Below, one piece after another: positions 1 to 64,000 of a DNA stretch of 64,000 bases (within the stretch, counting starts at the first letter, position 1; every line of letters starts with the position of its first letter). The notes beneath the pieces are model-generated. The model saw only the letters and a list, made by a program, of their open reading frames with translations, was not told the origin of the DNA and made no database searches. This stretch comes from Desulfatibacillum alkenivorans DSM 16219 (GTDB lineage Bacteria > Desulfobacterota > Desulfobacteria > Desulfobacterales > Desulfatibacillaceae), in the NCBI RefSeq assembly GCF_900142135.1, contig NZ_FQZU01000007.1:62001-126000 (forward strand). The letters run 5' to 3'. A program made the position numbers and the translations under genes.

Positions 1-109
1 AGCCGTATCTTGCCTGGGCGCAGAGCGCAAAAGGAGCGGCCTGTGCATTCGGGTAACGCCTTGAAACCCCGCCGGATGAACACTTTATCCAAAACAGTAT
101 TCAAAAATT

Positions 110-1744
110 CTAATAATCCCCGGACGCTTCCCCTTTCAGACCGCTGACGATTTCCACGCCCGCCCCCGCGCCGATGCGCGTGGCCCCGGCCTCAATCATG
201 GCTATGGCTGTTTTCGCGTCCTTGATGCCGCCGCTGGCTTTTACGCCCATGTACGGCCCAACGGTTTCCCGCATGAGAGCGATGTCCTCCAGGGTCGCGC
301 CCCCTGTGGAGAAACCCGTGCTGGTCTTGACGAAATCCGCGTCCGCGGCCTTGGCGATCCGGCAGGCCCGGGCCTTTTCCTCGTCCGTCAGGAGACAGGT
401 TTCGATGATCACTTTCAGGATGATAGGCAACGGCGCGGCGTCCCGCACCGCTTTTATGTCGTTGAATACGGCGTCAAAATCTCCGGATTTCAAGGCGCCC
501 ATGTTGATGACCATGTCCAGTTCGGCTGCGCCGTCCATGACCGCCTGTTTGGCTTCAAAGGCCTTGGCCGGCGTGCTCATGGCGCCAAGGGGGAAGCCGA
601 CCACCGCGCATGTCTCCACGCCGCTTCCCTTCAGTTTTTCCGCAATATAGGAAACCTTGCAGGAGTTTACGCACACGGACCGGAATCGATGCAGGATCGC
701 CTCTTCGCAAATTTTATCGAAAGCCGAAAGCGGCGCTTCGGGCTTCAACAAGGTGTGGTCGATGTACTGGGCCAGGTTCCTGGCGCTCATGGCCGGCGCC
801 TGGGATTCGGCCGTTTGAATGTCAGATAAAATTTCCGGGTCAAGCCCGCTTGCGTCGGGAAAGCTGGACTGGGTGCCCTGGCCGCACACGCTGACGGCCG
901 CGATTTTATTGGCCCGGTTGATGGCGTCCTCCAGGGGCTTTCCCGCAGCCAGGAAAAAGGCCAGGCTGCCTACAAAACAGTCTCCGGCGCCGGTGGTGTC
1001 CATGGCCTCCACTTTCCGGGTGGGAATGTGCCTGGCGCCCTCATTGTCCACCAGCAGGCATCCCCGTTCCCCCAGGGTGAGGATCACCGTCTTGGGACCG
1101 CGATCCAACAAGGCCTTTGCGGCTTGCTCGGCCTGCTCCATGGTTTCCACGGGCATGCCGGTGAGGATTTCCGTCTCGCTTTCATTGGGGCAGAATATGT
1201 CGCTAAGCTGATACAACTCATCCGGCAGGTCTGGCCTTGCCGGGGCCGGGTTGAAAATGGTCGACACGTTGTTTTTTCGGGCGATGCGCATAGCTTCCAG
1301 GTTCAGGTCCATGGGGATTTCCAACTGGCAGACGAGCACGCTTGATTTTGCAATGGCGCTCTCGGCTGCCCGGATTTCCTCCACAGACAGCAGATCGTTG
1401 GCGCCCGTGACGATGATGATGGCATTGGCGCCGTTATCGTCCACGGCAATGGGCGCCACGCCGGAAAACGCCTCGTCCGTAAAATGGACGTGACTCACGT
1501 TGACTCCCAGCTTTTTGAAATTGGCCAGGGTGTTTTCGCAGAAAACGTCACGCCCCAGCTTGCCCACCATGGCGACCTCGCCGCCCAGCTTGGCGGCCAT
1601 GACGGCCTGGTTGGCGCCTTTGCCTCCAAAGCCCATGGAAAACTTCTTGCCGTGCAGGGTTTCCCCCAGGACGGGAAGCCTTTCCACGTAGCTGATCAGG
1701 TCAATATTGCATGCTCCTACAACGCATATTTTCGGTCCGGTCAT
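110..1744 (-). CDS. ribokinase / deoxyribose-phosphate aldolase fusion protein
   Basis: A 544-residue fusion of two normally separate sugar enzymes. Residues 1-310 are a PfkB-family ribokinase, which phosphorylates ribose or deoxyribose at O5: the first PfkB signature GGKGANQA lies near residue 40 and the second, DTTGAGD, at 249-255 with catalytic Asp255. Residues 322-544 are class I deoxyribose-phosphate aldolase (DeoC), which splits deoxyribose-5-phosphate into acetaldehyde and glyceraldehyde-3-phosphate. The Schiff-base lysine is Lys473 in VKTSTGF; Asp410 (ELDMVI) and Lys502 (KASGG) match the other active-site residues of E. coli DeoC. The ATG at 1744 was chosen over the ATG at 1810 because GAGGGGG precedes it. 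Both active sites look intact, so one polypeptide could carry free deoxyribose to central metabolism. No sugar transporter or repressor gene adjoins it here. Confidence 0.93.
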
Positions 1745-1810
1745 TCCATCCCCCTCTGTTTCGGATAAAGGCAAGCTAATTCTACTTCTGGTAAAATTTA
1801 TCACAGGCAT

Positions 1811-2115
1811 GGAAAAACATCATCAAAAAACATTCGCCTACCTGATTTTGGTTCGCAACTTAAGACGCCTCCCAATCGTTCTTTACCAAAGGAGAGATTA
1901 TTCTGGGGAGAACGAAATACATGCGCTTCGCACTATGCGGGATACTATTCCGCCAGGGTTGCCCAATGAAAAATGGGCCCTTTTCGCCAAGGGGCGCCCA
2001 ACGAAGGCCGCCCCACTTTCATGGGCAGCCCAGGCAGCAAGGGACGCTGCCTGGGCTGCATAAAACGACTGGATCAACTCTGGCTTTCAATAGGCTTCTA
2101 CGGCGGACGGCGCTA
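1811..2115. repeat. intergenic region rich in perfect hairpins
   Basis: This space between the flavodoxin-like gene and the ribokinase fusion holds no convincing ORF. It contains a perfect 14-bp inverted repeat: GCAGCCCAGGCAGC at 2025-2038 and its complement at 2046-2059, with a 7-nt loop. A smaller GCCCA/TGGGC hairpin lies around 1960-1980. Neither is followed by a T run on either strand, so these are not textbook intrinsic terminators. They could be REP-like palindromes or mRNA 3'-end structures for the leftward flavodoxin-like gene. Confidence 0.6.
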
Positions 2116-2631
2116 TCAGTCCAGAACTTTTTTGGCGAACGCCTGGGCGTTGGCTTCGTCTTCCCCATTGGGGCGTCCGGTCATTTGTTCGACCATTCCG
2201 GCCCACGCGTCGTCGTCCAGGCTCAATTTGTCCTTGACCGGTTCGTGCAGGGCGTCGGCCAGGTATCCCTGGCAATCAAAGCATCCTTTGTATGCCATGC
2301 CGTTTTTTTCGCAGGTCGCTTTGGCGGGTTCGGCGAATCCGTCCATCTCCTGGTCGGGGTAGGCCGGGGCGAAATGGGTGATGAAGAGCGCCATTTTCTG
2401 GCCCGCAGCCGGCTTGAGCGCGCCCAGGCATTCCTTGACCGGAGCGGCCAGATTGGCTGAATGCAGGGGAGAGCCGATGAAAAGAAAGTCGTATCCGGCT
2501 GCCTCGTCCGGGGTTACGTCTTCCAGTTTTTTCAATTCTACAGTGTGGGCTTTGGCCGCTTCTTCACAAATGGCCTTGGCGATTTTTTCCGTGTTTCCGC
2601 TCTGGCTGAAATAAGTCACTAATACCTTCAT
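2116..2631 (-). CDS. flavodoxin-like protein
   Basis: A 171-residue single-domain flavodoxin-fold protein. The N-terminal strand and FMN phosphate loop are clear: MKVLVTYFSQSGNTEKIAKA carries the (S/T)xSGNT signature. A second flavin-contact segment, FLFIGSPLHSANLAAPVKE, follows near residue 60. Such proteins shuttle low-potential electrons or act as small NAD(P)H-flavin oxidoreductases in the cytoplasm; the physiological partner cannot be read from sequence. The start at 2631 is fixed by AGGAGG just upstream; an in-frame ATG 18 codons earlier lacks such a site. Cysteines are few, so it carries no iron-sulfur cluster and is not a long A-type flavoprotein. Confidence 0.85.
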   Translation of the reverse strand: MKVLVTYFSQSGNTEKIAKAICEEAAKAHTVELKKLEDVTPDEAAGYDFLFIGSPLHSANLAAPVKECLGALKPAAGQKMALFITHFAPAYPDQEMDGFAEPAKATCEKNGMAYKGCFDCQGYLADALHEPVKDKLSLDDDAWAGMVEQMTGRPNGEDEANAQAFAKKVLD

Positions 2632-2791
2632 GAGTGAACCTCCTGATTTATAGGTGATGTTGGAGAACCAACCTGCCTGCACCATAGGAGGCGTCCCTAA
2701 AAAGGTCTGTAGCGCTTGTTACACAAAGGAAAAAATAGGGTTGTTTCGGAAACTTTTTTTGTCAGGTCTTTGGCAAATCCCGCCGGCCGCC

Positions 2792-3424
2792 CTATACCCA
2801 TCCCAAGGCTGTTGCAAAGACAGCGTGGCAGACAACCGCCAGGCAGACGGTCACGGCCAGGCCGATTTTTTTCGTTTTTAGGCTCCATGCGTCGTGAAGC
2901 CTTGCAATCAGGTAAAAGGGCGTGCAATACACCACGATGATCAGCCAGATATTGGGCCAGCGCCACCACCAGTAATCCCAGACAAGCAGGCCGCACTGAT
3001 TCAGGCAGACCTCCACGAACACAGCCAGCAGTCCGAATCCGGCAGGGATGACGAACCGGTTGGACAAGCCGAAGATTGTAAGGTTTTTATCTTCAGGGAG
3101 GGCTTTGACGATCATAAGCCCCACCACGGAGAAGAAAAAGGCTATTTCGATATTCAAGCCCGCGTAAATCACATAGGCCGAATCCCCTCCCGGCGTGGAC
3201 CACATGGCTGCAAAGCCGGAAAAATGCAGGACCAGGGCGTTAAACATCTCCCAGATAAACTCCCCGGCCCAGAAGCCCAGGCCCAGCAAAATAGCGCTCC
3301 AGTTTTTGTTCTCCGCCTCCACGATGTACATGTAGATCGCGATGACAATCAAAGGCACAACGTACCACTTCATGTTCTCGGGATTGCGTACAAGGCTTAA
3401 GGCCTGAATGCTTGCTTCCGTCAT
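2792..3424 (-). CDS. multi-pass membrane protein of unknown function
   Basis: A 210-residue protein I do not recognise. It is dominated by about six hydrophobic segments, roughly residues 18-35, 43-62, 83-107, 125-145, 155-178 and 190-208, separated by short charged loops, which predicts an inner-membrane protein. The loop near residues 145-158 is strikingly aromatic (WDYWWWRWP). GAGGGGGGAG precedes the ATG, giving a firm start. No catalytic motif or metal-binding cluster stands out. It could share a leftward transcript with the glycosyltransferase gene upstream, whose stop is about 45 bp from this start. A lipid-linked or polyprenyl-linked role would fit that neighbour, but this is only context. 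Confidence 0.75.
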   Translation of the reverse strand: MTEASIQALSLVRNPENMKWYVVPLIVIAIYMYIVEAENKNWSAILLGLGFWAGEFIWEMFNALVLHFSGFAAMWSTPGGDSAYVIYAGLNIEIAFFFSVVGLMIVKALPEDKNLTIFGLSNRFVIPAGFGLLAVFVEVCLNQCGLLVWDYWWWRWPNIWLIIVVYCTPFYLIARLHDAWSLKTKKIGLAVTVCLAVVCHAVFATALGWV

Positions 3425-3469
3425 TTTCTCCCCCCTCTTTTAAATTTGAATATCCTATCCCCCCATAAG

Positions 3470-5299
3470 CTAACGGCGGCGCGTCGCCGATTCCGCCTCC
3501 GTCTTGGCCTTTTTCAGATATTCCCCGGCCAGCCCATGCTTCCCCTCCTGCTCGAGCAGCCGGGCCGCTTCCATGTATCCTTTCCATTTTTCGTCAAAGG
3601 ACGAAGCAATATAAGCCTCCAGATAACTCTCAGCCTTTTCATCCCGGCCCAGATCCCTGGCAATGAGGAACATGAGAACGAGAATGTCCCGGGCGTCAGC
3701 CTTGAAGCCCATGGCCCTCAAAGCGTGGGACTCCGCCTCTGCCGAACGCCCCAACCCATAGGCGCACATGGCCGCCTTTTTGCGAAACACATAACAGTCG
3801 TATCCCGCCTGGACAGCTCGCTCCAGAGCGTTTAGCGCTGTCTCCCAGTCTTTCCGGGCCATGGCCTGATCCGCTATGGAATTCAAGGCCAACGGATTAT
3901 TGGGATCGAGCTTTTGGGCCCGATCAAGGACTTGCTTCACCTTGTCCGGCCGGCCCGCCAGGGACTCGGCCAGGAAATACACGCCGATGGAGCTTTTAGG
4001 ATGGGCCTGGACGAACGACGCGGCTTCAGCGTGCATTCGCTCCAAAGAGGCTCTGGATATTTTCTCCAAAGCCGGCATTTGCATTCTCAAGGCCGACATT
4101 CGCCCAACAAACCGGATTTCTTCATTAAAGCAATGATATCCCTGCTTTTCCCCTCCCAGGAATATGAGCGTGGGAATCAAGACGATAATCCCTACGGCCG
4201 CCGCCGGGCCTCTTACGCTTAAGATTCGGGCCCATTTGTCCGAAAGCGAACCAGATAGGACTATGGAAACAATCAGGCACGGGGTCGCCCACCAGAAATT
4301 GTTCCATGGCTCCCTGGCGTTGATGAGCGTCGTAATGAGCCCTGTTGTGGAAAAGACGATGAGCAGCAGCGCAAAGCGCCGGTCCTTAACGAATTTTAGG
4401 GAAAAAAGCACAGCCGCCAAATACAGGACCCCGGGCGCAAGTGCACAGGTTGTGCGGAAAGGAAAAAAATACGCATTGCCGCCTTCCAGGGCGACTCGAT
4501 AGGGGTCGGGAAAGGTCATGAGCAAATCGCCCAGATACAACAAAAGCAGCCTGGGAGAGAGCCCAATGCCTGACGCCAGGGTTTCGTGCCGTTTGAAGTT
4601 AACCCACCCCTGGGACCCATTGTAATATAGGTGGGGAGATATGATTATCAGAAAGACGGCGAGCCCGGCCCAGGTCAGGGGGCTTGCGAGGATCTTCCTG
4701 CCATGGCCGAAAAACAGTGCGTAAAGCGCCATGGGTAACAAAACCATAACCGCGGGCTCGTAAAACATGTAGCCGATTCCGCCGGCCGCTCCCAAAAAAA
4801 GAAAGTCCCGGGGCTTTTCTTTTTCCACGGCGCGAAAGAAGAAAAGCAGCATCCATGGGACAAAAGCATACCCGGCCTGCTCCACGGTCAAGGGCGCCCA
4901 GGCGACCATAAAACGGTCCACGGAGGCTATGGCCAAGGCGAAAAGGCCGGCCCGGGTTCCGAACAATTCTTTGGCAAGGGCGAATATTCCAGCCAGCCCC
5001 AGCAGGGAGACGGCGATGAAAAACAGCCGGGCGGCAAAAAAACGGCCCATGCCCAGGGCAAGGCCCATGCTCAGGAGGTAATCCGCGAATAAGGGATGGG
5101 AGGTCAAACGGCTGCCCAACGGAAAGCCCCCGGACCCAGACTGCTGGGTGAAAAATCCGCTGATCACCCGAAGATGGCCCATTTCATCAAAGTTCAGCGG
5201 CAGGCCCCAGGCGTAGAACGCCCGCAAACATAGGGCTGCAGCCGCAAGGACCGCCGGGATCAGGATTTGCTTGTGAGGAAGGGACCAAGGCCGAGTCAT
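3470..5299 (-). CDS. GT39-like (ArnT/PMT-type) membrane glycosyltransferase with C-terminal TPRs
   Basis: A 609-residue protein. The N-terminal two thirds contain about ten hydrophobic segments. Just after the first comes LNFDEMGHLR, the acidic Asp-Glu motif (38-39) typical of the first periplasmic loop of GT-C glycosyltransferases such as ArnT and PMT_2 proteins, which use polyprenyl-phosphate sugars at the outer face of the inner membrane. Residues from about 430 to the end lack membrane segments and form helical TPR-like repeats (for example LDPNNPLALNSIADQAMARK), presumably a periplasmic protein-interaction domain. The ATG at 5299 with AAAGG upstream is preferred over an ATG at 5323. Sugar donor and acceptor are not predictable. 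Confidence 0.78.
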   Translation of the reverse strand: MTRPWSLPHKQILIPAVLAAAALCLRAFYAWGLPLNFDEMGHLRVISGFFTQQSGSGGFPLGSRLTSHPLFADYLLSMGLALGMGRFFAARLFFIAVSLLGLAGIFALAKELFGTRAGLFALAIASVDRFMVAWAPLTVEQAGYAFVPWMLLFFFRAVEKEKPRDFLFLGAAGGIGYMFYEPAVMVLLPMALYALFFGHGRKILASPLTWAGLAVFLIIISPHLYYNGSQGWVNFKRHETLASGIGLSPRLLLLYLGDLLMTFPDPYRVALEGGNAYFFPFRTTCALAPGVLYLAAVLFSLKFVKDRRFALLLIVFSTTGLITTLINAREPWNNFWWATPCLIVSIVLSGSLSDKWARILSVRGPAAAVGIIVLIPTLIFLGGEKQGYHCFNEEIRFVGRMSALRMQMPALEKISRASLERMHAEAASFVQAHPKSSIGVYFLAESLAGRPDKVKQVLDRAQKLDPNNPLALNSIADQAMARKDWETALNALERAVQAGYDCYVFRKKAAMCAYGLGRSAEAESHALRAMGFKADARDILVLMFLIARDLGRDEKAESYLEAYIASSFDEKWKGYMEAARLLEQEGKHGLAGEYLKKAKTEAESATRRR

Positions 5300-5427
5300 G
5301 CCTTTTGTATATATTACGTGCACTTAAAAGACAAGATATGGTATGATTCCCTATGCATAATTTTGGGATCCCATAAACCGCAATGATTAGGCGCCGGAAG
5401 GCCAGCGTGCATCGAAAGGCTTTAAAT

Positions 5428-6822
5428 ATGAAGATTATTCGCTCAAAGCAGCCCAAATACCCTACATTATTAAAATTTGCGTTTAGCGGAGAAAACGGGG
5501 AGATTCCCGATTTCAAGGCCAAGGAAGGCGAGGTCGTTGTTCGCTACGAGCAAGGCTACACAAGCGTCTATTGCGGATTGGGCGAAAGGAAGGACATGGC
5601 GCCGTACAAGGCCCGGTCCGCCGCCGCCGAGGGCGTGCGCCAGGTGCGCAAGCTGGAGCGCATCGGATTGTCAGTCATCCTGCCCCAGGAGACGCCGGAC
5701 AAATCCGCCGTGGACGTGGCCTGCGTGGAAGGGCTTTTTTTAGGCGCCTATGAGTACACGGAGTATAAAAGCGAAAAGCCCAAGGAACTGCGAACATGCC
5801 AGCTTGTGGGAGTCAAGGCGCCCAACAAGAAGATCAACGACGCAATCGCCGCATGCCAGGCAGCCTGCTACTCCCGGGACCTTATTAACGATAACGCGGA
5901 CAATATTTTCCCGGAAAGGCTGGCGGACGAAGCCCGGCAGATTTGCCGCCAGGACGGCTTTTCCCTGACCGTGCTTACGGAACAAATGATGGAGAAAAAA
6001 GGCCTGGGCCTGATTCACGCCGTGGGCCGGGCCTCCACCCGGCCTCCCCGTTTGGTGGTTATGCAGTATAAAGGGGCGCCGGACAAGCAGGAGAAAATCG
6101 CCATTGTAGGCAAGGGAATCACCTTTGACAGCGGCGGGCAGAACCTCAAACCCACGGGCTCCATCGAAACCATGCGGGACGACATGTCCGGGGCTGCAGC
6201 CGTATTGGGCGTTATGAAAGCCCTGGCCGAAATCAAGCCCGCCGTCAACGTGATCGGCGTGCTGGCGGCCGCCCACAACGCCATTGGCGGCGCTGCGTTT
6301 TTTCCCGGCGACGTGTACAAATCCTATTTGGGCAAGACCGTGGAAATCGGCAATACCGACGCCGAAGGGCGGCTGGTTTTGGCCGACGCCATAGCCTATT
6401 GCGAGAAAAACTATCGGCCCACGGAAATCATCGACATCGCCACGCTCACGGGGGGCGTGATCATCGCCCTGGGAACCACGGTCGCCGGCCTGTTCTCCCA
6501 TGACGACGCCATGGCCGAGCGCCTGTTCCAGGCCGGAGAGGAAACCCGCGAACGCCTGTGGCGCTTTCCTTTGTACAAAGAATATTACGAAGCCATGAAG
6601 AGCGAGCGGGCCGACCTGTGCAACACGGCCAAACATAAAAAAGGCTGGGCCAGCTCCCCCACGGGCGCGGCTTTTATAGGAGAATTCGTCTCCGACGCTG
6701 CATGGGCCCACCTGGACATCGCCGGAACGGCCTATAACGAGGGCGGAGCAAAGGGCGAAGTCCCCAAATTCGGAACAGGATTCGGCGTCAGGCTGCTGCT
6801 CAACTATCTGGGAGTGATTTAG
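5428..6822 (+). CDS. leucyl aminopeptidase (M17 family)
   Basis: A 464-residue cytosolic M17 metallo-aminopeptidase that removes N-terminal residues from peptides. The C-terminal catalytic domain carries the full dinuclear metal site with the same spacing as E. coli PepA: Lys229 and Asp234 in VGKGITFDSGG, Asp252 in RDDMSG, and Asp311/Glu313 in the family signature NTDAEGRLVLAD. The catalytic Lys241 and Arg315 are also present. The ATG at 5428 has GAAAGG about nine bases upstream; the upstream ATG at 5383 adds 15 basic residues not expected in the family. Hydrolase and ferredoxin genes follow at short spacing, so the three may be one operon. The gene is divergent from the glycosyltransferase. 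Confidence 0.93.
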   Translation: MKIIRSKQPKYPTLLKFAFSGENGEIPDFKAKEGEVVVRYEQGYTSVYCGLGERKDMAPYKARSAAAEGVRQVRKLERIGLSVILPQETPDKSAVDVACVEGLFLGAYEYTEYKSEKPKELRTCQLVGVKAPNKKINDAIAACQAACYSRDLINDNADNIFPERLADEARQICRQDGFSLTVLTEQMMEKKGLGLIHAVGRASTRPPRLVVMQYKGAPDKQEKIAIVGKGITFDSGGQNLKPTGSIETMRDDMSGAAAVLGVMKALAEIKPAVNVIGVLAAAHNAIGGAAFFPGDVYKSYLGKTVEIGNTDAEGRLVLADAIAYCEKNYRPTEIIDIATLTGGVIIALGTTVAGLFSHDDAMAERLFQAGEETRERLWRFPLYKEYYEAMKSERADLCNTAKHKKGWASSPTGAAFIGEFVSDAAWAHLDIAGTAYNEGGAKGEVPKFGTGFGVRLLLNYLGVI

Positions 6823-6837
6823 AAAAAAGGAAAGAAC

Positions 6838-7695
6838 GTGTCCTGCGATTATAAAGAATACAGACAAGTTGACATTGGAACCGCAAAGGTAAACTATCTG
6901 GAATATCCCGGCAACGGCCCCAGCCTGATTATGCTGCACGCCACGGGCTTTTTGCCCTGGGTATGGCATCCCGTGGCCCGGGGCCTTTCCTGCGACTATG
7001 ACGTGACCGCCCCGTTTTTCTGCAAGCATCGGGAGCCCAATATGGAAAACGGCGGCATTGGATGGAAGAACCTGGCCCAGGATCTGGTCAAGCTGATGGA
7101 CGTTTTAAAGATCAAGCGCCCCTATTATCTGGTGGGCCATTCCATGGGCGGCGCCGTGGCGACCCTGGCGACCGCCTTGCTCGGCCTGCAGCCTGAGGCC
7201 ATGGTGTTGATCGAGCCCATCATCCTGCCGGAACAGTTTTACGGATTCAGCCCCACCGTGGAGCAGCACCCTCTGGCCTCCAAGTCCATCAAAAGACGAA
7301 ACCATTGGGAGGACCGTCAAGAAGCAAGGGAATACCTGCTTTCCAAAAAGTTTTTTGCAAGCTGGGATCCCGAGGTGCTGGAGATCTATCTTCAATACGG
7401 CATTGTGGAAAACTCGGGCGGCCTGACCCTGGCCTGCCAGCCGGACAAGGAGGCGGCCCTTTTTCTGGGCAGTTCCCAGGAAAACCCCTGGCCGGTTCTC
7501 TCCAGGGTGCAGTGCCCGGTTTTGGTGTTGGAAGGGGAAACCACCGAAAATAAGGGGATTATTCCCTTTGAGGAGGCGGCTGCGGCCATGCCCAATGGCG
7601 AATTTCAAATCGTGAAAGGCGCCGGCCACCTGATTCCCATGGAAAGGCCGCGCAAGACCCAAGCATTGATAAAGGATTTTTTTGAGTCATTGTAA
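6838..7695 (+). CDS. alpha/beta hydrolase
   Basis: A 285-residue alpha/beta-hydrolase-fold enzyme starting at GTG, with AAAGGAAAG just upstream and only 15 bp after the aminopeptidase stop. The nucleophile elbow is GHSMGG with Ser102. The oxyanion loop HATGF follows the first core strand, and a late GAGHLIPMERP supplies the catalytic histidine near residue 263. A glutamate in LVLEGETTE is the likely acid. There is no signal peptide, so it is cytoplasmic. Family members include esterases, lipases and C-C hydrolases, and substrate cannot be assigned. The tight spacing to the aminopeptidase suggests co-expression rather than shared chemistry. Confidence 0.87.
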   Translation: MSCDYKEYRQVDIGTAKVNYLEYPGNGPSLIMLHATGFLPWVWHPVARGLSCDYDVTAPFFCKHREPNMENGGIGWKNLAQDLVKLMDVLKIKRPYYLVGHSMGGAVATLATALLGLQPEAMVLIEPIILPEQFYGFSPTVEQHPLASKSIKRRNHWEDRQEAREYLLSKKFFASWDPEVLEIYLQYGIVENSGGLTLACQPDKEAALFLGSSQENPWPVLSRVQCPVLVLEGETTENKGIIPFEEAAAAMPNGEFQIVKGAGHLIPMERPRKTQALIKDFFESL

Positions 7696-7716
7696 CCCCC
7701 CGGAAAAGGAGGTTGG

Positions 7717-8556
7717 ATGAACAGGAAATGGTTGCCCGGCTTACTGGATGCGGGCCGGCTTTATCAGAAGCCCAAACCCTGGATGATGCGCATGGGCCTG
7801 GACGGACTTAAGGGCCTGTTCCATGTCTTTAACCTGCCCGTGATCCGGCGGTTTCACCCCTGGATGCAGGAATCCAACACCAATATGTATTGGATTCCCG
7901 TAAACCAGGAATTGGAGCGGGAGCCGGACGTGCCTTTGCCCTACGAGGTGGTGGAGCACTTCATTGAAAAGTCATCCACACGGGTTGTCATGGATTTTTG
8001 CGGCTGCAGGGCGGCCCATAAGTGCGAGCGTTTTCCCGCGGATATAGGCTGCCTGATGATGGGGGACGACGCCGTAAAAATTCCGCCGGAGTTCTCCCGC
8101 ATGGTGGATAAGGAAGAGGCTCGGGCTCATTTGCAAAAGGCCGTGGACGCCGGCCTGCCGCCCTTTATCGGCAAAGCGCGCATCGATAATTTCATTTTCG
8201 GCGTGCCGGACAACAGCCGGTTGCTGACGGTCTGTTTTTGCTGCGACTGCTGCTGCGTCACGGATCTTTTGAAGCACATCCCGCACGAGGAGCGGCAAGC
8301 CATCGTGCATCCTTTGGAAGGCCTGGAAATTCATGTGGATCAGGAGGCCTGCATCGGATGCGGCAAGTGCGCGGAGCATTGCTTTATTGAGGCTGTATCC
8401 CTGGACTCCGGCAAGGCGTTCATTTCAGAGGAATGCCGGGGGTGCTGCCGGTGCGTTTCCGTGTGCCCGGCCAACGCCATAAAAATTCGTTTGAATAACC
8501 CGGACTTTGTCCGGCAGGCGGTTAAAAGTATTGAGTCAAGCGTTCGAATGGATTAA
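7717..8556 (+). CDS. cysteine-rich 4Fe-4S ferredoxin-domain protein
   Basis: A 279-residue protein with two tandem 4Fe-4S motifs at its C-terminus: CIGCGKCAEHCFIEAV and CRGCCRCVSVCPANAI. The preceding part is unusual. It carries CGCRAAHKC near residue 91 and a run of cysteines, CFCCDCCC, near residue 175, enough for at least one more metal centre. No signal peptide or membrane segment is evident. AAAGGAGG precedes the ATG, and the gene lies 21 bp after the hydrolase. This fits a cytoplasmic electron carrier or the Fe-S subunit of a larger oxidoreductase, but no catalytic partner is encoded next to it. The exact family name is not known to me. Confidence 0.85.
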   Translation: MNRKWLPGLLDAGRLYQKPKPWMMRMGLDGLKGLFHVFNLPVIRRFHPWMQESNTNMYWIPVNQELEREPDVPLPYEVVEHFIEKSSTRVVMDFCGCRAAHKCERFPADIGCLMMGDDAVKIPPEFSRMVDKEEARAHLQKAVDAGLPPFIGKARIDNFIFGVPDNSRLLTVCFCCDCCCVTDLLKHIPHEERQAIVHPLEGLEIHVDQEACIGCGKCAEHCFIEAVSLDSGKAFISEECRGCCRCVSVCPANAIKIRLNNPDFVRQAVKSIESSVRMD

Positions 8557-8629
8557 TGCTTTCTATAGGATCAGGAAATTTTGGGGAGGGGGAAGGTCTG
8601 GAACACATTTTGGTGAAAGGACGCCCTGA

Positions 8630-9655
8630 TTGAAACTTGAAGACACACACGCCCGCGTGGCTGAGCTGGAGCATCAGTTGGACCTCAGCCTCACGCAGTG
8701 GCAGACCACGTTTGACGCCATTACGGATTGGGTTTGCATCATCGATCTGAATTTTCGGATTTTGAGATCCAACCGGTCCTGTGCGGAAATTCTCGGCCTG
8801 GACCCGAGAAACGTCGTGGGGAGGACCTGTTACGAAATGGTTCACGGCACCATGGCGCATATCGCAGGCTGCCCCATCCCGAAAATGATGGAATCCGGAA
8901 AGCGAGGAGAATCCGAACTGCATTTGCCTGACGGACGCTGGATTATGGTCACCGCCGACCCTTTGTTCGATGATCGTAGGCTTATCACCGGCGCAGTGCA
9001 CATGGTTCGGGACATCACCAAAAGGAAGCTCATAGAAACAGCGCTCCAGGAAAACCAGGAGCGTCTCAGGCTGGCCTCCGAAGCTGCGAACCTTGGGCTG
9101 TGGGACTGGAGGCTGGATTTGAACCGCCTTTTTCCCAATGAGATATTCATGGAAATTTCCGGCTTGTCCCTGGATGACGCCAACTTTTTTACAGCCGAAA
9201 AGTGGCTGAGCAGAGTCCATCCCGAAGAAAGAGGCGCCGTAAGAAGAGCGCTTGAAGAGCATTTGAACGGAACGTCTCCCAAAGCCTTCATTGAATGCCG
9301 AATCAAGCATCCGGAAAAGGGCTGGATCTGGTTGTCCGGCCTGGGGCAGGTGATAGAAAGGAACCGCAGGGGAGAAGCCATTCGCATGGTGGGCGTGCAT
9401 CGGGACGTCACCGAGCAGGTTTTGGCCAGCAGGGAAAAGGAAAACCTGATCAACAAGCTGGAAAGGGCTCTGGCTGACGTCAAAACCCTCAGCGGCATGC
9501 TGCCCATTTGCTCCCAATGCAAAAAAATCCGGGACGACCAAGGCTATTGGAGCACCATAGAAAGCTATATTCAGCAGCACTCCCTGGCCCAGTTCAGCCA
9601 TAGCATTTGCCCGGATTGCGCAAAAAAATATTACCCGGACCTTAAGATCTATTAA
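8630..9655 (+). CDS. PAS-domain sensory protein with C-terminal double-CxxC tail
   Basis: A 341-residue protein starting at TTG, preceded by AAAGGA. A short coiled coil leads to a first PAS domain (about 20-130, ending VRDITKRK) and a second PAS/PAC domain (about 140-260, ending GVHRDVTEQ). A coiled coil then leads to a conserved-looking tail: CSQCKKIRDDQGYW at about 295 and CPDCAKKYYPD near the end. There is no histidine kinase, GGDEF or other output domain, so the protein is either a sensor acting through protein contacts or an orphan module. The four tail cysteines could bind zinc or another cofactor. I have seen this tail on other PAS proteins but know no function for it. Confidence 0.82.
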   Translation: MKLEDTHARVAELEHQLDLSLTQWQTTFDAITDWVCIIDLNFRILRSNRSCAEILGLDPRNVVGRTCYEMVHGTMAHIAGCPIPKMMESGKRGESELHLPDGRWIMVTADPLFDDRRLITGAVHMVRDITKRKLIETALQENQERLRLASEAANLGLWDWRLDLNRLFPNEIFMEISGLSLDDANFFTAEKWLSRVHPEERGAVRRALEEHLNGTSPKAFIECRIKHPEKGWIWLSGLGQVIERNRRGEAIRMVGVHRDVTEQVLASREKENLINKLERALADVKTLSGMLPICSQCKKIRDDQGYWSTIESYIQQHSLAQFSHSICPDCAKKYYPDLKIY

Positions 9656-9683
9656 TCAGGCGTTGCAAAAGGACGCGTGGCTC

Positions 9684-10028
9684 ATGGAGGAGGCGTTGGA
9701 GCAGGAAAACACGGAAAATGTGTCCATTCTTATTGGGGAGGCCCAGCTTATCCTGGCCGAAAAACGCACTTCCCTGGCGGTGTTGAGGTCCGGCGTGGCG
9801 GTCCTGGCCCTTCCCATCACGGTCCTCAGCTTTTTAATCGCCACTTCCAAGTATTACGACATTTTTAGCGTCCTGCACTTTGTCATCCCTTTGTTTTGCA
9901 TCCTTGGAGCGCTCACCGTGATTGGAATCTACCTCATCGCCCGGTCCGTAATCCGCATGCAGCATTATGACAAGCTCCTGAAAAAGATTAAGGCCAAAAG
10001 CAACGCCATTTCCGAGTTGATCGACTAG
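9684..10028 (+). CDS. small DUF202-like membrane protein
   Basis: A 114-residue protein with a charged N-terminus, AEKRTSLAVLRSG, immediately followed by two hydrophobic helices (about residues 33-51 and 60-84) and a basic C-terminal tail ending in a short coiled coil. The RT-x-LA-x-x-R pattern before the first helix resembles the DUF202/YidH family of small inner-membrane proteins, whose role is not established. ATG at 9684 with AAAGGA upstream is the likely start; a TTG at 9663 is also possible. It follows the PAS gene by 28 bp and may be cotranscribed with it. It is the last gene before the cobalamin riboswitch. Confidence 0.7.
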   Translation: MEEALEQENTENVSILIGEAQLILAEKRTSLAVLRSGVAVLALPITVLSFLIATSKYYDIFSVLHFVIPLFCILGALTVIGIYLIARSVIRMQHYDKLLKKIKAKSNAISELID

Positions 10029-10067
10029 CCGGGGCGCCGCCGCCGTTCGCCGCAGTGGAGAATCACC

Positions 10068-10096
10068 TTGACAAAAAAACCCTCAGGGCTTTAAAT
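10068..10096 (+). promoter_or_regulatory. sigma70-type promoter for the cobalamin riboswitch transcript
   Basis: A perfect -35 box TTGACA (10068-10073), a 17-nt spacer and TTAAAT (10091-10096, four of six matches to the -10 consensus). Transcription would begin near 10103, just where the riboswitch aptamer starts. Confidence 0.6.
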
Positions 10097-10106
10097 ATCC
10101 CTGAAA

Positions 10107-10375
10107 ATTGGCGTTACGGTTCCAGGGAAAGCGGTGCAAATCCGCTGCGGACCCGCCACTGTGAGAGAGGACGAAAGCCGCACAAGCCACTGTTCTATGA
10201 CGCCCTCCACGGCAAGTCAGGAGGCGTCTCATGAGAAAAGCGCAGGAATGCGCCGGGTTATTTACCCGCTCATGGAAAAGAATGGGAAGGCGCGGCCGGT
10301 AGAATGATTCTCGAGCCAGGAGACCTGCCGTAACTTTTTCCGGACTCCGGAAAGCCTTCGGGTGTAAGGCAGGCT
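10107..10375 (+). ncRNA. cobalamin (AdoCbl) riboswitch
   Basis: The hallmark segments of the cobalamin riboswitch occur in order. The conserved core runs from GGTTCCAGGGAAAGCGGTGC at 10119 through GCAAATCCGC and CCGCCACTGTGA to about 10164. An AAGCCAC element lies near 10185, followed by a variable peripheral region. The B12 box, GAGCCAGGAGACCTGCC, is at 10313-10329. A 7-bp hairpin, GGCTGCA/TGCAGCC, follows at 10372-10391. An intrinsic terminator is the next structure, so the element most likely represses transcription when cobalamin is bound, as known for the family. The boundaries are approximate. Confidence 0.95.
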
Positions 10376-10413
10376 GCATTTGCGTGCAGCCTTCATATTC
10401 AGGGACTTTATCG

Positions 10414-10448
10414 GCCCCGCCTGTTTCCCGACAGGCGGGGCTTTTTTT
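10414..10448 (+). terminator. intrinsic terminator in the riboswitch expression platform
   Basis: A perfect 11-bp stem, GCCCCGCCTGT at 10414-10424 paired with 10431-10441, a 6-nt loop and seven T residues. It sits between the aptamer and the ATG at 10463, so readthrough is needed for expression of the downstream gene. Confidence 0.93.
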
Positions 10449-10462
10449 ATTTGGGACGCATT

Positions 10463-11350
10463 ATGAAACGCAAACTAAATATATTACTCGGTGCGATCTT
10501 CGCTCTCATCCTTGCTTCGGCGGCTCAGGCCGGGCCCTACGCTCCGGCGGCCGGAGAGGACGGCTCCACGGCGGTCTCCATGGACGACGCCTCCATCAAG
10601 GGATGGGCCACAGGCTATACCAATCTTGTCTATGGAGAGTTCGTGGACTCCACCTGGAAAACACCGGAGAAAGCCCTGGGCGCTGCAACAGGCGAGTACA
10701 CGGATATCGTGAGCCTGGGCCGGGGAGGACGAATCACCTTGACCTTTTCGCCCGCGGTCGTCACAAACGGGGAAGGCTTTGACTTCGCCATTTTCGAGAA
10801 CAGCACCATCCCCGGATTTTTTGAACTGGCCTATGTGGAAGTCTCCTCCGACGGCGTCAACTTCGTCCGGCTCCCCAACGACTCCCTGACGGCGGGGCCG
10901 GTGGGCGCTTATGAGAACTCCATGGACCCCACGAACATAGACGGCTTGGCGGGCAAGTACATCGTCGGGTACGGAACCCCCTTTGACCTGGACTCCGTAT
11001 TGACTTCCACCGCCGTGACTTCCGGAACCGTGGACTTGAGCTCCATCAAATACGTACGCCTTGTTGACATTGTTGGCGATGGAACTTATTTGGACTCTTC
11101 AGCAGATGTGATTTACGATCCCTACGCCACCATCGGCAGCGCCGGGTTCGACCTGGAAGCGGCGGGCTATATGAATTATTTTGTTGGAGGCGATCTGAAC
11201 CTGGACGACAAGCTGGATATGACCGACGCCGTTTTGGCCCTCCAAACCCTGGCCGGGGCGCCGGCATCCGTATCCCTCTCTCATGACGCCGACGGCAAAA
11301 TCACCTTGGCGGACGTCCTATTCGCCCTTTCCCGCCTTGCCGAACAATAG
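10463..11350 (+). CDS. secreted protein with dockerin-like C-terminus under cobalamin riboswitch control
   Basis: A 295-residue exported protein. Residues 1-23 form a Sec signal peptide ending in AQA. The body (about 25-240) is a beta-rich domain with motifs such as [27 protein letters not shown] and [13 protein letters not shown], a pattern I have seen in uncharacterised cell-surface proteins. The last 55 residues hold two EF-hand-like repeats, [18 protein letters not shown] and [18 protein letters not shown], resembling a type I dockerin and probably binding calcium. It is the only gene after the riboswitch before a convergent gene, so it is the element's sole target. A role in capturing or handling corrinoids outside the cell is inferred from that regulation. 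The start is the ATG at 10463; its ribosome site (GGGAC) is weak. Confidence 0.82.
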
Positions 11351-11433
11351 GACCCCGTTGCGGGGCGCAAGGCTTCCCTGCCCATTTTTGGGGGGAGGGG
11401 CCGAATGCCAGCGGCATGATCTGGTTGGGGGCC

Positions 11434-12252
11434 TTATTCCAAAAGAGTGATGATGAATCCGCGGTTGGAAAACTGGCCTGACAGGGGCACGATTTTCATG
11501 TCGTAGGTTTTGGCGCCGATTTTCACGCCTTGCATGGATTGAGCGCTGTTCTCCGAAAGGGCTTGATCCAGAAGCATGGCGGCCTGGGAGGGCAGGACGC
11601 CGCGCATGGGGTTGTCCACATGCAGTTCGATGCCGTCTTCCCTCAGGTCCTCGGCTTTGCGGTTAATAAGCACCACGGAGCCGTCCGGGTCCATGCCGAT
11701 GATGGGCAGGGGGATGTCCGCCAGGATGGCGTGGGAGACTTCCAGGGCCTGGTTTCGGAACTCCAGCTCCTGGGTTCTTTCCCAGACCAGTTGCTCCAGC
11801 CTTTCGTTGATTTGGGAAAGCTCCTGATTATGCCTGATAACCTGTTCGTGCAGCACCTTGTTGGCCCGGATAAGCTCCCAATGCTGCAGGGCGGCGCGGA
11901 TTTCCAGCTTGAGGTTTTCATCGTCCCACGGCTTGAAGAAAAATTTGTAGATGTGGCCTTTGTTGATGGCTTCCGTAATGGTTTTGATTTCCGAATAGCC
12001 GGAGAGAACGATGCGGATGGTTTCGGGATACAGGTCTCTGACCCGCGACATAAGCTCGGTCCCGCTCATGCCCGGCATTCTTTGATCGCAGACAATGAGC
12101 TGAACCTCATTATTTGCCAGGATGCTAAGAGCCTCGTCCCCGCTTGTCGCAGTCAACACCTGGTACGGCTCCCTGCGCAAAAGCCGTTTTAAGGAATTGA
12201 GGATGTTGACTTCATCATCCACGCAAAGAACGGTATGTTGAATTTCTTCCAT
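11434..12252 (-). CDS. response regulator with C-terminal PAS-like domain
   Basis: A 272-residue protein. Residues 5-120 form a REC domain with phospho-acceptor Asp56 (VCDQRMPGMSG) and the conserved lysine in FFKPW. A coiled coil spans about 125-172. A PAS-like domain follows (about 172-265), including IPLPIIGMDPDGSVVLIN. No DNA-binding, kinase or cyclase output is present. The gene starts 8 bp after the HDOD gene stop and is the last of four leftward signalling genes (15284 to 11434). The FFKPWDDENL stretch is shared in type with the HD-GYP regulator two genes upstream, suggesting related REC subfamilies. Confidence 0.88.
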   Translation of the reverse strand: MEEIQHTVLCVDDEVNILNSLKRLLRREPYQVLTATSGDEALSILANNEVQLIVCDQRMPGMSGTELMSRVRDLYPETIRIVLSGYSEIKTITEAINKGHIYKFFFKPWDDENLKLEIRAALQHWELIRANKVLHEQVIRHNQELSQINERLEQLVWERTQELEFRNQALEVSHAILADIPLPIIGMDPDGSVVLINRKAEDLREDGIELHVDNPMRGVLPSQAAMLLDQALSENSAQSMQGVKIGAKTYDMKIVPLSGQFSNRGFIITLLE

Positions 12253-12260
12253 GACAGCTA

Positions 12261-13118
12261 TTATTCCTCCATGAAAAAGGAGTAGGCTTCCTGAATTTGA
12301 GGCTCCACCTCGGGAAACCAGACGTCAACCGTATTGAGGTGTTTCGCCACCAGGGGTTCCACCGAGGGATGCACTTTCAGGGGCCATTTATGCCCCATAA
12401 AATCGCCCAGGTATCCGTTAACAATGATATTGGCCGCATGAACCATCTTCAGCCTATCCATGTCCGGGGCGCTGCCGGACATGGTGTGGTGGCTTTTTAT
12501 AACCCCGACCAGGCCTTCGGGAAGCCGCCATTTTTTGGCAAGGGCGCCGCCCACCATTGCATGGCTTGCACTGACGAATTCCCTCTCCGCCACGGAGAAG
12601 GAGTTCTGGTTTGCGTCCATGGACGCCGCGATCTTCTCCATGGTTCCATAAAAGTACTGGAGCAGGACCAGCTTGCCCACGTCATGAAGCAGCCCTCCCA
12701 CGAAGCAGTCGTCCGGGGCGGCGATTTTTGTTTGCTTGGACAGGTGTTGGCTGAGCACGGCCACGGCCAGGGAGTGTTTCCAAAGAAGCCATGCGTTTAG
12801 GCCGTTTTCATTGCTTTTACCGGGTTTGAAGCACTCCACGACGGACAGGGACAGCACCGCATTGCGCACCGTGTTTATTCCCAAGATAACGGCCGCATGC
12901 TGCAAGGTTTCCACCTTTTTCCGCAGGCCGAAAAAGGCGGAGTTCGCCATTTTCAGGATTTTAAGGACAATAGCCTGATCCTTCCCCAAGGCATCGCTGA
13001 TGTCCTTCATGGATGCCTTGCCCTCGGCGACCATCTGATTGAATTTGATGGCTGCTACAGGCAGGGTGGGAAGATCATGAATTTTGTCCAGATCTTTCAG
13101 AATATCCTGTTTCGGCAA
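12261..13118 (-). CDS. HDOD-domain signalling protein
   Basis: A 285-residue HDOD protein. The domain runs from LPTLPVAAIKFNQMV near residue 16 to about residue 210 and contains the typical GLLHDVGKLVLLQYF segment (His-Asp present), followed by SHAMVGGALAKKWRLPEG and a second histidine pair in IKSHHTM. HDOD proteins relate to the HD superfamily, usually lack hydrolase activity and act as protein-interaction modules in chemotaxis, motility and two-component signalling. Here it is flanked by response regulators with which it is probably co-translated. The start is a TTG at 13118, supported by AAGGA eight bases upstream. Confidence 0.9.
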   Translation of the reverse strand: MPKQDILKDLDKIHDLPTLPVAAIKFNQMVAEGKASMKDISDALGKDQAIVLKILKMANSAFFGLRKKVETLQHAAVILGINTVRNAVLSLSVVECFKPGKSNENGLNAWLLWKHSLAVAVLSQHLSKQTKIAAPDDCFVGGLLHDVGKLVLLQYFYGTMEKIAASMDANQNSFSVAEREFVSASHAMVGGALAKKWRLPEGLVGVIKSHHTMSGSAPDMDRLKMVHAANIIVNGYLGDFMGHKWPLKVHPSVEPLVAKHLNTVDVWFPEVEPQIQEAYSFFMEE

Positions 13119-13168
13119 TTGTTGGTTCCTTTCCTTCCTCTTTCATAGATTATGATTCGGCGTTTTTT

Positions 13169-14533
13169 TTAGTTGATCAGAACATGGATCGGTCCCAAGC
13201 CCGCTCTTTCCGCAATTTTTTTCAGCCGGTCAATATACCCTTGGGAAAGCTCCGTGTCGTAAGGCAGCAAATACTGCCCCTTGGCCGAATAAATGGCGCG
13301 CGACAGGACCATGCCCGGTTTTAACTGATCGATGCCGACCTCCTTTTCCCTGGCGCCGGCAGTCCCCTTTTGGGCCAGGCAGGACAGAAAGGCGTCCACC
13401 GCCTGGGCGTCGAAGATGATATCGGAGTTTTTCCTGATATATTGAATCGCTGACTTTTCTAGCAAGAGCTGCTGGCTCATGGCCTTGGCCTCAGGGTGCA
13501 GTTTTTTAAAATCCGCAACAGCCTCGCTGTGCAGCCTTTCCACATACAAGATCGTATCGTAGGCATTGGCCACGGCGATGATTTTCGATCCCAAAGGAAT
13601 GGTAAAGCGATCCAGGCCGTCGGGAAATCCCTTTCCGTCGCAGCGTTCATGATGCGACCGGATCAACACCCCCACGTGGTCCAGCTTGCCTATAAGGCGC
13701 ACCATGGCCTGCGCTTCGGCCGGATGCTGGAGGTATCTTTCCTGATCCTTCTGGGACCATTGATTGGCCGGGGAGATGCCTTCCTTTTTGGAAAGATCCA
13801 GTCTTGCCATGTCATGAAGCAGGGCGGCGATTTCTATGTTGGCGATCTCATTTTGCTCCAGGCCCATTTCCATAGCCATGTCCCTGGCCATGGCGCTTAC
13901 CCGTCTGCCATGCCCTGCAAGGATCGGCGCCTGCATTTGAAGCAGGGAGGCGAAAGAGCGCACCGTATTGTGAAAGGAGGACTCCAGTTCCTTGTTCAGT
14001 TCGGAAAGCTGAAGGTTCTTTTGCTCAATCTCTTTGGTGCGCTCCGCAACTTTAGCTTCCAGACCATGGTTCAACTCTTTCAACTTGGCGTTCTGCCTGG
14101 CGGTCAGAGCAAGCAGCCTTTTGTTCTCCATGGTCAGTTCGAACTGCTCCAAAGCCTGGCGGACCTGAAGCAACAGGTCGTCGTCCTGCCAGGGCTTGGT
14201 GAGATACCGGTGGATGCGCCCCTGGTTTACGGCTTGAACAATGGCGTCCATTTCCGAGTATCCAGTCAAAAGAAACCGAATGGCGTCCGGGACGATTTTC
14301 CGGGCTTGGGAAAGAAACTCTGCTCCCGTCATCTCCGGCATTTTTTGGTCCGAGATAATGAGGGAAATCATGGTCTCCCGGTTTTTCAGCATGTCCAGGG
14401 CCTGGGGCCCGCTTTGGGCCGTAAGAATATTCAACCCTTCCCTGCGCAGAATGCGCTGGATGGCCCTGGATATTCCCGGCTCGTCGTCCACCAGCATCAC
14501 GGTGTGCCTGTATTTGGGTTTAGGAGCGTTCAT
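13169..14533 (-). CDS. response regulator with degenerate HD-GYP domain
   Basis: A 454-residue protein. REC spans about 9-125 with Asp62 (ISDQKMPEMTG); a coiled coil runs from about 130 to 190; an HD-GYP-like domain follows (about 195-345). HD-GYP enzymes hydrolyse cyclic di-GMP. The signature here is altered: ALLHDMARLDLSK replaces the usual HDIGKIGIP, and HHERCDGKGFPDGL has GFP for GYP. The metal-binding histidines largely remain, so activity is possible but not assured. A C-terminal region of about 100 residues includes LKPGMVLSRAIYSAKGQYLLP, as in other HD-GYP regulators. The ATG at 14533 was chosen over the ATG at 14587, which would overlap the preceding gene. Confidence 0.88.
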   Translation of the reverse strand: MNAPKPKYRHTVMLVDDEPGISRAIQRILRREGLNILTAQSGPQALDMLKNRETMISLIISDQKMPEMTGAEFLSQARKIVPDAIRFLLTGYSEMDAIVQAVNQGRIHRYLTKPWQDDDLLLQVRQALEQFELTMENKRLLALTARQNAKLKELNHGLEAKVAERTKEIEQKNLQLSELNKELESSFHNTVRSFASLLQMQAPILAGHGRRVSAMARDMAMEMGLEQNEIANIEIAALLHDMARLDLSKKEGISPANQWSQKDQERYLQHPAEAQAMVRLIGKLDHVGVLIRSHHERCDGKGFPDGLDRFTIPLGSKIIAVANAYDTILYVERLHSEAVADFKKLHPEAKAMSQQLLLEKSAIQYIRKNSDIIFDAQAVDAFLSCLAQKGTAGAREKEVGIDQLKPGMVLSRAIYSAKGQYLLPYDTELSQGYIDRLKKIAERAGLGPIHVLIN

Positions 14534-14552
14534 GCGCTTTTCCGATATAAGA

Positions 14553-15284
14553 TTATTCTCCCAGGGCGGCCGCGATTTGCTTTTCAAATTCCTCCGGGTT
14601 CACGGGCTTTTCAATGAATCCGGCTATGTTATAGAATTTTAATTCCATGTCGTCTTTCATGCCCGGGTACCCTGAACAGACCACGATGGGCAACTCTTTG
14701 TGATTCTTGCGTATCCTGGATATTAGCTCAAGCCCGTGTATCCCGGGCATTTTGATGTCCGTCACCACCAGATCCACTTTCTCCACGTTCAGCAGGTTCA
14801 TGGCGCGCTCTCCGTGGGAGACGGCGTATACGTTCCAGGGCGAGTGGCGCAGCAGGCGCGAAAAGGACTTGAGGATCTGATTGTCGTCATCCACGATCAG
14901 AATGGTTTTCCGGTCCTGTTGGTCCAACTCTTCCTGTCTGAGGGCCAGTTCGGCGGCCTGTTTAAGGTCGGCAGCCAAAAAGAGATTGGCATAAACTGAA
15001 ATCCTGGCATCCCGTCTTCCAGCCGCCAGGTCGGGCGCAAGCAAAACCACCCGGGTGCGGGGCGCGGAGGTTAGGGTGCGCGCCAGGGCTTCCAGCCAAA
15101 GCGTGGATCCGGTTTCGTATTCCAGAATTACGGCTTCATAACTAACGCCCGAGATTTTGAATGTGTCTCTGTCATGTATGATTACGGAAGCCTCAGCATC
15201 CAATCCGGCCAACTCCTTTTTTGTTTCAGCGGCCTTTTCCTGGGACGGCATGAGGATATGGACCATCCTGTTTTTCATGATCAT
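14553..15284 (-). CDS. response regulator with C-terminal receiver domain
   Basis: A 243-residue protein and the first gene of the leftward signalling set. The C-terminal half (about 125-243) is a clear REC domain: TILIVDDDNQILKSFSRLL, phospho-acceptor Asp in VVTDIKMPGIHG, and the lysine in FIEKPVNPEEF. The N-terminal half (1-115) looks like a degenerate Rossmann or receiver-like fold with no acceptor Asp, and I could not name it. Two closely spaced ATGs (15284 and 15278) share AAGGAACGGAG upstream; either may be used. Having only receiver modules, it probably acts on a partner such as the HD-GYP or HDOD proteins downstream. Confidence 0.82.
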   Translation of the reverse strand: MIMKNRMVHILMPSQEKAAETKKELAGLDAEASVIIHDRDTFKISGVSYEAVILEYETGSTLWLEALARTLTSAPRTRVVLLAPDLAAGRRDARISVYANLFLAADLKQAAELALRQEELDQQDRKTILIVDDDNQILKSFSRLLRHSPWNVYAVSHGERAMNLLNVEKVDLVVTDIKMPGIHGLELISRIRKNHKELPIVVCSGYPGMKDDMELKFYNIAGFIEKPVNPEEFEKQIAAALGE

Positions 15285-15611
15285 TGCTCCGTTCCTTTCG
15301 TAAAAGACGGGATTTTTTCTTGCTAACCCTTGGGAAGCAAAATACAGGCCAACGGCGTCTTGGAGGGTGACTATCGCTTGAAATCCCGTAGAAAGGGCAG
15401 ACCGCAGCATAATTGCCTTTGGGAGGAGGCGAAAAAGGGTCATAATCCTGACATCCGGCATGGTTTTGACGCAAAATGCCTCCTTCAAGTGCGAGAAAGC
15501 TCTCTATGTCAGCCGTGTCAGCCGCTTTAAGCCGGAAGGTATGCAATTTGCATATTTCTCCGGACAGTTTGCAGAAACCAAAGCATATTTCCCACGGAAC
15601 GGAGCAAGTTC
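15285..15611. other. divergent intergenic region, no gene seen
   Basis: 327 bp between divergently transcribed signalling genes. It must hold both promoters, but I could not identify convincing -35/-10 pairs. Short open frames here lack ribosome sites and read like chance. Confidence 0.5.
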
Positions 15612-16832
15612 ATGCGTGTTTTAGTAGCAGACGACGATGATATTGGAAGAATGGTCATAACCAGGCTCTTGAATAAATGGGGGCATGAAACCGTCCCGGC
15701 AAAGGACGGTGAAGAGGCCTGGGAGCTGTTTCAAAAGAATCCCGCGCGCATCGTCATTACCGATTGGAGTATGCCGAAACTCAGCGGGTTGGAATTGTGC
15801 GACCGCATCCGCAGCAATAAGTTTTCGCGTTATGTATACATAATTATTCTGACTTCCAGAGAAGGCAAGGAAAACACGGTGGAAGCCCTTGGCGCCGGCG
15901 CCGACGACTTCATGAGCAAACCCATTGACTCGGCGGAACTGAACGCCAGACTGAGGGTGGGGCTTCGCATTATTCAGTTGGAGGAGGATCAGCAGCAGGC
16001 CAGGATCCACCTGCTTCAATCGGAAAAGATGGCCTCCGTGGGCCAGCTTGCGGCAGGGGTGGCCCATGAAATAAACAATCCCACGGGCTTTGTGAGCAGC
16101 AACCTGAAAACCTTGGGAGACTATTTTGACGACCTGGCCGGACTCGTAAAAAAATATAAGGATTTCTGCATTAAAATCCATGACGACTCTTCCTGCATCA
16201 CCCTGCCCTTAAATGACGAGTTGAACGGCATCCTGGAGTATGAGCAGCGGATTGACCTGGACTATATCCTGGAAGATACAAACGACCTTATTCAGGATTG
16301 CCGGGACGGTACGGAGCGCATTAAAAAGATCGTCAACGACCTCAAGGATTTCGCCCACCCGGATGAAGATGAAGTCAAGCCGGCTAATATTAACCAGGGG
16401 CTTGAGTCCACTCTTAATGTGGTTTGGAACGAAATCAAATACAAAGCCGAAGTGGTTAAGGATTTAGGCGACTTGCCGCTGGTGGACTGCTATCCCCACC
16501 GGATCAACCAGGTGTTTATGAATATCCTGGTTAATGCGGCCCAGGCCATTGAAGATAAGGGTGAAATTCATATCCAAACACGGGACCTGGGGCAGGAAGT
16601 GGAAATCAAAATCCGGGACACGGGCAAAGGCATTTCCGAAGAACACCTGGCCAAGATCTACGACCCTTTTTTCACCACCAAGGAAGTGGGCAAGGGAACC
16701 GGCCTGGGCCTCAACATGGCCTATAACATCATTAACACCCACGGCGGCTCCATAAAATGCGAAAGTGCGATAGGGCGGGGCACGACCTTTATTATCCGGA
16801 TTCCCATAGCCCGGACCCGGAAAGAGAAATGA
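15612..16832 (+). CDS. receiver-histidine kinase hybrid (REC-HisKA-HATPase)
   Basis: A 406-residue cytoplasmic kinase. REC comes first (1-120; Asp51 in ITDWSMPKLSG, Lys in MSKPID), then a short coiled coil, a HisKA domain with His152 in AAGVAHEINNP, and a HATPase domain whose N, G1 and G2 boxes read NILVNAAQAI, IRDTGKGIS and GKGTGLGLNMAY. There is no membrane segment, so input arrives through phosphorylation of the N-terminal receiver. The HEINNP H-box places it with the atypical kinases common in deltaproteobacteria. It is divergent from the REC/HD-GYP/HDOD/REC-PAS set, a natural partner group. The ATG follows GGAACGGAGC. Confidence 0.93.
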   Translation: MRVLVADDDDIGRMVITRLLNKWGHETVPAKDGEEAWELFQKNPARIVITDWSMPKLSGLELCDRIRSNKFSRYVYIIILTSREGKENTVEALGAGADDFMSKPIDSAELNARLRVGLRIIQLEEDQQQARIHLLQSEKMASVGQLAAGVAHEINNPTGFVSSNLKTLGDYFDDLAGLVKKYKDFCIKIHDDSSCITLPLNDELNGILEYEQRIDLDYILEDTNDLIQDCRDGTERIKKIVNDLKDFAHPDEDEVKPANINQGLESTLNVVWNEIKYKAEVVKDLGDLPLVDCYPHRINQVFMNILVNAAQAIEDKGEIHIQTRDLGQEVEIKIRDTGKGISEEHLAKIYDPFFTTKEVGKGTGLGLNMAYNIINTHGGSIKCESAIGRGTTFIIRIPIARTRKEK

Positions 16833-17140
16833 TACCGCAGTATTATATCTGTATCCCGCCTGCTCGCCGCATTTTGCGCCTTTGGCGCCCCTCCGTTCTT
16901 ATGCGGCGGCCTATAGAAAAAAGTGGCCTTATGGAAAATGGGCATGGTATCATTGCCACGTGCGAGAATTAGGGGCTCCCGCCAGGGCGCTTGCGCGGCG
17001 AGTTACAGATCAAAAGATCTTTTTGCATGCTTTTTCTTGTATTTTACAGCAGGATCAGCCAGTCTTTTTAATCCGAAGCGTCAACGCAAACGCGCCTTAA
17101 AAAAAGTGCACCAGCCACCTAAAGACGATTGGGATGACAA
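16833..17140. other. intergenic region with weak hairpins
   Basis: 308 bp with no supported gene. A short hairpin AGATC/GATCT followed by a T run near 17003-17022 might be a weak terminator; GCGCC/GGCGC at 16876-16888 has no T run. Confidence 0.35.
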
Positions 17141-20100
17141 ATGTTGAGAGTGTTGCATAACTCGATGAGAATGAAAGGGAATTTCTTTTGGATTCTCTTT
17201 TGCGCGGCCGTCTTTTTTACGGCGCTTTCTCCGGCTTTAGCAGCCCAGGAGAATGGGAGCGGCGCCGAAAGCCCTGCGTCTTCGGCCATTCAAAACGAGC
17301 TGGTCATTGCCCATAACCTGAGCCACCCGCCTTTCAAGTTTGTTGACGAAGACGGTCGATCCCAGGGCCTGATTGTAGATTTGTGGCGTTTGTGGTCGCA
17401 AAAAACGGGCGTTCCCGTCCGATTCGCGGGAGCGCCTTTTGAAGAAACCGTGGCCATGGTCCGGGAGGGCGGGGCGCAGGTTAATGCGGGCTTGTTCAGC
17501 ACGGAAGAGCGCCGGAAGTTCATGGATTTCTCCAATCCCATCCACGGGGTGTCGTATTACATTGTTTATCATAAAAGCATTCTGGGAATAGGAGGGCCGG
17601 AGGACCTGAAAGGGTTCAAAGTGGGCGTTCCCGCCGGGGGATACACGGAACAGTTCATGCGAAAGTATCACCCGGGCCTGGACCTTGCTTTGTACAAGGA
17701 TTATCCGGCCCTGTTCGGCGCCGCTCAAAAAGGGGAGATTCGTGTGTTTATCGCCCCGGTGGAGAATCTCAGAGATTACCTGAAAAAGCATTACTTGACC
17801 AATGATTACCGGTTCGCCGCCAACCTGCCCATATTCGTCCGCAACTATCGGGGCGGCATAGCTAAAGGAAACAAGGAGTTGCTTGAAACCATCAACCAGG
17901 GCCTTGCGCAGATCACCCCGGAAGAGCGGGGCGAACTGGAGCGCAAATGGCTGGGCTGGACCCGGGTTCGGCCTAAAGACGACGCCCTGGTGATTTCCGT
18001 GAGCACGGATTACCAGCCCATGTCTTTCCGGGACCCCTTCGGCCGCCCCGCCGGCATGCTGGTGGACTATTGGAAGCTGTGGGCCGAAACCGTGGGCCAA
18101 AAGGTTGTCTTTGACCTGGTTGATTGGGACCAAAGCGTCAGGCTTGTCAAAGACGGAGAGGCGGCTTTTCATTCCGGGCTGTATTCCAGCGAATCGCGCA
18201 GGGAATGGATGGATTTTTCCCAGACCATTTACGAGCTGGAGTCCAATCTTTATTACCTGCCCGAAAGCCCCGTCTCCCCGCCGCTGGAAAGCCTGAGAGA
18301 CGTCTCCATAGGCGTCGTCAAGGGCTCGTATCAGGAGGAATACGCGCTGAACAGCTTAAAGGAAACCTGCACAGCCGTGCCGTTTTCCACCGCCGAAGAT
18401 ATGCTTTACGCCCTGATTCAGGGACGGATAGACGCGTTCATAGACGAGTCCATTGTGGTGGACCTGTTATTAACCAGGGACCGGTTTGCAGGCAAGGTGG
18501 TGGGGCACTCCACCCCGTTGTTTTCCAGAAGCCTGAAAGCGGGCGCGGCCAAGGGCGATAAAGACCTGTTGGAATTGATCAACCGGGGCGTTGAGGCCAT
18601 GCCTAAAGATAAGCTGGAGGTTATTGAAAAACGTTGGATCGTGGATTCCGAAGCCAGGTATTTCGATAAAATAGCCCAGTTGGAAGGCAAATCTTCGGTC
18701 TACCTGAGCCCCCTGGAAAAGGCCTGGATCGATGAGCATCCGGTCATTCGGCTGGGTGTGGATCCCGGCTACGAGCCTTTTGAATTTCTCACCGAGGGAG
18801 GCAAATATGCAGGCGTGGCCTCCGAGTACGTGGAATTGCTGAACAAACGCCTGGGAACCAATCTCAAGGTGATTCCTTACGATACCTGGAGCGAGGTCAT
18901 CGTCCAGGCCAAGGCAAAGGGCGTGGACGTCCTGCCGGCCGTCATGAAAACGGAAAGCCGGGACGAATATCTTGTTTTCACAAAGCCTTATCTCAGCTCG
19001 CCCGAAATGATTTTCTGCCGGACCGACGCTCCGTTCATCGGCGGCGCGGAAGACCTGACCGGAAAATTCATCGCTCTCAAACGCAACAGCTACATGGAAG
19101 ACCGGATCAGCGAAAAATATCCCGAACTGAGCCTGGTTTTATACGATACCACGGCCCAGGCCCTGGAGGCCGTGGCCTCGGGCGAGGCGGACGCCTACGT
19201 CAACACCCTGGCGCACGGATCGTACGTGATCGCCAAGTACAATATCTCCAATATCAAGGTGGCCGCTCCCATGGACGGGACCGTGGACGGCATTCGCATC
19301 GCCGTGCGCAAGGATTGGCCCATATTGCGGGATATCCTGCAAAAGGGGCTGGACTCCATCACCCCGGAGGAGGCGGCCGCCATACGCAGCCGATGGATCA
19401 CCGTGCGCTTTGAACACGGCAGGGAGGTGCGGACGATTCTCAAATGGGCGGGCGCGGTTCTTGGCGTCATCCTGTGCGTGATGCTGCTGGTCTTTATTTG
19501 GAACCGGAGGCTGGCCAAGGAAATTGCGCGCCGGGAGGAAGTGGAGGCGCGTCTGGTTACCGCCAAGGAAAAGGCCGAGTCGGCGGACCGGTTGAAATCG
19601 GCCTTTCTGGCCACCATGTCCCACGAACTGCGAACTCCGCTGAACTCCATTATCGGCTTTTCGTCCATCGTGCTTCAGGAGCTTCCCGGCCCTTTGAACA
19701 AAGAGCAAAAAAAGCAGATGGGCATGGTGCGAAACAGCGCGCGCCACTTGCTGGCCCTCATAAACGACGTCCTGGACATTTCCAAAATCGAAGCGGACCA
19801 GTTAGTCCTGGCGCCTGAAGAATTCGATTTCACGGAGGCCGTCAACGGGGTGGTTCAATCGGTCCGTCCTTTGGCGGAGAAAAAGGGTCTGGAGCTGGAA
19901 TTGAAGCAGGACGCTTCCGAACTCCGGATTTTTTGCGACAAAAGGCGTATGGAGCAGGTGCTCATCAACCTGGTCAACAACGCCATCAAGTTTACGGAAA
20001 AGGGGAGCGTGAGTGTTTTGGTCAGCGGTCCGTCCAATCGCAACCCCCAGGGCGTAGACATGGTGATGATCCAGATTCAGGACACGGGCATCGGCATTCA

Positions 20101-20311
20101 GCCCGGAGATTTTAGCAAGCTGTTCAAACCGTTCAGGCAAATAGAAACCGGTTTGGATAGAAAATACGAAGGAACCGGTTTGGGGCTTTCCATCTGCAAA
20201 AAGTTAGTGGGGCTCATGGGGGGGGAGATAACCGTGGAAAGCGAAATCGGCCACGGATCGCGCTTTACCGTCCGCCTTCCGGTTAACGGGCCCGTTCAAC
20301 AGGAGGCGTAG
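17141..20311 (+). CDS. sensor histidine kinase with three periplasmic SBP_bac_3 domains
   Basis: A 1056-residue membrane kinase of BvgS type. After an N-terminal signal or anchor segment come three consecutive solute-binding (Venus-flytrap) domains at about 52-272, 283-505 and 535-765. Domains one and two share the pattern P(F/M)xFxDxxGRxxG(L/M)xVDxW and a conserved SxExRRxxMDFS segment, so they look like an internal duplication; the third is more divergent. A single transmembrane helix follows (about 790-812), then HisKA with His828 in TMSHELRTPLNS and a HATPase with LVNNAIKF, DTGIGI and GTGLGLSICK. No receiver is fused, but the next gene is a lone receiver starting 1 bp after this stop. Ligands are unknown; amino-acid-like solutes are typical of the family. 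The start is uncertain; ATG at 17171 is an alternative. Confidence 0.92.
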   Translation: MLRVLHNSMRMKGNFFWILFCAAVFFTALSPALAAQENGSGAESPASSAIQNELVIAHNLSHPPFKFVDEDGRSQGLIVDLWRLWSQKTGVPVRFAGAPFEETVAMVREGGAQVNAGLFSTEERRKFMDFSNPIHGVSYYIVYHKSILGIGGPEDLKGFKVGVPAGGYTEQFMRKYHPGLDLALYKDYPALFGAAQKGEIRVFIAPVENLRDYLKKHYLTNDYRFAANLPIFVRNYRGGIAKGNKELLETINQGLAQITPEERGELERKWLGWTRVRPKDDALVISVSTDYQPMSFRDPFGRPAGMLVDYWKLWAETVGQKVVFDLVDWDQSVRLVKDGEAAFHSGLYSSESRREWMDFSQTIYELESNLYYLPESPVSPPLESLRDVSIGVVKGSYQEEYALNSLKETCTAVPFSTAEDMLYALIQGRIDAFIDESIVVDLLLTRDRFAGKVVGHSTPLFSRSLKAGAAKGDKDLLELINRGVEAMPKDKLEVIEKRWIVDSEARYFDKIAQLEGKSSVYLSPLEKAWIDEHPVIRLGVDPGYEPFEFLTEGGKYAGVASEYVELLNKRLGTNLKVIPYDTWSEVIVQAKAKGVDVLPAVMKTESRDEYLVFTKPYLSSPEMIFCRTDAPFIGGAEDLTGKFIALKRNSYMEDRISEKYPELSLVLYDTTAQALEAVASGEADAYVNTLAHGSYVIAKYNISNIKVAAPMDGTVDGIRIAVRKDWPILRDILQKGLDSITPEEAAAIRSRWITVRFEHGREVRTILKWAGAVLGVILCVMLLVFIWNRRLAKEIARREEVEARLVTAKEKAESADRLKSAFLATMSHELRTPLNSIIGFSSIVLQELPGPLNKEQKKQMGMVRNSARHLLALINDVLDISKIEADQLVLAPEEFDFTEAVNGVVQSVRPLAEKKGLELELKQDASELRIFCDKRRMEQVLINLVNNAIKFTEKGSVSVLVSGPSNRNPQGVDMVMIQIQDTGIGIQPGDFSKLFKPFRQIETGLDRKYEGTGLGLSICKKLVGLMGGEITVESEIGHGSRFTVRLPVNGPVQQEA

Positions 20312-20312
20312 C

Positions 20313-20681
20313 ATGCCTGGAAAAAAAGTATTGATCATCGAAGATAACGAGCAAAACCTGTACCTCATAACCTACCTGCTGGAAAACAGCGGGTATGAGG
20401 TGACTCCGGCCAGAGACGGCGCCCAGGGATGCGCCATGGCCGAGGTGGTCCAGCCGGACGTCATTCTTCTGGACATCCAGTTGCCCGGCATGGACGGATA
20501 CGAGGTGGCCAAGGCGCTCCGGAAAAAGCCCCTCGTCAAGGAAACCCCCATTGTGGCCGTGACCTCCTACGCCATGCCCGGCGACAAAGAGAAAGCGCTT
20601 TCCGCAGGATGTACGGGTTACATAGAAAAACCCATAGACCCTGCAGTTTTTATAGATCAGCTGGAAGAACATCTGGTATAG
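20313..20681 (+). CDS. single-domain response regulator
   Basis: A 122-residue stand-alone REC domain, DivK-like in size and sequence (VLIIEDNEQNLYLITYLLE). The phospho-acceptor is Asp54 in ILLDIQLPGMDGYEV, with conserved Thr/Ser in AVTSYA and Lys in IEKPIDP. Its AGGAGG lies inside the last codons of the preceding kinase gene, so the two are translated together. It is the obvious phosphotransfer partner of that kinase, which lacks its own receiver. It has no output domain and probably works by protein contact. Confidence 0.93.
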   Translation: MPGKKVLIIEDNEQNLYLITYLLENSGYEVTPARDGAQGCAMAEVVQPDVILLDIQLPGMDGYEVAKALRKKPLVKETPIVAVTSYAMPGDKEKALSAGCTGYIEKPIDPAVFIDQLEEHLV

Positions 20682-20708
20682 TAGCAATACCCCCGGGAGG
20701 GGCGACGT

Positions 20709-22745
20709 ATGGCAGCCATATTGATTGTGGACGACAATGAGCAAAACCGTTACTTTCTGGAAGCCCTCCTGAAAGGATACGGGTACGAAACCCTTTCGGC
20801 TGAAAACGGGGTGCAGGCCCTGGAAAAAGCTGCTGAATACTTGCCGGCCCTGGTTATCTCCGACCTTCTTATGCCGCAAATGGACGGGTTTGAACTGTGC
20901 CGCCGCTGGAAGGCCCATCCCCATCTTAAGGATATTCCTTTTGTCGTATATACAGCTACATACACCGAGCCGCAGGACGAGAAGCTGGCCCTCAGCCTGG
21001 GAGCGGACCGCTTTCTTATCAAGCCCCTAGAGCCTAATGAGCTGGTCTCCTACATCCAGGAGGAACTGGAAAAGGCCGCAGCCAGGAATGAATCCGAAGC
21101 CCTGGAAAAACAGGACGAGTCCGAGGAGCACCACAAGGAATACAGCCAGATAGTCGCCCGCAAGCTGGACAAAAAAGTCCGCCAGCTGGAAGCGGAGATT
21201 CGGGAGCGTCAAAAAGCGGAAGACGCCCTGAGAAAGAGCGAGGAACGCTTTCGCCTTGTGGCGGAAACCGCCACGGACCTGGTGTATGAATGGATTCCGG
21301 AATCCAACCAGCTAACCTGGTTCGGAGATATTGACAAAGCCCTGGGCTTCGCCGCCGGAGAGTTTCCCCACACGGTAACGGCCTGGACCAAGCAGATCCA
21401 TGGAGAAGACCAAAAAAGGCTGTTTGAATTCCAAGATCTTTCAGCTTTTTCGGCGGAGACCGTTGTGGATCGATACCGCATCGCCACGGCGGACGGAACC
21501 TGGCGCCACTGGGTGGATAAAGCCGCTCCCGCCGAAACGAGCAACGGCAAAGTCGTCCGCTGGATCGGCGCTTGCGTGGACATCACGGAGCAGAAAAACC
21601 TGGAAGCCCAACTGTACCAGGCCCAAAAAATGGAGGCGGTCGGGCAGCTTACAGGCGGTCTGGCCCATGACTTCAACAACCTCATTCAGGTGATATTGGG
21701 CTATTCCGACCTGGTTTTGTGGGATAAGGCCTTAAGCTCCGTGCAAAGAAAAAATTTCGAGCAAATCCATAAGGCCGCCCAAAAAGCCTCGGGCATGACC
21801 CGCCAGCTTCTGGCTTTCAGCCGCAGGCAGGTCATTCGGCCCATGTACGTGGGCTTGAACGATCTGGTGACGGACATGCTGAAAATGGTCCAGCGCCTTA
21901 TAAGCGAAAAGGTCACCGTGGATTGGAAGCCGTATGAAAATCTGGGCGCCATCTACGCCGATCCCGGCCAGATCGATCAGGTTCTTTTAAACCTGTGCGT
22001 CAACGCCAGAGACGCCATGGACAACCAGGGCCAGCTTTCCATCTCCACCATGAACATCGACTTGAACGAAGATTTTTGCTCCATGAATCCCTGGGCCTCC
22101 CCCGGAGCGTACGTCATGCTTTCCGTGAAGGACTCCGGCTGCGGCATGGACTCCCAAACTCTGGATAATATCTTCCAGCCTTTTTTCACCACCAAGGAAA
22201 CCGGAAAAGGCACGGGCCTGGGCCTTTCCACGGTCTACGGAATCGTCAAGCAGCATAACGGGTTCATCCATGTGGAAAGCAGCCCCGGCTGCGGCGCCGC
22301 TTTTCAGGTTTTCTTCCCCAGAGTGGAAAAAAGGCCCCAGCAACGGCCTGCAAATCACGAAAAATACGGACTGGGAGGCAGCGAAACCATTCTTGTGGCC
22401 GACGATCAGGAAATGCTCCTGGACCTGACCGAACACATCCTGGAGCGGGAAGGATACACGGTGCTCAGGGCCAACAACGGGCGGGAAGCCGTCAGCATCG
22501 CCAGGGCCAACGAAAACATCGACCTCGCCATCCTGGATATGGTCATGCCCGTTCTAAACGGAAAGGCCGCCATGGAGGAGATCGCCCGCATTAATCCCAA
22601 GGTCAAGTTCCTGTTCGCCAGCGGCTACAGCCAGGAAGGCATTCACGAAAACTACGTCCTGCAAAAAGGCCTCAACCTCATCAACAAGCCATACCCCAGC
22701 GAACAGCTTCTCCAAAAAGTCCGCGATATCCTGGATAATGATTGA
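20709..22745 (+). CDS. hybrid kinase REC-PAS-HisKA-HATPase-REC
   Basis: A 678-residue cytoplasmic hybrid. It begins with a receiver (1-122, Asp52 in ISDLLMPQMDG), then a coiled coil, a PAS domain (about 175-295, closing GACVDITEQ), HisKA with His320 in TGGLAHDFNN, a HATPase with NLCVNARDAM, DSGCGMD and GTGLGLSTVYG, and a C-terminal receiver (about 560-678, Asp in AILDMVMPVLNG). The LAHDFNN H-box is typical of this hybrid class. It lies 27 bp after the single-domain regulator, with GGGAGG upstream, so the three genes from 17141 probably form one transcript and a phosphorelay. Confidence 0.93.
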   Translation: MAAILIVDDNEQNRYFLEALLKGYGYETLSAENGVQALEKAAEYLPALVISDLLMPQMDGFELCRRWKAHPHLKDIPFVVYTATYTEPQDEKLALSLGADRFLIKPLEPNELVSYIQEELEKAAARNESEALEKQDESEEHHKEYSQIVARKLDKKVRQLEAEIRERQKAEDALRKSEERFRLVAETATDLVYEWIPESNQLTWFGDIDKALGFAAGEFPHTVTAWTKQIHGEDQKRLFEFQDLSAFSAETVVDRYRIATADGTWRHWVDKAAPAETSNGKVVRWIGACVDITEQKNLEAQLYQAQKMEAVGQLTGGLAHDFNNLIQVILGYSDLVLWDKALSSVQRKNFEQIHKAAQKASGMTRQLLAFSRRQVIRPMYVGLNDLVTDMLKMVQRLISEKVTVDWKPYENLGAIYADPGQIDQVLLNLCVNARDAMDNQGQLSISTMNIDLNEDFCSMNPWASPGAYVMLSVKDSGCGMDSQTLDNIFQPFFTTKETGKGTGLGLSTVYGIVKQHNGFIHVESSPGCGAAFQVFFPRVEKRPQQRPANHEKYGLGGSETILVADDQEMLLDLTEHILEREGYTVLRANNGREAVSIARANENIDLAILDMVMPVLNGKAAMEEIARINPKVKFLFASGYSQEGIHENYVLQKGLNLINKPYPSEQLLQKVRDILDND

Positions 22746-22761
22746 TGCGGCCTGACGCCTG

Positions 22762-22902
22762 GTGCAAAGTCATCTCAAATACAGAGGGGCAGAGGCGTCA
22801 ATAAGGCAGACCGGAGAGCACGAAGAGATCACCCTGGATGAGCACACCGGCCAATACGTCAGGATTTTCAGCGTGGTTATAATCTTCAGAGTGGATGTAT
22901 GA
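22762..22902 (+). pseudogene. fragment copy 1 of a recurring C-terminal coding remnant
   Basis: An open 46-codon stretch reading SHLKYRGAEASI, then EHEEITLDE, then a VRI-containing end. Its first 38 bp after the GTG (22766-22803) recur exactly at 23371-23408. The ending of the motif seen in the other copies (RVTMTLRQ) has decayed here to SVVIIFRVDV. It looks like the tail of a lost gene rather than a functional peptide. Its stop overlaps the ATG of the next ORF. Confidence 0.6.
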
Positions 22903-23222
22903 AGGGAGGATGGGTGGCGGAGTTCAAATACAAGGCAAAAAGCATTAGTTGGGCAATAAACATAACGTGGCTGGTGCTGCTTGCCTTATTTTACTATATT
23001 GCGGCCACGGTTGACCAAACAGGATACGGGATGTCAGGGTACCTGTTTTTTATTGGGCTTTCGTTTATTATCAGCAAACGCCTTGCCAAGTGGTCATCCT
23101 TTTTCAAGTGGATCTACTGGTTCTGTTGTTTATGCCTTTTTCCCAACAGGCCCTTTAATCACCTGGCAGTGGGTTGGGTTTTCTTACTTTTATGCCTTGG
23201 TTCAATCATAAACATTTCTTAA
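22899..23222 (+). CDS. small hypothetical membrane protein
   Basis: A 107-residue ORF (102 if the GTG at 22914, which has GGGAGG upstream, is used). It contains three hydrophobic stretches, about residues 20-37, 46-58 and 68-105, the last interrupted by a short polar turn, with aromatic and cysteine-rich content (WIYWFCCLCLF). No family is recognised. It lies among decaying gene fragments and its base composition is richer in A and T than the signalling genes upstream, so it may be an acquired gene or a remnant. Confidence 0.45.
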   Translation: MKGGWVAEFKYKAKSISWAINITWLVLLALFYYIAATVDQTGYGMSGYLFFIGLSFIISKRLAKWSSFFKWIYWFCCLCLFPNRPFNHLAVGWVFLLLCLGSIINIS

Positions 23223-23852
23223 GGCGCATGAACGAGAGTGCACAGGGTATTCTGAGGACGCTTTCCTTAATTCCTCTTGATCGAATTCTGTTCCACATTT
23301 TTTGTGGGCGGTCCCGGCCACCTTGCCGCAAGAGTCCAATGGATGAAATGCGCGGGCAGGCGTTTGGTGAAAAGTCATCTCAAATACAGAGGGGCAGAGG
23401 CGTCAATAGACATATCGGATAGCATGCTGAAATAACCCTGGACGAATCCAACGCCCAAGGCGTCCGCATCTACCGCGTCACCATGACCCTGCGACAGGAA
23501 TGACGGATTCTGGTAAAGATGTTTGCTTATGGCAATATGGGAATGGCTTGGAAAAATAATTACAGAAGAGCATGTTATGCTAAATAACCTTGGTTCTGTA
23601 GCCTCAATAGTTAGCCTCATAGTGAGCTGTGCGTTTTAGGGGACGTCCTTTCATAACTTCATAACTTCATAACTTTTTCTTGGGAACGCCTGATTCCACG
23701 CCAATACAATGTCAAAGAACATATCCAGGAGGGAAACTCAGATCCCTCCGCACCTTTTGGACTGGATCCCACCCTTGCATTTTTAAAAATTTAGCCCTAT
23801 AAAAAAAACGATTCCGAACATTTTACCGACAAACAAAAAAGGATTTTGAACT
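23223..23852. other. gene-poor decayed region with short tandem repeats
   Basis: 630 bp without an intact gene. It contains the second coding remnant (listed separately) and three perfect tandem copies of the octamer TCATAACT at 23651-23674. The rest is AT-rich and shows no readable ORF with a ribosome site. Confidence 0.6.
23367..23503 (+). pseudogene. fragment copy 2 of the recurring C-terminal coding remnant
   Basis: Reads VKSHLKYRGAEASI in one frame, then after a frameshift HAEITLDESNAQGVRIYRV and TMTLRQE followed by a stop. A 38-bp block (23371-23408) is identical to copy 1. The frameshift shows the reading frame is no longer maintained. Confidence 0.6.
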
Positions 23853-24602
23853 ATGGCTCCATTATACGAAAAACCAGTCAAACTTCTTTTTAGGGATATG
23901 GTTGAAGATCTTGGAATCCAAAAAGGCGATGTCTTGGAGAGAGACGCAGCTCAATCCTGGTTTAAAAAAAACTACCCATTGGTTAAACCAAGCACTGTTT
24001 CGGCACACTTTCTAAAACTCTCGACCAACGCCACGAGCCGCATACATTACAGCGTGGACCCGAAGGGTCATGATGACTTTTTGTATCAGATTGACGGCAA
24101 AAAATTCCGGCTCTATGACCCCGCATCCGACCCTGAGCCGATCTATATAAAAAGCAGCGAAGACATAAAGGTTGAGCCGGATACCGATGATCAGGAGGGA
24201 ATAAGCAACGGCCAATTTGCTTATGAAAAGGACCTTCAGAATTTTCTGGCAAAAAACTTGTCTTTGATTGAACCCGGCATGTCGCTTTACGAGGAAGAGG
24301 AAATCAAAGGCATTGAGTTTCCTGTTGGCAATCGCTTTATTGATATTTTGGCGGTCGACTCCCAAAACAACTATGTGGTTATAGAGCTTAAAGTCTCAAG
24401 GGGATATGACCGGGTTGTGGGGCAGATTCTCCGCTATATGGCATGGATTAAAAAACATCATGCGGAGCAGGACCAAAGCGTGAGAGGCGTAATTATCGCG
24501 CGCGAGATTTCAGAGGACCTTGTTCTGGCATGCTCGGAAGTAAATAATGTTGAGCTGTATGAATACAATCTATCGATAGCTTTAAGTAAAATAAATAAAT
24601 GA
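23853..24602 (+). CDS. orphan PD-(D/E)XK nuclease (NucS/DUF91-like C-terminus)
   Basis: A 249-residue protein. The C-terminal half (about 125-245) shows a restriction-endonuclease-like core: a glutamate-rich lead-in, FIDILAVD with Asp164, then VVIELKVSRG with Glu178 and Lys180, and GQILRYMAWI. This is the Asp-x(13)-Glu-x-Lys layout of NucS/DUF91-type nucleases. The N-terminal half (1-100) is a small alpha/beta or winged-helix-like domain (LERDAAQSWFKKNYP) often found before such nucleases; I cannot name it firmly. The base composition is AT-richer than its neighbours and it sits alone among decayed DNA, so recent transfer is likely. AAAGGA lies upstream of the ATG. No methylase or partner gene adjoins it. 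Confidence 0.75.
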   Translation: MAPLYEKPVKLLFRDMVEDLGIQKGDVLERDAAQSWFKKNYPLVKPSTVSAHFLKLSTNATSRIHYSVDPKGHDDFLYQIDGKKFRLYDPASDPEPIYIKSSEDIKVEPDTDDQEGISNGQFAYEKDLQNFLAKNLSLIEPGMSLYEEEEIKGIEFPVGNRFIDILAVDSQNNYVVIELKVSRGYDRVVGQILRYMAWIKKHHAEQDQSVRGVIIAREISEDLVLACSEVNNVELYEYNLSIALSKINK

Positions 24603-24677
24603 ATTCCGGGGACAAACCAACTCTCCCTTCATCTACATGGCCCTGGCGCCTCGCCGCCAGGGCTTGGCATAGAGGAA

Positions 24678-24837
24678 AAACGAACGGGCAAACGATTGGT
24701 TAAAAGGTATTCCAAATATGGCAATACAGTAGTATTGAGGTCGGAAAATCCCGAACACAAGGAGATCACCCTGGACGAAACTGTGGATAAAAAGCGTCCG
24801 CATCCACCGCGTCACCATGACCCTGCGGCAAGCGTAA
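24678..24837 (+). pseudogene. fragment copy 3 of the recurring C-terminal coding remnant
   Basis: Reads GKRLVKRYSKYGNTVVLRSE, then NPEHKEITLDE, then after a single-base shift SVRIHRVTMTLRQA and a stop. It is the most diverged copy at the DNA level but preserves the peptide pattern of copy 2, so the similarity arose from coding sequence. Confidence 0.55.
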
Positions 24838-24982
24838 GGGTGCCTGTACTCAACAAAGTATGGGTGTGACAGATGATACCCCTATTGTAAACATTGTCAG
24901 ATTAAGTCATAGCTACTTCACTTGAATTTTAAAGTTTTGATCAAACTTTTTTAAAAGTTTGCCGCCGGAGGCGCAGTTTCGC

Positions 24983-25021
<39 letters not shown>

Positions 25022-25023
25022 CA

Positions 25024-25115
25024 CGCAGTTAGTCATCTGCTTTTCTCGCCGTTGGTATTTCGCCGGAGGCGCAGTTAGTCATTTGCTTTTTTCGCCGTTG
25101 GTTTTTCGCCTTTTC
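25024..25115 (+). repeat. two 46-bp tandem direct repeats
   Basis: Two adjacent units starting CGCAGTTAGTCAT at 25024 and 25070, sharing the internal CGCCGTTGGT, with a few mismatches. A CGCCGGAGGCGCAGTT element occurs before the T tract and again at the unit junction. Confidence 0.75.
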
Positions 25116-25197
25116 GCAGTGCGTTTTTTTGTTTTTTCCTTCATTGTTCCTTTCATTGTTATTGACCCGATTTGTCATGCATCGTAAAACCTGGGGT

Positions 25198-26445
25198 ATG
25201 AAAACTTACAGCGTGTGCACGGGAAATCTTCGGGTGGGGAGGCGGCTGCTGGTTTGGGCGGTTGCGATGGTTGTTTTGTTATGGTCTTTGGGCGGTTGCG
25301 GATTGCAGGAGCCGGAGAAGATTACGGCGGAAAACGCGTTAAAGCGCCTTTCGGAGCGAAACAGCCCCGAATTCAACGACGACGCGGGTTTCGCCTCGCT
25401 GCGGAGGTCCATTGCCTCGGCCCGGGCGTATCTGGAAAAGCTGGACCCGGACCGGCAATTCACCTTCGGCCCGGATTCCTACCCGGCTTCCCGGCTGCTG
25501 GCCACTTTGGACGCTTTTGAGGCTGTCCTGGACGCCAATCCCACGCCGGAGGAATTAAACCGCCAGGTTTCCGAAAAATTCCTTGTATATCAGAGCGTAG
25601 GCTCGGACGGGGACGGCGGCATGCTGTTTACGGGGTATTACGAACCCTTGCTGGAAGGCACGCTGGAATACGACCCGGAATATCGCTATCCTCTTTACGG
25701 CCTGCCCGAAGATCTGGTTTGCGTGAATCTGGGCCGGTTCAAGGAGAAATTCAAAGGCGAGCAGATTTGCGGCCGTTTGAGCGGAAACTCCCTGGTTCCT
25801 TATTACACCCGGGAGGAGATCGATTCCAAGAACATGCTGGAGGCCGAGGGCCTGGAGATCGCCTGGGTGAAAGACCCGGTGGATCTTTTTTTTCTGCATG
25901 TGCAGGGCTCGGGGCGCATCAAGGATAAGTACGGCCACACCTATCACGTGCATTATGCGGGCAAGAACGGCCAGCCGTACCGGAGCATCGGCAAGCTCCT
26001 GATCGATGAGGGAGTCATTGAGAAGGAAGCCATGTCCATGCAGGCGCTCAGGGAGTATTTGGAAAACCATCCCGAAGACCTGGAGCGGGTGTTCAATCAT
26101 AATCCCAGTTATGTGTTTTTCGACGTGGTGGACGAGCCGGCCATCGGATACGCCGGGCAGCCCCTGGAAGGGGGGCGGGCCGTAGCCGTGGATTATAGGA
26201 TTTTTCCCATGGGCGCTTTGGCCTTTGTCCAGACCGAGCAGCCCGCGGTGGAGCACGGAGTGTTGACCCGTTGGGAGGAGATGAACCGTTTCGTGCTGAC
26301 CCTGGATACGGGCGGCGCCATACGCGGCGCGGGCCGGATGGATTTCTTTTGGGGCAACGGAGATTACGCCGAGATAGCAGCGGGCCACATGAAGCAGGAC
26401 GGCCGCTTGTTCTTTTTGGTGGTTAAAGAGGACGGAGACAAGTAG
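25198..26445 (+). CDS. mltA: MltA-family lytic transglycosylase (lipoprotein)
   Basis: A 415-residue murein lytic transglycosylase that cleaves the MurNAc-GlcNAc bond with formation of 1,6-anhydromuropeptides. The N-terminus is a lipoprotein signal ending LGGC (Cys34). The MltA barrel includes LFTGYYEPLLEGT, YYTREEID and VDLFFLHVQGSGR. The 3D domain near the C-terminus has LTLDTGGAIRGAGRMDFFWG, holding the aspartate expected to be catalytic (in RMDFFWG). An outer-membrane inner-leaflet location is inferred from the lipobox, with Leu at +2. The ATG at 25198 is preferred because it places the signal peptide at the N-terminus; earlier in-frame starts add about 23 residues of unlikely sequence. 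Confidence 0.92.
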   Translation: MKTYSVCTGNLRVGRRLLVWAVAMVVLLWSLGGCGLQEPEKITAENALKRLSERNSPEFNDDAGFASLRRSIASARAYLEKLDPDRQFTFGPDSYPASRLLATLDAFEAVLDANPTPEELNRQVSEKFLVYQSVGSDGDGGMLFTGYYEPLLEGTLEYDPEYRYPLYGLPEDLVCVNLGRFKEKFKGEQICGRLSGNSLVPYYTREEIDSKNMLEAEGLEIAWVKDPVDLFFLHVQGSGRIKDKYGHTYHVHYAGKNGQPYRSIGKLLIDEGVIEKEAMSMQALREYLENHPEDLERVFNHNPSYVFFDVVDEPAIGYAGQPLEGGRAVAVDYRIFPMGALAFVQTEQPAVEHGVLTRWEEMNRFVLTLDTGGAIRGAGRMDFFWGNGDYAEIAAGHMKQDGRLFFLVVKEDGDK

Positions 26446-26485
26446 CCTCCGTCCGCCGCCGCATTTCCAATAAAACAGGCCTTGG

Positions 26486-27337
26486 ATGATCAGGAAACTG
26501 AAACAAATGGCGCCCGGCTGGTTTTGGACCCGCCGGGAGATCATGAAAGAGGACTATTCCCTGCATCCGCCCCTTGTGGTGTTTCAGCCGGGAGGCGTGG
26601 GATCTTCCACGGTTTACGACACCTTGCTGGCCGCGGGCCTGCCCAATCGGGTTTTTCACCTCCATTATCTTTCCCGGAAAGGGATTCGCGAGGCGGAGAG
26701 GTTTCATAAAACCCTTCCGGATCCAAGCATCCCGGACGAATTGCGGCTTTCCGAATCCCTTAGGCGGAAAATGGCGAAAGGCGGCCGGGCCAGGTGGCTG
26801 ATTATCACGCTCATGCGGGATCCCGTCGCCCGGCTTGTTTCATCGTTTTTTCATAATGCCTGGACCCATTACCAGGAAATTTTCGACGCCCGGGGAAAGG
26901 TGGACCCGGATAGGGCCCTTGCCGCCCTGCAAGGCGTGTTTGAGGGGCAGGGACGCGAGAACCTGGGCTATAATTGGTTTGAGCATGAATTCAAATCGGC
27001 GCTCGGCCTGGACTTGCGCTCCGAGCCATTGGATAGCGGCCAGGGGTGGTTTATTTTGGAAAAAGGAAACCTGCGCGTGCTGGCGCTCAGATTGGAAGAC
27101 CTGGAGCAGGTTTTTCATGAAGCCGCAGGCCGCTTGCTTGGCCGGAACGCTCCCCTGGACGCGCCCTTTGTCAGGACCAATCTGGCGCGGGAAAGGGATT
27201 ATTATCCCGAGTATCTCCAGGTGCGGGAGCGGCTTAAGCTGCCCGAAAAAATTCTGGATGCGCTGTATTCCGATCCTTACGTGCGTCATTTTTACGCCTT
27301 GGACGAAATCGCCCGATTCAAAGAAACTTGGTCATGA
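26486..27337 (+). CDS. sulfotransferase-like protein (putative capsular polysaccharide synthesis family)
   Basis: A 283-residue protein with the two PAPS-binding signatures of sulfotransferases: a 5' phosphosulfate loop, VVFQPGGVGSSTVYDTLL at about residue 31, and the 3' phosphate motif LMRDPVARLVSSFFHN at about residue 110. It resembles the putative capsular polysaccharide synthesis (NKWYS) family. Transfer of sulfate to a surface glycan is the best guess and fits a sulfate-reducing cell, which makes APS; this remains inference. The start is uncertain: ATG at 26486 has a weak ribosome site, and ATG at 26543 with GGGAG is also possible. Its stop overlaps a 12-bp direct repeat. Confidence 0.75.
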   Translation: MIRKLKQMAPGWFWTRREIMKEDYSLHPPLVVFQPGGVGSSTVYDTLLAAGLPNRVFHLHYLSRKGIREAERFHKTLPDPSIPDELRLSESLRRKMAKGGRARWLIITLMRDPVARLVSSFFHNAWTHYQEIFDARGKVDPDRALAALQGVFEGQGRENLGYNWFEHEFKSALGLDLRSEPLDSGQGWFILEKGNLRVLALRLEDLEQVFHEAAGRLLGRNAPLDAPFVRTNLARERDYYPEYLQVRERLKLPEKILDALYSDPYVRHFYALDEIARFKETWS

Positions 27338-27373
27338 CCTCCTAATATATGCTATTTGGAAGTCATGACCTCC
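27331..27373 (+). repeat. 12-bp direct repeat pair around a stop codon
   Basis: GTCATGACCTCC occurs at 27331-27342 and again at 27362-27373, 31 bp apart. The first copy contains the stop codon of the sulfotransferase-like gene. It may be a small duplication or a binding site. Confidence 0.6.
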
Positions 27374-27413
27374 AACCATTTAACTCTGCAAGATTACCAT
27401 TGAGGGGGAACTC

Positions 27414-28355
27414 ATGAATTACCAATTAAAAGCCTTTATAAAAACAGCCATTTTACTTGTGTGCGCCGCGGCGTTTTTCGGGTGCGGCCTGACCACGGAC
27501 ATAATTCCGCCCGGAGTGATCAAGGACGCGACGTACCACGACTATTACCTGGAAGTGGAGGGCGTCAGTTACCACTATGAAGAGTACAAAGGCGACGGCC
27601 CGGTGGTTTTTCTGGTGCACGGCTTCGGCAGCTCCACCTATACCTGGCGAGACGTGATTCCGCCTCTAAGCAATCAGGGTTTTCACGTAATCGCCCTGGA
27701 TATGAAAGGCTTCGGCTGGTCGGACAAGCCTTTGGGGGATGATTACACGCCGTACATTCTCATGGAGGGGGTTAACGCCTTTATGGAGGCCAAAGGATTG
27801 TCCCAGGTGGTTTATGCGGGCAATTCCCTGGGCGGCTTGGTGGGCGCCATGCTGACTATAGAGCATCCCGACAAGGTGAAGAAGCTCATTTTGGTGGACG
27901 CTGCAGGAGAGCCCGCGCCGGACCGCCCCACGGTCATTAAGATGGCCAGGTGGGTGCATGCGGCCGAGGCCATGAAGCTGACAGCCGGATCCTGGATCAT
28001 CAATTGGAACCTGACGTCGGCGGTTTACGACAAGGATGTGGTTACCAGGGAACGGGTGCAGGCCTATTACGAAAGGATGCAGACCGTAGGCGCGGTGGAC
28101 GCCATGGTTTCTCTGGCGCAGAATACGGATTTCGACGGCTTGTTTTCCTTTCAGAGATGCTTGTTGTCTATCGGACAGCCCACGCTCATCATCTGGGGCG
28201 AGGAAGATACCTGGATTCCCGTGGAGTGCGCCTACAAGTATAACAAGGACATCCCCGGCTCGATTTTGAAAATCATTCCCAAATGCGGCCACATTCCCCA
28301 GGAGGAAAAGCCGGAAATTACGGCCAAATACATCGGGGATTTCGCCCGGGATTAG
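27414..28355 (+). CDS. alpha/beta hydrolase lipoprotein
   Basis: A 313-residue exported alpha/beta hydrolase. The N-terminus is a lipoprotein signal with FFGC (Cys24). HGFGSSTYTWRD forms the oxyanion loop, AGNSLGG carries the nucleophile Ser138, IIWGEEDTWIP holds the acid, and KCGHIPQEEKP holds the histidine near residue 300. The fold and order match soluble epoxide hydrolase, haloalkane dehalogenase and ester hydrolase relatives; the substrate is unknown. GAGGGGGAAC upstream supports the start. A GC-rich hairpin (28366-28395) without a clear T run separates it from the nitroreductase gene. Confidence 0.88.
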   Translation: MNYQLKAFIKTAILLVCAAAFFGCGLTTDIIPPGVIKDATYHDYYLEVEGVSYHYEEYKGDGPVVFLVHGFGSSTYTWRDVIPPLSNQGFHVIALDMKGFGWSDKPLGDDYTPYILMEGVNAFMEAKGLSQVVYAGNSLGGLVGAMLTIEHPDKVKKLILVDAAGEPAPDRPTVIKMARWVHAAEAMKLTAGSWIINWNLTSAVYDKDVVTRERVQAYYERMQTVGAVDAMVSLAQNTDFDGLFSFQRCLLSIGQPTLIIWGEEDTWIPVECAYKYNKDIPGSILKIIPKCGHIPQEEKPEITAKYIGDFARD

Positions 28356-28426
28356 CGTTTTTTTGCGCGCTTGAGGCTTTGGGGCTCAAGGCGCGGTTAC
28401 TACATGTTCAAGACAAGGAGAGAATT

Positions 28427-29251
28427 ATGCCCCTTTTCACGGTAGATCCGGACAAATGCAATAAAGACGGCATCTGCGCCATTGAATGCCCCATCAGCCT
28501 GATTTACATGCCTGACAAGGATTCATTGCCCGCGCCCATCGAAAACGCCGAAGAAAGCTGCATCCACTGCGGCCATTGCGTCGCCGTATGCCCCCACGGC
28601 GCCTTGTCCCTGTACGACATGGCCCCGGAGCAATGTCCGCCTGTGAACAAGGATTGGCATCTGTCCGCGGAAAGGGCCGAGCATTTTCTGCGCGCGCGCC
28701 GCTCCGTCCGAAGGTACAAGAAAGAGGACGTGCCCAGGGAAACCATCAAGGAGTTGATTCGCATCGCCAGCCACGCCCAATCCGGCCATAACAGCCAGCC
28801 TGTGAACTGGCTTGTGGTTTATGAAAAGGAAAAGGTGCACGAACTGGCCGGCCTTGTGGTGGATTGGATGAAGCGCATTGTGGTGAAGGATCCCAAGCTG
28901 GCGGAAATGCTCCACATGGACCGCCTGATTACGGCATGGGGGCTTGGCTTTGACGTGATCATGCGGGATGCGCCCCACCTGGTGGTCGCCTACGCGGAAG
29001 CAGGCTCCCGCCCCGGTCCTGTCGCCTGCCACATTGCTTTGACATACGCCGAGCTAGCCGCCCATCCCCTGGGAATCGGAACCTGTTGGGCCGGGTTTTT
29101 CACGTCAGCCGCCAATGACTGGAAGCCCCTGAGGGAGGCCTTGAATCTTTCCGGCGGTGAGGAAGTTCATGGCGGCCTGATGGTGGGCGTTCCCAAATTT
29201 CAGTACCATCGCATGCCTCTCAGGAACGAGCCCAAGGTGGAATGGCTCTAG
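28427..29251 (+). CDS. ferredoxin-nitroreductase fusion protein
   Basis: A 274-residue protein. The first 65 residues form a two-cluster ferredoxin domain (CNKDGICAIECPISLIY and CIHCGHCVAVCPHGALS). The rest is a nitroreductase-fold FMN domain, with RRSVRRYKKEDVPRE near residue 85 binding flavin phosphate and GIGTCWAGFF near residue 205. Such fusions are common in anaerobes and let reduced ferredoxin-type clusters feed an FMN reductase; the natural acceptor is not known. AAGGAGAGAATT precedes the ATG at 28427; an upstream in-frame ATG at 28283 overlaps the hydrolase gene and is rejected. It converges on the NMT1 sensor kinase. Confidence 0.92.
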   Translation: MPLFTVDPDKCNKDGICAIECPISLIYMPDKDSLPAPIENAEESCIHCGHCVAVCPHGALSLYDMAPEQCPPVNKDWHLSAERAEHFLRARRSVRRYKKEDVPRETIKELIRIASHAQSGHNSQPVNWLVVYEKEKVHELAGLVVDWMKRIVVKDPKLAEMLHMDRLITAWGLGFDVIMRDAPHLVVAYAEAGSRPGPVACHIALTYAELAAHPLGIGTCWAGFFTSAANDWKPLREALNLSGGEEVHGGLMVGVPKFQYHRMPLRNEPKVEWL

Positions 29252-29272
29252 TATAGGCCAGGACTGCTATTG

Positions 29273-31597
29273 CTATACCGAGGAAGACCCGGACTGGCTC
29301 ATGTCGTCCGGGTTTTGCCCTGCGGGGCCCATAATGGGCAGGTGGATGATGAACTTGCTCCCCAGGCCCGGGGTGGTTTCCAAGGTCATCTTTCCCTTAT
29401 GGGATTGGGTGATGATGAAATAGGAAGCGGACAACCCCAATCCCGTCCCTTCTCCCACCTCATTGGTGGTGAAAAAGGGCTCGAAAACCCGTCTTGCCGT
29501 GGCCTCATCCATGCCCGGACCGTTATCCTCCACCTCGATTCGGACCATGTCTCCTTCCCGGGAAGTGCGCAGTTCGATTTTTTGCCGGCCAGAGCCGGCG
29601 TCCCCGCGCCGCATGGCCGAGGCCGCATTTCGTAAAAGGTCCAATATCACTTGTTGAATGCCGCTTCTTTCGCATAGCAGGGGAATATCGGGAAAACGGT
29701 AATCCCTTATGATTTCAATGTTTTTAAAGTCGTATTTCCGGGCCAGGTCGTAATCATTTTGAGCAAGTTTGATGGCGACGTCCAGGAGGTCGTCCAGGTT
29801 TTCCTTCTGGAAGTTTCCCCGCGTATTTCCGCCGAAGCCCATCATGTCGCCCACGATCACTGCGGCCTTTTCCCCCGCCTCCCTGATGTACTGGAGCATT
29901 TGCAGGACTCCCCTGAGCTCCAGGTAGGCGTAAATGCTTTGCACCGAAAGGCCGGCTTTTTCCGCAGCGGTCTGATTGGCCGCAAGGCCGGGGGACACCC
30001 TGTTAAGGACGACCTCCGCATTTTGCATGATGATTGCCAGGGGATTATTGATCTCATGGGCCATGCCTGCGGCCAGGCTGCCCAAGGAAATCATCTTTTC
30101 CGCCTGGACCATCATTTCCCCCACTCTCACCTGCTCCGTTACATCGTCTACTCGGACGACGGCGACGGATTCCAGGCCCTCGGATAGAGGAAAAACCGTA
30201 ACATCGGCATAGCGAACCTGGTCCTGGACCTTTCTTTCCACCTTGTTTTTCCGGGAGATTTCTCCGGTTTTGGCTGACAGCCGCACTTTTTCCATGAGGA
30301 AATCCAACTCGGGAAGGACATCCGTCAGATTTTGGCCCCTGGCCTCGTCCGCGCTCAAGCCCGTTTCAAGTTCGGCTTTCCTGTTCCAAAGGGTGACCCT
30401 GCCCTCGGCGTTGATTCCCGCAATGACGGACGGCATGGAGTTGATGGCGTCTTCAAATAGGTTCTTTAGCGCCTGCATTTCCAACTCCACTTTTTCGCGA
30501 AAGCTGATTTCGCGGGTGAGTTTGCGGTTGGAGTTGAACAAAATCAAGGCTATGACGCCGGCGCCCAAAAGGGCTGCCAGGGCGATTCCCAATGAACGCC
30601 GCAGCCATCGGAAATCCGGCTCCGGATTGGGATTGTACAAAAAACCTTCCAGCGAGTAATCAGGCTTGATTATGCCCGTTCGCACAAAGGTCTCTGCAAT
30701 GTGCTCCCAGCGTCCGGGGTTCATGTGTCCCATTTCCACAAGATTCGGCAGAACGAGCGCGTCCATGGCGCAAGCCTCATAAAGCAGATGCTCCATGGAT
30801 TTTTCCGAGTTGAATTTATCGTGGATCAAGGCCGCCATCTCATCCTGATGCTGCATGGCGTAGATCCAGCCTTCCAGACTGGCTTTCAGGAAGGCTTTAA
30901 CCCTGTCAGGATGCTTGGCGATTTCCTCTTCCGTGGTGAACAGGCAGTCTCCGTAAAAATCGATTCCGTAATGATTCGGCCTTATGGTTACGTAGGGAAT
31001 TCCAGCCTGCTTCAGGTAAAACGGCTCATTGGTGACGTAGGCGCTGAGAGCGTCCAAATTCTTGTCCAGATAATCCTGCGCCGTTACGGAGGCGTCCACG
31101 ATTTCAAGGGCGTTCAGGCTGATGCCTTCGTTCAGGAACGAGGCGTGCAGTTCCGTGTCGCGCCCCTGAAGAGACATTTTAACCCGTTTGCCCACAAGGT
31201 TTTGAGGAGAGGTAATGCCTTTATCCCTGTGGCTTACCAGAACCAGGGGGGAGTGTTGAAAAATGGCGGCCAAAACCACCACGGGTTCGCCGCGCAGCCG
31301 GTGCAGGAGAACTTCAGAATTGGTGACGCCGTATTGCGCTCTGCCGCTGACGACTTCGTCGACGGTTTGTTTTGCGTAGCCGCCTTCCGCCACAGTAAGG
31401 TCAAGGCCTGCGTCGCGATATAGTCCTTTTTCAAGGGCGGCGTAATAGCCTGCAAATTGGAACTGATGCTTCCATTTTAATTGTAAGACGACCGGCTCCG
31501 GCTTGGCTTGTTTGGAGAACGCACGGGGGATGCAGGGCGAGCCGCAGACGCAGAGGAACAAAAACAGAATCAAATAAAGTCCGGCTTGCTTGCGCAT
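29273..31597 (-). CDS. sensor histidine kinase with NMT1/THI5-type periplasmic domain
   Basis: A 774-residue membrane kinase. A signal peptide (1-28) is followed by a periplasmic binding domain of the NMT1/THI5 (ABC-type, SsuA/TauA-like) class at about 35-260, with LKWKHQFQFAGYYAALEKGL at its start. A transmembrane helix lies at about 335-355. Then come a PAS domain (about 385-500), HisKA with His514 in AAGMAHEINNP and HATPase with LRNAASAMR, DNGPGMD and GTGLGLSASYF. NMT1 domains typically bind small aromatic or pyrimidine-like molecules; the ligand is unknown. No response regulator adjoins it. A 12-bp perfect palindrome lies about 22 bp upstream of its start. Confidence 0.92.
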   Translation of the reverse strand: MRKQAGLYLILFLFLCVCGSPCIPRAFSKQAKPEPVVLQLKWKHQFQFAGYYAALEKGLYRDAGLDLTVAEGGYAKQTVDEVVSGRAQYGVTNSEVLLHRLRGEPVVVLAAIFQHSPLVLVSHRDKGITSPQNLVGKRVKMSLQGRDTELHASFLNEGISLNALEIVDASVTAQDYLDKNLDALSAYVTNEPFYLKQAGIPYVTIRPNHYGIDFYGDCLFTTEEEIAKHPDRVKAFLKASLEGWIYAMQHQDEMAALIHDKFNSEKSMEHLLYEACAMDALVLPNLVEMGHMNPGRWEHIAETFVRTGIIKPDYSLEGFLYNPNPEPDFRWLRRSLGIALAALLGAGVIALILFNSNRKLTREISFREKVELEMQALKNLFEDAINSMPSVIAGINAEGRVTLWNRKAELETGLSADEARGQNLTDVLPELDFLMEKVRLSAKTGEISRKNKVERKVQDQVRYADVTVFPLSEGLESVAVVRVDDVTEQVRVGEMMVQAEKMISLGSLAAGMAHEINNPLAIIMQNAEVVLNRVSPGLAANQTAAEKAGLSVQSIYAYLELRGVLQMLQYIREAGEKAAVIVGDMMGFGGNTRGNFQKENLDDLLDVAIKLAQNDYDLARKYDFKNIEIIRDYRFPDIPLLCERSGIQQVILDLLRNAASAMRRGDAGSGRQKIELRTSREGDMVRIEVEDNGPGMDEATARRVFEPFFTTNEVGEGTGLGLSASYFIITQSHKGKMTLETTPGLGSKFIIHLPIMGPAGQNPDDMSQSGSSSV

Positions 31598-31618
31598 TTT
31601 CCAAAGCCCTTTTATGGG

Positions 31619-31649
31619 ATTGTCGACAATTATAAGTACTTACGACAAT
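31619..31649. promoter_or_regulatory. 12-bp palindrome with third half-site upstream of the NMT1 kinase
   Basis: ATTGTCGACAAT at 31619-31630 is its own complement, and a further CGACAAT half-site lies at 31643-31649. The position, just upstream of the leftward kinase start, suits an operator. No regulator is assigned. Confidence 0.5.
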
Positions 31650-31725
31650 ACCCTACATTTTAGCAGGGCGAAAGGCAAGCAAAAAACCCCCCATGATAAT
31701 GATGATAAAATGGTCCGGATTGTTA

Positions 31726-32502
31726 TTATTTGCAGTAAATACTCGGACGCAGGTACTTGAATGGATGTTCCACGCCAACCAGACTTTCGGACTGGCCGAT
31801 GGCGAACAAGCCGCCGGGCCGCAGGGATTGATACAATTTGTTGACAACGTGCTGTCTGGTTGCGTGGTCAAAATATATCATGACGTTCCTGCAGAAGATG
31901 ACGTCGTATTCATCCCTGGGCGGTCCGGAAATGAGATTGTATTTGAAAAAGGAGATGTTTTCGCGAAGCTCCTTTTTGACCTTATAGTATCCGTTCCATT
32001 TGTTTTGGCCCTGCTGAAAGTAGCGTCTGACCAGCGGAACGGGAACGCAACGGGTCCGGTCTTTGGGGTAGATGCCTTTGGACGCCGTCTCCAGCATGGT
32101 GTCCGAAATGTCAGAAGCATGGATTTCAAATTTCCGGCCCGCCTCGGCCAGTTGGATGGCCATGGAATAGGGCTCTTCGCCGCTGGAGCACGCCGCGCAC
32201 CAGATTCTGTGCTTGGGGCCTAATGGCAGGTTTTCCACCATATACTCTATATGCTTGTTTTCCCTGAAAAAATACGTATGGTTGGTGGTCATAGCATCGA
32301 TAAAGCAGCAAAATTCGGAAGCGTCGTTTTCAATGACGTTGATGTATTCTTTTAAGCTGGGAATGCGGGTGGTGCGCATCCTCTTCGCGATTCTGGCTTT
32401 GACAAGGTCTACTTTGTTGTCCGAAAGACTGATGCCGGTCTCCTGATAAACGATGCCGGCCAGCATTTGGAAATCCTTGGTTGATATAGTGGTGTCGTGC
32501 AT
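31726..32502 (-). CDS. cheR: CheR chemotaxis protein methyltransferase
   Basis: A 258-residue CheR, which methylates glutamates of chemoreceptors using S-adenosylmethionine. The N-terminal helical domain begins FQMLAGIVYQETGISLSDNK and includes RIAKRMRTTRIPSLKEYI. The SAM-binding domain shows IWCAACSSGEEPYSMAIQL, and later VIFCRNVMIYFD and GGLFAIGQSESL, all CheR hallmarks. The ATG at 32502 is chosen; the TTG just before it is possible. It lies between two sensor kinases with no cheA, cheW or cheB in the window; the nearest receptor gene is at 58295. Confidence 0.93.
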   Translation of the reverse strand: MHDTTISTKDFQMLAGIVYQETGISLSDNKVDLVKARIAKRMRTTRIPSLKEYINVIENDASEFCCFIDAMTTNHTYFFRENKHIEYMVENLPLGPKHRIWCAACSSGEEPYSMAIQLAEAGRKFEIHASDISDTMLETASKGIYPKDRTRCVPVPLVRRYFQQGQNKWNGYYKVKKELRENISFFKYNLISGPPRDEYDVIFCRNVMIYFDHATRQHVVNKLYQSLRPGGLFAIGQSESLVGVEHPFKYLRPSIYCK

Positions 32503-32843
32503 CAAAGGAGTATCCCCTTATACAATGTAATCAGAGTATTCAGGGCCTGTAGAAAAAGGCCCCGCGGCATTTTTAAGTATCGGAACAAGGGGGGGGAAAC
32601 TTGACTGTTTCCCAAGAGGAGAGAAGCATTTTTTTTACAGGGCGGCAGGGGAAATATTGCTCCGAAAAATAAAGGCGGCATGAGTTTTGCCGTGAATGTC
32701 TCTGTTATGCTAAGTTGGGTGCAGGCGGTCTTTCAGAAAGTCATCTGCCTGAAAAAATTAACGGACGGGGGCAATGGCCGGCTGTTTCCGGAACATGCAG
32801 CATTTTTTGATGTGCGGCCTGAATCGCAGCAAAGGGTGATTCC
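32503..32843. other. divergent intergenic region
   Basis: About 340 bp between cheR and the CHASE4 kinase gene. It should carry both promoters, but no unambiguous boxes or ORFs were found. Confidence 0.4.
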
Positions 32844-35462
32844 ATGAAGTTGAGATCCAAGTTATTGACTATTCTATTGGCCAGCGCCCTCCTATTCGGC
32901 GTAACCCAGGGCTTGATTCAACATTATGTCATCTCTCCGCGTTTCGCCGCCCTGGAGAAGCGGGAGGCGAAGAAGGACCTGCTCCGTTGCGTCAGAACCC
33001 TTGAAACGGAAACAGAGCACCTAAAGGCCCTGACTCACGATTGGGCGTCCTGGGACGATACCTGCGACTTTATCAAGGGGGGCGGCCCTGATTATGAAGA
33101 AGCCAATCTGGTTTTAGAAACCTTTGTAGACGCCAGTCTGAACGCCATCTGCTTTTTTGATGGAAACGGAGATCTTTTTTGGGGCAAAGCCGTAGACATA
33201 GAAACAGGGGCTCCCCTGCAAATCCGTCTGCTTTCCGAGGGTAAACTTTTACAAGACCATCCTCTTTTTGTGGATGCGTCATCCTTCGTCTACCAGAAAG
33301 ATATCTCGAAGTCCGGAATTATGAGGACGGAGTACGGCCCCATGCTGGTCGCCTCCCTTCCTATTCTGAACACGGAAAACAAGGGGCCGGTGATGGGAAC
33401 CATGGTCATGGCGCGCCTTATTACGGAGGCAATGAAGGACAGACTCAGGGATCAGACGCAGGTTCCCTTCGACATTAAAATGATAGACCCGGGGTATGCA
33501 GAGGCGGATTCCGGCGACGAGAGGAAAGTATTCCTAAAGCCTTTGGATGAAAACACCCTCCAAGCCTCCATGATCGTGAAGGACATCACCGGAAAGCCCC
33601 GCCTGGAATTGAGCGCGGATTTGCCCCGGGACATCCTGCAACAGGGGCTCGCATCCATGCGGACCGCCCGCGGCGTCACGGCGGCGGCTGGAATTCTTTT
33701 TCTGGTTCTATTGATCTGGCTGCTTGAGGCGGCCATTGTCAGGCCCGTCGTCCGGCTGACGGGGCAGATGCTTGTCGCCGGAAGAACCGGGGAGTTGCCT
33801 GGCAAAGTTTTTGCGGGCAGGAAGGACGAAATTGGAACCCTGGAGAATGAGTTCGACAGTTTACTGGAAACGGTGCATAGCCAGTCCAAAGAGTTGGAAG
33901 AGGAGTTGACGGCCAAAAAGAATCTTGCGGAGAAGCTTGAGGAAAATTTTCAAAAATACAAGCTGCTGGCGGAAAACCTCAAGGATGTGGTGGCGACCAT
34001 CACGCCCGGGGGATACATTCAATATTGCAGCCCCGCCATTACGGAATTCAGCGGGCACACTGTGGAAGAGGTTGAGGGAAGGCATGTTTTCGGGTTTATG
34101 CCCGAAAACAGCGATCGAGAGCGCCTGATTGAACTGGTGGACAATATAGCGAAGTCCGGGGAAAGCCGATCCATGGAGTATGTCATGAGGGCGAAGGGCG
34201 GAGCCGGCTTTCCCGTGGAGTCCACGGCAAAGCCCATTATGGAAAATGGAAAACTGGTTCTGCTTCATTGCGTGTTCCGGGATATTTCTGAGCGAAAAAA
34301 AGTGGAGGATGAGAAAAATCGCCTGGAAGCTAAGCTGCAAATGGCGCAGAGGATGGAGGCCCTTGGGGCGTTGACCGGCGGAATTGCCCATAATTTCAAC
34401 AACGTTCTTGCTCCCATCATGGGGAATACCGAATTGGCCATGTTGGATATTCCCGAGGACAGCCAAGCCTTCAAAAATTTGCAGCAGGTGCTGGAGGCCT
34501 CTGATAAGGCGAAAAAGATGGTCAGGCAGATTCTTTCGTTCAGCGATCATGGGGACGAAGACCCGGCGATGATTGATATCGAGGAGGTCGTAGAGGAGAC
34601 CTACGGATTGATCAGGGCCTCCCTGCCTTCCAGCATTGAAATTCGGAAAGATGTGGAAAAAATAAGCGGGCTGGTCTACGCCGACCCCAAAGACCTGCAG
34701 CAGGTCTTGATGAATATTTGCGCCAACGCCGCATACGCTATGAAGGAGTTGGGCGGCGTGGTGGATATCTCGTTGGAGGAGCAGGACATCACGGAATTCG
34801 ATTTGGATCATTCCAGGAAGATCAAACCCGGGAAATATGTCAAACTGAGCATAAGCGATAATGGGCCGGGTATGGAAAGCGAGGTGATGCAGCGTATCTT
34901 TGAGCCCTACTACACGACCAAGCCCGTGGGCGAGGGCTCCGGAATGGGGCTTTCCGAGGCTTTTGCGCTGATTTCCAAATACGGAGGGGAAATCAAGGCC
35001 TACTCAGAGCCGGGAATGGGCGCTTCTTTTTATATTTATCTGCCGCTCATGGCTGCCTCCTCCAAAACCCTTTCCAAGGAAACGCTGCCCCAAGGCTCGG
35101 AGCGCATCCTTATGGTGGACGACGAAGAGGCGGTCCTTACCATGACCCGCCAGATGGTGGAACACCTCGGATACAAGGTCACGGCTGTTGACAACAGCCC
35201 CCAGGCCCTGAAAATTTTCGAGGCCGACCCCCAGGCCTTTGACTTGATCATAACGGACATGACCATGCCTTATGTCACGGGGGACAGCCTGGCCAACAGA
35301 ATCCTGGCCATTCGGCCTGAAATGCCGATTATTCTGTGCACGGGATTTTCCGAAAAACTTTCCAGGGAGCAGGCGAGGAGTATTGGCATCAAAGCCTATG
35401 TAACAAAGCCCGTGGTCATGGCTCAAATAGCCGGAATCATCCGGAGCGTTCTGGACCAATGA
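32844..35462 (+). CDS. CHASE4-HAMP-PAS hybrid histidine kinase with C-terminal receiver
   Basis: An 872-residue membrane kinase. TM1 (about 8-28) and TM2 (about 275-297) flank an extracytoplasmic CHASE4 sensor, recognised by LTHDWASWDDTCDFIKG. A HAMP linker and coiled coil lead to a PAS domain (about 378-490), then HisKA with His516 in TGGIAHNFNNV, HATPase with NICANAAYAMK, DNGPGME and GSGMGLSEAF, and a receiver (about 755-872, Asp in IITDMTMPYVTG). The HATPase G2 box reads GSGMGLS rather than GTGLGLS. It is divergent from cheR. AAAGGGTG precedes the ATG. The CHASE4 ligand is unknown. Confidence 0.93.
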   Translation: MKLRSKLLTILLASALLFGVTQGLIQHYVISPRFAALEKREAKKDLLRCVRTLETETEHLKALTHDWASWDDTCDFIKGGGPDYEEANLVLETFVDASLNAICFFDGNGDLFWGKAVDIETGAPLQIRLLSEGKLLQDHPLFVDASSFVYQKDISKSGIMRTEYGPMLVASLPILNTENKGPVMGTMVMARLITEAMKDRLRDQTQVPFDIKMIDPGYAEADSGDERKVFLKPLDENTLQASMIVKDITGKPRLELSADLPRDILQQGLASMRTARGVTAAAGILFLVLLIWLLEAAIVRPVVRLTGQMLVAGRTGELPGKVFAGRKDEIGTLENEFDSLLETVHSQSKELEEELTAKKNLAEKLEENFQKYKLLAENLKDVVATITPGGYIQYCSPAITEFSGHTVEEVEGRHVFGFMPENSDRERLIELVDNIAKSGESRSMEYVMRAKGGAGFPVESTAKPIMENGKLVLLHCVFRDISERKKVEDEKNRLEAKLQMAQRMEALGALTGGIAHNFNNVLAPIMGNTELAMLDIPEDSQAFKNLQQVLEASDKAKKMVRQILSFSDHGDEDPAMIDIEEVVEETYGLIRASLPSSIEIRKDVEKISGLVYADPKDLQQVLMNICANAAYAMKELGGVVDISLEEQDITEFDLDHSRKIKPGKYVKLSISDNGPGMESEVMQRIFEPYYTTKPVGEGSGMGLSEAFALISKYGGEIKAYSEPGMGASFYIYLPLMAASSKTLSKETLPQGSERILMVDDEEAVLTMTRQMVEHLGYKVTAVDNSPQALKIFEADPQAFDLIITDMTMPYVTGDSLANRILAIRPEMPIILCTGFSEKLSREQARSIGIKAYVTKPVVMAQIAGIIRSVLDQ

Positions 35463-35624
35463 TTTATAAATCCATGCCCCTTTGCCGCCAATTTGATGAA
35501 ATGAGGGGTATTTCACTCACCTTTTTGCTGTCAAATTAACTAGTACATTTGACTCTTTTCTACCTTTTTGATTCAAATCCTTAAAAACCTTGATAACTAA
35601 GTCATGGCAGGCCTACAATAAGTG

Positions 35625-35658
35625 CATCATGCGGACGAACCGCATACCCACCGGATCT
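35625..35658 (+). promoter_or_regulatory. conserved upstream inverted repeat, copy 1 (ATGCGG-N5-CCGCAT)
   Basis: ATGCGG-ACGAA-CCGCAT within a longer conserved stretch ending CCGGATC, about 30-60 bp upstream of the first paralogue's ATG. The arms are identical in copy 2, while most of the spacer differs. Confidence 0.65.
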
Positions 35659-35685
35659 CACTTTTCTATAAGGAGGATGTTCGAT

Positions 35686-36483
35686 ATGAAATTGCGCAGA
35701 AGTGCGTCCATGCTCGTCTTGTTGACGGTTTTTCTCCTGGGGCGGTTTGTTTTTGCAGGGCAGCCGATTAAAATGCAGACGGCTCCCGCTCAAGTTCAGC
35801 CTGTCATTAATAAAAATATCACACAACAAGTCCCTTTAGTTGATCCGCAGATTTCCATACTTGGAATTCAGACGAGAAACATGCAAACTCTTTCCATGGT
35901 GGAGTATGAGATTAAAATCAAAAACGACGCCTCCACACCATACCGAGGCATAGCCCAACTGGCGCTGGACCTGAAAAGCATCATTCCTCCCGGCGAAAAT
36001 ATTTTTTGGGAGGAAGGGACTCCCGCCAAAGAGATAGGGCCTTTGGCGCCGGGGGAGGAAAAAAGCATCCGCGGCCAGTTGTCCCGAAAAGGCGCCGCCG
36101 TTTCCCTAAGGGCGTCCATCAAAACCAAGGATAAAGTCTGGCAATCCAAGACCGTTAAAATGGCCGAAATGCCTGCGCCCAAGGTGGAGATCACAAACTT
36201 GGAAATCCGCGACGGCAAGGTTTACGCTGCAATCAAGAACAAGTCCGCTTATCAGATTGATCCCAATGGGGGGCTTCTGATCCAGTTCTACGGGGGAGTC
36301 AAGCAAGCGGACGGATCCGTGGAATTCTCGCCGGCCGGGGGCAGGAGCATGACGTTGGCGCCTCATGCAGAGGCCACGCAAAGCTCAACTATCAGGGACG
36401 GATTTGACCTGTACAAAGTGACCCTGTTTTTTACCAGGGGAAAGACCAATATTACGGCTGATTCCAAGCTCATCAGCCTATAG
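35686..36483 (+). CDS. secreted protein of unknown family, tandem paralogue A
   Basis: A 265-residue protein with a Sec signal peptide (MKLRRSASMLVLLTVFLLGR, cleavage after FAG). The mature protein begins with a Pro/Gln-rich segment and INKNI, then two beta-rich regions. Shared blocks with the next gene include STPYRGIAQL, EIGPLAPGEEKSI, MPAPKVEI, QADGSVEFSPAGG and the closing FDLYKVTLFF. The segment YEIKIKNDASTPYRGIAQL reads like an immunoglobulin-type domain handling a conjugated strand pair. The start at 35686 is set by AGGAGG nine bases upstream. The function is unknown and no named family comes to mind. A perfect 11-bp hairpin follows the stop. Confidence 0.75.
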   Translation: MKLRRSASMLVLLTVFLLGRFVFAGQPIKMQTAPAQVQPVINKNITQQVPLVDPQISILGIQTRNMQTLSMVEYEIKIKNDASTPYRGIAQLALDLKSIIPPGENIFWEEGTPAKEIGPLAPGEEKSIRGQLSRKGAAVSLRASIKTKDKVWQSKTVKMAEMPAPKVEITNLEIRDGKVYAAIKNKSAYQIDPNGGLLIQFYGGVKQADGSVEFSPAGGRSMTLAPHAEATQSSTIRDGFDLYKVTLFFTRGKTNITADSKLISL

Positions 36484-36490
36484 CCGCAAA

Positions 36491-36517
36491 AGGCGGCCGG
36501 GCTCGTCCCGGCCGCCT
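36491..36517 (+). terminator. terminator-like hairpin after paralogue A
   Basis: Perfect 11-bp stem AGGCGGCCGGG/CCCGGCCGCCT with a CTCGT loop. The T run comes only about 22 bp later (near 36539), so intrinsic termination is uncertain. Confidence 0.6.
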
Positions 36518-36688
36518 GAAGATGAAGGGCTGTCCATCGGTTTTTTTTATGCTTTGCGAGCCTCCAAAAAGAAACTATTCATTTTTCTTATGGTCAAAAC
36601 CATCATTTTTTTGACTATTTAGCTTCATTTTAAGTCATACGTTCTAAAAAACTTGAAAGTAAAGTTAAAGCAATGTAAGAATACCGTC

Positions 36689-36721
36689 CATCATGCGGAT
36701 AGACCGCATTCCCGCCGGATC
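36689..36721 (+). promoter_or_regulatory. conserved upstream inverted repeat, copy 2 (ATGCGG-N5-CCGCAT)
   Basis: ATGCGG-ATAGA-CCGCAT in a context matching copy 1 (CATCATGCGG before, CCGGATC after), about 30-60 bp upstream of the second paralogue. The conserved distance to the ATG suggests a shared operator or 5'-UTR hairpin. Confidence 0.65.
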
Positions 36722-36748
36722 GATTATTCCATTTCAGGAGGCATTTGT

Positions 36749-37552
36749 ATGAAGTCATGCAAAGGAGTGCTGCTGTATATTTTGCTCGCGGTTTTCGCCC
36801 TGACCTCTATTGCCGGGGCAGGGCCGCCGGTCAATCTGAAGGGCCCCCCTGCGGTTAAACAGCCCGGACCCGCAATCAATAAAAACATCCTGAAACAAAT
36901 CCCGGAAGCCGATCCGGGCCTGGCGATCATCGGCCTGCAAAGCAGACACACCCAGGAGGTGTCCGCCCTGGAATATCAGGTTAAAATTAAAAATCAATCG
37001 TCCACGCCTTATGCAGGCCACGCCAGGCTGGGTATTTATTTAAAAATGCATGATCCCACGAAGCCCGATAAATTCAGGTGGGATATGGCGGAAGCCGGCA
37101 AGGAAATAGGCCCGTTGGCCCCTGGCGAAGAAAAGACTATTGCCGGCCGGGTCGTCAGGACCGGATATGCGGTGGGCATAAAGGCGGCTGTAAAAGGGAA
37201 AGACAAGGAATGGGCTTCCAGAACTTCCACGCTCCCTGACATGCCCGCGCCTGATGTGAAGATTAAAAATGTCAGCGTTGCAAACGGCAGCGTCCGCATA
37301 GACATGGAAAACCATTCCAACTATAAAATTGACGACCACGCCGGTTTGGGCGTGCAGGTGCTCAAAGGGACGAACCAGGCGGACGGCTCTGTGGATTTCG
37401 CCCCGGCGGGAGGGTTCCTGGTGAAATTGGAGCCCCATCAGCAATTCACCCAAACAATGACATTAACTCCCGGACATGACGTGTACAAGGCCCGTTTGTA
37501 CTACTCCAGGCCCACGCTTGTCGTAGTGGATGAAAAGATTTTTTGGCCTTAA
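36749..37552 (+). CDS. secreted protein of unknown family, tandem paralogue B
   Basis: A 267-residue protein parallel to paralogue A over its whole length: signal peptide (cleavage near SIAGA), INKNILKQIPEADP matching INKNITQQVPLVDP, YQVKIKNQSSTPYAGHARL, EIGPLAPGEEKTI, MPAPDVKI, QADGSVDFAPAGG and HDVYKARLYYSR. The strongest conservation is in these short blocks, so the pair has diverged but keeps the same fold. CAGGAGG lies eight bases before the ATG. Both copies have the same small inverted repeat upstream and a hairpin downstream, so each is probably its own transcription unit. No function is assigned. Confidence 0.75.
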   Translation: MKSCKGVLLYILLAVFALTSIAGAGPPVNLKGPPAVKQPGPAINKNILKQIPEADPGLAIIGLQSRHTQEVSALEYQVKIKNQSSTPYAGHARLGIYLKMHDPTKPDKFRWDMAEAGKEIGPLAPGEEKTIAGRVVRTGYAVGIKAAVKGKDKEWASRTSTLPDMPAPDVKIKNVSVANGSVRIDMENHSNYKIDDHAGLGVQVLKGTNQADGSVDFAPAGGFLVKLEPHQQFTQTMTLTPGHDVYKARLYYSRPTLVVVDEKIFWP

Positions 37553-37559
37553 CAGCTTA

Positions 37560-37585
37560 AGGCGGTCGGCCTTGATCCGGCCGCC
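37560..37585 (+). terminator. terminator-like hairpin after paralogue B
   Basis: GGCGGTCGG and CCGGCCGCC pair with one G-T wobble across a seven-base loop, directly after the stop. It resembles the hairpin after paralogue A but has no T run. Confidence 0.5.
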
Positions 37586-37807
37586 CCGGGCTTAAAAACG
37601 CTCCATCAGTTGAGTGTCCAATCATGGAATCAGCATGGCCCAAGGGGGGAGGCTGCTCAGGGATTTTAAAAGAATCCCGTTCGAAAAATATTCCCTATTC
37701 ATGTTGCTTATGATAGAATAATTGCTTGAATTATTCTGCTTTAATCCAACCCGCGGCTTTGCCGCACGACCAACCATTCACAATTTGTTTTTAGGGGGAG
37801 AACAACC

Positions 37808-39466
37808 ATGGAAAAAATCTGGCTGAAAAACTATCAGGACGGAGTCCCGGAAGAAATCGATCTGAGCGAGTATAGCTCCATTCCTGATATTATGGACCAG
37901 GCTTACGCCAAATACGGTCCCAAACCCGCTTTTCACCAAATGGGCAAGAGCATTACCTATGATGAACTAAACGAGTTGAGCAAAAAGTTCGCCAGTTTTC
38001 TCCAGAACGACCTGGGGTTGAAACAGGGCGCCAGGGTGGCCCTGATGATGCCCAATATCCTTCAATATCCCATTGCCCTGTTTGGAATTCTTCGCGCCGG
38101 AATGGTGGCGGTCAACGTCAATCCCCTGTATACGGCCAGGGAGTTGGAGCACCAGTTGAACGATTCGGGCGCCGAAGCCATCCTGATTTTCGCCAACTCG
38201 GCCAGCGTCCTGCAGCAGGTCCTGGGCAACACGCCCGTCAAGCACGTATTGATCACGGAAATCGGCGACATGCTGGGGTTCCCCAAGAGCCTGCTGGTCA
38301 ACACGGTCATCAAGCGCGTGAAGAAGATGGTGCCGCCGTTCAGCCTGCCCAGCGCCATGAAGTTCAAAGCGGCTTTGGCCAAGGGAAATTCGGCGACATA
38401 CAAGCCGGCGAAGATCACCCTGGACGATTTGGCCTTCCTGCAATACACCGGCGGCACCACGGGCGTGTCCAAGGGCGCCGAGTTGACGCACAGGAATATC
38501 GTGGCCAACGTGCTTCAGGCCAGGGCGTGGATCAGCGGAAAAATTGAGGACGGAAAGGAAATCATGATTACGCCCCTGCCGCTCTATCACATCTTTTCCC
38601 TGACGGCCAACTGCCTGACCTTTTCGTCCATCGGTGCATTGAACGTGCTCATCACCAACCCCCGGGACATCCCGGGCTTTGTCAAGGAATTGAACAAGTG
38701 GAAGTTCACCTCCATGACCGGCGTCAACACACTCTTCAACGCCTTGATTAACGATCCCGAATTCGCCAAGGTGGATTTTTCCAGCTTTAAGCTGGCCCTG
38801 GGCGGCGGCATGGCGGTCCAGGAGCCCGTGGCCCTCAAGTGGAAGGAAATCACCGGCAAGCCTCTGGTCGAAGCTTACGGCCTTACCGAGACCTCGCCGG
38901 CCGCCTCCATCAACCGCATGGACCTGAAAGCCTATAACGGCTACATCGGCCTGCCCATCTCATCCACCCTGTTCGCCATCCGGGACGACGACGGCAATGA
39001 CCTGCCCTTGAACGAGGTGGGGGAAATCTGCATCAAGGGCCCCCAGGTGTTCCGCGGCTATTACAAGAGGCCCGAAGAAACCGAAAAGGCCTTCTGGAGC
39101 GACGGCTTTTTCAAGACCGGCGACATGGGCTTCATGACCGAAGAAGGCTTCATCAAACTGGTGGACCGGAAAAAGGACATGATCCTGGTTTCCGGCTTTA
39201 ACGTCTACCCCAACGAAATCGAAGACGTGGTGGCCGGCCATCCCAAGGTCCTGGAATGCGCGGCCGTGGGCGTGCCCGACGCCAAGAGCGGCGAGCTGGT
39301 CAAGCTCTTTGTGGTCAAAAAGGACGCATCCTTGACGGAAGAGGAGTTGAAGGCCTTCTGCAAGGAAAACTTCACGGGCTACAAGGTTCCCAAGTTCTAT
39401 GAGTTCCGGGACGAACTGCCCAAGACCAACGTGGGCAAGATCCTCCGCAAGGATCTTCGCCAATAG
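37808..39466 (+). CDS. fadD: long-chain fatty-acid-CoA ligase
   Basis: A 552-residue AMP-forming acyl-CoA synthetase. Motifs occur in order: the P-loop YTGGTTGVSKGAELTH (about residue 215), the adenylation core VEAYGLTETSP (about 355), and the C-terminal FKTGDMGFMTEEGFIKLVDRKKD and SGFNVYPNEIEDV. It activates free fatty acids to acyl-CoA for beta-oxidation at the cytoplasmic face of the inner membrane. Length and motifs match FadD closely. AGGGGGAGAAC precedes the ATG. In a sulfate reducer this gene would feed fatty-acid oxidation. A strong intrinsic terminator follows. Confidence 0.95.
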   Translation: MEKIWLKNYQDGVPEEIDLSEYSSIPDIMDQAYAKYGPKPAFHQMGKSITYDELNELSKKFASFLQNDLGLKQGARVALMMPNILQYPIALFGILRAGMVAVNVNPLYTARELEHQLNDSGAEAILIFANSASVLQQVLGNTPVKHVLITEIGDMLGFPKSLLVNTVIKRVKKMVPPFSLPSAMKFKAALAKGNSATYKPAKITLDDLAFLQYTGGTTGVSKGAELTHRNIVANVLQARAWISGKIEDGKEIMITPLPLYHIFSLTANCLTFSSIGALNVLITNPRDIPGFVKELNKWKFTSMTGVNTLFNALINDPEFAKVDFSSFKLALGGGMAVQEPVALKWKEITGKPLVEAYGLTETSPAASINRMDLKAYNGYIGLPISSTLFAIRDDDGNDLPLNEVGEICIKGPQVFRGYYKRPEETEKAFWSDGFFKTGDMGFMTEEGFIKLVDRKKDMILVSGFNVYPNEIEDVVAGHPKVLECAAVGVPDAKSGELVKLFVVKKDASLTEEELKAFCKENFTGYKVPKFYEFRDELPKTNVGKILRKDLRQ

Positions 39467-39485
39467 TGTCAATCAAAGCAATACT

Positions 39486-39523
39486 CCGGCCCGGCGTTGA
39501 TTTGCAGCGCCGGGCCGGCTTTT
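39486..39523 (+). terminator. intrinsic terminator of fadD
   Basis: Perfect 11-bp stem CCGGCCCGGCG/CGCCGGGCCGG, 11-nt loop and a short T run. The T run runs into the AAGGAA ribosome site of the next gene. Confidence 0.85.
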
Positions 39524-39531
39524 AAGGAATT

Positions 39532-39870
39532 ATGGACGAAAAACAAAAGCAGGAATTAAAGATAAAAATTCTGGAGCAGATTGAATCCCTGAAAAAGGAC
39601 ATCGCCTCCTTGGCGGAGGCCACCCGCCCCATTTCCCCGGACAACGCCATAGGCAGAATCTCCCGCATGGAGGCCATCAACGCCAAGAGCGTGAATGAAA
39701 AGGCCCTGGCCAACGCCAAGGCCCGAATGAACGGCCTCATGCGCGCCCTGGACAACATCGGCGATCCTGACTTCGGGTATTGCGCCATCTGCGACGAGGA
39801 AATTCCCATGGGCCGGATCATGCTCGTGCCCGAGTCCGGCGTTTGCGTCAAATGCGCCCAAAAAGCATAA
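39532..39870 (+). CDS. DksA/TraR-type C4 zinc-finger protein
   Basis: A 112-residue DksA/TraR-family protein: an N-terminal coiled coil (about 1-75) and a C-terminal zinc finger with Cys84, Cys87, Cys105 and Cys108. The coiled-coil tip reads PISPDNAIGRISRMEA rather than the DxxDxA of true DksA, so it probably contacts RNA polymerase differently, as TraR-like proteins do. A role as a polymerase secondary-channel modulator is inferred from the family. AAGGAATT precedes the ATG, and the fadD terminator lies directly upstream, so it either depends on readthrough or has its own start. Confidence 0.88.
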   Translation: MDEKQKQELKIKILEQIESLKKDIASLAEATRPISPDNAIGRISRMEAINAKSVNEKALANAKARMNGLMRALDNIGDPDFGYCAICDEEIPMGRIMLVPESGVCVKCAQKA

Positions 39871-40309
39871 AAAGATAACTGTTTAACCACGAAACACACG
39901 GAAAAAGCCTAGTTGAAAACACTGTATGTGAAACTCGCAGGGGGGGGATGGCAGGGGCCTCCGCAGGGTGGCCCAAGCATGAAATGCCTGGGCCCGTAAG
40001 GCCAAAAGGCGCGACCCAAAAGGATGTTTGGAGTTGGGAACGGTCGGCGGGCGGATGACGTACATTGAATTCCGGTGTTTTATAGAGGGGCAGCTCAGGT
40101 AGGGCAAGCCCCATCTCTACATTCGCTCCCAGACGGCTTTCCCATCCGTCACTCCCTATCATCCCTGTGGGTAATCCATCGTCTATCGCCATCTATTGGC
40201 CAAGGGCGGAAACCCAGCAACGGCGGCCTTCAAATGATTCCTTGAGCCGGACGCCCTATCATGCTACTTTTGCCCACTATTTACTTCATTTTCAGGGAAG
40301 ATAGGCGCC
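39871..40309. other. intergenic region with GC-rich hairpin, no gene seen
   Basis: 439 bp without a convincing ORF. It contains a G run near 39942 and a near-perfect 11-bp hairpin, GGCCCAAGCAT (39970-39980) with ATGCCTGGGCC (39984-39994). The GCCTGGGC core also occurs in the 14-bp palindrome at 2025-2059, so the two may be members of one REP-like family. No T run follows. Confidence 0.45.
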
Positions 40310-40882
40310 ATGGCAGAACCCTACGACTTCAAAGGCAAAAAGCAGATCAAGGACGCCCATGCGGCCAGGGAGGCCCAGTCTTACGCGGTTTTGTTCGGTT
40401 TTTTTCTGACGTTGCTGTTCCTGGGCGGGATGATTGGAATGGCCGTCGGCGGAAAGCAGGGCGGGCTTATTGGGTGCTTTGGCGGCGCCTTGGTCAGTTT
40501 GTTGGCAGGCCGCCTGTGGAGAGCGCTGACCGAAGGAATCGCCGACAACCTAGGGCGCATTGTTTTTATCGGCAAGAAGGCCAACTGGACCAAGTATGAA
40601 CGCCTGGAATCCGACATGCAGCAAATCCGCTACGCCAAGCACAGCGAACGCTATGGCGAGGCCCTGACCATGGTCAATCGGGTTTTGAAAAAGGCCCCCG
40701 AATGGCCGGAGGCCCTTCTCTTAAAGGCGGACATCCTCTGGGAAGGCTTTGAATCCCTGGAGGAATCCAAGGAAGTCCTGCGCACCATCATCAAGCTGAC
40801 CGAGCCCTCGGACAAATACCATGTGTGGGCCCGGTCCAAGTATAAGGAGCTTTCCCAATACCGTAAGGAAAGCTCCTCCTGA
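40310..40882 (+). CDS. membrane-anchored TPR-like protein
   Basis: A 190-residue protein. Residues 1-25 are charged and cytoplasmic, followed by two adjacent hydrophobic helices (about 25-46 and 51-70), and then a soluble helical domain with TPR-like repeats (RYGEALTMVNRVLKKAPEWPEALLLKADILWEG). It lies 3 bp from the end of the convergent alpha-2-macroglobulin gene. No enzyme motif is present; a scaffolding role at the inner membrane is likely. I do not recognise a named family. Confidence 0.7.
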   Translation: MAEPYDFKGKKQIKDAHAAREAQSYAVLFGFFLTLLFLGGMIGMAVGGKQGGLIGCFGGALVSLLAGRLWRALTEGIADNLGRIVFIGKKANWTKYERLESDMQQIRYAKHSERYGEALTMVNRVLKKAPEWPEALLLKADILWEGFESLEESKEVLRTIIKLTEPSDKYHVWARSKYKELSQYRKESSS

Positions 40883-40885
40883 TTA

Positions 40886-43800
40886 TCAATCCTCCACTCG
40901 CAATTTGATTTCGCCGGAATTGGCCTTGAGCTCAGGCGCATACATGGCGTGGGCCTTGGTTGGCAGGGCCGAGAACCTGCCCGGGATTTCCGCCCGCATC
41001 CGGTACGACAGGTTGTGGGTTCCCCGAAGAACGGACCGGCAGAAGAAGGCCACCCGTTCGTCCCGGTATTCCACGTAGGCGCCCATGCCCGCGCCGCTGT
41101 ATCCGCTGCGCACGTCCACGGGCTCGAATCCGGCGGGCTTGTAATCCTCAAAAACCAGGTATTCGTAGTCGTTCTTGCTTTGGACGGTCAACTCCACTTC
41201 CACAAGGTCTCCGCTTTGGAGCATGTCCAGGTTGCTTAGCTCCTGGCGTTCGTATTTTTCCACCTTGCGGTCCAGAACCTGGCCGCGGGCGCCCGCGTCC
41301 TTGATGGTTTTGTCCACAGGCTTGAGCAGATAGATTTTGCGATCCACCTTGATTTCCAAACCCGCGGCCTTGATGTCGTCCTCCAGGGTGAAATTGCTCA
41401 TCCAGGCATTGAAGTACACCGGGCCCTTGCCTTTGCGCTCCAGCCGGATTTCATGCCTTCCCGAGGAGATTTCATCCCCTCTCAGGATCAGCGCATTGTC
41501 AAAATCCAGCAGGTTGCCTTGGTTGACCGCGACTTCTTTTTTTAAAATACCGTCCACGTATACCGCAATCTTCATGTCCGGGGCGTCTTCGCCCGAGGCT
41601 TTCAGGTAGTCGGCCAGGGCCTCGATGCACAGGGCCGTGTCCCGGGTGGATTTCCAGCGCGCGCCGTGCTTCCGGTTGTTGAGGATGTACTTGACCAGCC
41701 CGGCGGCCTGGTTCTGCGCACCTTTTTCCCCTTCAAATCCGGTTGCCGCCAGGAGTTTCAAATACCAGGCGTTGGCTTCCATCCGGTCTCCGTACCAGTA
41801 CCACCACCAGGCGCCGCCGCCCATTTCCAGGCAGCAGGTCTGGTTTTCGTCGTCGCAAACCAGATATTGGCTGATGTTTTTCATGACCCGGGCCAGGTCC
41901 TCGTTCTCCTCCATTACATGGAGGCCGGCGCCCAGCAGGGTCAGGCCGTAGACCGAAAGACGGGTTTTATCCCGCATGAGATAGTCTTTCATCGCCTGAC
42001 TTCCCTGGCCGGCCCGAGCCAGGATCATGAAGATATAGGCGTCCGTATTGTCGGCATACGTTTTATAAGGCTTTGTTTTGGAGGCGGCGTTGTTCAGGTG
42101 GGTTAACTGCTCCTCTTGGTAACGTTCCAGCCAGGCAAGGCCTTGTGTGAGCACGGCTTGAGGAACGTCCGCCCCGGCCTCCTTGGCCTTCATCAGACCC
42201 CGGACCACGGTGGCCGTGGTATGGGGATAGGAGTGTTCTCCCCGGCCGGAAAACCAGCCCCATCCGCCATCGGAATTCTGCATGGAGGCCAGCTTGTCCA
42301 CGCCTTCCCGCACCATGTCCCGGACCCTGGCCGGATCGTACACCGGATTTTCGTCCCACTGCTGCCATTGGGCGGCGCGTTCGGCCGGGTCTCCCATTTC
42401 CTGGGCGTTCAGGTTGGTGTGCTTGTCTTTCAGGGCTTTCAGGTCAATGCCTTTGCTTTCCAGCAGGTTCAGGGTGATTGCCGTGGGCAGAAACCGGTTC
42501 AAGGTTTGCTCGGTGCATCCGTAGGGGTAATTTGCCAGATAGGGCAGGGCGTCGACCATGGCGCCCGCCAGGGTGGGGGAGTATCTCACCTCCAGGCGGG
42601 AGGCCTCGGGGCGTCTCGCCTTGGGGACGTCAATGGTAAAGACGCCGGAGTTTTGATCCGGCCGGATGACGCCGCTGAAGGTCTCGGTTTTTTCCATGCC
42701 GTGAACGTAGACGGGAAAGCGCATTTCCATGGCGTCCGATTCCTTGGCGGAAATCGCCTTCATACGGACGATGGCCTCGCCTTCCTTGACGACCTTCACC
42801 CGCCAGTCCACGCGTTTTTCGCTGTTGGAGTCCAGCGGCAGGATTTTGTTGGCGCCCCGTTCCAATTCCAGGCAGCCGCCGTCCAGTTCCAGAACGGCCC
42901 TGACCGAAACCCGGTCGTCCAGATAATTATGGATATTGGCCGAAAGCACAACCTCGTCCCCTTGCACGAAGAACCGGGGGGCCTGCAAGCGCAGCAGCAG
43001 GTCCTTGGACGTGACAACCTCTGCTTCCCCCTGGCCCACCCGGGTGCCGTGGCCCATGGCCCAGGCCTTGATCTTCCAGGCGGTCAGGTTTTCGGGCATG
43101 TCAAATTCCACCTGGGCGTGCCCGTTTCCATCGGTCTCCAAGGACCCGGCCCAAAAAGCCGTGTCCGCAAATTCCGTGCGCACATGCACGGCTTCTTCCG
43201 AGGCGCCGGCGCCTGCATCGGCTTCATCGGACATCATTTCCGCCTGGGGCGCCGGTGCAGCGAAGGTTGCCATTTCACCGATTGCAGCGCTACGCAGCAC
43301 GTTGCTCTTTGGTTTAGCAAGCATTCTATGGGCAACACGTTTTTCGCCCGGAGCGGGAACGGACCCAAAAACTCCGATAGGGCGCATGGCGATCGAATCC
43401 GGGGGCGTTACTTGATATTCATTGGAGCTCACATTATCCGAGGTCCTTGGAGAGTGGCTTCTGACCCATTTCCAGAAATAGTCCCGGATGTCAGGGACAT
43501 TGGAGCCGCCGGAAATGTACTCGACAGCCTTGTCGTACACGGTCAGCACCGCACTTCCTTTAAAGGGCTCGCCGTCCATGCCCGTCAGGCGCAGGTCGAT
43601 TTTGGCCTTCTCGCCGGGCTTGTATTTTTCGGAGGAAGGCAGGACCTCCACATTACACACGCGATTTTCGGGCGGAACCACAATCCGCCGGGTTTCGGAG
43701 TACACCTTGCCGTCATGGACGGTCAGGGCCTCCACAAAGAAATTGGGCATATCCTTTTTGCTGACTTCGATTTCCTGAACCGTGCTGTTTCCGTTGATCC

Positions 43801-46800
43801 GCAAAACTCTGGGCTTGGGATACACGCCGTTTTCCGGCCTGACAAACAAGAGCACCGTGGAGTCCTTGGCGCGGGTGTTGATACGCAGCCGCACCTTGTC
43901 TCCAGGAGTGTATTCCCGCAAATCAGGCACAAGTTCCAGATGGTCGAAGACGAAATTTTTGCCTGTGTCTTTATCCCCCATGACGCAGAACACGTATCCG
44001 CCTTCCCGGGTGCGGCCCTTGGCGTCGATTACGCTGAGGGAAATGCGATACTGCCCGGCCTTTGAGGCGTCCATTTTCAATTCCGCGCGGCCGTCAGCGC
44101 CGATTTTCAGGTCCCATTCCTTGACGGCCTTTTCCGAAGGCTCGCCGTTTTTGCGGGTGACTTTATACAAAACCGCCTTGCCCGAACCGGACACAGGCTT
44201 GCCGTCCGGAGTCTGGGCGGAAAAATCGGCCTTGACCACGTCGCCCACCTGATAATGTCCCTTATTCACCCAGGCGTAGACCTTGAAAGGCTCCCTGGCC
44301 GCAATCACGGCGCCTTTTCCCACAATGGTCCTGCGGGATTGGTCCGTCACTTCCACGGTGATTTCGTATCGATGGTCTGAATCGCCCCTTAGCTCTTTGG
44401 CCAAAGCCGTATCAATGGGCAGCTTCAGCACGCCGTTCTCATCGGTCAGGCCCTGGCCTTCGGCCACCACTTCCGGCGGTGCATTTCTGCCGCTCCACCA
44501 CCATGACCAACGGGGACGATTGCAGCCCCACTTGGTCCAGCCGGGATACCAGTCATAATCGTAGCCAAACCACCAATACCCGGCGCCGTACAGCCAGTCC
44601 CAGGGGCCCCGGGGAAACCAGCCCTGATTATACTCGGACCGAAGCACCTTGTAGGCGACCTTGGCTTCTTGGACCGGCGCGCCGAAATAATAATCCGCTT
44701 TGATTTCCACCGGAATGGTTTCGCCCAGGGCGATGGGCTTTTCGGGCGCTTCCACCTTAACCTCAAATTCCGGCTTTTTGTATTCCTCCACCCGGAATGA
44801 GATGCTTCCTTGGGAGCCTAAATGGACGTAATACCTGCCAAGGGGCGCTTCATCGGGCAGGGTGTATTCACCCTCCATTCCGCCGTATTCGTCCGCGATC
44901 TTTGTGCTGCTGATGATGGTCGTGCTTTTGGGGTCGACTCCTTCGATCATGAAGGATTTGCCGGCGTACTTGGATTTCTCGCCCAGGTCGTACCTTGCCT
45001 GGCGCACCCAGAATTTATAATGCACGGTCTGGCCGGGCCGGTATACGGGCCTGTCCGTAATGCCAAAGGCACGGGTTTGGTCCAGGTTGTCAAGGTCCGA
45101 GCGTCCCCACCAACCGCCATAATTTTCAAAATGGGTGAATCGGCCATCGGCGCTTTCGGCTGTCACGATCAGGCCGAATGATCCTCGCTCCCGCAGATCC
45201 TCAACGGTTGCCATGCCGTTCCGGTCGGTTGTTTTGACCATTTCATCAATGACTGTTTTTTTCGGATTTAGCTCGTACCAAAATAGTTCAACCTTCATTC
45301 CGGCCAGGGGCTCGCCGGTCGCCGCGTCGCTGATATAATACAAATTCCGGCCGTTCATGGTTTTTTGGACAATGGCCGTGTCTGTTATTCTGACAATGAT
45401 GCTGGAAGCATTGCCGTTTTCCATCTGGGAGGTCAGGAGATAGACCCCTGCCTTTTTCAAGGGCGTTTTGACGGTAATCCGTTTGTCGAAATGATCCTTG
45501 TTCGGCTCCAGGGCCAGGTCCCATTCCGCCGCGGTTTTTCCAAGGTATTGCGTCTGGTTTTGGGTGACGAGGCGCTCTACGATATTGTACAGATTTATTG
45601 TATCAAAATCGGGAATTCCTTCTTTTGCATCCCGGATAGTTTTTTTTACGTCTTCGATCAGCCTTTTCTCGTCAACCTCCACGGCCTTGAAATGCACCTT
45701 TTTTCCGTTGCGGAATGTAAAGCCGACTTCCGCTTCCCTGCCCGCGGGCTGAGTCGCGCAGGAATCGAACTCTCCCAAGGCGCCGGTAAGCTGCATCAAC
45801 TTTTTGTTCTGCTCCTTTTTGCTTTTAGGAAAGCGCTTAATCAAATCCTTACGGTACTTGACCGCCTTGGGATATTGCCGGCGGTTTTCAAAAATTTGGG
45901 CCAGGGATTCCAGGGCGTTTTGCGCATAGCTTCCGCCGCTTTTTTCGATCTGCTTGTAGATGGCGATATAATTATGCTCTTTGGGCAGGGTAAAGCGTTT
46001 AACGCCCGAAGCCAGGGATGCAATGGTTTCGTTCTCCGACAAGGTGTGAACGGTAAAAGGACCGTCCTTTTCCATCCCGCCGTCCATGGCGCCCGCCAAA
46101 AGCGACGCCCTGGTTAAAGTTTCCACGCCGAATTGGTCTTGCAAAAACTTGGCGTATTTCCAAAGGGCTTGATTTTTCGACTCCGGGTTTCGTTTTGCCG
46201 CATAGTTCAATAGCCAGCGATACCGCTCCCCGTCATTGGCGGCTTTTTCAAAACTCTCAGGAATAGAGTAAAAAATAGGGTTTCCTTCCGGGTCCACGGG
46301 AGTTCTTGCATTCTCATAAACGTAATGACTCCAATATCCTTCCTCATGATCGGGCAGGGTTTCCAGGTCCGTGGCGTATTGAAGCCTCCAGGCCTCGCCC
46401 AGGCCGCGATAACCCAGGACCATGTTTGCAAAACGGAAGCACAGGCTGGATGCGTCGGTTTTGTCCACGTCATCCGGAAGAATATCCAAGGCCTGCTTCA
46501 TCAATTGCAGGGCCCGCACCCGGTCCCGCTCCGAGGCGTCCACACGGTCGCAGCCCCCCCTGTGGGGCCCGCGTTCAAATTTTCCGGAGACTATACACCC
46601 GTTATGATCCAGGGAAAAATACGTCTCCGCCGCCCGGTGGAGAACGCGCCATTGGTCCTTATGGATTTCCACGGCTTTTTCCAAAAGCCCGTCGGCTTCC
46701 TTCAACCTGCCAAGGCGCTGCATACAGGCCGCGGCGTTCGTGAGGGAGGGCGCCGCTTCATCAGGGTCGGCGTTTTCGTCCTCAATCACTTGAACATACA

Positions 46801-46945
46801 AATCCAGGGCGTCCTTATAGTTGCCCTCCTGCATTTGCCTTTCGGCTTGCCGGAACGGGCTTTCATGGTTCGCAGACTGGGAAAAAGCCGCAGGCGCAAC
46901 CAAAAGCAGAATAAAAACGACTATTAAAAAAGGCCTGATTTGCAT
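40886..46945 (-). CDS. bacterial alpha-2-macroglobulin family protein
   Basis: A 2019-residue exported giant. A signal peptide (1-22) is followed by TPR-like helices (about 30-350), then macroglobulin (MG) beta-domains, with Asp/Gly-rich signatures such as VYRPGQTVHYKFWVRQARYD. A long bait-like stretch with low similarity follows. The thioester domain reads YPYGCTEQTLNRFLP: Cys1477 and Gln1480 provide the CxEQ internal thioester used to trap proteases covalently. The rest matches the complement-like TED and C-terminal domains. A tryptophan-rich insertion (12 Trp in about 46 residues, about 776-823) is unusual. Most bacterial homologues sit beside a PbpC peptidoglycan synthase; none lies here. 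AGGAG precedes the ATG. Defence against proteases in the periplasm is the expected role. Confidence 0.92.
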   Translation of the reverse strand: MQIRPFLIVVFILLLVAPAAFSQSANHESPFRQAERQMQEGNYKDALDLYVQVIEDENADPDEAAPSLTNAAACMQRLGRLKEADGLLEKAVEIHKDQWRVLHRAAETYFSLDHNGCIVSGKFERGPHRGGCDRVDASERDRVRALQLMKQALDILPDDVDKTDASSLCFRFANMVLGYRGLGEAWRLQYATDLETLPDHEEGYWSHYVYENARTPVDPEGNPIFYSIPESFEKAANDGERYRWLLNYAAKRNPESKNQALWKYAKFLQDQFGVETLTRASLLAGAMDGGMEKDGPFTVHTLSENETIASLASGVKRFTLPKEHNYIAIYKQIEKSGGSYAQNALESLAQIFENRRQYPKAVKYRKDLIKRFPKSKKEQNKKLMQLTGALGEFDSCATQPAGREAEVGFTFRNGKKVHFKAVEVDEKRLIEDVKKTIRDAKEGIPDFDTINLYNIVERLVTQNQTQYLGKTAAEWDLALEPNKDHFDKRITVKTPLKKAGVYLLTSQMENGNASSIIVRITDTAIVQKTMNGRNLYYISDAATGEPLAGMKVELFWYELNPKKTVIDEMVKTTDRNGMATVEDLRERGSFGLIVTAESADGRFTHFENYGGWWGRSDLDNLDQTRAFGITDRPVYRPGQTVHYKFWVRQARYDLGEKSKYAGKSFMIEGVDPKSTTIISSTKIADEYGGMEGEYTLPDEAPLGRYYVHLGSQGSISFRVEEYKKPEFEVKVEAPEKPIALGETIPVEIKADYYFGAPVQEAKVAYKVLRSEYNQGWFPRGPWDWLYGAGYWWFGYDYDWYPGWTKWGCNRPRWSWWWSGRNAPPEVVAEGQGLTDENGVLKLPIDTALAKELRGDSDHRYEITVEVTDQSRRTIVGKGAVIAAREPFKVYAWVNKGHYQVGDVVKADFSAQTPDGKPVSGSGKAVLYKVTRKNGEPSEKAVKEWDLKIGADGRAELKMDASKAGQYRISLSVIDAKGRTREGGYVFCVMGDKDTGKNFVFDHLELVPDLREYTPGDKVRLRINTRAKDSTVLLFVRPENGVYPKPRVLRINGNSTVQEIEVSKKDMPNFFVEALTVHDGKVYSETRRIVVPPENRVCNVEVLPSSEKYKPGEKAKIDLRLTGMDGEPFKGSAVLTVYDKAVEYISGGSNVPDIRDYFWKWVRSHSPRTSDNVSSNEYQVTPPDSIAMRPIGVFGSVPAPGEKRVAHRMLAKPKSNVLRSAAIGEMATFAAPAPQAEMMSDEADAGAGASEEAVHVRTEFADTAFWAGSLETDGNGHAQVEFDMPENLTAWKIKAWAMGHGTRVGQGEAEVVTSKDLLLRLQAPRFFVQGDEVVLSANIHNYLDDRVSVRAVLELDGGCLELERGANKILPLDSNSEKRVDWRVKVVKEGEAIVRMKAISAKESDAMEMRFPVYVHGMEKTETFSGVIRPDQNSGVFTIDVPKARRPEASRLEVRYSPTLAGAMVDALPYLANYPYGCTEQTLNRFLPTAITLNLLESKGIDLKALKDKHTNLNAQEMGDPAERAAQWQQWDENPVYDPARVRDMVREGVDKLASMQNSDGGWGWFSGRGEHSYPHTTATVVRGLMKAKEAGADVPQAVLTQGLAWLERYQEEQLTHLNNAASKTKPYKTYADNTDAYIFMILARAGQGSQAMKDYLMRDKTRLSVYGLTLLGAGLHVMEENEDLARVMKNISQYLVCDDENQTCCLEMGGGAWWWYWYGDRMEANAWYLKLLAATGFEGEKGAQNQAAGLVKYILNNRKHGARWKSTRDTALCIEALADYLKASGEDAPDMKIAVYVDGILKKEVAVNQGNLLDFDNALILRGDEISSGRHEIRLERKGKGPVYFNAWMSNFTLEDDIKAAGLEIKVDRKIYLLKPVDKTIKDAGARGQVLDRKVEKYERQELSNLDMLQSGDLVEVELTVQSKNDYEYLVFEDYKPAGFEPVDVRSGYSGAGMGAYVEYRDERVAFFCRSVLRGTHNLSYRMRAEIPGRFSALPTKAHAMYAPELKANSGEIKLRVED

Positions 46946-47203
46946 GGGGAACTCTCCTGGGGTTCGGGTGCAGGGACAAAGTTTTTACCTCATGATACAT
47001 GACCAATGCTCATAGAAAAAGCAAAACTAATGCAAAATTTCGCGGCGCATGCATCTTGTTAGGCGTTTAATTTATTTGGCAAAACGCCAATAAGTATGAT
47101 ATTCATTCTTAAAATTAGTCTAGTAAACTTGATTTCATGGAAATTCTACACATAGTCAATTTTTAATTTTTAGACAAAATTGAGGAATCTAAGGAGGCGG
47201 TCT

Positions 47204-48031
47204 TTGGAAAATATGGAACTGGATAAAGCCTTGGGCGTGGCCACCGATTTTGTGGTCAACTATTCCTTTCAGATATTCGGAGCGATGGTCATCCTTATTG
47301 TGGGATGGCTTTTAGCCGGCTGGCTTGCCAAGACCATCACCCGTCTGTTGGACGGCCGAAACATGGACCCCATGCTCAGCCGTTTTCTGGGCGGTGTTTC
47401 CAAGGTTTTAGTGCTGATTTTCACGGTGATTCTGGCCCTGGACAAGTTCGGCATTTCCCTGGGGCCCTTTGTCGCCGCCCTGGGCGCCCTGACCTTGGGC
47501 GCCAGCTTCGCCGTGCAAGGCATATTGTCCAACTACGGCGCCGGTCTCACCATCATCATGACCCGGCCTTTCACCCTTGGCCACACCGTAACCATGGCCG
47601 GCGTGCGGGGCGTTGTGGAGGACATCACCCTGGCCTCCACGATCCTCGTCACCGAGGACGGCGAGAAAATCATGATCCCCAACAAGCATATTGTGGGAGA
47701 GATCCTGACCAACTCCTTCGCCTATTCCGTGGTGGAAACCTCCGTGGGGATTTCTTACGCCAGCGACCCGGAGACCGCCATCGAAGCCATCAACAATGCG
47801 CTAAAGAATTTTGAGGATATACCCGAAGAACCCGCAAGTCAGGTAGGAATTGAAGCCTTTGCAGATTCTTCCATTAATATCGGGGTGCGCTATTGGGCGC
47901 CCACCATCAAGTATTACGACCTCCAGTATAAGGTGAACCTCGCCGTATACAAGGCTTTGAAGGAAGTTGGGGTGGAGATCCCCTATCCCCAGAGAGATGT
48001 GAGAATCATCAAGGAAACCGAGGGTTCTTAA
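47204..48031 (+). CDS. small-conductance mechanosensitive channel (MscS family)
   Basis: A 275-residue MscS-type channel that opens under membrane tension to release solutes. Three N-terminal helices are visible, and the pore-lining helix TM3 reads FVAALGALTLGASFAVQGIL followed by GAGLTIIMTRPF, with the alternating Gly/Ala pattern of MscS. The beta-domain segment GVVEDITLASTILVTEDGEKIMIPNKH and the C-terminal alpha/beta cage follow. The length fits the single-domain MscS of about 280 residues. The start is a TTG at 47204: AGGAGG is six bases upstream, whereas the ATG at 47213 is about 15 bases away. It precedes the HEAT-repeat/HD-GYP pair and may be cotranscribed. Confidence 0.93.
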   Translation: MENMELDKALGVATDFVVNYSFQIFGAMVILIVGWLLAGWLAKTITRLLDGRNMDPMLSRFLGGVSKVLVLIFTVILALDKFGISLGPFVAALGALTLGASFAVQGILSNYGAGLTIIMTRPFTLGHTVTMAGVRGVVEDITLASTILVTEDGEKIMIPNKHIVGEILTNSFAYSVVETSVGISYASDPETAIEAINNALKNFEDIPEEPASQVGIEAFADSSINIGVRYWAPTIKYYDLQYKVNLAVYKALKEVGVEIPYPQRDVRIIKETEGS

Positions 48032-48117
48032 AACAGGTTCTATAAAAGTATATGCAATATACGGAAGTCAGGCAAGACGCCTTCCAAACCCGTCCACTTA
48101 AAAAGCCCGGGGCGCTG

Positions 48118-50340
48118 ATGAACGAGCCAAACGAGAGTGGAATTGATCCCAAGCTGATTTCGGATGTGGTTATGCAGTTGAATATCGTCCGGAAAAACGC
48201 AGCATTGTATCCGGACGGCCATCCCCAGCTGAAAATGGCCATGGCCCGGGTGAGCACGGTCCTGAAAAAGTTTTTTTACGAGTCCGGCGGTCAGGATCTG
48301 GTCCTGGGAGTGGTGGGCGACACGCTCATTCACGGACAGACCGAGCTTGGCCCCAACCTCGCCGCCCACGCCGAGTTCGCCTCCTTTCTCCACGACAGGT
48401 CGGTGCTTTCCCTGACCATCAAAAAGGGGCTTACCAGCAGCGAGTTGGTGACGGTGGGCCGCATCATGGGGGAGGACCTCCTGCCCGGCGCCGCGTCCGC
48501 GAGTCTTGCTGACATTCTTTCGGCCGAAGGCGTGGTCAACCTGACGGTGTCTCAGCTGGATTACGAAAACCTGCAATTCACCGAAGATTTGGACGCCGTA
48601 AACGAGGAGGAGGAAGGCCGGGACCCGGAGGAAAGCGGCTGGAAAGGGTACGTGCGCGGGCTGTTGGGCCAGATCGCCCTGTACGACCGGGAAAGCGTGT
48701 CCCTCCTGAACATCGACGGCAAGGAGCTTGCCGAGTTTCTCAATGAGTTGGAAGAGGACGCCGCGGTCAGCCTGTCTTACGACAAGGTTGCGAAACAGTT
48801 TCTGAAAGAACTGGCAGCCCCGGCCAGGGACGAGTCCTCCGACTCGCTGGTCAAAAAGAGCTTTGTGGACCTGATAAAAACCCTGGCCCCGGAGCCCCGG
48901 CTGGATTTCTTAAAGGAAGTCTTTGATTTTTCCACCAAGGCGCCGCACATCTCCGCGGAAATCCTTCGGCGGCTTCCCGCCGCCATTTTGCTGAAAGCCA
49001 TTGAAAAAATAAAAAAATCCAATATCCAGGTCAACCCGGCCATTTTGGCGCTGGTGGATCAATTGGCCGCTAAAAGCTCGGAGGAGGAAGTCAACATCGT
49101 CCTTTCCGACCTTTCTCCGGAAGAGCGCAAGGAATTGGAAGCCAACGCCCGGTCCTTTTTGTCCATGGCCGGAATATCGGAGGCTGAAAAGCAAGGCCCC
49201 ACCATTGAGGGCGTCAGGCAATTGCAGGCCCTCACCGCCAGGCAGATGGAAAAAATTCCCAACGCGGGTCATTGGCAGCGCGAGGAGTTGGAAGATCCTC
49301 TGCACACCAGCTTCCGGTTTGCGGAAATGCTTTTGGATCTGTTTGAAAAAGCCCCGGATGAAAATGAGGCCATGGACTTCGCCGAAATCCTCATGAGCCT
49401 GGCCTGGGAAAACCTTACCCTGGCCCGCTGGGACGTGTTGGGGCATATCTGGACCATCATGGAGGAGATCGCCCAGGACCATGACCAGGACAAGGCCTTT
49501 TTAGGCCGGGTCCGGGCCAAGGTGACCGATAAATTCTGGGATACGGAAAACATTTCTTTTGTGGCTACGATTCTACTTCAAAAGGGGATGGATGAAGCCC
49601 AGCCCCTGATGGAAATCCTGGAGCAAACAGGGCCCATAGCCGGAAACAGCCTGGTGGAAGCCCTGATCCAGGAGGACAACAAGTCCGTCCGGGGAATCCT
49701 CTTGAAACTCATCTCCCACGCCTACAGCCCGGCCCAGCCGTTCGTCCTGGAAAACCTGTACGACGACCGCTGGTTTGTGGTCCGCAACATGCTGGCCATC
49801 ATCAAAACCGTGGGGGACGATAAAGCCGTAGACCGGGTGGAGGAACTGGCCGAAGAGGGCCACCCCAAGGTGCGCATCGAGGCTTTGCGCGCCCTCGCCA
49901 GGATCGGATCGCCCAGCCTGCGCTCCCTGATCCTGAGCGCCATTGACGACCCGGAGCATGAAATCGCCATGGGCGGCATATCCGTAGCCGGCCTGATTTT
50001 CGACTCCTTTGTCACGGAAAAGCTCATAGACATGGTCAAGGATCATCGCGCCAAAGACCCTCAGGCCCTTTCCCTGCGCATCCGGGCCATCAAGGCCCTG
50101 GCCGAAATCAGGGACCCGGACGTGCTGGAGGACTTTTACGAGGTGGTCACCTCCAAGTTCCTGTTCGCAGGCCCGTCCTACGACCGCATCAAACTGGAAA
50201 TTTTCCGCTCTTTGGAGCGTTTTCCTATAAACCGGCTGGACGGCCTGATTAGCGCCGGCTTGCAGGACCATAACGTGGAAATTGTGGATATAGCAAAGAG
50301 GCTGGCCGCAAGGCAAAAAAGGGCGCAGGCGATCGGATGA
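48118..50340 (+). CDS. large HEAT-repeat protein
   Basis: A 740-residue (762 with the alternative ATG at 48052) cytoplasmic protein. Its N-terminal half is helical and low in recognisable motifs; I could not name it. From about residue 500 helical HEAT-type repeats are clear: DDRWFVVRNMLAIIKTVGD, HPKVRIEALRALARIGSPS and DPEHEIAMGGISVAG, which suggests a solenoid for protein or nucleic-acid contact. The stop overlaps the ATG of the HD-GYP gene by four bases (ATGA), so the two products are made together and probably interact. No signal peptide or enzyme site is seen. Confidence 0.8.
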   Translation: MNEPNESGIDPKLISDVVMQLNIVRKNAALYPDGHPQLKMAMARVSTVLKKFFYESGGQDLVLGVVGDTLIHGQTELGPNLAAHAEFASFLHDRSVLSLTIKKGLTSSELVTVGRIMGEDLLPGAASASLADILSAEGVVNLTVSQLDYENLQFTEDLDAVNEEEEGRDPEESGWKGYVRGLLGQIALYDRESVSLLNIDGKELAEFLNELEEDAAVSLSYDKVAKQFLKELAAPARDESSDSLVKKSFVDLIKTLAPEPRLDFLKEVFDFSTKAPHISAEILRRLPAAILLKAIEKIKKSNIQVNPAILALVDQLAAKSSEEEVNIVLSDLSPEERKELEANARSFLSMAGISEAEKQGPTIEGVRQLQALTARQMEKIPNAGHWQREELEDPLHTSFRFAEMLLDLFEKAPDENEAMDFAEILMSLAWENLTLARWDVLGHIWTIMEEIAQDHDQDKAFLGRVRAKVTDKFWDTENISFVATILLQKGMDEAQPLMEILEQTGPIAGNSLVEALIQEDNKSVRGILLKLISHAYSPAQPFVLENLYDDRWFVVRNMLAIIKTVGDDKAVDRVEELAEEGHPKVRIEALRALARIGSPSLRSLILSAIDDPEHEIAMGGISVAGLIFDSFVTEKLIDMVKDHRAKDPQALSLRIRAIKALAEIRDPDVLEDFYEVVTSKFLFAGPSYDRIKLEIFRSLERFPINRLDGLISAGLQDHNVEIVDIAKRLAARQKRAQAIG

Positions 50341-51593
50341 ATATGAATTATACAGGCATGCAGACCAGTCAACTGGACCAAATGGTTTCGTCCTTCGTCT
50401 CCAGCATTACGGCGTCCATCAGGAACTCCCTGATTTACGATCCCAACCACTCCCAGGTGCAGTTTTCCATCACCCAGGCTCAGGAAAAAGCCTCGGGGAT
50501 TTTTCAAAGCCTGCCCGAAATGGTGTTTGTCTGCATTGAAAAGGAAATCCTTTTTGCAGGCAAGCCCATGAACAAAAAGGGCCTGCATTTTGTCAAGCTG
50601 GCCGAATTCATGCAAACCGTGGGCGTGCAGCGCCTGGTTTTCCTGCCTGGATTGAACGCCGACGAAATAAGGGAGTTCGTCCACAACGCCACGGCTCCGC
50701 CGCCCGAAGGCGAGGACGAGGCGCCCATCAACCTGAACAGCACCCGGTGCGTCAGGGTGGGGCGTCTGGTCACTGAGGCCCGGGCCGGAAGCAAGCCCAG
50801 GGTATCCCACAAAGCCTTGGTTAACCTCATGGTGCAGGGGACCCTGTCCCAAGAGGAAATCGCGGAGTTGGAAGCCAAGGGGCAGCAGACTCCCGGCGAG
50901 GAGCTTCGCGAGTTGGACGTCAACTTTCTGGAGCAGGCCCGGGACGCCATCAGTCAGATTTGCAACGGTTCAGGGCTTCATAAGGCGAAAATCCGCAACT
51001 CGGTCATGAGCTTCATTCATTATTTTTTGAAATACGCGGACGATTTGCTGCCCCTGAAAACCCTGAAGGATCACGACCCCCTGACCTTCAACCATTCCCT
51101 CAATGTGTCGGTTTTGTGCGCGGCCCAGGCCCAGTTTCTGGACGCCTCTCCCGAGGTTTTCCGGGACGCCGCCCTGGCCGGGCTTTATCACGACTTCGGC
51201 AAACTCCGCATTCCTGCCAAGGTGTTGAACAAGGCCGAGCCCCTTTCCGCCCAGGAAAAAATGATGATCGCCCAGCATTGCCTGGCGGGCGCCCGCATTT
51301 TGGCGAAAAACCGCGACCTCCCGAGGGTGGCGGCCATTGCAGCTTATGAGCATCATCTGCATTACTCAGGCAAGGCGGGGTATCCCCGCTCGACACGGGT
51401 GCAGACGCCCATGGCAATCAGCCAGATGGTCACCCTGGCGGACTTTTACGACGCCGCCCTGACCGACAAACCGTATCGCCCGGCCAGGAGCATCGGCTTT
51501 GTTCTGGACTTGCTGCAGAAACGCTCCGGCGCCCAGTTCGATCCGTATTTGGTAAACATTTTTTCCAAGGTCATCCACGCTTTTGCCCGGTAA
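50337..51593 (+). CDS. HD-GYP-like protein
   Basis: A 418-residue protein. The C-terminal half (about 245-418) is an HD-GYP-type domain: NHSLNVSVLCAAQA, GLYHDFGKLRIPAKV with His285-Asp286, then AQHCLAGARIL, EHHLHYSGKAGYP and ADFYDALTD-like AALTDKPYRP. The metal-binding His/Asp set and a GYP triplet are present, so c-di-GMP phosphodiesterase activity is plausible. The N-terminal 230 residues contain no receiver or PAS domain and I could not assign them. Translational overlap with the HEAT-repeat gene suggests a stable complex. The GYP motif is retained here but altered in the receiver-linked homologue at 13169. Confidence 0.85.
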   Translation: MNMNYTGMQTSQLDQMVSSFVSSITASIRNSLIYDPNHSQVQFSITQAQEKASGIFQSLPEMVFVCIEKEILFAGKPMNKKGLHFVKLAEFMQTVGVQRLVFLPGLNADEIREFVHNATAPPPEGEDEAPINLNSTRCVRVGRLVTEARAGSKPRVSHKALVNLMVQGTLSQEEIAELEAKGQQTPGEELRELDVNFLEQARDAISQICNGSGLHKAKIRNSVMSFIHYFLKYADDLLPLKTLKDHDPLTFNHSLNVSVLCAAQAQFLDASPEVFRDAALAGLYHDFGKLRIPAKVLNKAEPLSAQEKMMIAQHCLAGARILAKNRDLPRVAAIAAYEHHLHYSGKAGYPRSTRVQTPMAISQMVTLADFYDAALTDKPYRPARSIGFVLDLLQKRSGAQFDPYLVNIFSKVIHAFAR

Positions 51594-51599
51594 ACGGCC

Positions 51600-52121
51600 T
51601 TACCAGTGATAGGCGGTGAACTTCACGCCAATGGGGCCTTTCCCGGCTTCTTGGAACAGGCTGACAACCACTTCGGTTTCCGGTTTTTCCGGGGCTCGAA
51701 ATCTAAGATGGTTTCTTACCCAATTTCCGCCATCCCCTTTTTCCACCTCCTCTGCAAAAAAAACATAATCCCATTCGCCAAGGTATTTGGTTAACTGGGT
51801 TATAATGTTTTCCTTTGACTCGGAGCTTTGATAATGAACGCCTTCATAGCCTGGGGCGTTACCGTCCCCAATGCTGTACGAGTATCCTGTTTCGGTGTCC
51901 GGCAATCGTGAAATAACGGGGGCGTTTCGAACGATTTTCGGAGGCAGGGTCAGGTAGTATTTCAGGCTGCCTTTTTCCACTTCAAGGTATTCATTAAAAA
52001 GAAAATTGATCTCCCATTGGAACGCCTGCACAAGGCAAAACAAAAGGGCGATTATCAAAAATATCTTCTTCACAATTTTAACGCCCGGATTCCTGGGCGT
52101 TCTTCTTCGTATCAATTCCAT
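51600..52121 (-). CDS. hypothetical membrane-anchored protein
   Basis: A 173-residue protein. Residues 1-14 are basic, a single hydrophobic helix spans about 18-38, and a soluble domain of about 130 residues follows (WDYVFFAEEVEKGDGGNWVRNHLRFRAPEKPET...), so it is probably periplasmic with an N-terminal anchor. No family was recognised. The ATG at 52121 is chosen because GGAGGAAAGC lies upstream; the longer ORF start at 52184 adds 21 basic residues without a ribosome site. It converges on the HD-GYP gene, six bp apart. Confidence 0.65.
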   Translation of the reverse strand: MELIRRRTPRNPGVKIVKKIFLIIALLFCLVQAFQWEINFLFNEYLEVEKGSLKYYLTLPPKIVRNAPVISRLPDTETGYSYSIGDGNAPGYEGVHYQSSESKENIITQLTKYLGEWDYVFFAEEVEKGDGGNWVRNHLRFRAPEKPETEVVVSLFQEAGKGPIGVKFTAYHW

Positions 52122-52220
52122 GCTTTCCTCCGATTTTTGTTGGGTTTCGCGGCGCGTCTTCAGTTTTTTAATGCCTTTGTTCAAGGCCCATTATATTAAC
52201 CGTTCGATATCCTGCCCAAC

Positions 52221-52270
52221 GCTCTACCCAATCTACGTTTTATCCATAAAAATAGTAGGTTGGGTAGAGC
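52221..52270. repeat. 16-bp inverted repeat hairpin
   Basis: GCTCTACCCAATCTAC (52221-52236) pairs with GTAGGTTGGGTAGAGC (52255-52270), one mismatch, 18-nt AT-rich loop. It lies between two leftward genes and lacks a T run. A REP-like palindrome or mRNA-stabilising structure is likely. Confidence 0.7.
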
Positions 52271-52395
52271 TTGCAGGGCTTTTTCATATAGGCTGTCCAT
52301 CTTGCTCCCGGGTGATGATCAAAACCAAAAGCATATATGCGAAACCCAACAAGTGTATTTTCGGCGCAAAAACTGTTTGCCGCCTCAACATGGAA

Positions 52396-53253
52396 TCACC
52401 CCTTGGCTCCAGAGCCCGTGCCATTGAAAGAGGTAAGGGTAATGCCCACCAAAAGCGGATGGCAATTACCTGCGGCGGATTTGCTTTTTTTAAGCGCTCT
52501 GCTTTGCCTGAACACCGACAAAATATGGAAAAACGCAATCCAGCCCAAGGCGAAAAAAAGCAATGCCGCGCCCATCACGATTCCCTGTTGAATGGTGACC
52601 ATGCCGCCTGAAAGAGGGGCGGCGGCAATAGCCTCGTTTTGCTGCGCGGCAATGGATGCCGGGCACTGGTCGGCCATGGTCCTCACCCAGTACAGAAAAT
52701 CCTTTTTGGTCAAGTACTTGCCCGGGCATTTTGTTTTGCCCACGTCGCGGTGGAACAACAGGCGGTCGTCGGGTATTCCGAATTTGTTCTGCAAGGCGCG
52801 GACGGCATGGGCGATTACGGGCTTCATGTATCCGGGAACCTCGTTAGTTTCATAATTCCCCACAATGCAAAGGTGCAGCCCGGTCAGGTTGTATTTGACG
52901 TCCCGGACGGCCATGGCGTGAGTCAGGGCCAGGTATCTTCCCGTGGGCTCCAGATTGCCCAGGGGGATCTCCGTGCTTCCGTTGGATAGCACCAGGTGGT
53001 ACGCCGCGTCCCTCAGCCCTTTTTTCTTGTGATAGCGCTTAATGGACGCGTAATTGTCCGTTTTGGAGGCCGTGTGATGAATGATGATGCAGTTGAACCT
53101 GGCTTCCTGAAACCAGGTCATGGCAAAGGCGATGATCACGGCCAGGGCGGCGATCAGCCACAGCAGCTTGTATTTTTTAACCGGGCAGCAGCCCTTTGAT
53201 TTTTCTTCCAGGAGTCTGCGATGAAATTCCCCGATGGTGATATTTTTTTCCAT
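52396..53253 (-). CDS. membrane-anchored N-acetylmuramoyl-L-alanine amidase (Amidase_2)
   Basis: A 285-residue peptidoglycan amidase. An N-terminal membrane helix (about 28-47) is followed by an Amidase_2 domain with zinc ligands His59 or His60 (IIIHHTAS), His168 and Cys176 (HRDVGKTKCPG). A second helix (about 225-247) and a basic tail close the protein, so the catalytic domain is held between two membrane helices, an unusual arrangement for this family. The domain cleaves the amide between MurNAc and L-Ala in peptidoglycan. It lies upstream of hypothetical gene 52121 and downstream of CreD, on the same strand. An association with the Cre envelope response is inferred from position only. Confidence 0.87.
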   Translation of the reverse strand: MEKNITIGEFHRRLLEEKSKGCCPVKKYKLLWLIAALAVIIAFAMTWFQEARFNCIIIHHTASKTDNYASIKRYHKKKGLRDAAYHLVLSNGSTEIPLGNLEPTGRYLALTHAMAVRDVKYNLTGLHLCIVGNYETNEVPGYMKPVIAHAVRALQNKFGIPDDRLLFHRDVGKTKCPGKYLTKKDFLYWVRTMADQCPASIAAQQNEAIAAAPLSGGMVTIQQGIVMGAALLFFALGWIAFFHILSVFRQSRALKKSKSAAGNCHPLLVGITLTSFNGTGSGAKG

Positions 53254-53395
53254 GGCGTTATCTCCCTTGCCCCTTCGGATTATCGTTTTTTCATTTTTTG
53301 ATTTCGGCTTGTTAAGCCGGGGCGCCCGACGGAGGAATTACGCGCCCCAATACGCGGTGGACAGGCCCCCGGCCCAACAAGCCAAATGGTTGCGG

Positions 53396-54700
53396 CTATA
53401 TTTCCACCGCGTACCAGTCTATATTGCGGGTCAGATACATGGTCAGGCCCAAAAGCACGGCCAACCCGGCCGCGCCGGAAACCAGGGAGTAATCCTCCAG
53501 TTGCAACAAAATGAACAAATACCCGTACAATGCGGCGTACACTCCGCCCACGATCAGGGCGAATTTTTTGCTTTTCAGCACGCTGGAGGAATACCCCGTG
53601 ACCAGAATCATGACCGCAATGCACGAGGCCAGATAGGCGCCTCCAAAAGCGACGTGTTCGGACACGGAAATCAGAAGCAGGTAGAATATGACGATGGCCA
53701 TACCCACCAAAGCGTATTGGATCGGGTGGATGCGCACTCTAGTAATGACCTCCACCAGAAAGAAGCCCACAAACGCGACAAGGATGAACAGAATGGCGTA
53801 TTTCAAGGTCCGCTCCGACTGCTGGTAGGCGTCCGCCGTGTTGATGAATTTTACGCCGAATCCGGAACGCTGCACCCCGTACCCCTCATCAACCCAGTAC
53901 TGGGGATATTCCCGGTTCAGGTCCAGGATGTTCCACTTGGCTTCAAATCCTTCCCCTACGTTTCGCTCTCCGGGAAGATAAGCCCCGAAAAAACTGGGGC
54001 TGGACCAGTCCGACTTCATGTGCACCGAAGTGGTTTCCCCCAAGGGAATGAATTGCAGGGAGTAACTGCCGTTCAAGCAAATTTGAATGGAAAAGGTATA
54101 TTCCTCCTGGATGGCATCCACTGCGATGGGAGACGATATTCCCGATTCAAAAACCTCCTGGGAAGACAAGCCCGGACCCATTTTTAAATCCGCCTTGTTG
54201 AATTTTCCCGACACCCTTTTGGTCAGCCCGCGCATGTCGGTAATTCCTAACTCCAGGGCCGCCTTGTCCCAATCCACGTTTTGGGGATCGATTCCCAGTT
54301 TTTCCAAATCGAATTTTTTGAATGTCCCCGAAATCTCCAGGGTGGAGTTGTAAACCACCGCTTCGTATATGCCTCTGGACAGATTCATGGGCTTGGCCTC
54401 CCCGTTAATGTTCAACTCGTGGGGCAGAAAGTGTGCGCTGTGGGTCCTGACGTAATCTTTTTGGGCGACTTCATAAGGCAGGGTGATGAAAGGCCCGCAC
54501 AGCATCTGCGCATTGCCCCATTTGGAGGATATTTCATCCACCGCCTCCATGCGGCGGCCCGACCTTTCGTTGATCAATCCCGAGATCAGGCCTGTTGGAA
54601 TCATGAGCAGAAAAATCAGGACGATGATGGTTATCATTTTAACGGTGGCCGGGCTGATTTTCCGTTTTTGGTCAGGCGATTCTCCTCTGTGATCCTCCAT
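53396..54700 (-). CDS. creD: CreD-like inner-membrane protein
   Basis: A 434-residue protein. A short N-terminal cytoplasmic part and TM1 (about 21-43) are followed by a large extracytoplasmic domain (about 45-300) starting RMEAVDEISSKWGNAQMLCGPFITLPYE, the CreD hallmark. About five more helices sit at the C-terminus, with VITRVRIHPIQYALVGMAI. CreD is the final effector of the E. coli Cre regulon, linked to envelope integrity and colicin or beta-lactam response; its activity is not known. GGGAGGAGAC precedes the ATG. The 51-residue ORF at 54725 ends 24 bp upstream and should be on the same transcript. The creB/creC-like genes are divergent at 55124. Confidence 0.9.
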   Translation of the reverse strand: MEDHRGESPDQKRKISPATVKMITIIVLIFLLMIPTGLISGLINERSGRRMEAVDEISSKWGNAQMLCGPFITLPYEVAQKDYVRTHSAHFLPHELNINGEAKPMNLSRGIYEAVVYNSTLEISGTFKKFDLEKLGIDPQNVDWDKAALELGITDMRGLTKRVSGKFNKADLKMGPGLSSQEVFESGISSPIAVDAIQEEYTFSIQICLNGSYSLQFIPLGETTSVHMKSDWSSPSFFGAYLPGERNVGEGFEAKWNILDLNREYPQYWVDEGYGVQRSGFGVKFINTADAYQQSERTLKYAILFILVAFVGFFLVEVITRVRIHPIQYALVGMAIVIFYLLLISVSEHVAFGGAYLASCIAVMILVTGYSSSVLKSKKFALIVGGVYAALYGYLFILLQLEDYSLVSGAAGLAVLLGLTMYLTRNIDWYAVEI

Positions 54701-54724
54701 GTCTCCTCCCTGTTTTTACCGGGT

Positions 54725-54880
54725 TTAGTTAATTTTGCGGCGCGTCTCAGGCTTTGATCCCAAGACGGGTTTTTTCCGCATCATTTTCCAGTTGCGCGCC
54801 CGCACCAGGAGGGTGAGCAAAACCTTTCTGGGGAAGTGCGAAAAGGCCGAAACATAAATGATTCCCTGGAACGTAGTCAT
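54725..54880 (-). CDS. 51-residue small protein preceding creD
   Basis: A 51-residue ORF with an excellent ribosome site (AAGGAGG, six bases before the ATG) 24 bp ahead of creD. It begins MTTFQGIIYVSAFSHF and is followed by a basic stretch (RARNWKMMRKKPV), so it looks like a small membrane-associated or amphipathic peptide with a cationic tail. No homologue is known to me. The strong ribosome site, same-strand position and close spacing make a real gene likely, and short length explains why it would be missed. Confidence 0.55.
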   Translation of the reverse strand: MTTFQGIIYVSAFSHFPRKVLLTLLVRARNWKMMRKKPVLGSKPETRRKIN

Positions 54881-55123
54881 GAGCGCCTCCTTGTTTTCGA
54901 GAATGTATAAATGAAAGGTGTGCAGGCATGATGGAATCGGTGTGGAGAGGCGTGGAAAAAATGTGCAGAATCTGTGCAGACTGTGTTAACGAATTGAAAT
55001 CATATTCTTTTGGGATGTTTTATCATCGCTTCACCGGGCTTGTAATGTAAAGCGGCTTGGCTTATGATAGGCCTGCAACTTACCAGCATGCCTTAAAAAC
55101 CAAGCCGTTAAGGGAGAAAGAGC

Positions 55124-55834
55124 ATGGTCAAGGCCCCGACCATTATGGTGGTGGATGACGACGCCCATATCAGGGAAGTAGTTGGATTCGCTCTTAAAAA
55201 GGAGGGATTTCAAACCATCCAGGCCAAAGACGGCCTGCAGGCCGTGGAGATGTTTGCGGAAGCCGCTCCGGACCTGGTTATCCTGGACATCCTCATGCCC
55301 GAAATGGACGGCACGGAAGTGTGCAAAAAAATCCGGGGGGATTCGGACGTTCCCATCATTTTTCTTTCCTCCAAGGACGATGAAATCGATCGCATTTTAG
55401 GCCTGGAGTTGGGCGGCGACGACTACGTGACCAAGCCTTTCAGCCCAAGGGAGCTTATCGCCCGGGTCAAAGCCCGGTTGAGAAGACGGCTGACCGAAGC
55501 CAAGCCCGCGGTTTCGTTGCAGGAAAAACTGGGCGCCATTCTGGAAAAGGGCCGCCTGCGCCTGGACGTGGACGCCCGCATCGTGTCCTGGGATTCGGTC
55601 CGGGTGGAGTTGACTCACCGGGAATTTCGGATTTTGCAGACCCTCATGGGCTATCCCGAGAAAATTTTCACCCGGGAGGAGTTGATCGACGGCGCTTACG
55701 GACGGGATCATTTTGTCAGCGACAGAACCATTGACAGCCACATCAAGTCGGTGCGGAAAAAGCTGGCCGCCGTGGGCGGGGAAGCCATCCGCACCGCCCA
55801 CGGGGTGGGGTATCAATTAGGGGAGTGCACATGA
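55124..55834 (+). CDS. OmpR-family response regulator, CreB-like
   Basis: A 236-residue response regulator: REC (about 5-120) with Asp55 in VILDILMPEMDG, Ser/Thr in LSSKDDE and Lys in TKPFSPRE, then a winged-helix DNA-binding domain (about 135-236) with VELTHREFRILQTLMGYP, FTREELIDGAYG and SDRTIDSHIKSVRKKL. It binds DNA as a dimer. Its stop overlaps the kinase start by four bases (ATGA), so it forms a two-component pair with it. A divergent creD within 250 bp suggests a CreB role, but the general OmpR family cannot be split by eye. GGGAGAAAGAGC precedes the ATG. Confidence 0.9.
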   Translation: MVKAPTIMVVDDDAHIREVVGFALKKEGFQTIQAKDGLQAVEMFAEAAPDLVILDILMPEMDGTEVCKKIRGDSDVPIIFLSSKDDEIDRILGLELGGDDYVTKPFSPRELIARVKARLRRRLTEAKPAVSLQEKLGAILEKGRLRLDVDARIVSWDSVRVELTHREFRILQTLMGYPEKIFTREELIDGAYGRDHFVSDRTIDSHIKSVRKKLAAVGGEAIRTAHGVGYQLGECT

Positions 55835-57435
55835 AACTGGGGCGGCCCCGGCTTAGATCCATCCTGCTGATTGTAAACCTGGTGGTGCTTTTGCTGCCTC
55901 TGGGCGGGATCGCGGTTTTCCGCCTGTACGAAACCGAATTGGTCAAGCAGACCGAGGCCAGCCTTATCGGTCAGGGAACCCTGGTGGCCTCCATGTTCCG
56001 GGTGGAAATGGCCCGCCAGTTCGACCTGGCCTTGGATCAGGGCGAGGCCTGGGACCTGGCATACGGCAATCCCCTGGACCCCCAATTCACCCCTCGGGAA
56101 AAAGACGTGTACGACCCCATCCCGCCCAGCCTGGACATTGCAACCGAGCCTATCCTGCCCCAGGGCCGGGACGCGGTTCCGCCCCGGCATCCCCCGGATA
56201 TCTTCGCCAAGGCCGCGGGCGACGCCATCATGCCCGTCATCATCTCTTCCCGGAAAACCACCCTGACAGGCACAAGGGTCCTGGATTACCAGGGGACCGT
56301 GGTGGCGTCCTCGGGCACGGAGATGAACGAATCCCTGCTGGTGCGGGAAGAGGTTCCCAGAGCTTTAAAAGGCGAGCACGTGAGCTTGCTCAGGCAAAGG
56401 GAGCAGAATCCCTCCATAGGCCGGCAAAGCCGGGTGCGGGTGTTTGTGGCCATTCCCGTCATATATGGAAACCGGGTCTGGGGGGCTGTTGTGCTTTCCC
56501 GCACTCCCCTGGACTTAAACAAAGGCCTGTACCTGATCCGGTGGCATCTTCTGGAGGCCGGGGCCATTTTGCTAGGCGTGGTCCTGCTGGTGACCACCCT
56601 TACCACCCTGGCAATAAGCCGGCCCATGAAAAGGCTGGTCCGGCAGGCGGAGCAGGTCGCGTCCGGAGGGGAGGGCGCGGCTCCGCTCAAACGGCCGGGA
56701 ACCAGGGAGGTGGCTCAGCTATCCGAAGCGATCTCCCGCATGGCGACCGCGCTGTCGCAAAGGGCGGAGCAAACCCGGGTGTTTGCAAATAACGTATCCC
56801 ACGGATTCAAAACACCCCTTACCTCCCTTTCGGCTTCCGTGGAGCTTTTGCGCGATCCGGACCTGGACATGAGCGACGAGGAACGGGCGCGCTTCCTGGA
56901 AATGATGGAGTCCGACATTACCCGCCTGGATCGTTTGGTGAAGCGCCTCATGGAACTGGCCAAGGCGGATACCACGGAGCATAAAGGCGAAACCGTGGAC
57001 GCGATTCTTGTTTTGGAATCCCTGGAGGAAAAATACCTGAATCAGGGCCGGGACATCTCCGTGTCCCATGGCGGAAACATGGGCAAGGTGGGCATGGCCA
57101 GAGAGTCTTTGGAGTCCATCCTGGTCAATCTTTTGGAAAACGCCTGGTTTCACGGACCGGAGGACGTGCAGGTTCGCATGGAAGCCAGCGTGGATTTTGA
57201 AGAGGAAGAGGAAAGGGTGGTCATCCGGGTATCGGACAACGGCCCGGGAATCTCCCCCGGCAATGCGTCCCGGATTTTCAACCCCTTTTTCACCACCGCC
57301 GCCCAAAGCGGAGGCTCGGGCATGGGGCTTTCCATTGTGGCCTCCCTGGTGAAATCCCACGGCGGAGCCATCACCCTGGATCAGGACGCCCCCGGCGCCT
57401 GCTTTGTTATCTCCCTGCCGCGTATGCCTGCATAA
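55831..57435 (+). CDS. membrane sensor histidine kinase, CreC-like
   Basis: A 534-residue kinase. TM1 (about 11-31) and TM2 (about 242-264) enclose an extracytoplasmic sensor of about 210 residues. A HAMP-like linker (SRPMKRLVRQAEQVASGG) is followed by HisKA with His324 in NVSHGFKTPLTSL, where HGFKTP replaces the common HELRTP, and HATPase with NLLENAWFHG, DNGPGIS and GGSGMGLSIV. The start is the ATG at 55831, with GGGGAG six bases upstream, overlapping the regulator stop. It is the cognate kinase of the CreB-like regulator. The ligand is unknown; in E. coli CreC responds to metabolic and cell-wall stress. Confidence 0.9.
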   Translation: MKLGRPRLRSILLIVNLVVLLLPLGGIAVFRLYETELVKQTEASLIGQGTLVASMFRVEMARQFDLALDQGEAWDLAYGNPLDPQFTPREKDVYDPIPPSLDIATEPILPQGRDAVPPRHPPDIFAKAAGDAIMPVIISSRKTTLTGTRVLDYQGTVVASSGTEMNESLLVREEVPRALKGEHVSLLRQREQNPSIGRQSRVRVFVAIPVIYGNRVWGAVVLSRTPLDLNKGLYLIRWHLLEAGAILLGVVLLVTTLTTLAISRPMKRLVRQAEQVASGGEGAAPLKRPGTREVAQLSEAISRMATALSQRAEQTRVFANNVSHGFKTPLTSLSASVELLRDPDLDMSDEERARFLEMMESDITRLDRLVKRLMELAKADTTEHKGETVDAILVLESLEEKYLNQGRDISVSHGGNMGKVGMARESLESILVNLLENAWFHGPEDVQVRMEASVDFEEEEERVVIRVSDNGPGISPGNASRIFNPFFTTAAQSGGSGMGLSIVASLVKSHGGAITLDQDAPGACFVISLPRMPA

Positions 57436-57604
57436 TTCCCTGTGACGGCAGCTTGTTCGGGCTTGCCACAATTTGATTGCCAAGTCCTCTTTTAGCTTCG
57501 CGTTGGATATATAATGAGTTGATCAAGGACCGTCCCAAAAGGATCTAAGAATACGAAATCATGATACTTGACCATTAGTTTTTATCTCGTTAAAAAGACC
57601 CGGG

Positions 57605-57940
57605 GCAAACCTCCATAAAGCCAATTTGCTGCAAACCTCCTAAAAAAATGCCAATTTGTCGAAAAGTAATCTCCAGAATAGCATACTCTCATATCCCAAC
57701 CTCAGTGGCGCCAACCTCCAAAGGGCTGATCTTAGGGAAGCAACCTTGCAGGAAGCTGATATGCGAAACGCTAGATTGCAGGGAATCATGTGTTTGAGCG
57801 CCGACTTCAAAAAAAAGCTGGAGGGCGACCCGTTGACGAAAACCGAAAAGGAATACTACTCACGAACGGTAAAAAAGAAAGCGGCGGCGCTCGCCAATTC
57901 AGACCTGCACAGTTTAGCCAGGAAATTGCTGGAACAGTGA
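57605..57940 (+). pseudogene. decayed pentapeptide-repeat gene
   Basis: A pentapeptide pattern with Asn/Asp-Leu at every fifth position (ANLHK ANLLQ ... NANLS KSNLQ NSILS ... SGANLQRADLREATL) runs from about 57605, but an in-frame stop at 57641 and opposing frameshifts near the A run at 57642-57648 break it. The open 3' part from TTG 57656 encodes 94 residues, the last 45 being a non-repeat, lysine-rich tail (KKKLEGDPLTKTEKEYYSRT). No ribosome site precedes the TTG. Pentapeptide proteins form right-handed helices and some mimic DNA; this one is probably inactive or truncated. Confidence 0.6.
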
Positions 57941-58294
57941 CGGGGATGGGGGCGAATTCATGTTTGACCTTTGAAATTTTACGGAGGCTTGGGACTGTTA
58001 CGGCGGCGCTCGCTCCAAGGGTTCCCGAGGGAATGTATGCGGATGAATCAACAATTCAAAAGCATGCGTTTTTTTCTCGACGCCAGGGGCTCTCTGAATT
58101 ATACTGTTTTTCCATAAAGCGTTGGATCAACCGTTAAATGAGCAGGCAATTTTGTCATGACTGATTACGTCCCCCCATGTATTGGTATTGACGGCGCCCA
58201 TTTATAGACAATTCCCCCTTATCTGTTTTCAATCCGATGCGTTGCCTTGTATTATTTTGCATGGGCGCCGCTATGTATTGCATGGAGGGTAGTC
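57941..58294. other. intergenic region upstream of the chemoreceptor
   Basis: 354 bp with no supported ORF. It should hold the chemoreceptor promoter, but I could not identify a convincing sigma70 or sigma28 pair. Confidence 0.4.
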
Positions 58295-59824
58295 ATGAAA
58301 CGCACTATTCAAACCAAACTCGTCGCCAATATCCTTTTCTATTTGTCCATTGCCATGGTTATTTTTTTGTTTGGCGCCTACAAGATGTCTCACGGGGTGG
58401 TGGATGTCTTTCTAAGCGACCTGGCCAAATCCTGTGCGGACAGAATGGCCGTATCCCTGGAGCACCCCATGAAGCATCAGGATCAGGAAGGCGTTCTTCG
58501 GCTGCTTGGGGCTGAAACTGTGGAAAAACGGAATTACGCCATTGTGGTGAAATCCGGCGCCGGAGGGGATATCTTTGCGGGGGTTCTCCGGGGAGAAAAC
58601 GATGAGACATGGCGGCCCATCACGGATGAAAGCGCCATTGTGGAAGAGTGCGTCAAGCAGAGCAGAAACATCGGGCCGAAAGGGGCGGAACTGGGCGTCG
58701 TCGACTATTATGTATCCTTGCGTTACAAGGCTGCAAAGCTCCGTTACATCCTGGCGGTGATCGTTTCTCTCACATTGATTCTCACAAGCGTTTTATTGGT
58801 GAGCCTGTTTTTTGCCTTCCGCAGGGTTGTGGTCCGCCCATTGAAGAAAATTTCCGCGGGCATGGAGAAAATCGCACAGGGAGAAGGCGACCTGACTGCC
58901 AGGATGCATATAGAAACCGATGACGAACTGGGCGACCTGGCCCGGAACTTCAATATTTTCACCGAGAACACCCAATCTCTCGTGGCGCAGGTCAAGGAAG
59001 TCTCCCAAAACCTTTCCGCCTTTACCAGCCAAATATCGTCCACGGCTTCCGAGCTTTCGGCCAGTTCGGCGGAAACCTCCAGCACCCTGAGCCAAGTCAG
59101 CACCACGGCGGAGGAAATCAAGCAGACCAGTATGGTTTCCAATCAAAAGGCCGACGGCGTGGCGCAAAAAGCCGAAGAGGCCGCCCGGATTTCCAAGGAC
59201 GGAGAAAACGCCTCCAGGGAAGCCATGGACGGGATGCAGCGCATCAAGGACGAGATGCAATACATCGCCGAAAGCATTATGAAACTCTCGGAGCACTCCC
59301 AGAGCATCGGAGACATCATCGGCGCGGTGAACGACCTGGCCAACGAATCCAACCTTTTGTCCGTGAACGCCTCCATCGAGGCGGCCAAGGCCGGGGATTT
59401 CGGAAAAGGCTTCGGCGTGGTGGCCCAGGAGGTCAAATCCCTGTCTGATCAATCCAAGCAGGCCACGGGGCAGGTCAAAGCCATCCTCAGCGATATTCAG
59501 GCGTCCACCAGCAAGGCGGTCATGGCCATGGAGCGGGGCGCCAAGGCCGTGGAAACCGGAGAGAACCTCTCGGCCAGCTCCGGCAACGCCATTCGGGTTC
59601 TGGCCCAAAGAGTGGAGGAATCCTCCCAGTCCGCCGCACAGATTTCCGCCTCCAGCCAGCAGCAGCTCATGGGGTTGGACCAACTCACGGCCGCCATGGA
59701 GAGCATCAAGCATGCCAGCGCCCAAAATGCGGAAGGCGCCCGGCAACTTGATCAGGCGACAGCCCGATTGCATGAGTTGGGGGAGTCCCTAAGGAATTTG
59801 TCCGAAAAATTTAAAGTGGATTAA
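58295..59824 (+). CDS. methyl-accepting chemotaxis protein
   Basis: A 509-residue chemoreceptor. TM1 (about 8-30) and TM2 (about 160-182) bracket a sensing domain of about 130 residues. A HAMP domain follows (VVRPLKKISAGMEKIAQGEGDLTARM), then a long coiled coil whose tip reads NDLANESNLLSVNASIEAAK, the MCP signature region contacting CheA/CheW. Its membrane-distal sequence SVNASIEAAKAG is well conserved. The ATG at 58295 follows GGAGGG; an earlier in-frame ATG at 58247 adds a hydrophobic stretch without a ribosome site. The only other chemotaxis gene in the window is cheR at 31726. Confidence 0.93.
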   Translation: MKRTIQTKLVANILFYLSIAMVIFLFGAYKMSHGVVDVFLSDLAKSCADRMAVSLEHPMKHQDQEGVLRLLGAETVEKRNYAIVVKSGAGGDIFAGVLRGENDETWRPITDESAIVEECVKQSRNIGPKGAELGVVDYYVSLRYKAAKLRYILAVIVSLTLILTSVLLVSLFFAFRRVVVRPLKKISAGMEKIAQGEGDLTARMHIETDDELGDLARNFNIFTENTQSLVAQVKEVSQNLSAFTSQISSTASELSASSAETSSTLSQVSTTAEEIKQTSMVSNQKADGVAQKAEEAARISKDGENASREAMDGMQRIKDEMQYIAESIMKLSEHSQSIGDIIGAVNDLANESNLLSVNASIEAAKAGDFGKGFGVVAQEVKSLSDQSKQATGQVKAILSDIQASTSKAVMAMERGAKAVETGENLSASSGNAIRVLAQRVEESSQSAAQISASSQQQLMGLDQLTAAMESIKHASAQNAEGARQLDQATARLHELGESLRNLSEKFKVD

Positions 59825-60053
59825 AAGGGCGCGCCCCCGGGCTGCACGCTTGATGGAAAAACCGGAATAAAGATCCGTCAATGGCTCTTTGACCAAGGAC
59901 CGGGATTCAACAGGGGGCGGAGCCGAGCGTCCGCCTCGGGTTCCCAAAAGGCCGGCACGCCTGCCTCCGGCAGCCCGTTTCCGGCCTAATGCCGTTTGCT
60001 CCCTGGGTTGACTTCGAAAAAAATAGAATCCCGAATCTTGAGTGCTTATTGGG

Positions 60054-60680
60054 TCACCCCGCAACCTGGTACAAACACACCTTGCAGGTGGATCCTTCCT
60101 TTTGAATATAGTCGCTGGTCTTTTCCTCCAAGGCTGTCCACGCCTTGCCTTTTTTCATCCTTGCAATTTCGTTGCGGTAATCGTCTTCGATCCAGGCGGC
60201 TTCCCGAACCGTAAAACAGATGAGGCCGCCGGGTTTGGTGATGCGTACCAGTTCGCCCAGGGCTTGGGGCCCCACATGCCCGGAGGTGAATGTGCCCACG
60301 CTTATGACGGCGTCATAAGCGTTTCTCTCAATATCCAGCGTTTGCGTAAGATCCCCTTGGACAAGGGACTGATAGACGTCCTTGCCCTTGGCCTGCTCGA
60401 GCATGTCCTGGGAATAATCCAGACCCGTGATGTCGGTGCACCCGTTTTCAGACAAAAAAGCCCCCACGAGGCCGGTTCCGCATCCGGCATCCAAAATTTT
60501 TATCCCCGGATTTTTGATGTATCGCAGCAGCAGTTTGCCTGCAATGACAGGGGCCACATATCCCATTTCATCGATCAAGTCTGCGTCGTACTTGTCGGCC
60601 CACTCTTTGTATGCGTCCATAAGTTCTTGTTTGCCGGTTGCATTCAGGACTCTGTCGTGGATTTCTTTACGGCTGCTCAT
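60054..60680 (-). CDS. class I SAM-dependent methyltransferase
   Basis: A 208-residue methyltransferase. Motif I ILDAGCGTGLVG (about 62-73) binds SAM; GLDYSQDMLEQA (about 83-95) and YDAVISVGTFTSGHVG follow, then LVRITKPGGLICFTVRE. It resembles the small Methyltransf_11/25-type proteins of the METTL27/WBSCR27 kind; the substrate is not predictable. The ATG at 60680 follows GGGAAAG; an earlier ATG adds 19 residues without support. It lies leftward of an SDR gene on the same strand, about 110 bp apart. Confidence 0.85.
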   Translation of the reverse strand: MSSRKEIHDRVLNATGKQELMDAYKEWADKYDADLIDEMGYVAPVIAGKLLLRYIKNPGIKILDAGCGTGLVGAFLSENGCTDITGLDYSQDMLEQAKGKDVYQSLVQGDLTQTLDIERNAYDAVISVGTFTSGHVGPQALGELVRITKPGGLICFTVREAAWIEDDYRNEIARMKKGKAWTALEEKTSDYIQKEGSTCKVCLYQVAG

Positions 60681-60788
60681 AATCTTTCCCGTCTTTATTT
60701 TTGAGGATGTGATATCAACTAAGGATTTCCAATCCAAACACAGCCGGTTATAAAAATCAATGATTCCCTGAGGGGCGCAGTTGGGCGG

Positions 60789-61634
60789 TTATTTGCCGAA
60801 CACGCTTTCGCCGGGCTTGACCACTCCCTTGGGCATGGAGGGGACTTTTTCTCCGCCCAGGACGTAGCCGCCGTCCAGGCGGAGGACGCTTCCGGTCATG
60901 AACGGGGCGTCGTGGATGAGAAATCGCACGGCCTTGGTGACGTCGTCCATCACTCCGGTGCGGCCTAAAAGGGTATGGTCCAGGATGGCTTGCTTTTGCT
61001 CATCCGTTAGTATTTCCCATCCCCGCGTGCCCGGTCCGTGGCGGGTTTCAAACAATCCCAGCATGATTTCGTTCACCCGCACTTTGGGCGCGGCCGTCCT
61101 GGCCCAGGTTTCGGTGAGGGAGGAAACCGCCCGGTTGGCGGCGGCGTAGCCGTCGTTAAAGATCAGCCCGGCCGGGCCGCTGCGGCCCGTGATCCCGGCA
61201 ATGGAAGAGATGTTTATGACCAGCCCGTCCCCGGACTCCACGAGATGGGGCAGGGCGGATTCAAAGGCCCAGCGTTTGGCCCGGAGGGTCGTCTCCATTT
61301 CCAGGTCCCACTGGTCCTGGGTGTAATGGCCGTGGACGATGGGCCAGCCGCCCCGTTCGATATTGTTAACCAGGACGTCGAGCCGGCCAAAGTGCTTGGT
61401 TACGGTTCGGACCATGGTGGGGATGTTTGACTGGCTTTCCAACAGGTTGTTTTTCAAAATCAGGAAAGGCGCCCCCGAATTTTTCAGGTCGTGCTCAAGT
61501 TTGGGCAGGGAGTCCTCCCAGTCAAAATAGTTCACGGCCACGGCCATTCCCTGGCTTGCCAGGTCCAGGGCCAGGGCTTTGCCGATGCCTTTGACGCCTC
61601 CCAAAACCAGGGCTGTTCGACGGGGCGCGCTCAT
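60789..61634 (-). CDS. short-chain dehydrogenase/reductase with altered active site
   Basis: A 281-residue SDR. The Rossmann motif GGVKGIGKALA (Gly12-Gly18) binds NAD(P)H, and the NNIE motif (90-93) stands for the usual NNAG. Ser143/Ser144 in NISSIAG is followed by Tyr163 in DGYAAANRAV. The catalytic lysine four residues after Tyr is Asn167 here, and the Ser-Tyr spacing is about six residues longer than the classical 13. So the canonical Ser-Tyr-Lys triad is incomplete: either the enzyme is inactive or its chemistry differs. The C-terminal LRLDGGYVLGG is typical. AAGGAG precedes the ATG. Confidence 0.85.
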   Translation of the reverse strand: MSAPRRTALVLGGVKGIGKALALDLASQGMAVAVNYFDWEDSLPKLEHDLKNSGAPFLILKNNLLESQSNIPTMVRTVTKHFGRLDVLVNNIERGGWPIVHGHYTQDQWDLEMETTLRAKRWAFESALPHLVESGDGLVINISSIAGITGRSGPAGLIFNDGYAAANRAVSSLTETWARTAAPKVRVNEIMLGLFETRHGPGTRGWEILTDEQKQAILDHTLLGRTGVMDDVTKAVRFLIHDAPFMTGSVLRLDGGYVLGGEKVPSMPKGVVKPGESVFGK

Positions 61635-61782
61635 GGGGTTTCTCCTTGAAATTATTTGTTAAAGCCAGGTTAAAGCCTGGCGGGGGGGCGCCATATATCC
61701 GGGGCTGGAATCCTACTCCCCCCATATCTTGCGGGAACTTTGTTGCGACCCGCATTTGCTTGCCTTATTAAAAATCAGGGTG

Positions 61783-62544
61783 TTACCCTTCGAAATCGAG
61801 TTCCAAAGGCGCGTTGAAAAGCGCGTGCGCCGCCCAATGGACGGCCAGGTGCAGCAACTGCGTCTCATCCGCCTGGACCTTGCTGATTATCTCATCCCCA
61901 ATGTCTTCGCACGAAGCCAAGGTCCCTTGCTCCAAGCGCTCTCTGAACCGGTCCAGGTCGTAACATGCCAGACGAAAAACCTGCTGGCCTTTAAGGTCCA
62001 AGGGACCGGGTCCGGCGGCGGCTTTAAGCCCGATCAGCTCCATGAAAAGATCGTTGAACCGGTTGAACGGCTCAAGGCCCTGGTTGCGGACCCAATCACC
62101 GGCGGTCCATTCCTTACCGCTTGCAAATCCCTGGCAATGGGATTCTTGTAATACAAAATAGCGTTCGGTCTTCAGGCCTGTATTTCTGTCTCTGGAAGCA
62201 AGGCGCACCAAAGGGTAGGTCCGGCACGATCCCGGCCGGTCCTCGTACACGGTGCATCCCTGGGGGGATACAAAGGGACAGATGAAGTTGTTCGCCCCGC
62301 TTACTTTGAGGGTGACGACGGGCAGCCCGGTCTGGGGGCCCGTGTGGCCTGTTGTATATTGCTCCAGGAAATCCGAGGAGTGGAGGCCGAAGTGGTTTTT
62401 CAGCCTCATGATGTCGTAGGGCGTCAAAAACTGGTTAAGGTCCCTGCAGCACTGGTTGAAGCAGGGAACCTCCGGGCGGCAGGCAAACACAAAGACGTCT
62501 TCCGGTCCCAGAGGGGCTAAAGGCGTGGCATCCGGTTGGGGCAT
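61783..62544 (-). CDS. YkgJ-type cysteine cluster protein
   Basis: A 253-residue protein with the YkgJ/CxxCxxCC-type zinc- or iron-chelating cluster: Cys22, Cys28, Cys32 and Cys33 (CRPEVPCFNQCC), and later Cys89, Cys97 and Cys107 (CPFVSPQGCTVYEDRPGSCRTYP). These would bind one metal or Fe-S centre; the biological role of the family is not settled. No signal peptide is present. AAAGGAGCC precedes the ATG at 62544; the longer ORF start at 62634 would add a segment without a ribosome site. Confidence 0.85.
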   Translation of the reverse strand: MPQPDATPLAPLGPEDVFVFACRPEVPCFNQCCRDLNQFLTPYDIMRLKNHFGLHSSDFLEQYTTGHTGPQTGLPVVTLKVSGANNFICPFVSPQGCTVYEDRPGSCRTYPLVRLASRDRNTGLKTERYFVLQESHCQGFASGKEWTAGDWVRNQGLEPFNRFNDLFMELIGLKAAAGPGPLDLKGQQVFRLACYDLDRFRERLEQGTLASCEDIGDEIISKVQADETQLLHLAVHWAAHALFNAPLELDFEG

Positions 62545-62787
62545 GATCGGCTCCTTTAAGGTATTGAAATAAAATGCCTCCGTCCGCAAGCGGCCGGAGA
62601 GGTCCAGATTCCAATATGCCGTCGGGAAAGTCAATGCTTAAACTATAGCAGGCGACTGGGCGGACAGCCCGGGGCCCACGCCCTGGTCGGCCGGGAGCAG
62701 GCGCGGCTGATAAAACGGCTGAGCCTGTTCCGGCCTTTGGGTGCGGCGGGGCGTTGGAAAAGCAAGTGCGGCGTGCGCGGGAGGCAT

Positions 62788-62860
62788 TTGCGCATTTTTT
62801 CACAAACTTGATGGAGGGGGTGAAGAAATTTTTCACAAGCATTGAAGAATATTTTCACAA
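62788..62860. promoter_or_regulatory. three Rex-operator-like sites upstream of aprBA
   Basis: Three 18-bp sites fit TTGTGAA-N4-TTCACAA on the right arm exactly: TTGCGCATTTTTTCACAA at 62788-62805, TGAAGAAATTTTTCACAA at 62821-62838 and TGAAGAATATTTTCACAA at 62843-62860. Sites two and three share the whole left arm and are 22 bp apart, two helical turns. Rex, an NADH/NAD+-sensing repressor, is known to control sulfate-reduction genes in related bacteria. No rex gene is in the window. Confidence 0.5.
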
Positions 62861-62877
62861 GCCCTCACAAACTTTTC

Positions 62878-62906
62878 TTGACAAATTAAAATGCAGGTGC
62901 TTAAAC
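62878..62906 (+). promoter_or_regulatory. candidate aprBA promoter
   Basis: A perfect TTGACA at 62878-62883, a 17-nt spacer and TTAAAC (three of six -10 matches). It lies directly downstream of the three Rex-like sites and would give an aprB leader of about 380 nt. The weak -10 leaves real doubt. Confidence 0.35.
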
Positions 62907-62935
62907 CGGTATGTTTGTTTTTTGGGAGAAGCTCG

Positions 62936-63151
62936 ATGGGTTTCTTAACCAATTTGAATTATTTAAAAAAAAGCAATGGATACCTTCTGGACAGGAAACG
63001 GATCCAATTGCGACCCAAGAAGTACAAGCCGAATCTTAAAGTAAATTGGCCGGATAGAGCCGAAAAACTTGAGCGGCGAGGGAGACGAAAAAAGCGCGGA
63101 CATAAAGAGCCGGCGCTGCTACCCGCATACAATTCAAGAATACGCATATAG
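62936..63151 (+). CDS. 71-residue basic small protein in the aprBA leader
   Basis: A 71-residue ORF beginning MGFLTNLNYLKKSNG, followed by an extremely basic section (KYKPNLKVNWPDRAEKLERR, then GRRKKRGHK). GGGAG lies seven bases before the ATG, a credible ribosome site. If the promoter at 62878 is used, this is the first cistron of the aprBA transcript. Homologues and function are unknown; the charge would suit RNA or ribosome contact. It could also be a chance frame in a leader. Confidence 0.4.
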   Translation: MGFLTNLNYLKKSNGYLLDRKRIQLRPKKYKPNLKVNWPDRAEKLERRGRRKKRGHKEPALLPAYNSRIRI

Positions 63152-63290
63152 GAAGAATGAAGGAAGGGAGGTGCTGACTAAAACTTAGGATTTAACGGCG
63201 GGGTTTTAGGAGAGCTGACAACGCTTGGCCCTGCCTTGGCAATTAGTTGAGTGTATCTGCTGACAACGTGAACTTTAGGAGGTATAGTTT

Positions 63291-63728
63291 ATGCCGAGTT
63301 TCGTAATTCAAGAAAAATGTGACGGCTGCAAAGGTGGCGAAAAGACCGCATGCATGTACATCTGCCCCAATGACCTGATGGTCTTGGATCCCAATGCCAT
63401 GAAAGCCTACAACCAAGAGCCCGATCAGTGCTGGGAATGCTTTTCCTGTGTCAAGATCTGCCCGACCCAGGCTATCGAAGTGCGCGGTTACTCCGACTTT
63501 GTGCCTCTGGGAAGCTCCATTATGCCCATGATGGGCACCGAAGACGTTATGTGGACCTGTAAGTTCCGTAACGGAACCGTCAAACGCTTTAAGTTCCCCA
63601 TCCGGACCACTGCTGAAGGATCCGCCAATGCTTATCTGGATCTGCAGGGCAAGGACATTGATTCCGAACTGCTGTCCACCGAAGAAGCCGACGGCATGGA
63701 ACTGGCTGGCCCCACCGAACTGGCCTAG
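63291..63728 (+). CDS. aprB: adenylylsulfate reductase beta subunit
   Basis: A 145-residue iron-sulfur subunit of APS reductase, the enzyme that reduces adenosine-5'-phosphosulfate to sulfite and AMP in dissimilatory sulfate reduction. Two 4Fe-4S sites are visible: Cys10, Cys13, Cys21, Cys25 (CDGCKGGEKTACMYIC) and Cys47, Cys50, Cys53, Cys57 (CWECFSCVKIC). The GYSDFVPLG stretch and the long C-terminal tail, which in known structures wraps the alpha subunit, are present. Length and motifs match AprB. AGGAGG precedes the ATG. aprA follows 76 bp later, so the two are an operon. It passes electrons, probably from the Qmo complex, to the flavin of AprA in the cytoplasm. Confidence 0.97.
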   Translation: MPSFVIQEKCDGCKGGEKTACMYICPNDLMVLDPNAMKAYNQEPDQCWECFSCVKICPTQAIEVRGYSDFVPLGSSIMPMMGTEDVMWTCKFRNGTVKRFKFPIRTTAEGSANAYLDLQGKDIDSELLSTEEADGMELAGPTELA

Positions 63729-63804
63729 TTCGGACTTTGGGATGCAGTGAATCTGAACTTTAAAGTAACATCGAATATTCGACCCTTTTTTAAGGAGGAA
63801 CAAT

Positions 63805-64000
63805 ATGGCATTACCGAACAAACCTCTGGGAGAACTCAAGGCGGAACTGAATCCTGAAGTAGAAGAGCGGGAAGTTGACATTCTGATCGTGGGCGGCGGC
63901 ATGGCTGCTTGCGGAACCGCTTTTGAAATCAAAAAATGGGCTGCCGACAAAAGCATCCTGCTTTGCGATAAAGCTGCTATGGAACGCTCCGGCGCTGTTG
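63805..64000 (+). CDS. aprA: adenylylsulfate reductase alpha subunit (5' end only)
   Basis: The first 65 codons of AprA, truncated by the window edge. It begins MALPNKPLGELKAELNPEVE and reaches the FAD-binding loop VDILIVGGGMAACGTAFEI, which matches the dinucleotide-binding start of the fumarate-reductase-type flavoprotein fold of AprA. ALLCDKAA-like ILLCDKAAMERSGAV follows as the next conserved stretch. AAGGAGG lies six bases before the ATG. Position directly after aprB confirms the identity. The complete subunit catalyses APS reduction at FAD. Confidence 0.96.
   Translation, partial: MALPNKPLGELKAELNPEVEEREVDILIVGGGMAACGTAFEIKKWAADKSILLCDKAAMERSGAV

Follow-up and report, generated by a model that had tools for sequence, protein, structure and literature searches.

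Two adjacent genes for predicted exported proteins in Desulfatibacillum alkenivorans DSM 16219 are each preceded by the same short inverted repeat, ATGCGG-N5-CCGCAT. The question is whether this likeness is left over from duplication of the genes or marks a control element and, if it does, whether the element acts as DNA or as RNA. We analyzed the surrounding 64,000 nucleotides (the window; contig NZ_FQZU01000007.1, positions 62,001 to 126,000) and compared the locus to the sole other genome of the genus in the comparison (G001; locus L007), and to genomes of the order and the phylum. G001 has a single orthologue that is 63% identical to the protein of the first gene (copy 1) and that is flanked, as judged by eye, by a kinase gene and an acyl-CoA synthetase-like gene. 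The features of the locus are listed in Table 1.

Table 1. Features of the locus, in window coordinates
Feature	Position	Strand	Remarks
Hybrid sensor histidine kinase (CHASE4-PAS-HisKA-HATPase-receiver), upstream neighbor	32844..35462	+	Similar gene beside the G001 orthologue, by eye
Putative sigma-70 promoter, copy 1, TTGATA-18-TACAAT	35590..35619	+	Consensus match only
Copy 1 leader element ATGCGGACGAACCGCATACCCACCGGATC	35629..35657	+	Dyad 35629-35645
Copy 1, predicted (by eye) to be an exported protein of 265 aa; modeled with a hydrophobic N-terminal helix and two beta-sandwich domains	35686..36483	+	
GC-rich 3' hairpin after copy 1	36491..36517	+	11 bp stem, loop 5
Putative sigma-70 promoter, copy 2, TTGAAA-18-AAGAAT	36653..36682	+	Consensus match only
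Copy 2 leader element ATGCGGATAGACCGCATTCCCGCCGGATC	36693..36721	+	Dyad 36693-36709
Copy 2, 267-aa predicted exported paralogue	36749..37552	+	
GC-rich 3' hairpin after copy 2	37561..37585	+	Inner stem 9 bp, loop 7
AMP-binding enzyme (acyl-CoA synthetase-like), downstream neighbor	37808..39466	+	Near-identical gene start beside the G001 orthologue, by eye

A conserved element upstream of two paralogous genes

We found that the inverted repeat belongs to a longer conserved sequence. A first-pass annotation of this DNA had described the same dyad before each gene, with fixed arms and a variable spacer. The dyad is indeed exact upstream of both genes, and it ends 40 bp (copy 1) and 39 bp (copy 2) before the ATG. 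These are the only exact dyads in the window. With up to two mismatches there were five, compared to 4.5 expected; that is, the exact pair alone is exceptional. The arms are as described. The spacer varies only in part: all three leaders, including that of the G001 orthologue, begin it with A. The extent of the conserved unit also had to be corrected. In an alignment of the two upstream regions, the block extended past the dyad as NCCCNCCGGATC, continuing to CCCNCCGGATC, and the inverted repeat is one portion of a 29-bp element, ATGCGGANNNNCCGCANNCCCNCCGGATC.

The element is retained upstream of the orthologous gene in G001, where the leader reads TTATGCGGATTTGCCGCACACCCACCGGATC. One base of the right arm is changed (CCGCAC), which leaves the dyad imperfect. 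Two further regularities are found within and beyond the element. The half-site recurs 11 bp further on with one mismatch (CCGCAT-N5-CCGGAT), and in each of the three leaders there is a GGA at element positions 5, 25 and 44 or 45. In the three leaders, the sequence AGGAGG comes 13, 14 and 13 bases past the end of the element.

Recent duplication does not explain the likeness of the leaders, because the paralogues share only 22 of 53 fourfold sites (43 of 79 for copy 1 and G001; 22 of 55 for copy 2 and G001). By comparison, 22 of the 29 columns of the element are identical in all three leaders, versus 46 of 120 ungapped columns elsewhere in the alignment. The best non-overlapping window of 29 columns had 16 identical columns, and a 29-column window as good as the element arose in 11 of 20,000 column permutations. 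Based on these results we infer that the element is under selection, having been maintained while neutral sites mostly changed. The annotation had proposed that the duplicated unit is kept, and this reading applies both over the old duplication and between the two species. Copy 1 is more similar to the G001 protein (63%) than it is to copy 2 (44%); if rates were similar, the duplication therefore probably preceded the split between the species, with later loss of copy 2 from G001.

Each gene appears to have its own transcription signals. The putative -10 sequence is 9 bases (copy 1) and 10 bases (copy 2) from the element, and by eye the G001 leader has TTGAAA-17-TAATAG, 10 bases ahead of the element. 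Promoter-like sites are not enriched in the region (3, compared to 2.7 in shuffles), so the promoter assignment rests on this shared register. The same register places the hairpin that the dyad could form at the start of the message, and the element is therefore probably located at the 5' end of each mRNA, with transcription predicted to begin a few bases before it. Downstream, there is a GC-rich hairpin after each gene, as the annotation had noted, and one is likewise visible by eye after the G001 orthologue. For the two window hairpins, equally good folds were obtained in 4 of 200 and 5 of 200 shuffles. After the copy 1 hairpin, a run of T's comes only ~20 bases downstream, with none directly following. 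Because such a hairpin ends both genes (and, by eye, the gene in G001), each looks like its own transcription unit.

Searches for further copies of the element

The annotation had suggested an operator shared by a regulon, which would predict more sites near other genes. The 6.47-Mb genome contains four exact dyads. Two are the leaders described here, and the remaining two are inside genes, one of the PPDK/PEP-utiliser type and one for an acyl-CoA dehydrogenase. With one mismatch there were 26 dyads, eight of which were read in their context. By open frame, 25 of the 26 are inside stop-to-stop frames of 230 codons or more, a criterion that is imperfect in that one of the 25 (at L159) is counted by virtue of an antisense frame even though it lies between genes. 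The other (L163) has a frame of only 96 codons. With up to two mismatches, the genome contained 450 dyads, compared to 384 for a reversed control.

Longer patterns gave few matches. Within three mismatches, a 33-base version of the element had no further match in its own genome, the 29-base element had one more (with three mismatches), and the G001 genome had none for the 29-base element besides the leader of the orthologue. We also used a looser pattern, ATGCGGANNNNNCGCANNCCCNCC, that is without the CCGGATC end, allowing up to two mismatches. It was found at 11 places in the D. alkenivorans genome: the two leaders, L159, L183 and seven others, each with two mismatches and in an open frame of at least 263 codons.

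The sites at L159 and L183 are intergenic. At L159:1057-1080 (G000:C42:6056-6079), the looser pattern is exact, between the genes for a 3-hydroxyacyl-CoA dehydrogenase and an acyl-CoA dehydrogenase and 66 bases before the start codon of the latter. This site adjoins an interspersed intergenic repeat (L159:984-1053; G000:C42:5983-6052), for which the genome gave 45 matches, counting the repeat itself (40 of 109 candidates were scored). In G001, the element is missing from the DNA ahead of the orthologous acyl-CoA dehydrogenase gene (88% identical over 359 aa). At L183:1501-1524 (G000:C10:92306-92329, - strand), the match has one mismatch and is located 71 bases ahead of a small gene. The arms of this match are not complementary, so that no dyad is formed, and the small protein has no evident relation to the pair described here. 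We considered a link to fatty-acid metabolism, given the acyl-CoA dehydrogenase at L159 and the acyl-CoA synthetase-like neighbor of copy 2, and rejected it based on the lack of the element in G001 and the adjoining repeat at L159. No dyad within two mismatches is present ahead of the AMP-binding gene.

The idea of a shared genome-wide operator, and with it a genome-wide regulon, is not supported by these matches. What stood of the earlier description, an operator or an RNA element, is that the sequence is under selection. It is possible that there is a looser regulon that includes L159 and L183. Both of the outside matches to the looser pattern with no more than one mismatch are intergenic, and this is therefore evidence against the notion that the element is private to one gene family.

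The full element is known from only three genes in two genomes, based on scans of the order. Among 194 genomes, the 29-base element within three mismatches was found at 42 places in 32 genomes, and the exact matches are the three known leaders only. Thirteen of the 42 places were viewed in context. They comprise the three leaders, nine places in open frames of 262 codons or more (among them both of the two-mismatch matches in the order), and a match at L150 that has a frame of only 97 codons. A reversed-pattern control gave only two matches. We judged this control unfair since the reversed pattern probably owes its rarity to the word CTAG, and an excess of the element over chance is therefore possible. 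In a looser scan of the genome collection, none of the matches listed outside the two genomes of the genus was exact at the 21 fixed bases.

Relatives of the proteins are similarly restricted. The remaining 192 genomes of the order yielded none, and a search for related loci gave no confirmed one. Among 395 genomes of the phylum, 10 had a match at E <=0.1: the two of the genus, six that were weak, and two (L203 and L204) with clear partial relatives whose hydrophobic N terminus looks similar by eye. L203 and L204 match no Pfam family and do not have such an element (best 8 mismatches of 21). Among the titles listed in literature searches, none concerned this element.

Leader RNA or DNA operator

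The reading we favor, tentatively, is that the element is a cis-acting leader element private to this family of exported proteins and acts as an mRNA 5' hairpin with a recognized tail. Each gene would have its own promoter, and the transcript would begin a few bases upstream of the inverted repeat. Its first feature would be a hairpin with a 5-6 bp stem; the conserved tail CCCNCCGGAUC would come next and, 13-14 bases on, the AGGAGG Shine-Dalgarno sequence. The hairpin could guard the 5' end against decay, and a trans-acting factor (protein or small RNA) would read the arms and tail and set stability or translation. Given that the element is near letter-perfect while the proteins have fallen to 44% identity, it probably has a specific ligand, either a protein or an RNA.

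When folded from the predicted start, the best structure of all three leaders contained the hairpin, with pairing probabilities of 0.99-1.0, 0.77 and 0.99-1.0. The G001 leader alone was clearly more stable than its shuffles, of which 3 of 200 folded as well over 40 bases and 8 of 200 over 67 bases. The two window leaders were scarcely or not at all better than theirs: 23 of 200 shuffles equaled copy 1 and 106 of 200 equaled copy 2, or 20 and 42 of 200 when a shorter stretch was folded. The best fold of a 72-base stretch of copy 2 lacked the hairpin. The stem is identical in the three leaders except for a broken outer pair, and there is no covariation. The G001 leader has lost the outermost A-U pair and gained a lower stem, GGGUGU/ACACCC. 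With an E value limit of 5, four Rfam matches were obtained for the region from 35463 to 37810; the best had E 0.98, and all fell well short of the gathering score. Elsewhere in the window, a cobalamin riboswitch (10100-10346, + strand, 98.5 bits) was the only match to reach it.

It is plausible, if doubtful, that the element is instead a DNA operator just past the promoter, where a dimeric repressor bound to ATGCGG-N5-CCGCAT, perhaps with CCGGAT as a third half-site, would block transcription. The dyad is a perfect 17 bp in both window copies, the half-sites ATGCGG, CCGCAT and CCGGAT are in 11-bp steps (about one helical turn), and what is conserved is sequence rather than pairing. The position between the -10 and the start codon would fit a repressor, and a short perfect dyad at a near-constant place after a putative promoter resembles known repressor operators so placed. 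The two outside partial matches are also intergenic. However, there is no further full-length site, the other exact dyads are intragenic, the match at L159 is missing at the G001 orthologue and that at L183 lacks the dyad. The changed right arm in G001 makes the dyad imperfect there, and an operator leaves the conserved CCC of the second spacer unexplained. Furthermore, none of nine neighboring proteins scanned belongs to a transcription-factor family (two of the nine matched no family at all). The element differs from such operators in having no supported regulon, no transcription-factor family among the scanned neighbors, and conservation beyond the dyad.

The sequences do not discriminate between the two forms of this gene-family-specific cis element, and a leader RNA hairpin is only slightly more likely than a DNA operator. 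Two observations favor RNA: the tail past the dyad is conserved as well, and in the G001 leader symmetry is lost while stem is gained. The leader hairpin resembles the 5' stem-loop mRNA stabilizers of the ompA and papA type in that it lies a few bases from the predicted 5' end and ahead of the ribosome binding site. Those stabilizers require structure and not a fixed sequence. In contrast, both the arms and the tail of this element are fixed in sequence. A bolder version, which we consider unlikely, is that this is a new type of leader RNA restricted to the genus, in which a 5' hairpin and a fixed single-stranded tail would have an RNA-binding factor of their own; the RNA would co-evolve with one exported family and would have been retained through duplication.

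Control by CsrA is very unlikely. CsrA dimers would bind the GGA motifs of the hairpin, the tail and the Shine-Dalgarno sequence, which are about 20 bases apart, and block translation. According to the excerpts available from one account (PMC7652899), CsrA bridges sites 10-63 nt apart, with >18 nt optimal, and the spacing of the GGA motifs fits this rule. The genome also has one CsrA match above the cut-off (G000:C88:136850-137005). In these respects the leaders resemble those bound by CsrA/RsmA, with GGA motifs running up to the Shine-Dalgarno sequence. The same excerpts describe the GGA as single-stranded in a loop, with ACA in all SELEX ligands, and binding by RsmE as weaker when the GGA is paired. 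In contrast, the first GGA of these leaders is partly paired, with its GG in the 5-6 bp stem (predicted 0.77-1.0), and there is no ACA ahead of it, making this a non-canonical site. In addition, we estimate that two GGA motifs are not rare in a GC-rich leader.

Least probable of all is that the element is without function, either left over from duplication or a piece of an interspersed repeat: the full element is at one locus per genome and a partial copy adjoins an intergenic repeat (G000:C42:6056), but the full element does not recur elsewhere in its own genome and, with only 22 of 53 fourfold sites shared, an unselected leader would hardly hold 22 of 29 bases in three copies.

We found no evidence here for a new global system. 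The leader element is an ordinary-sized cis-regulatory finding that most likely concerns one gene family. It offers a case, small but open to testing, of how exported proteins without an assigned function may be controlled.

The exported proteins and their neighbors

The proteins encoded by copies 1 and 2 are 44% identical nearly end to end, in keeping with the shared blocks noted in the first-pass annotation. Both are predicted to be exported, based on an N terminus that by eye looks like a signal peptide. A profile search for a known family, proposed as a check in that annotation, gave no match to Pfam or NCBIfam at threshold, and the best PDB sequence match had an E value of only 0.019.

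An AlphaFold model of copy 1 (from an input of three sequences; mean pLDDT 77.7, pTM 0.63) has an N-terminal helix, low-confidence residues 19-50, and then two beta-sandwich domains. Each predicted domain is similar in fold to the sandwich (Ig/FnIII-like) domains of GH2 enzymes, the first with Z 11.0 and rmsd 2.2 over 99 residues and the second with Z 11.4 and rmsd 1.9 over 88 residues. The pair differs from other exported two-domain proteins of the Ig/FnIII-like kind in having no Pfam or NCBIfam family at threshold. These are matches to common domains, and the modeled sandwich fold alone tells no function. As relatives of the whole model, transglutaminases and similar proteins were rejected (TM-score <0.4 among the 50 Foldseek matches listed), as was the biofilm matrix protein RbmA, for which the full alignment was obtained only at rmsd ~17.

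Several other genes in the window are worth recording. Shortly downstream of the acyl-CoA synthetase-like gene there is a gene for a 112-aa protein with a DksA/TraR zinc finger (39532-39870, + strand). Another histidine kinase, at 29273-31597 on the - strand, has an N-terminal NMT1/THI5-like domain that is probably its sensor. Also on the - strand, the gene at 40886-46945 encodes a 2019-aa bacterial alpha-2-macroglobulin-like protein with N-terminal TPR repeats.
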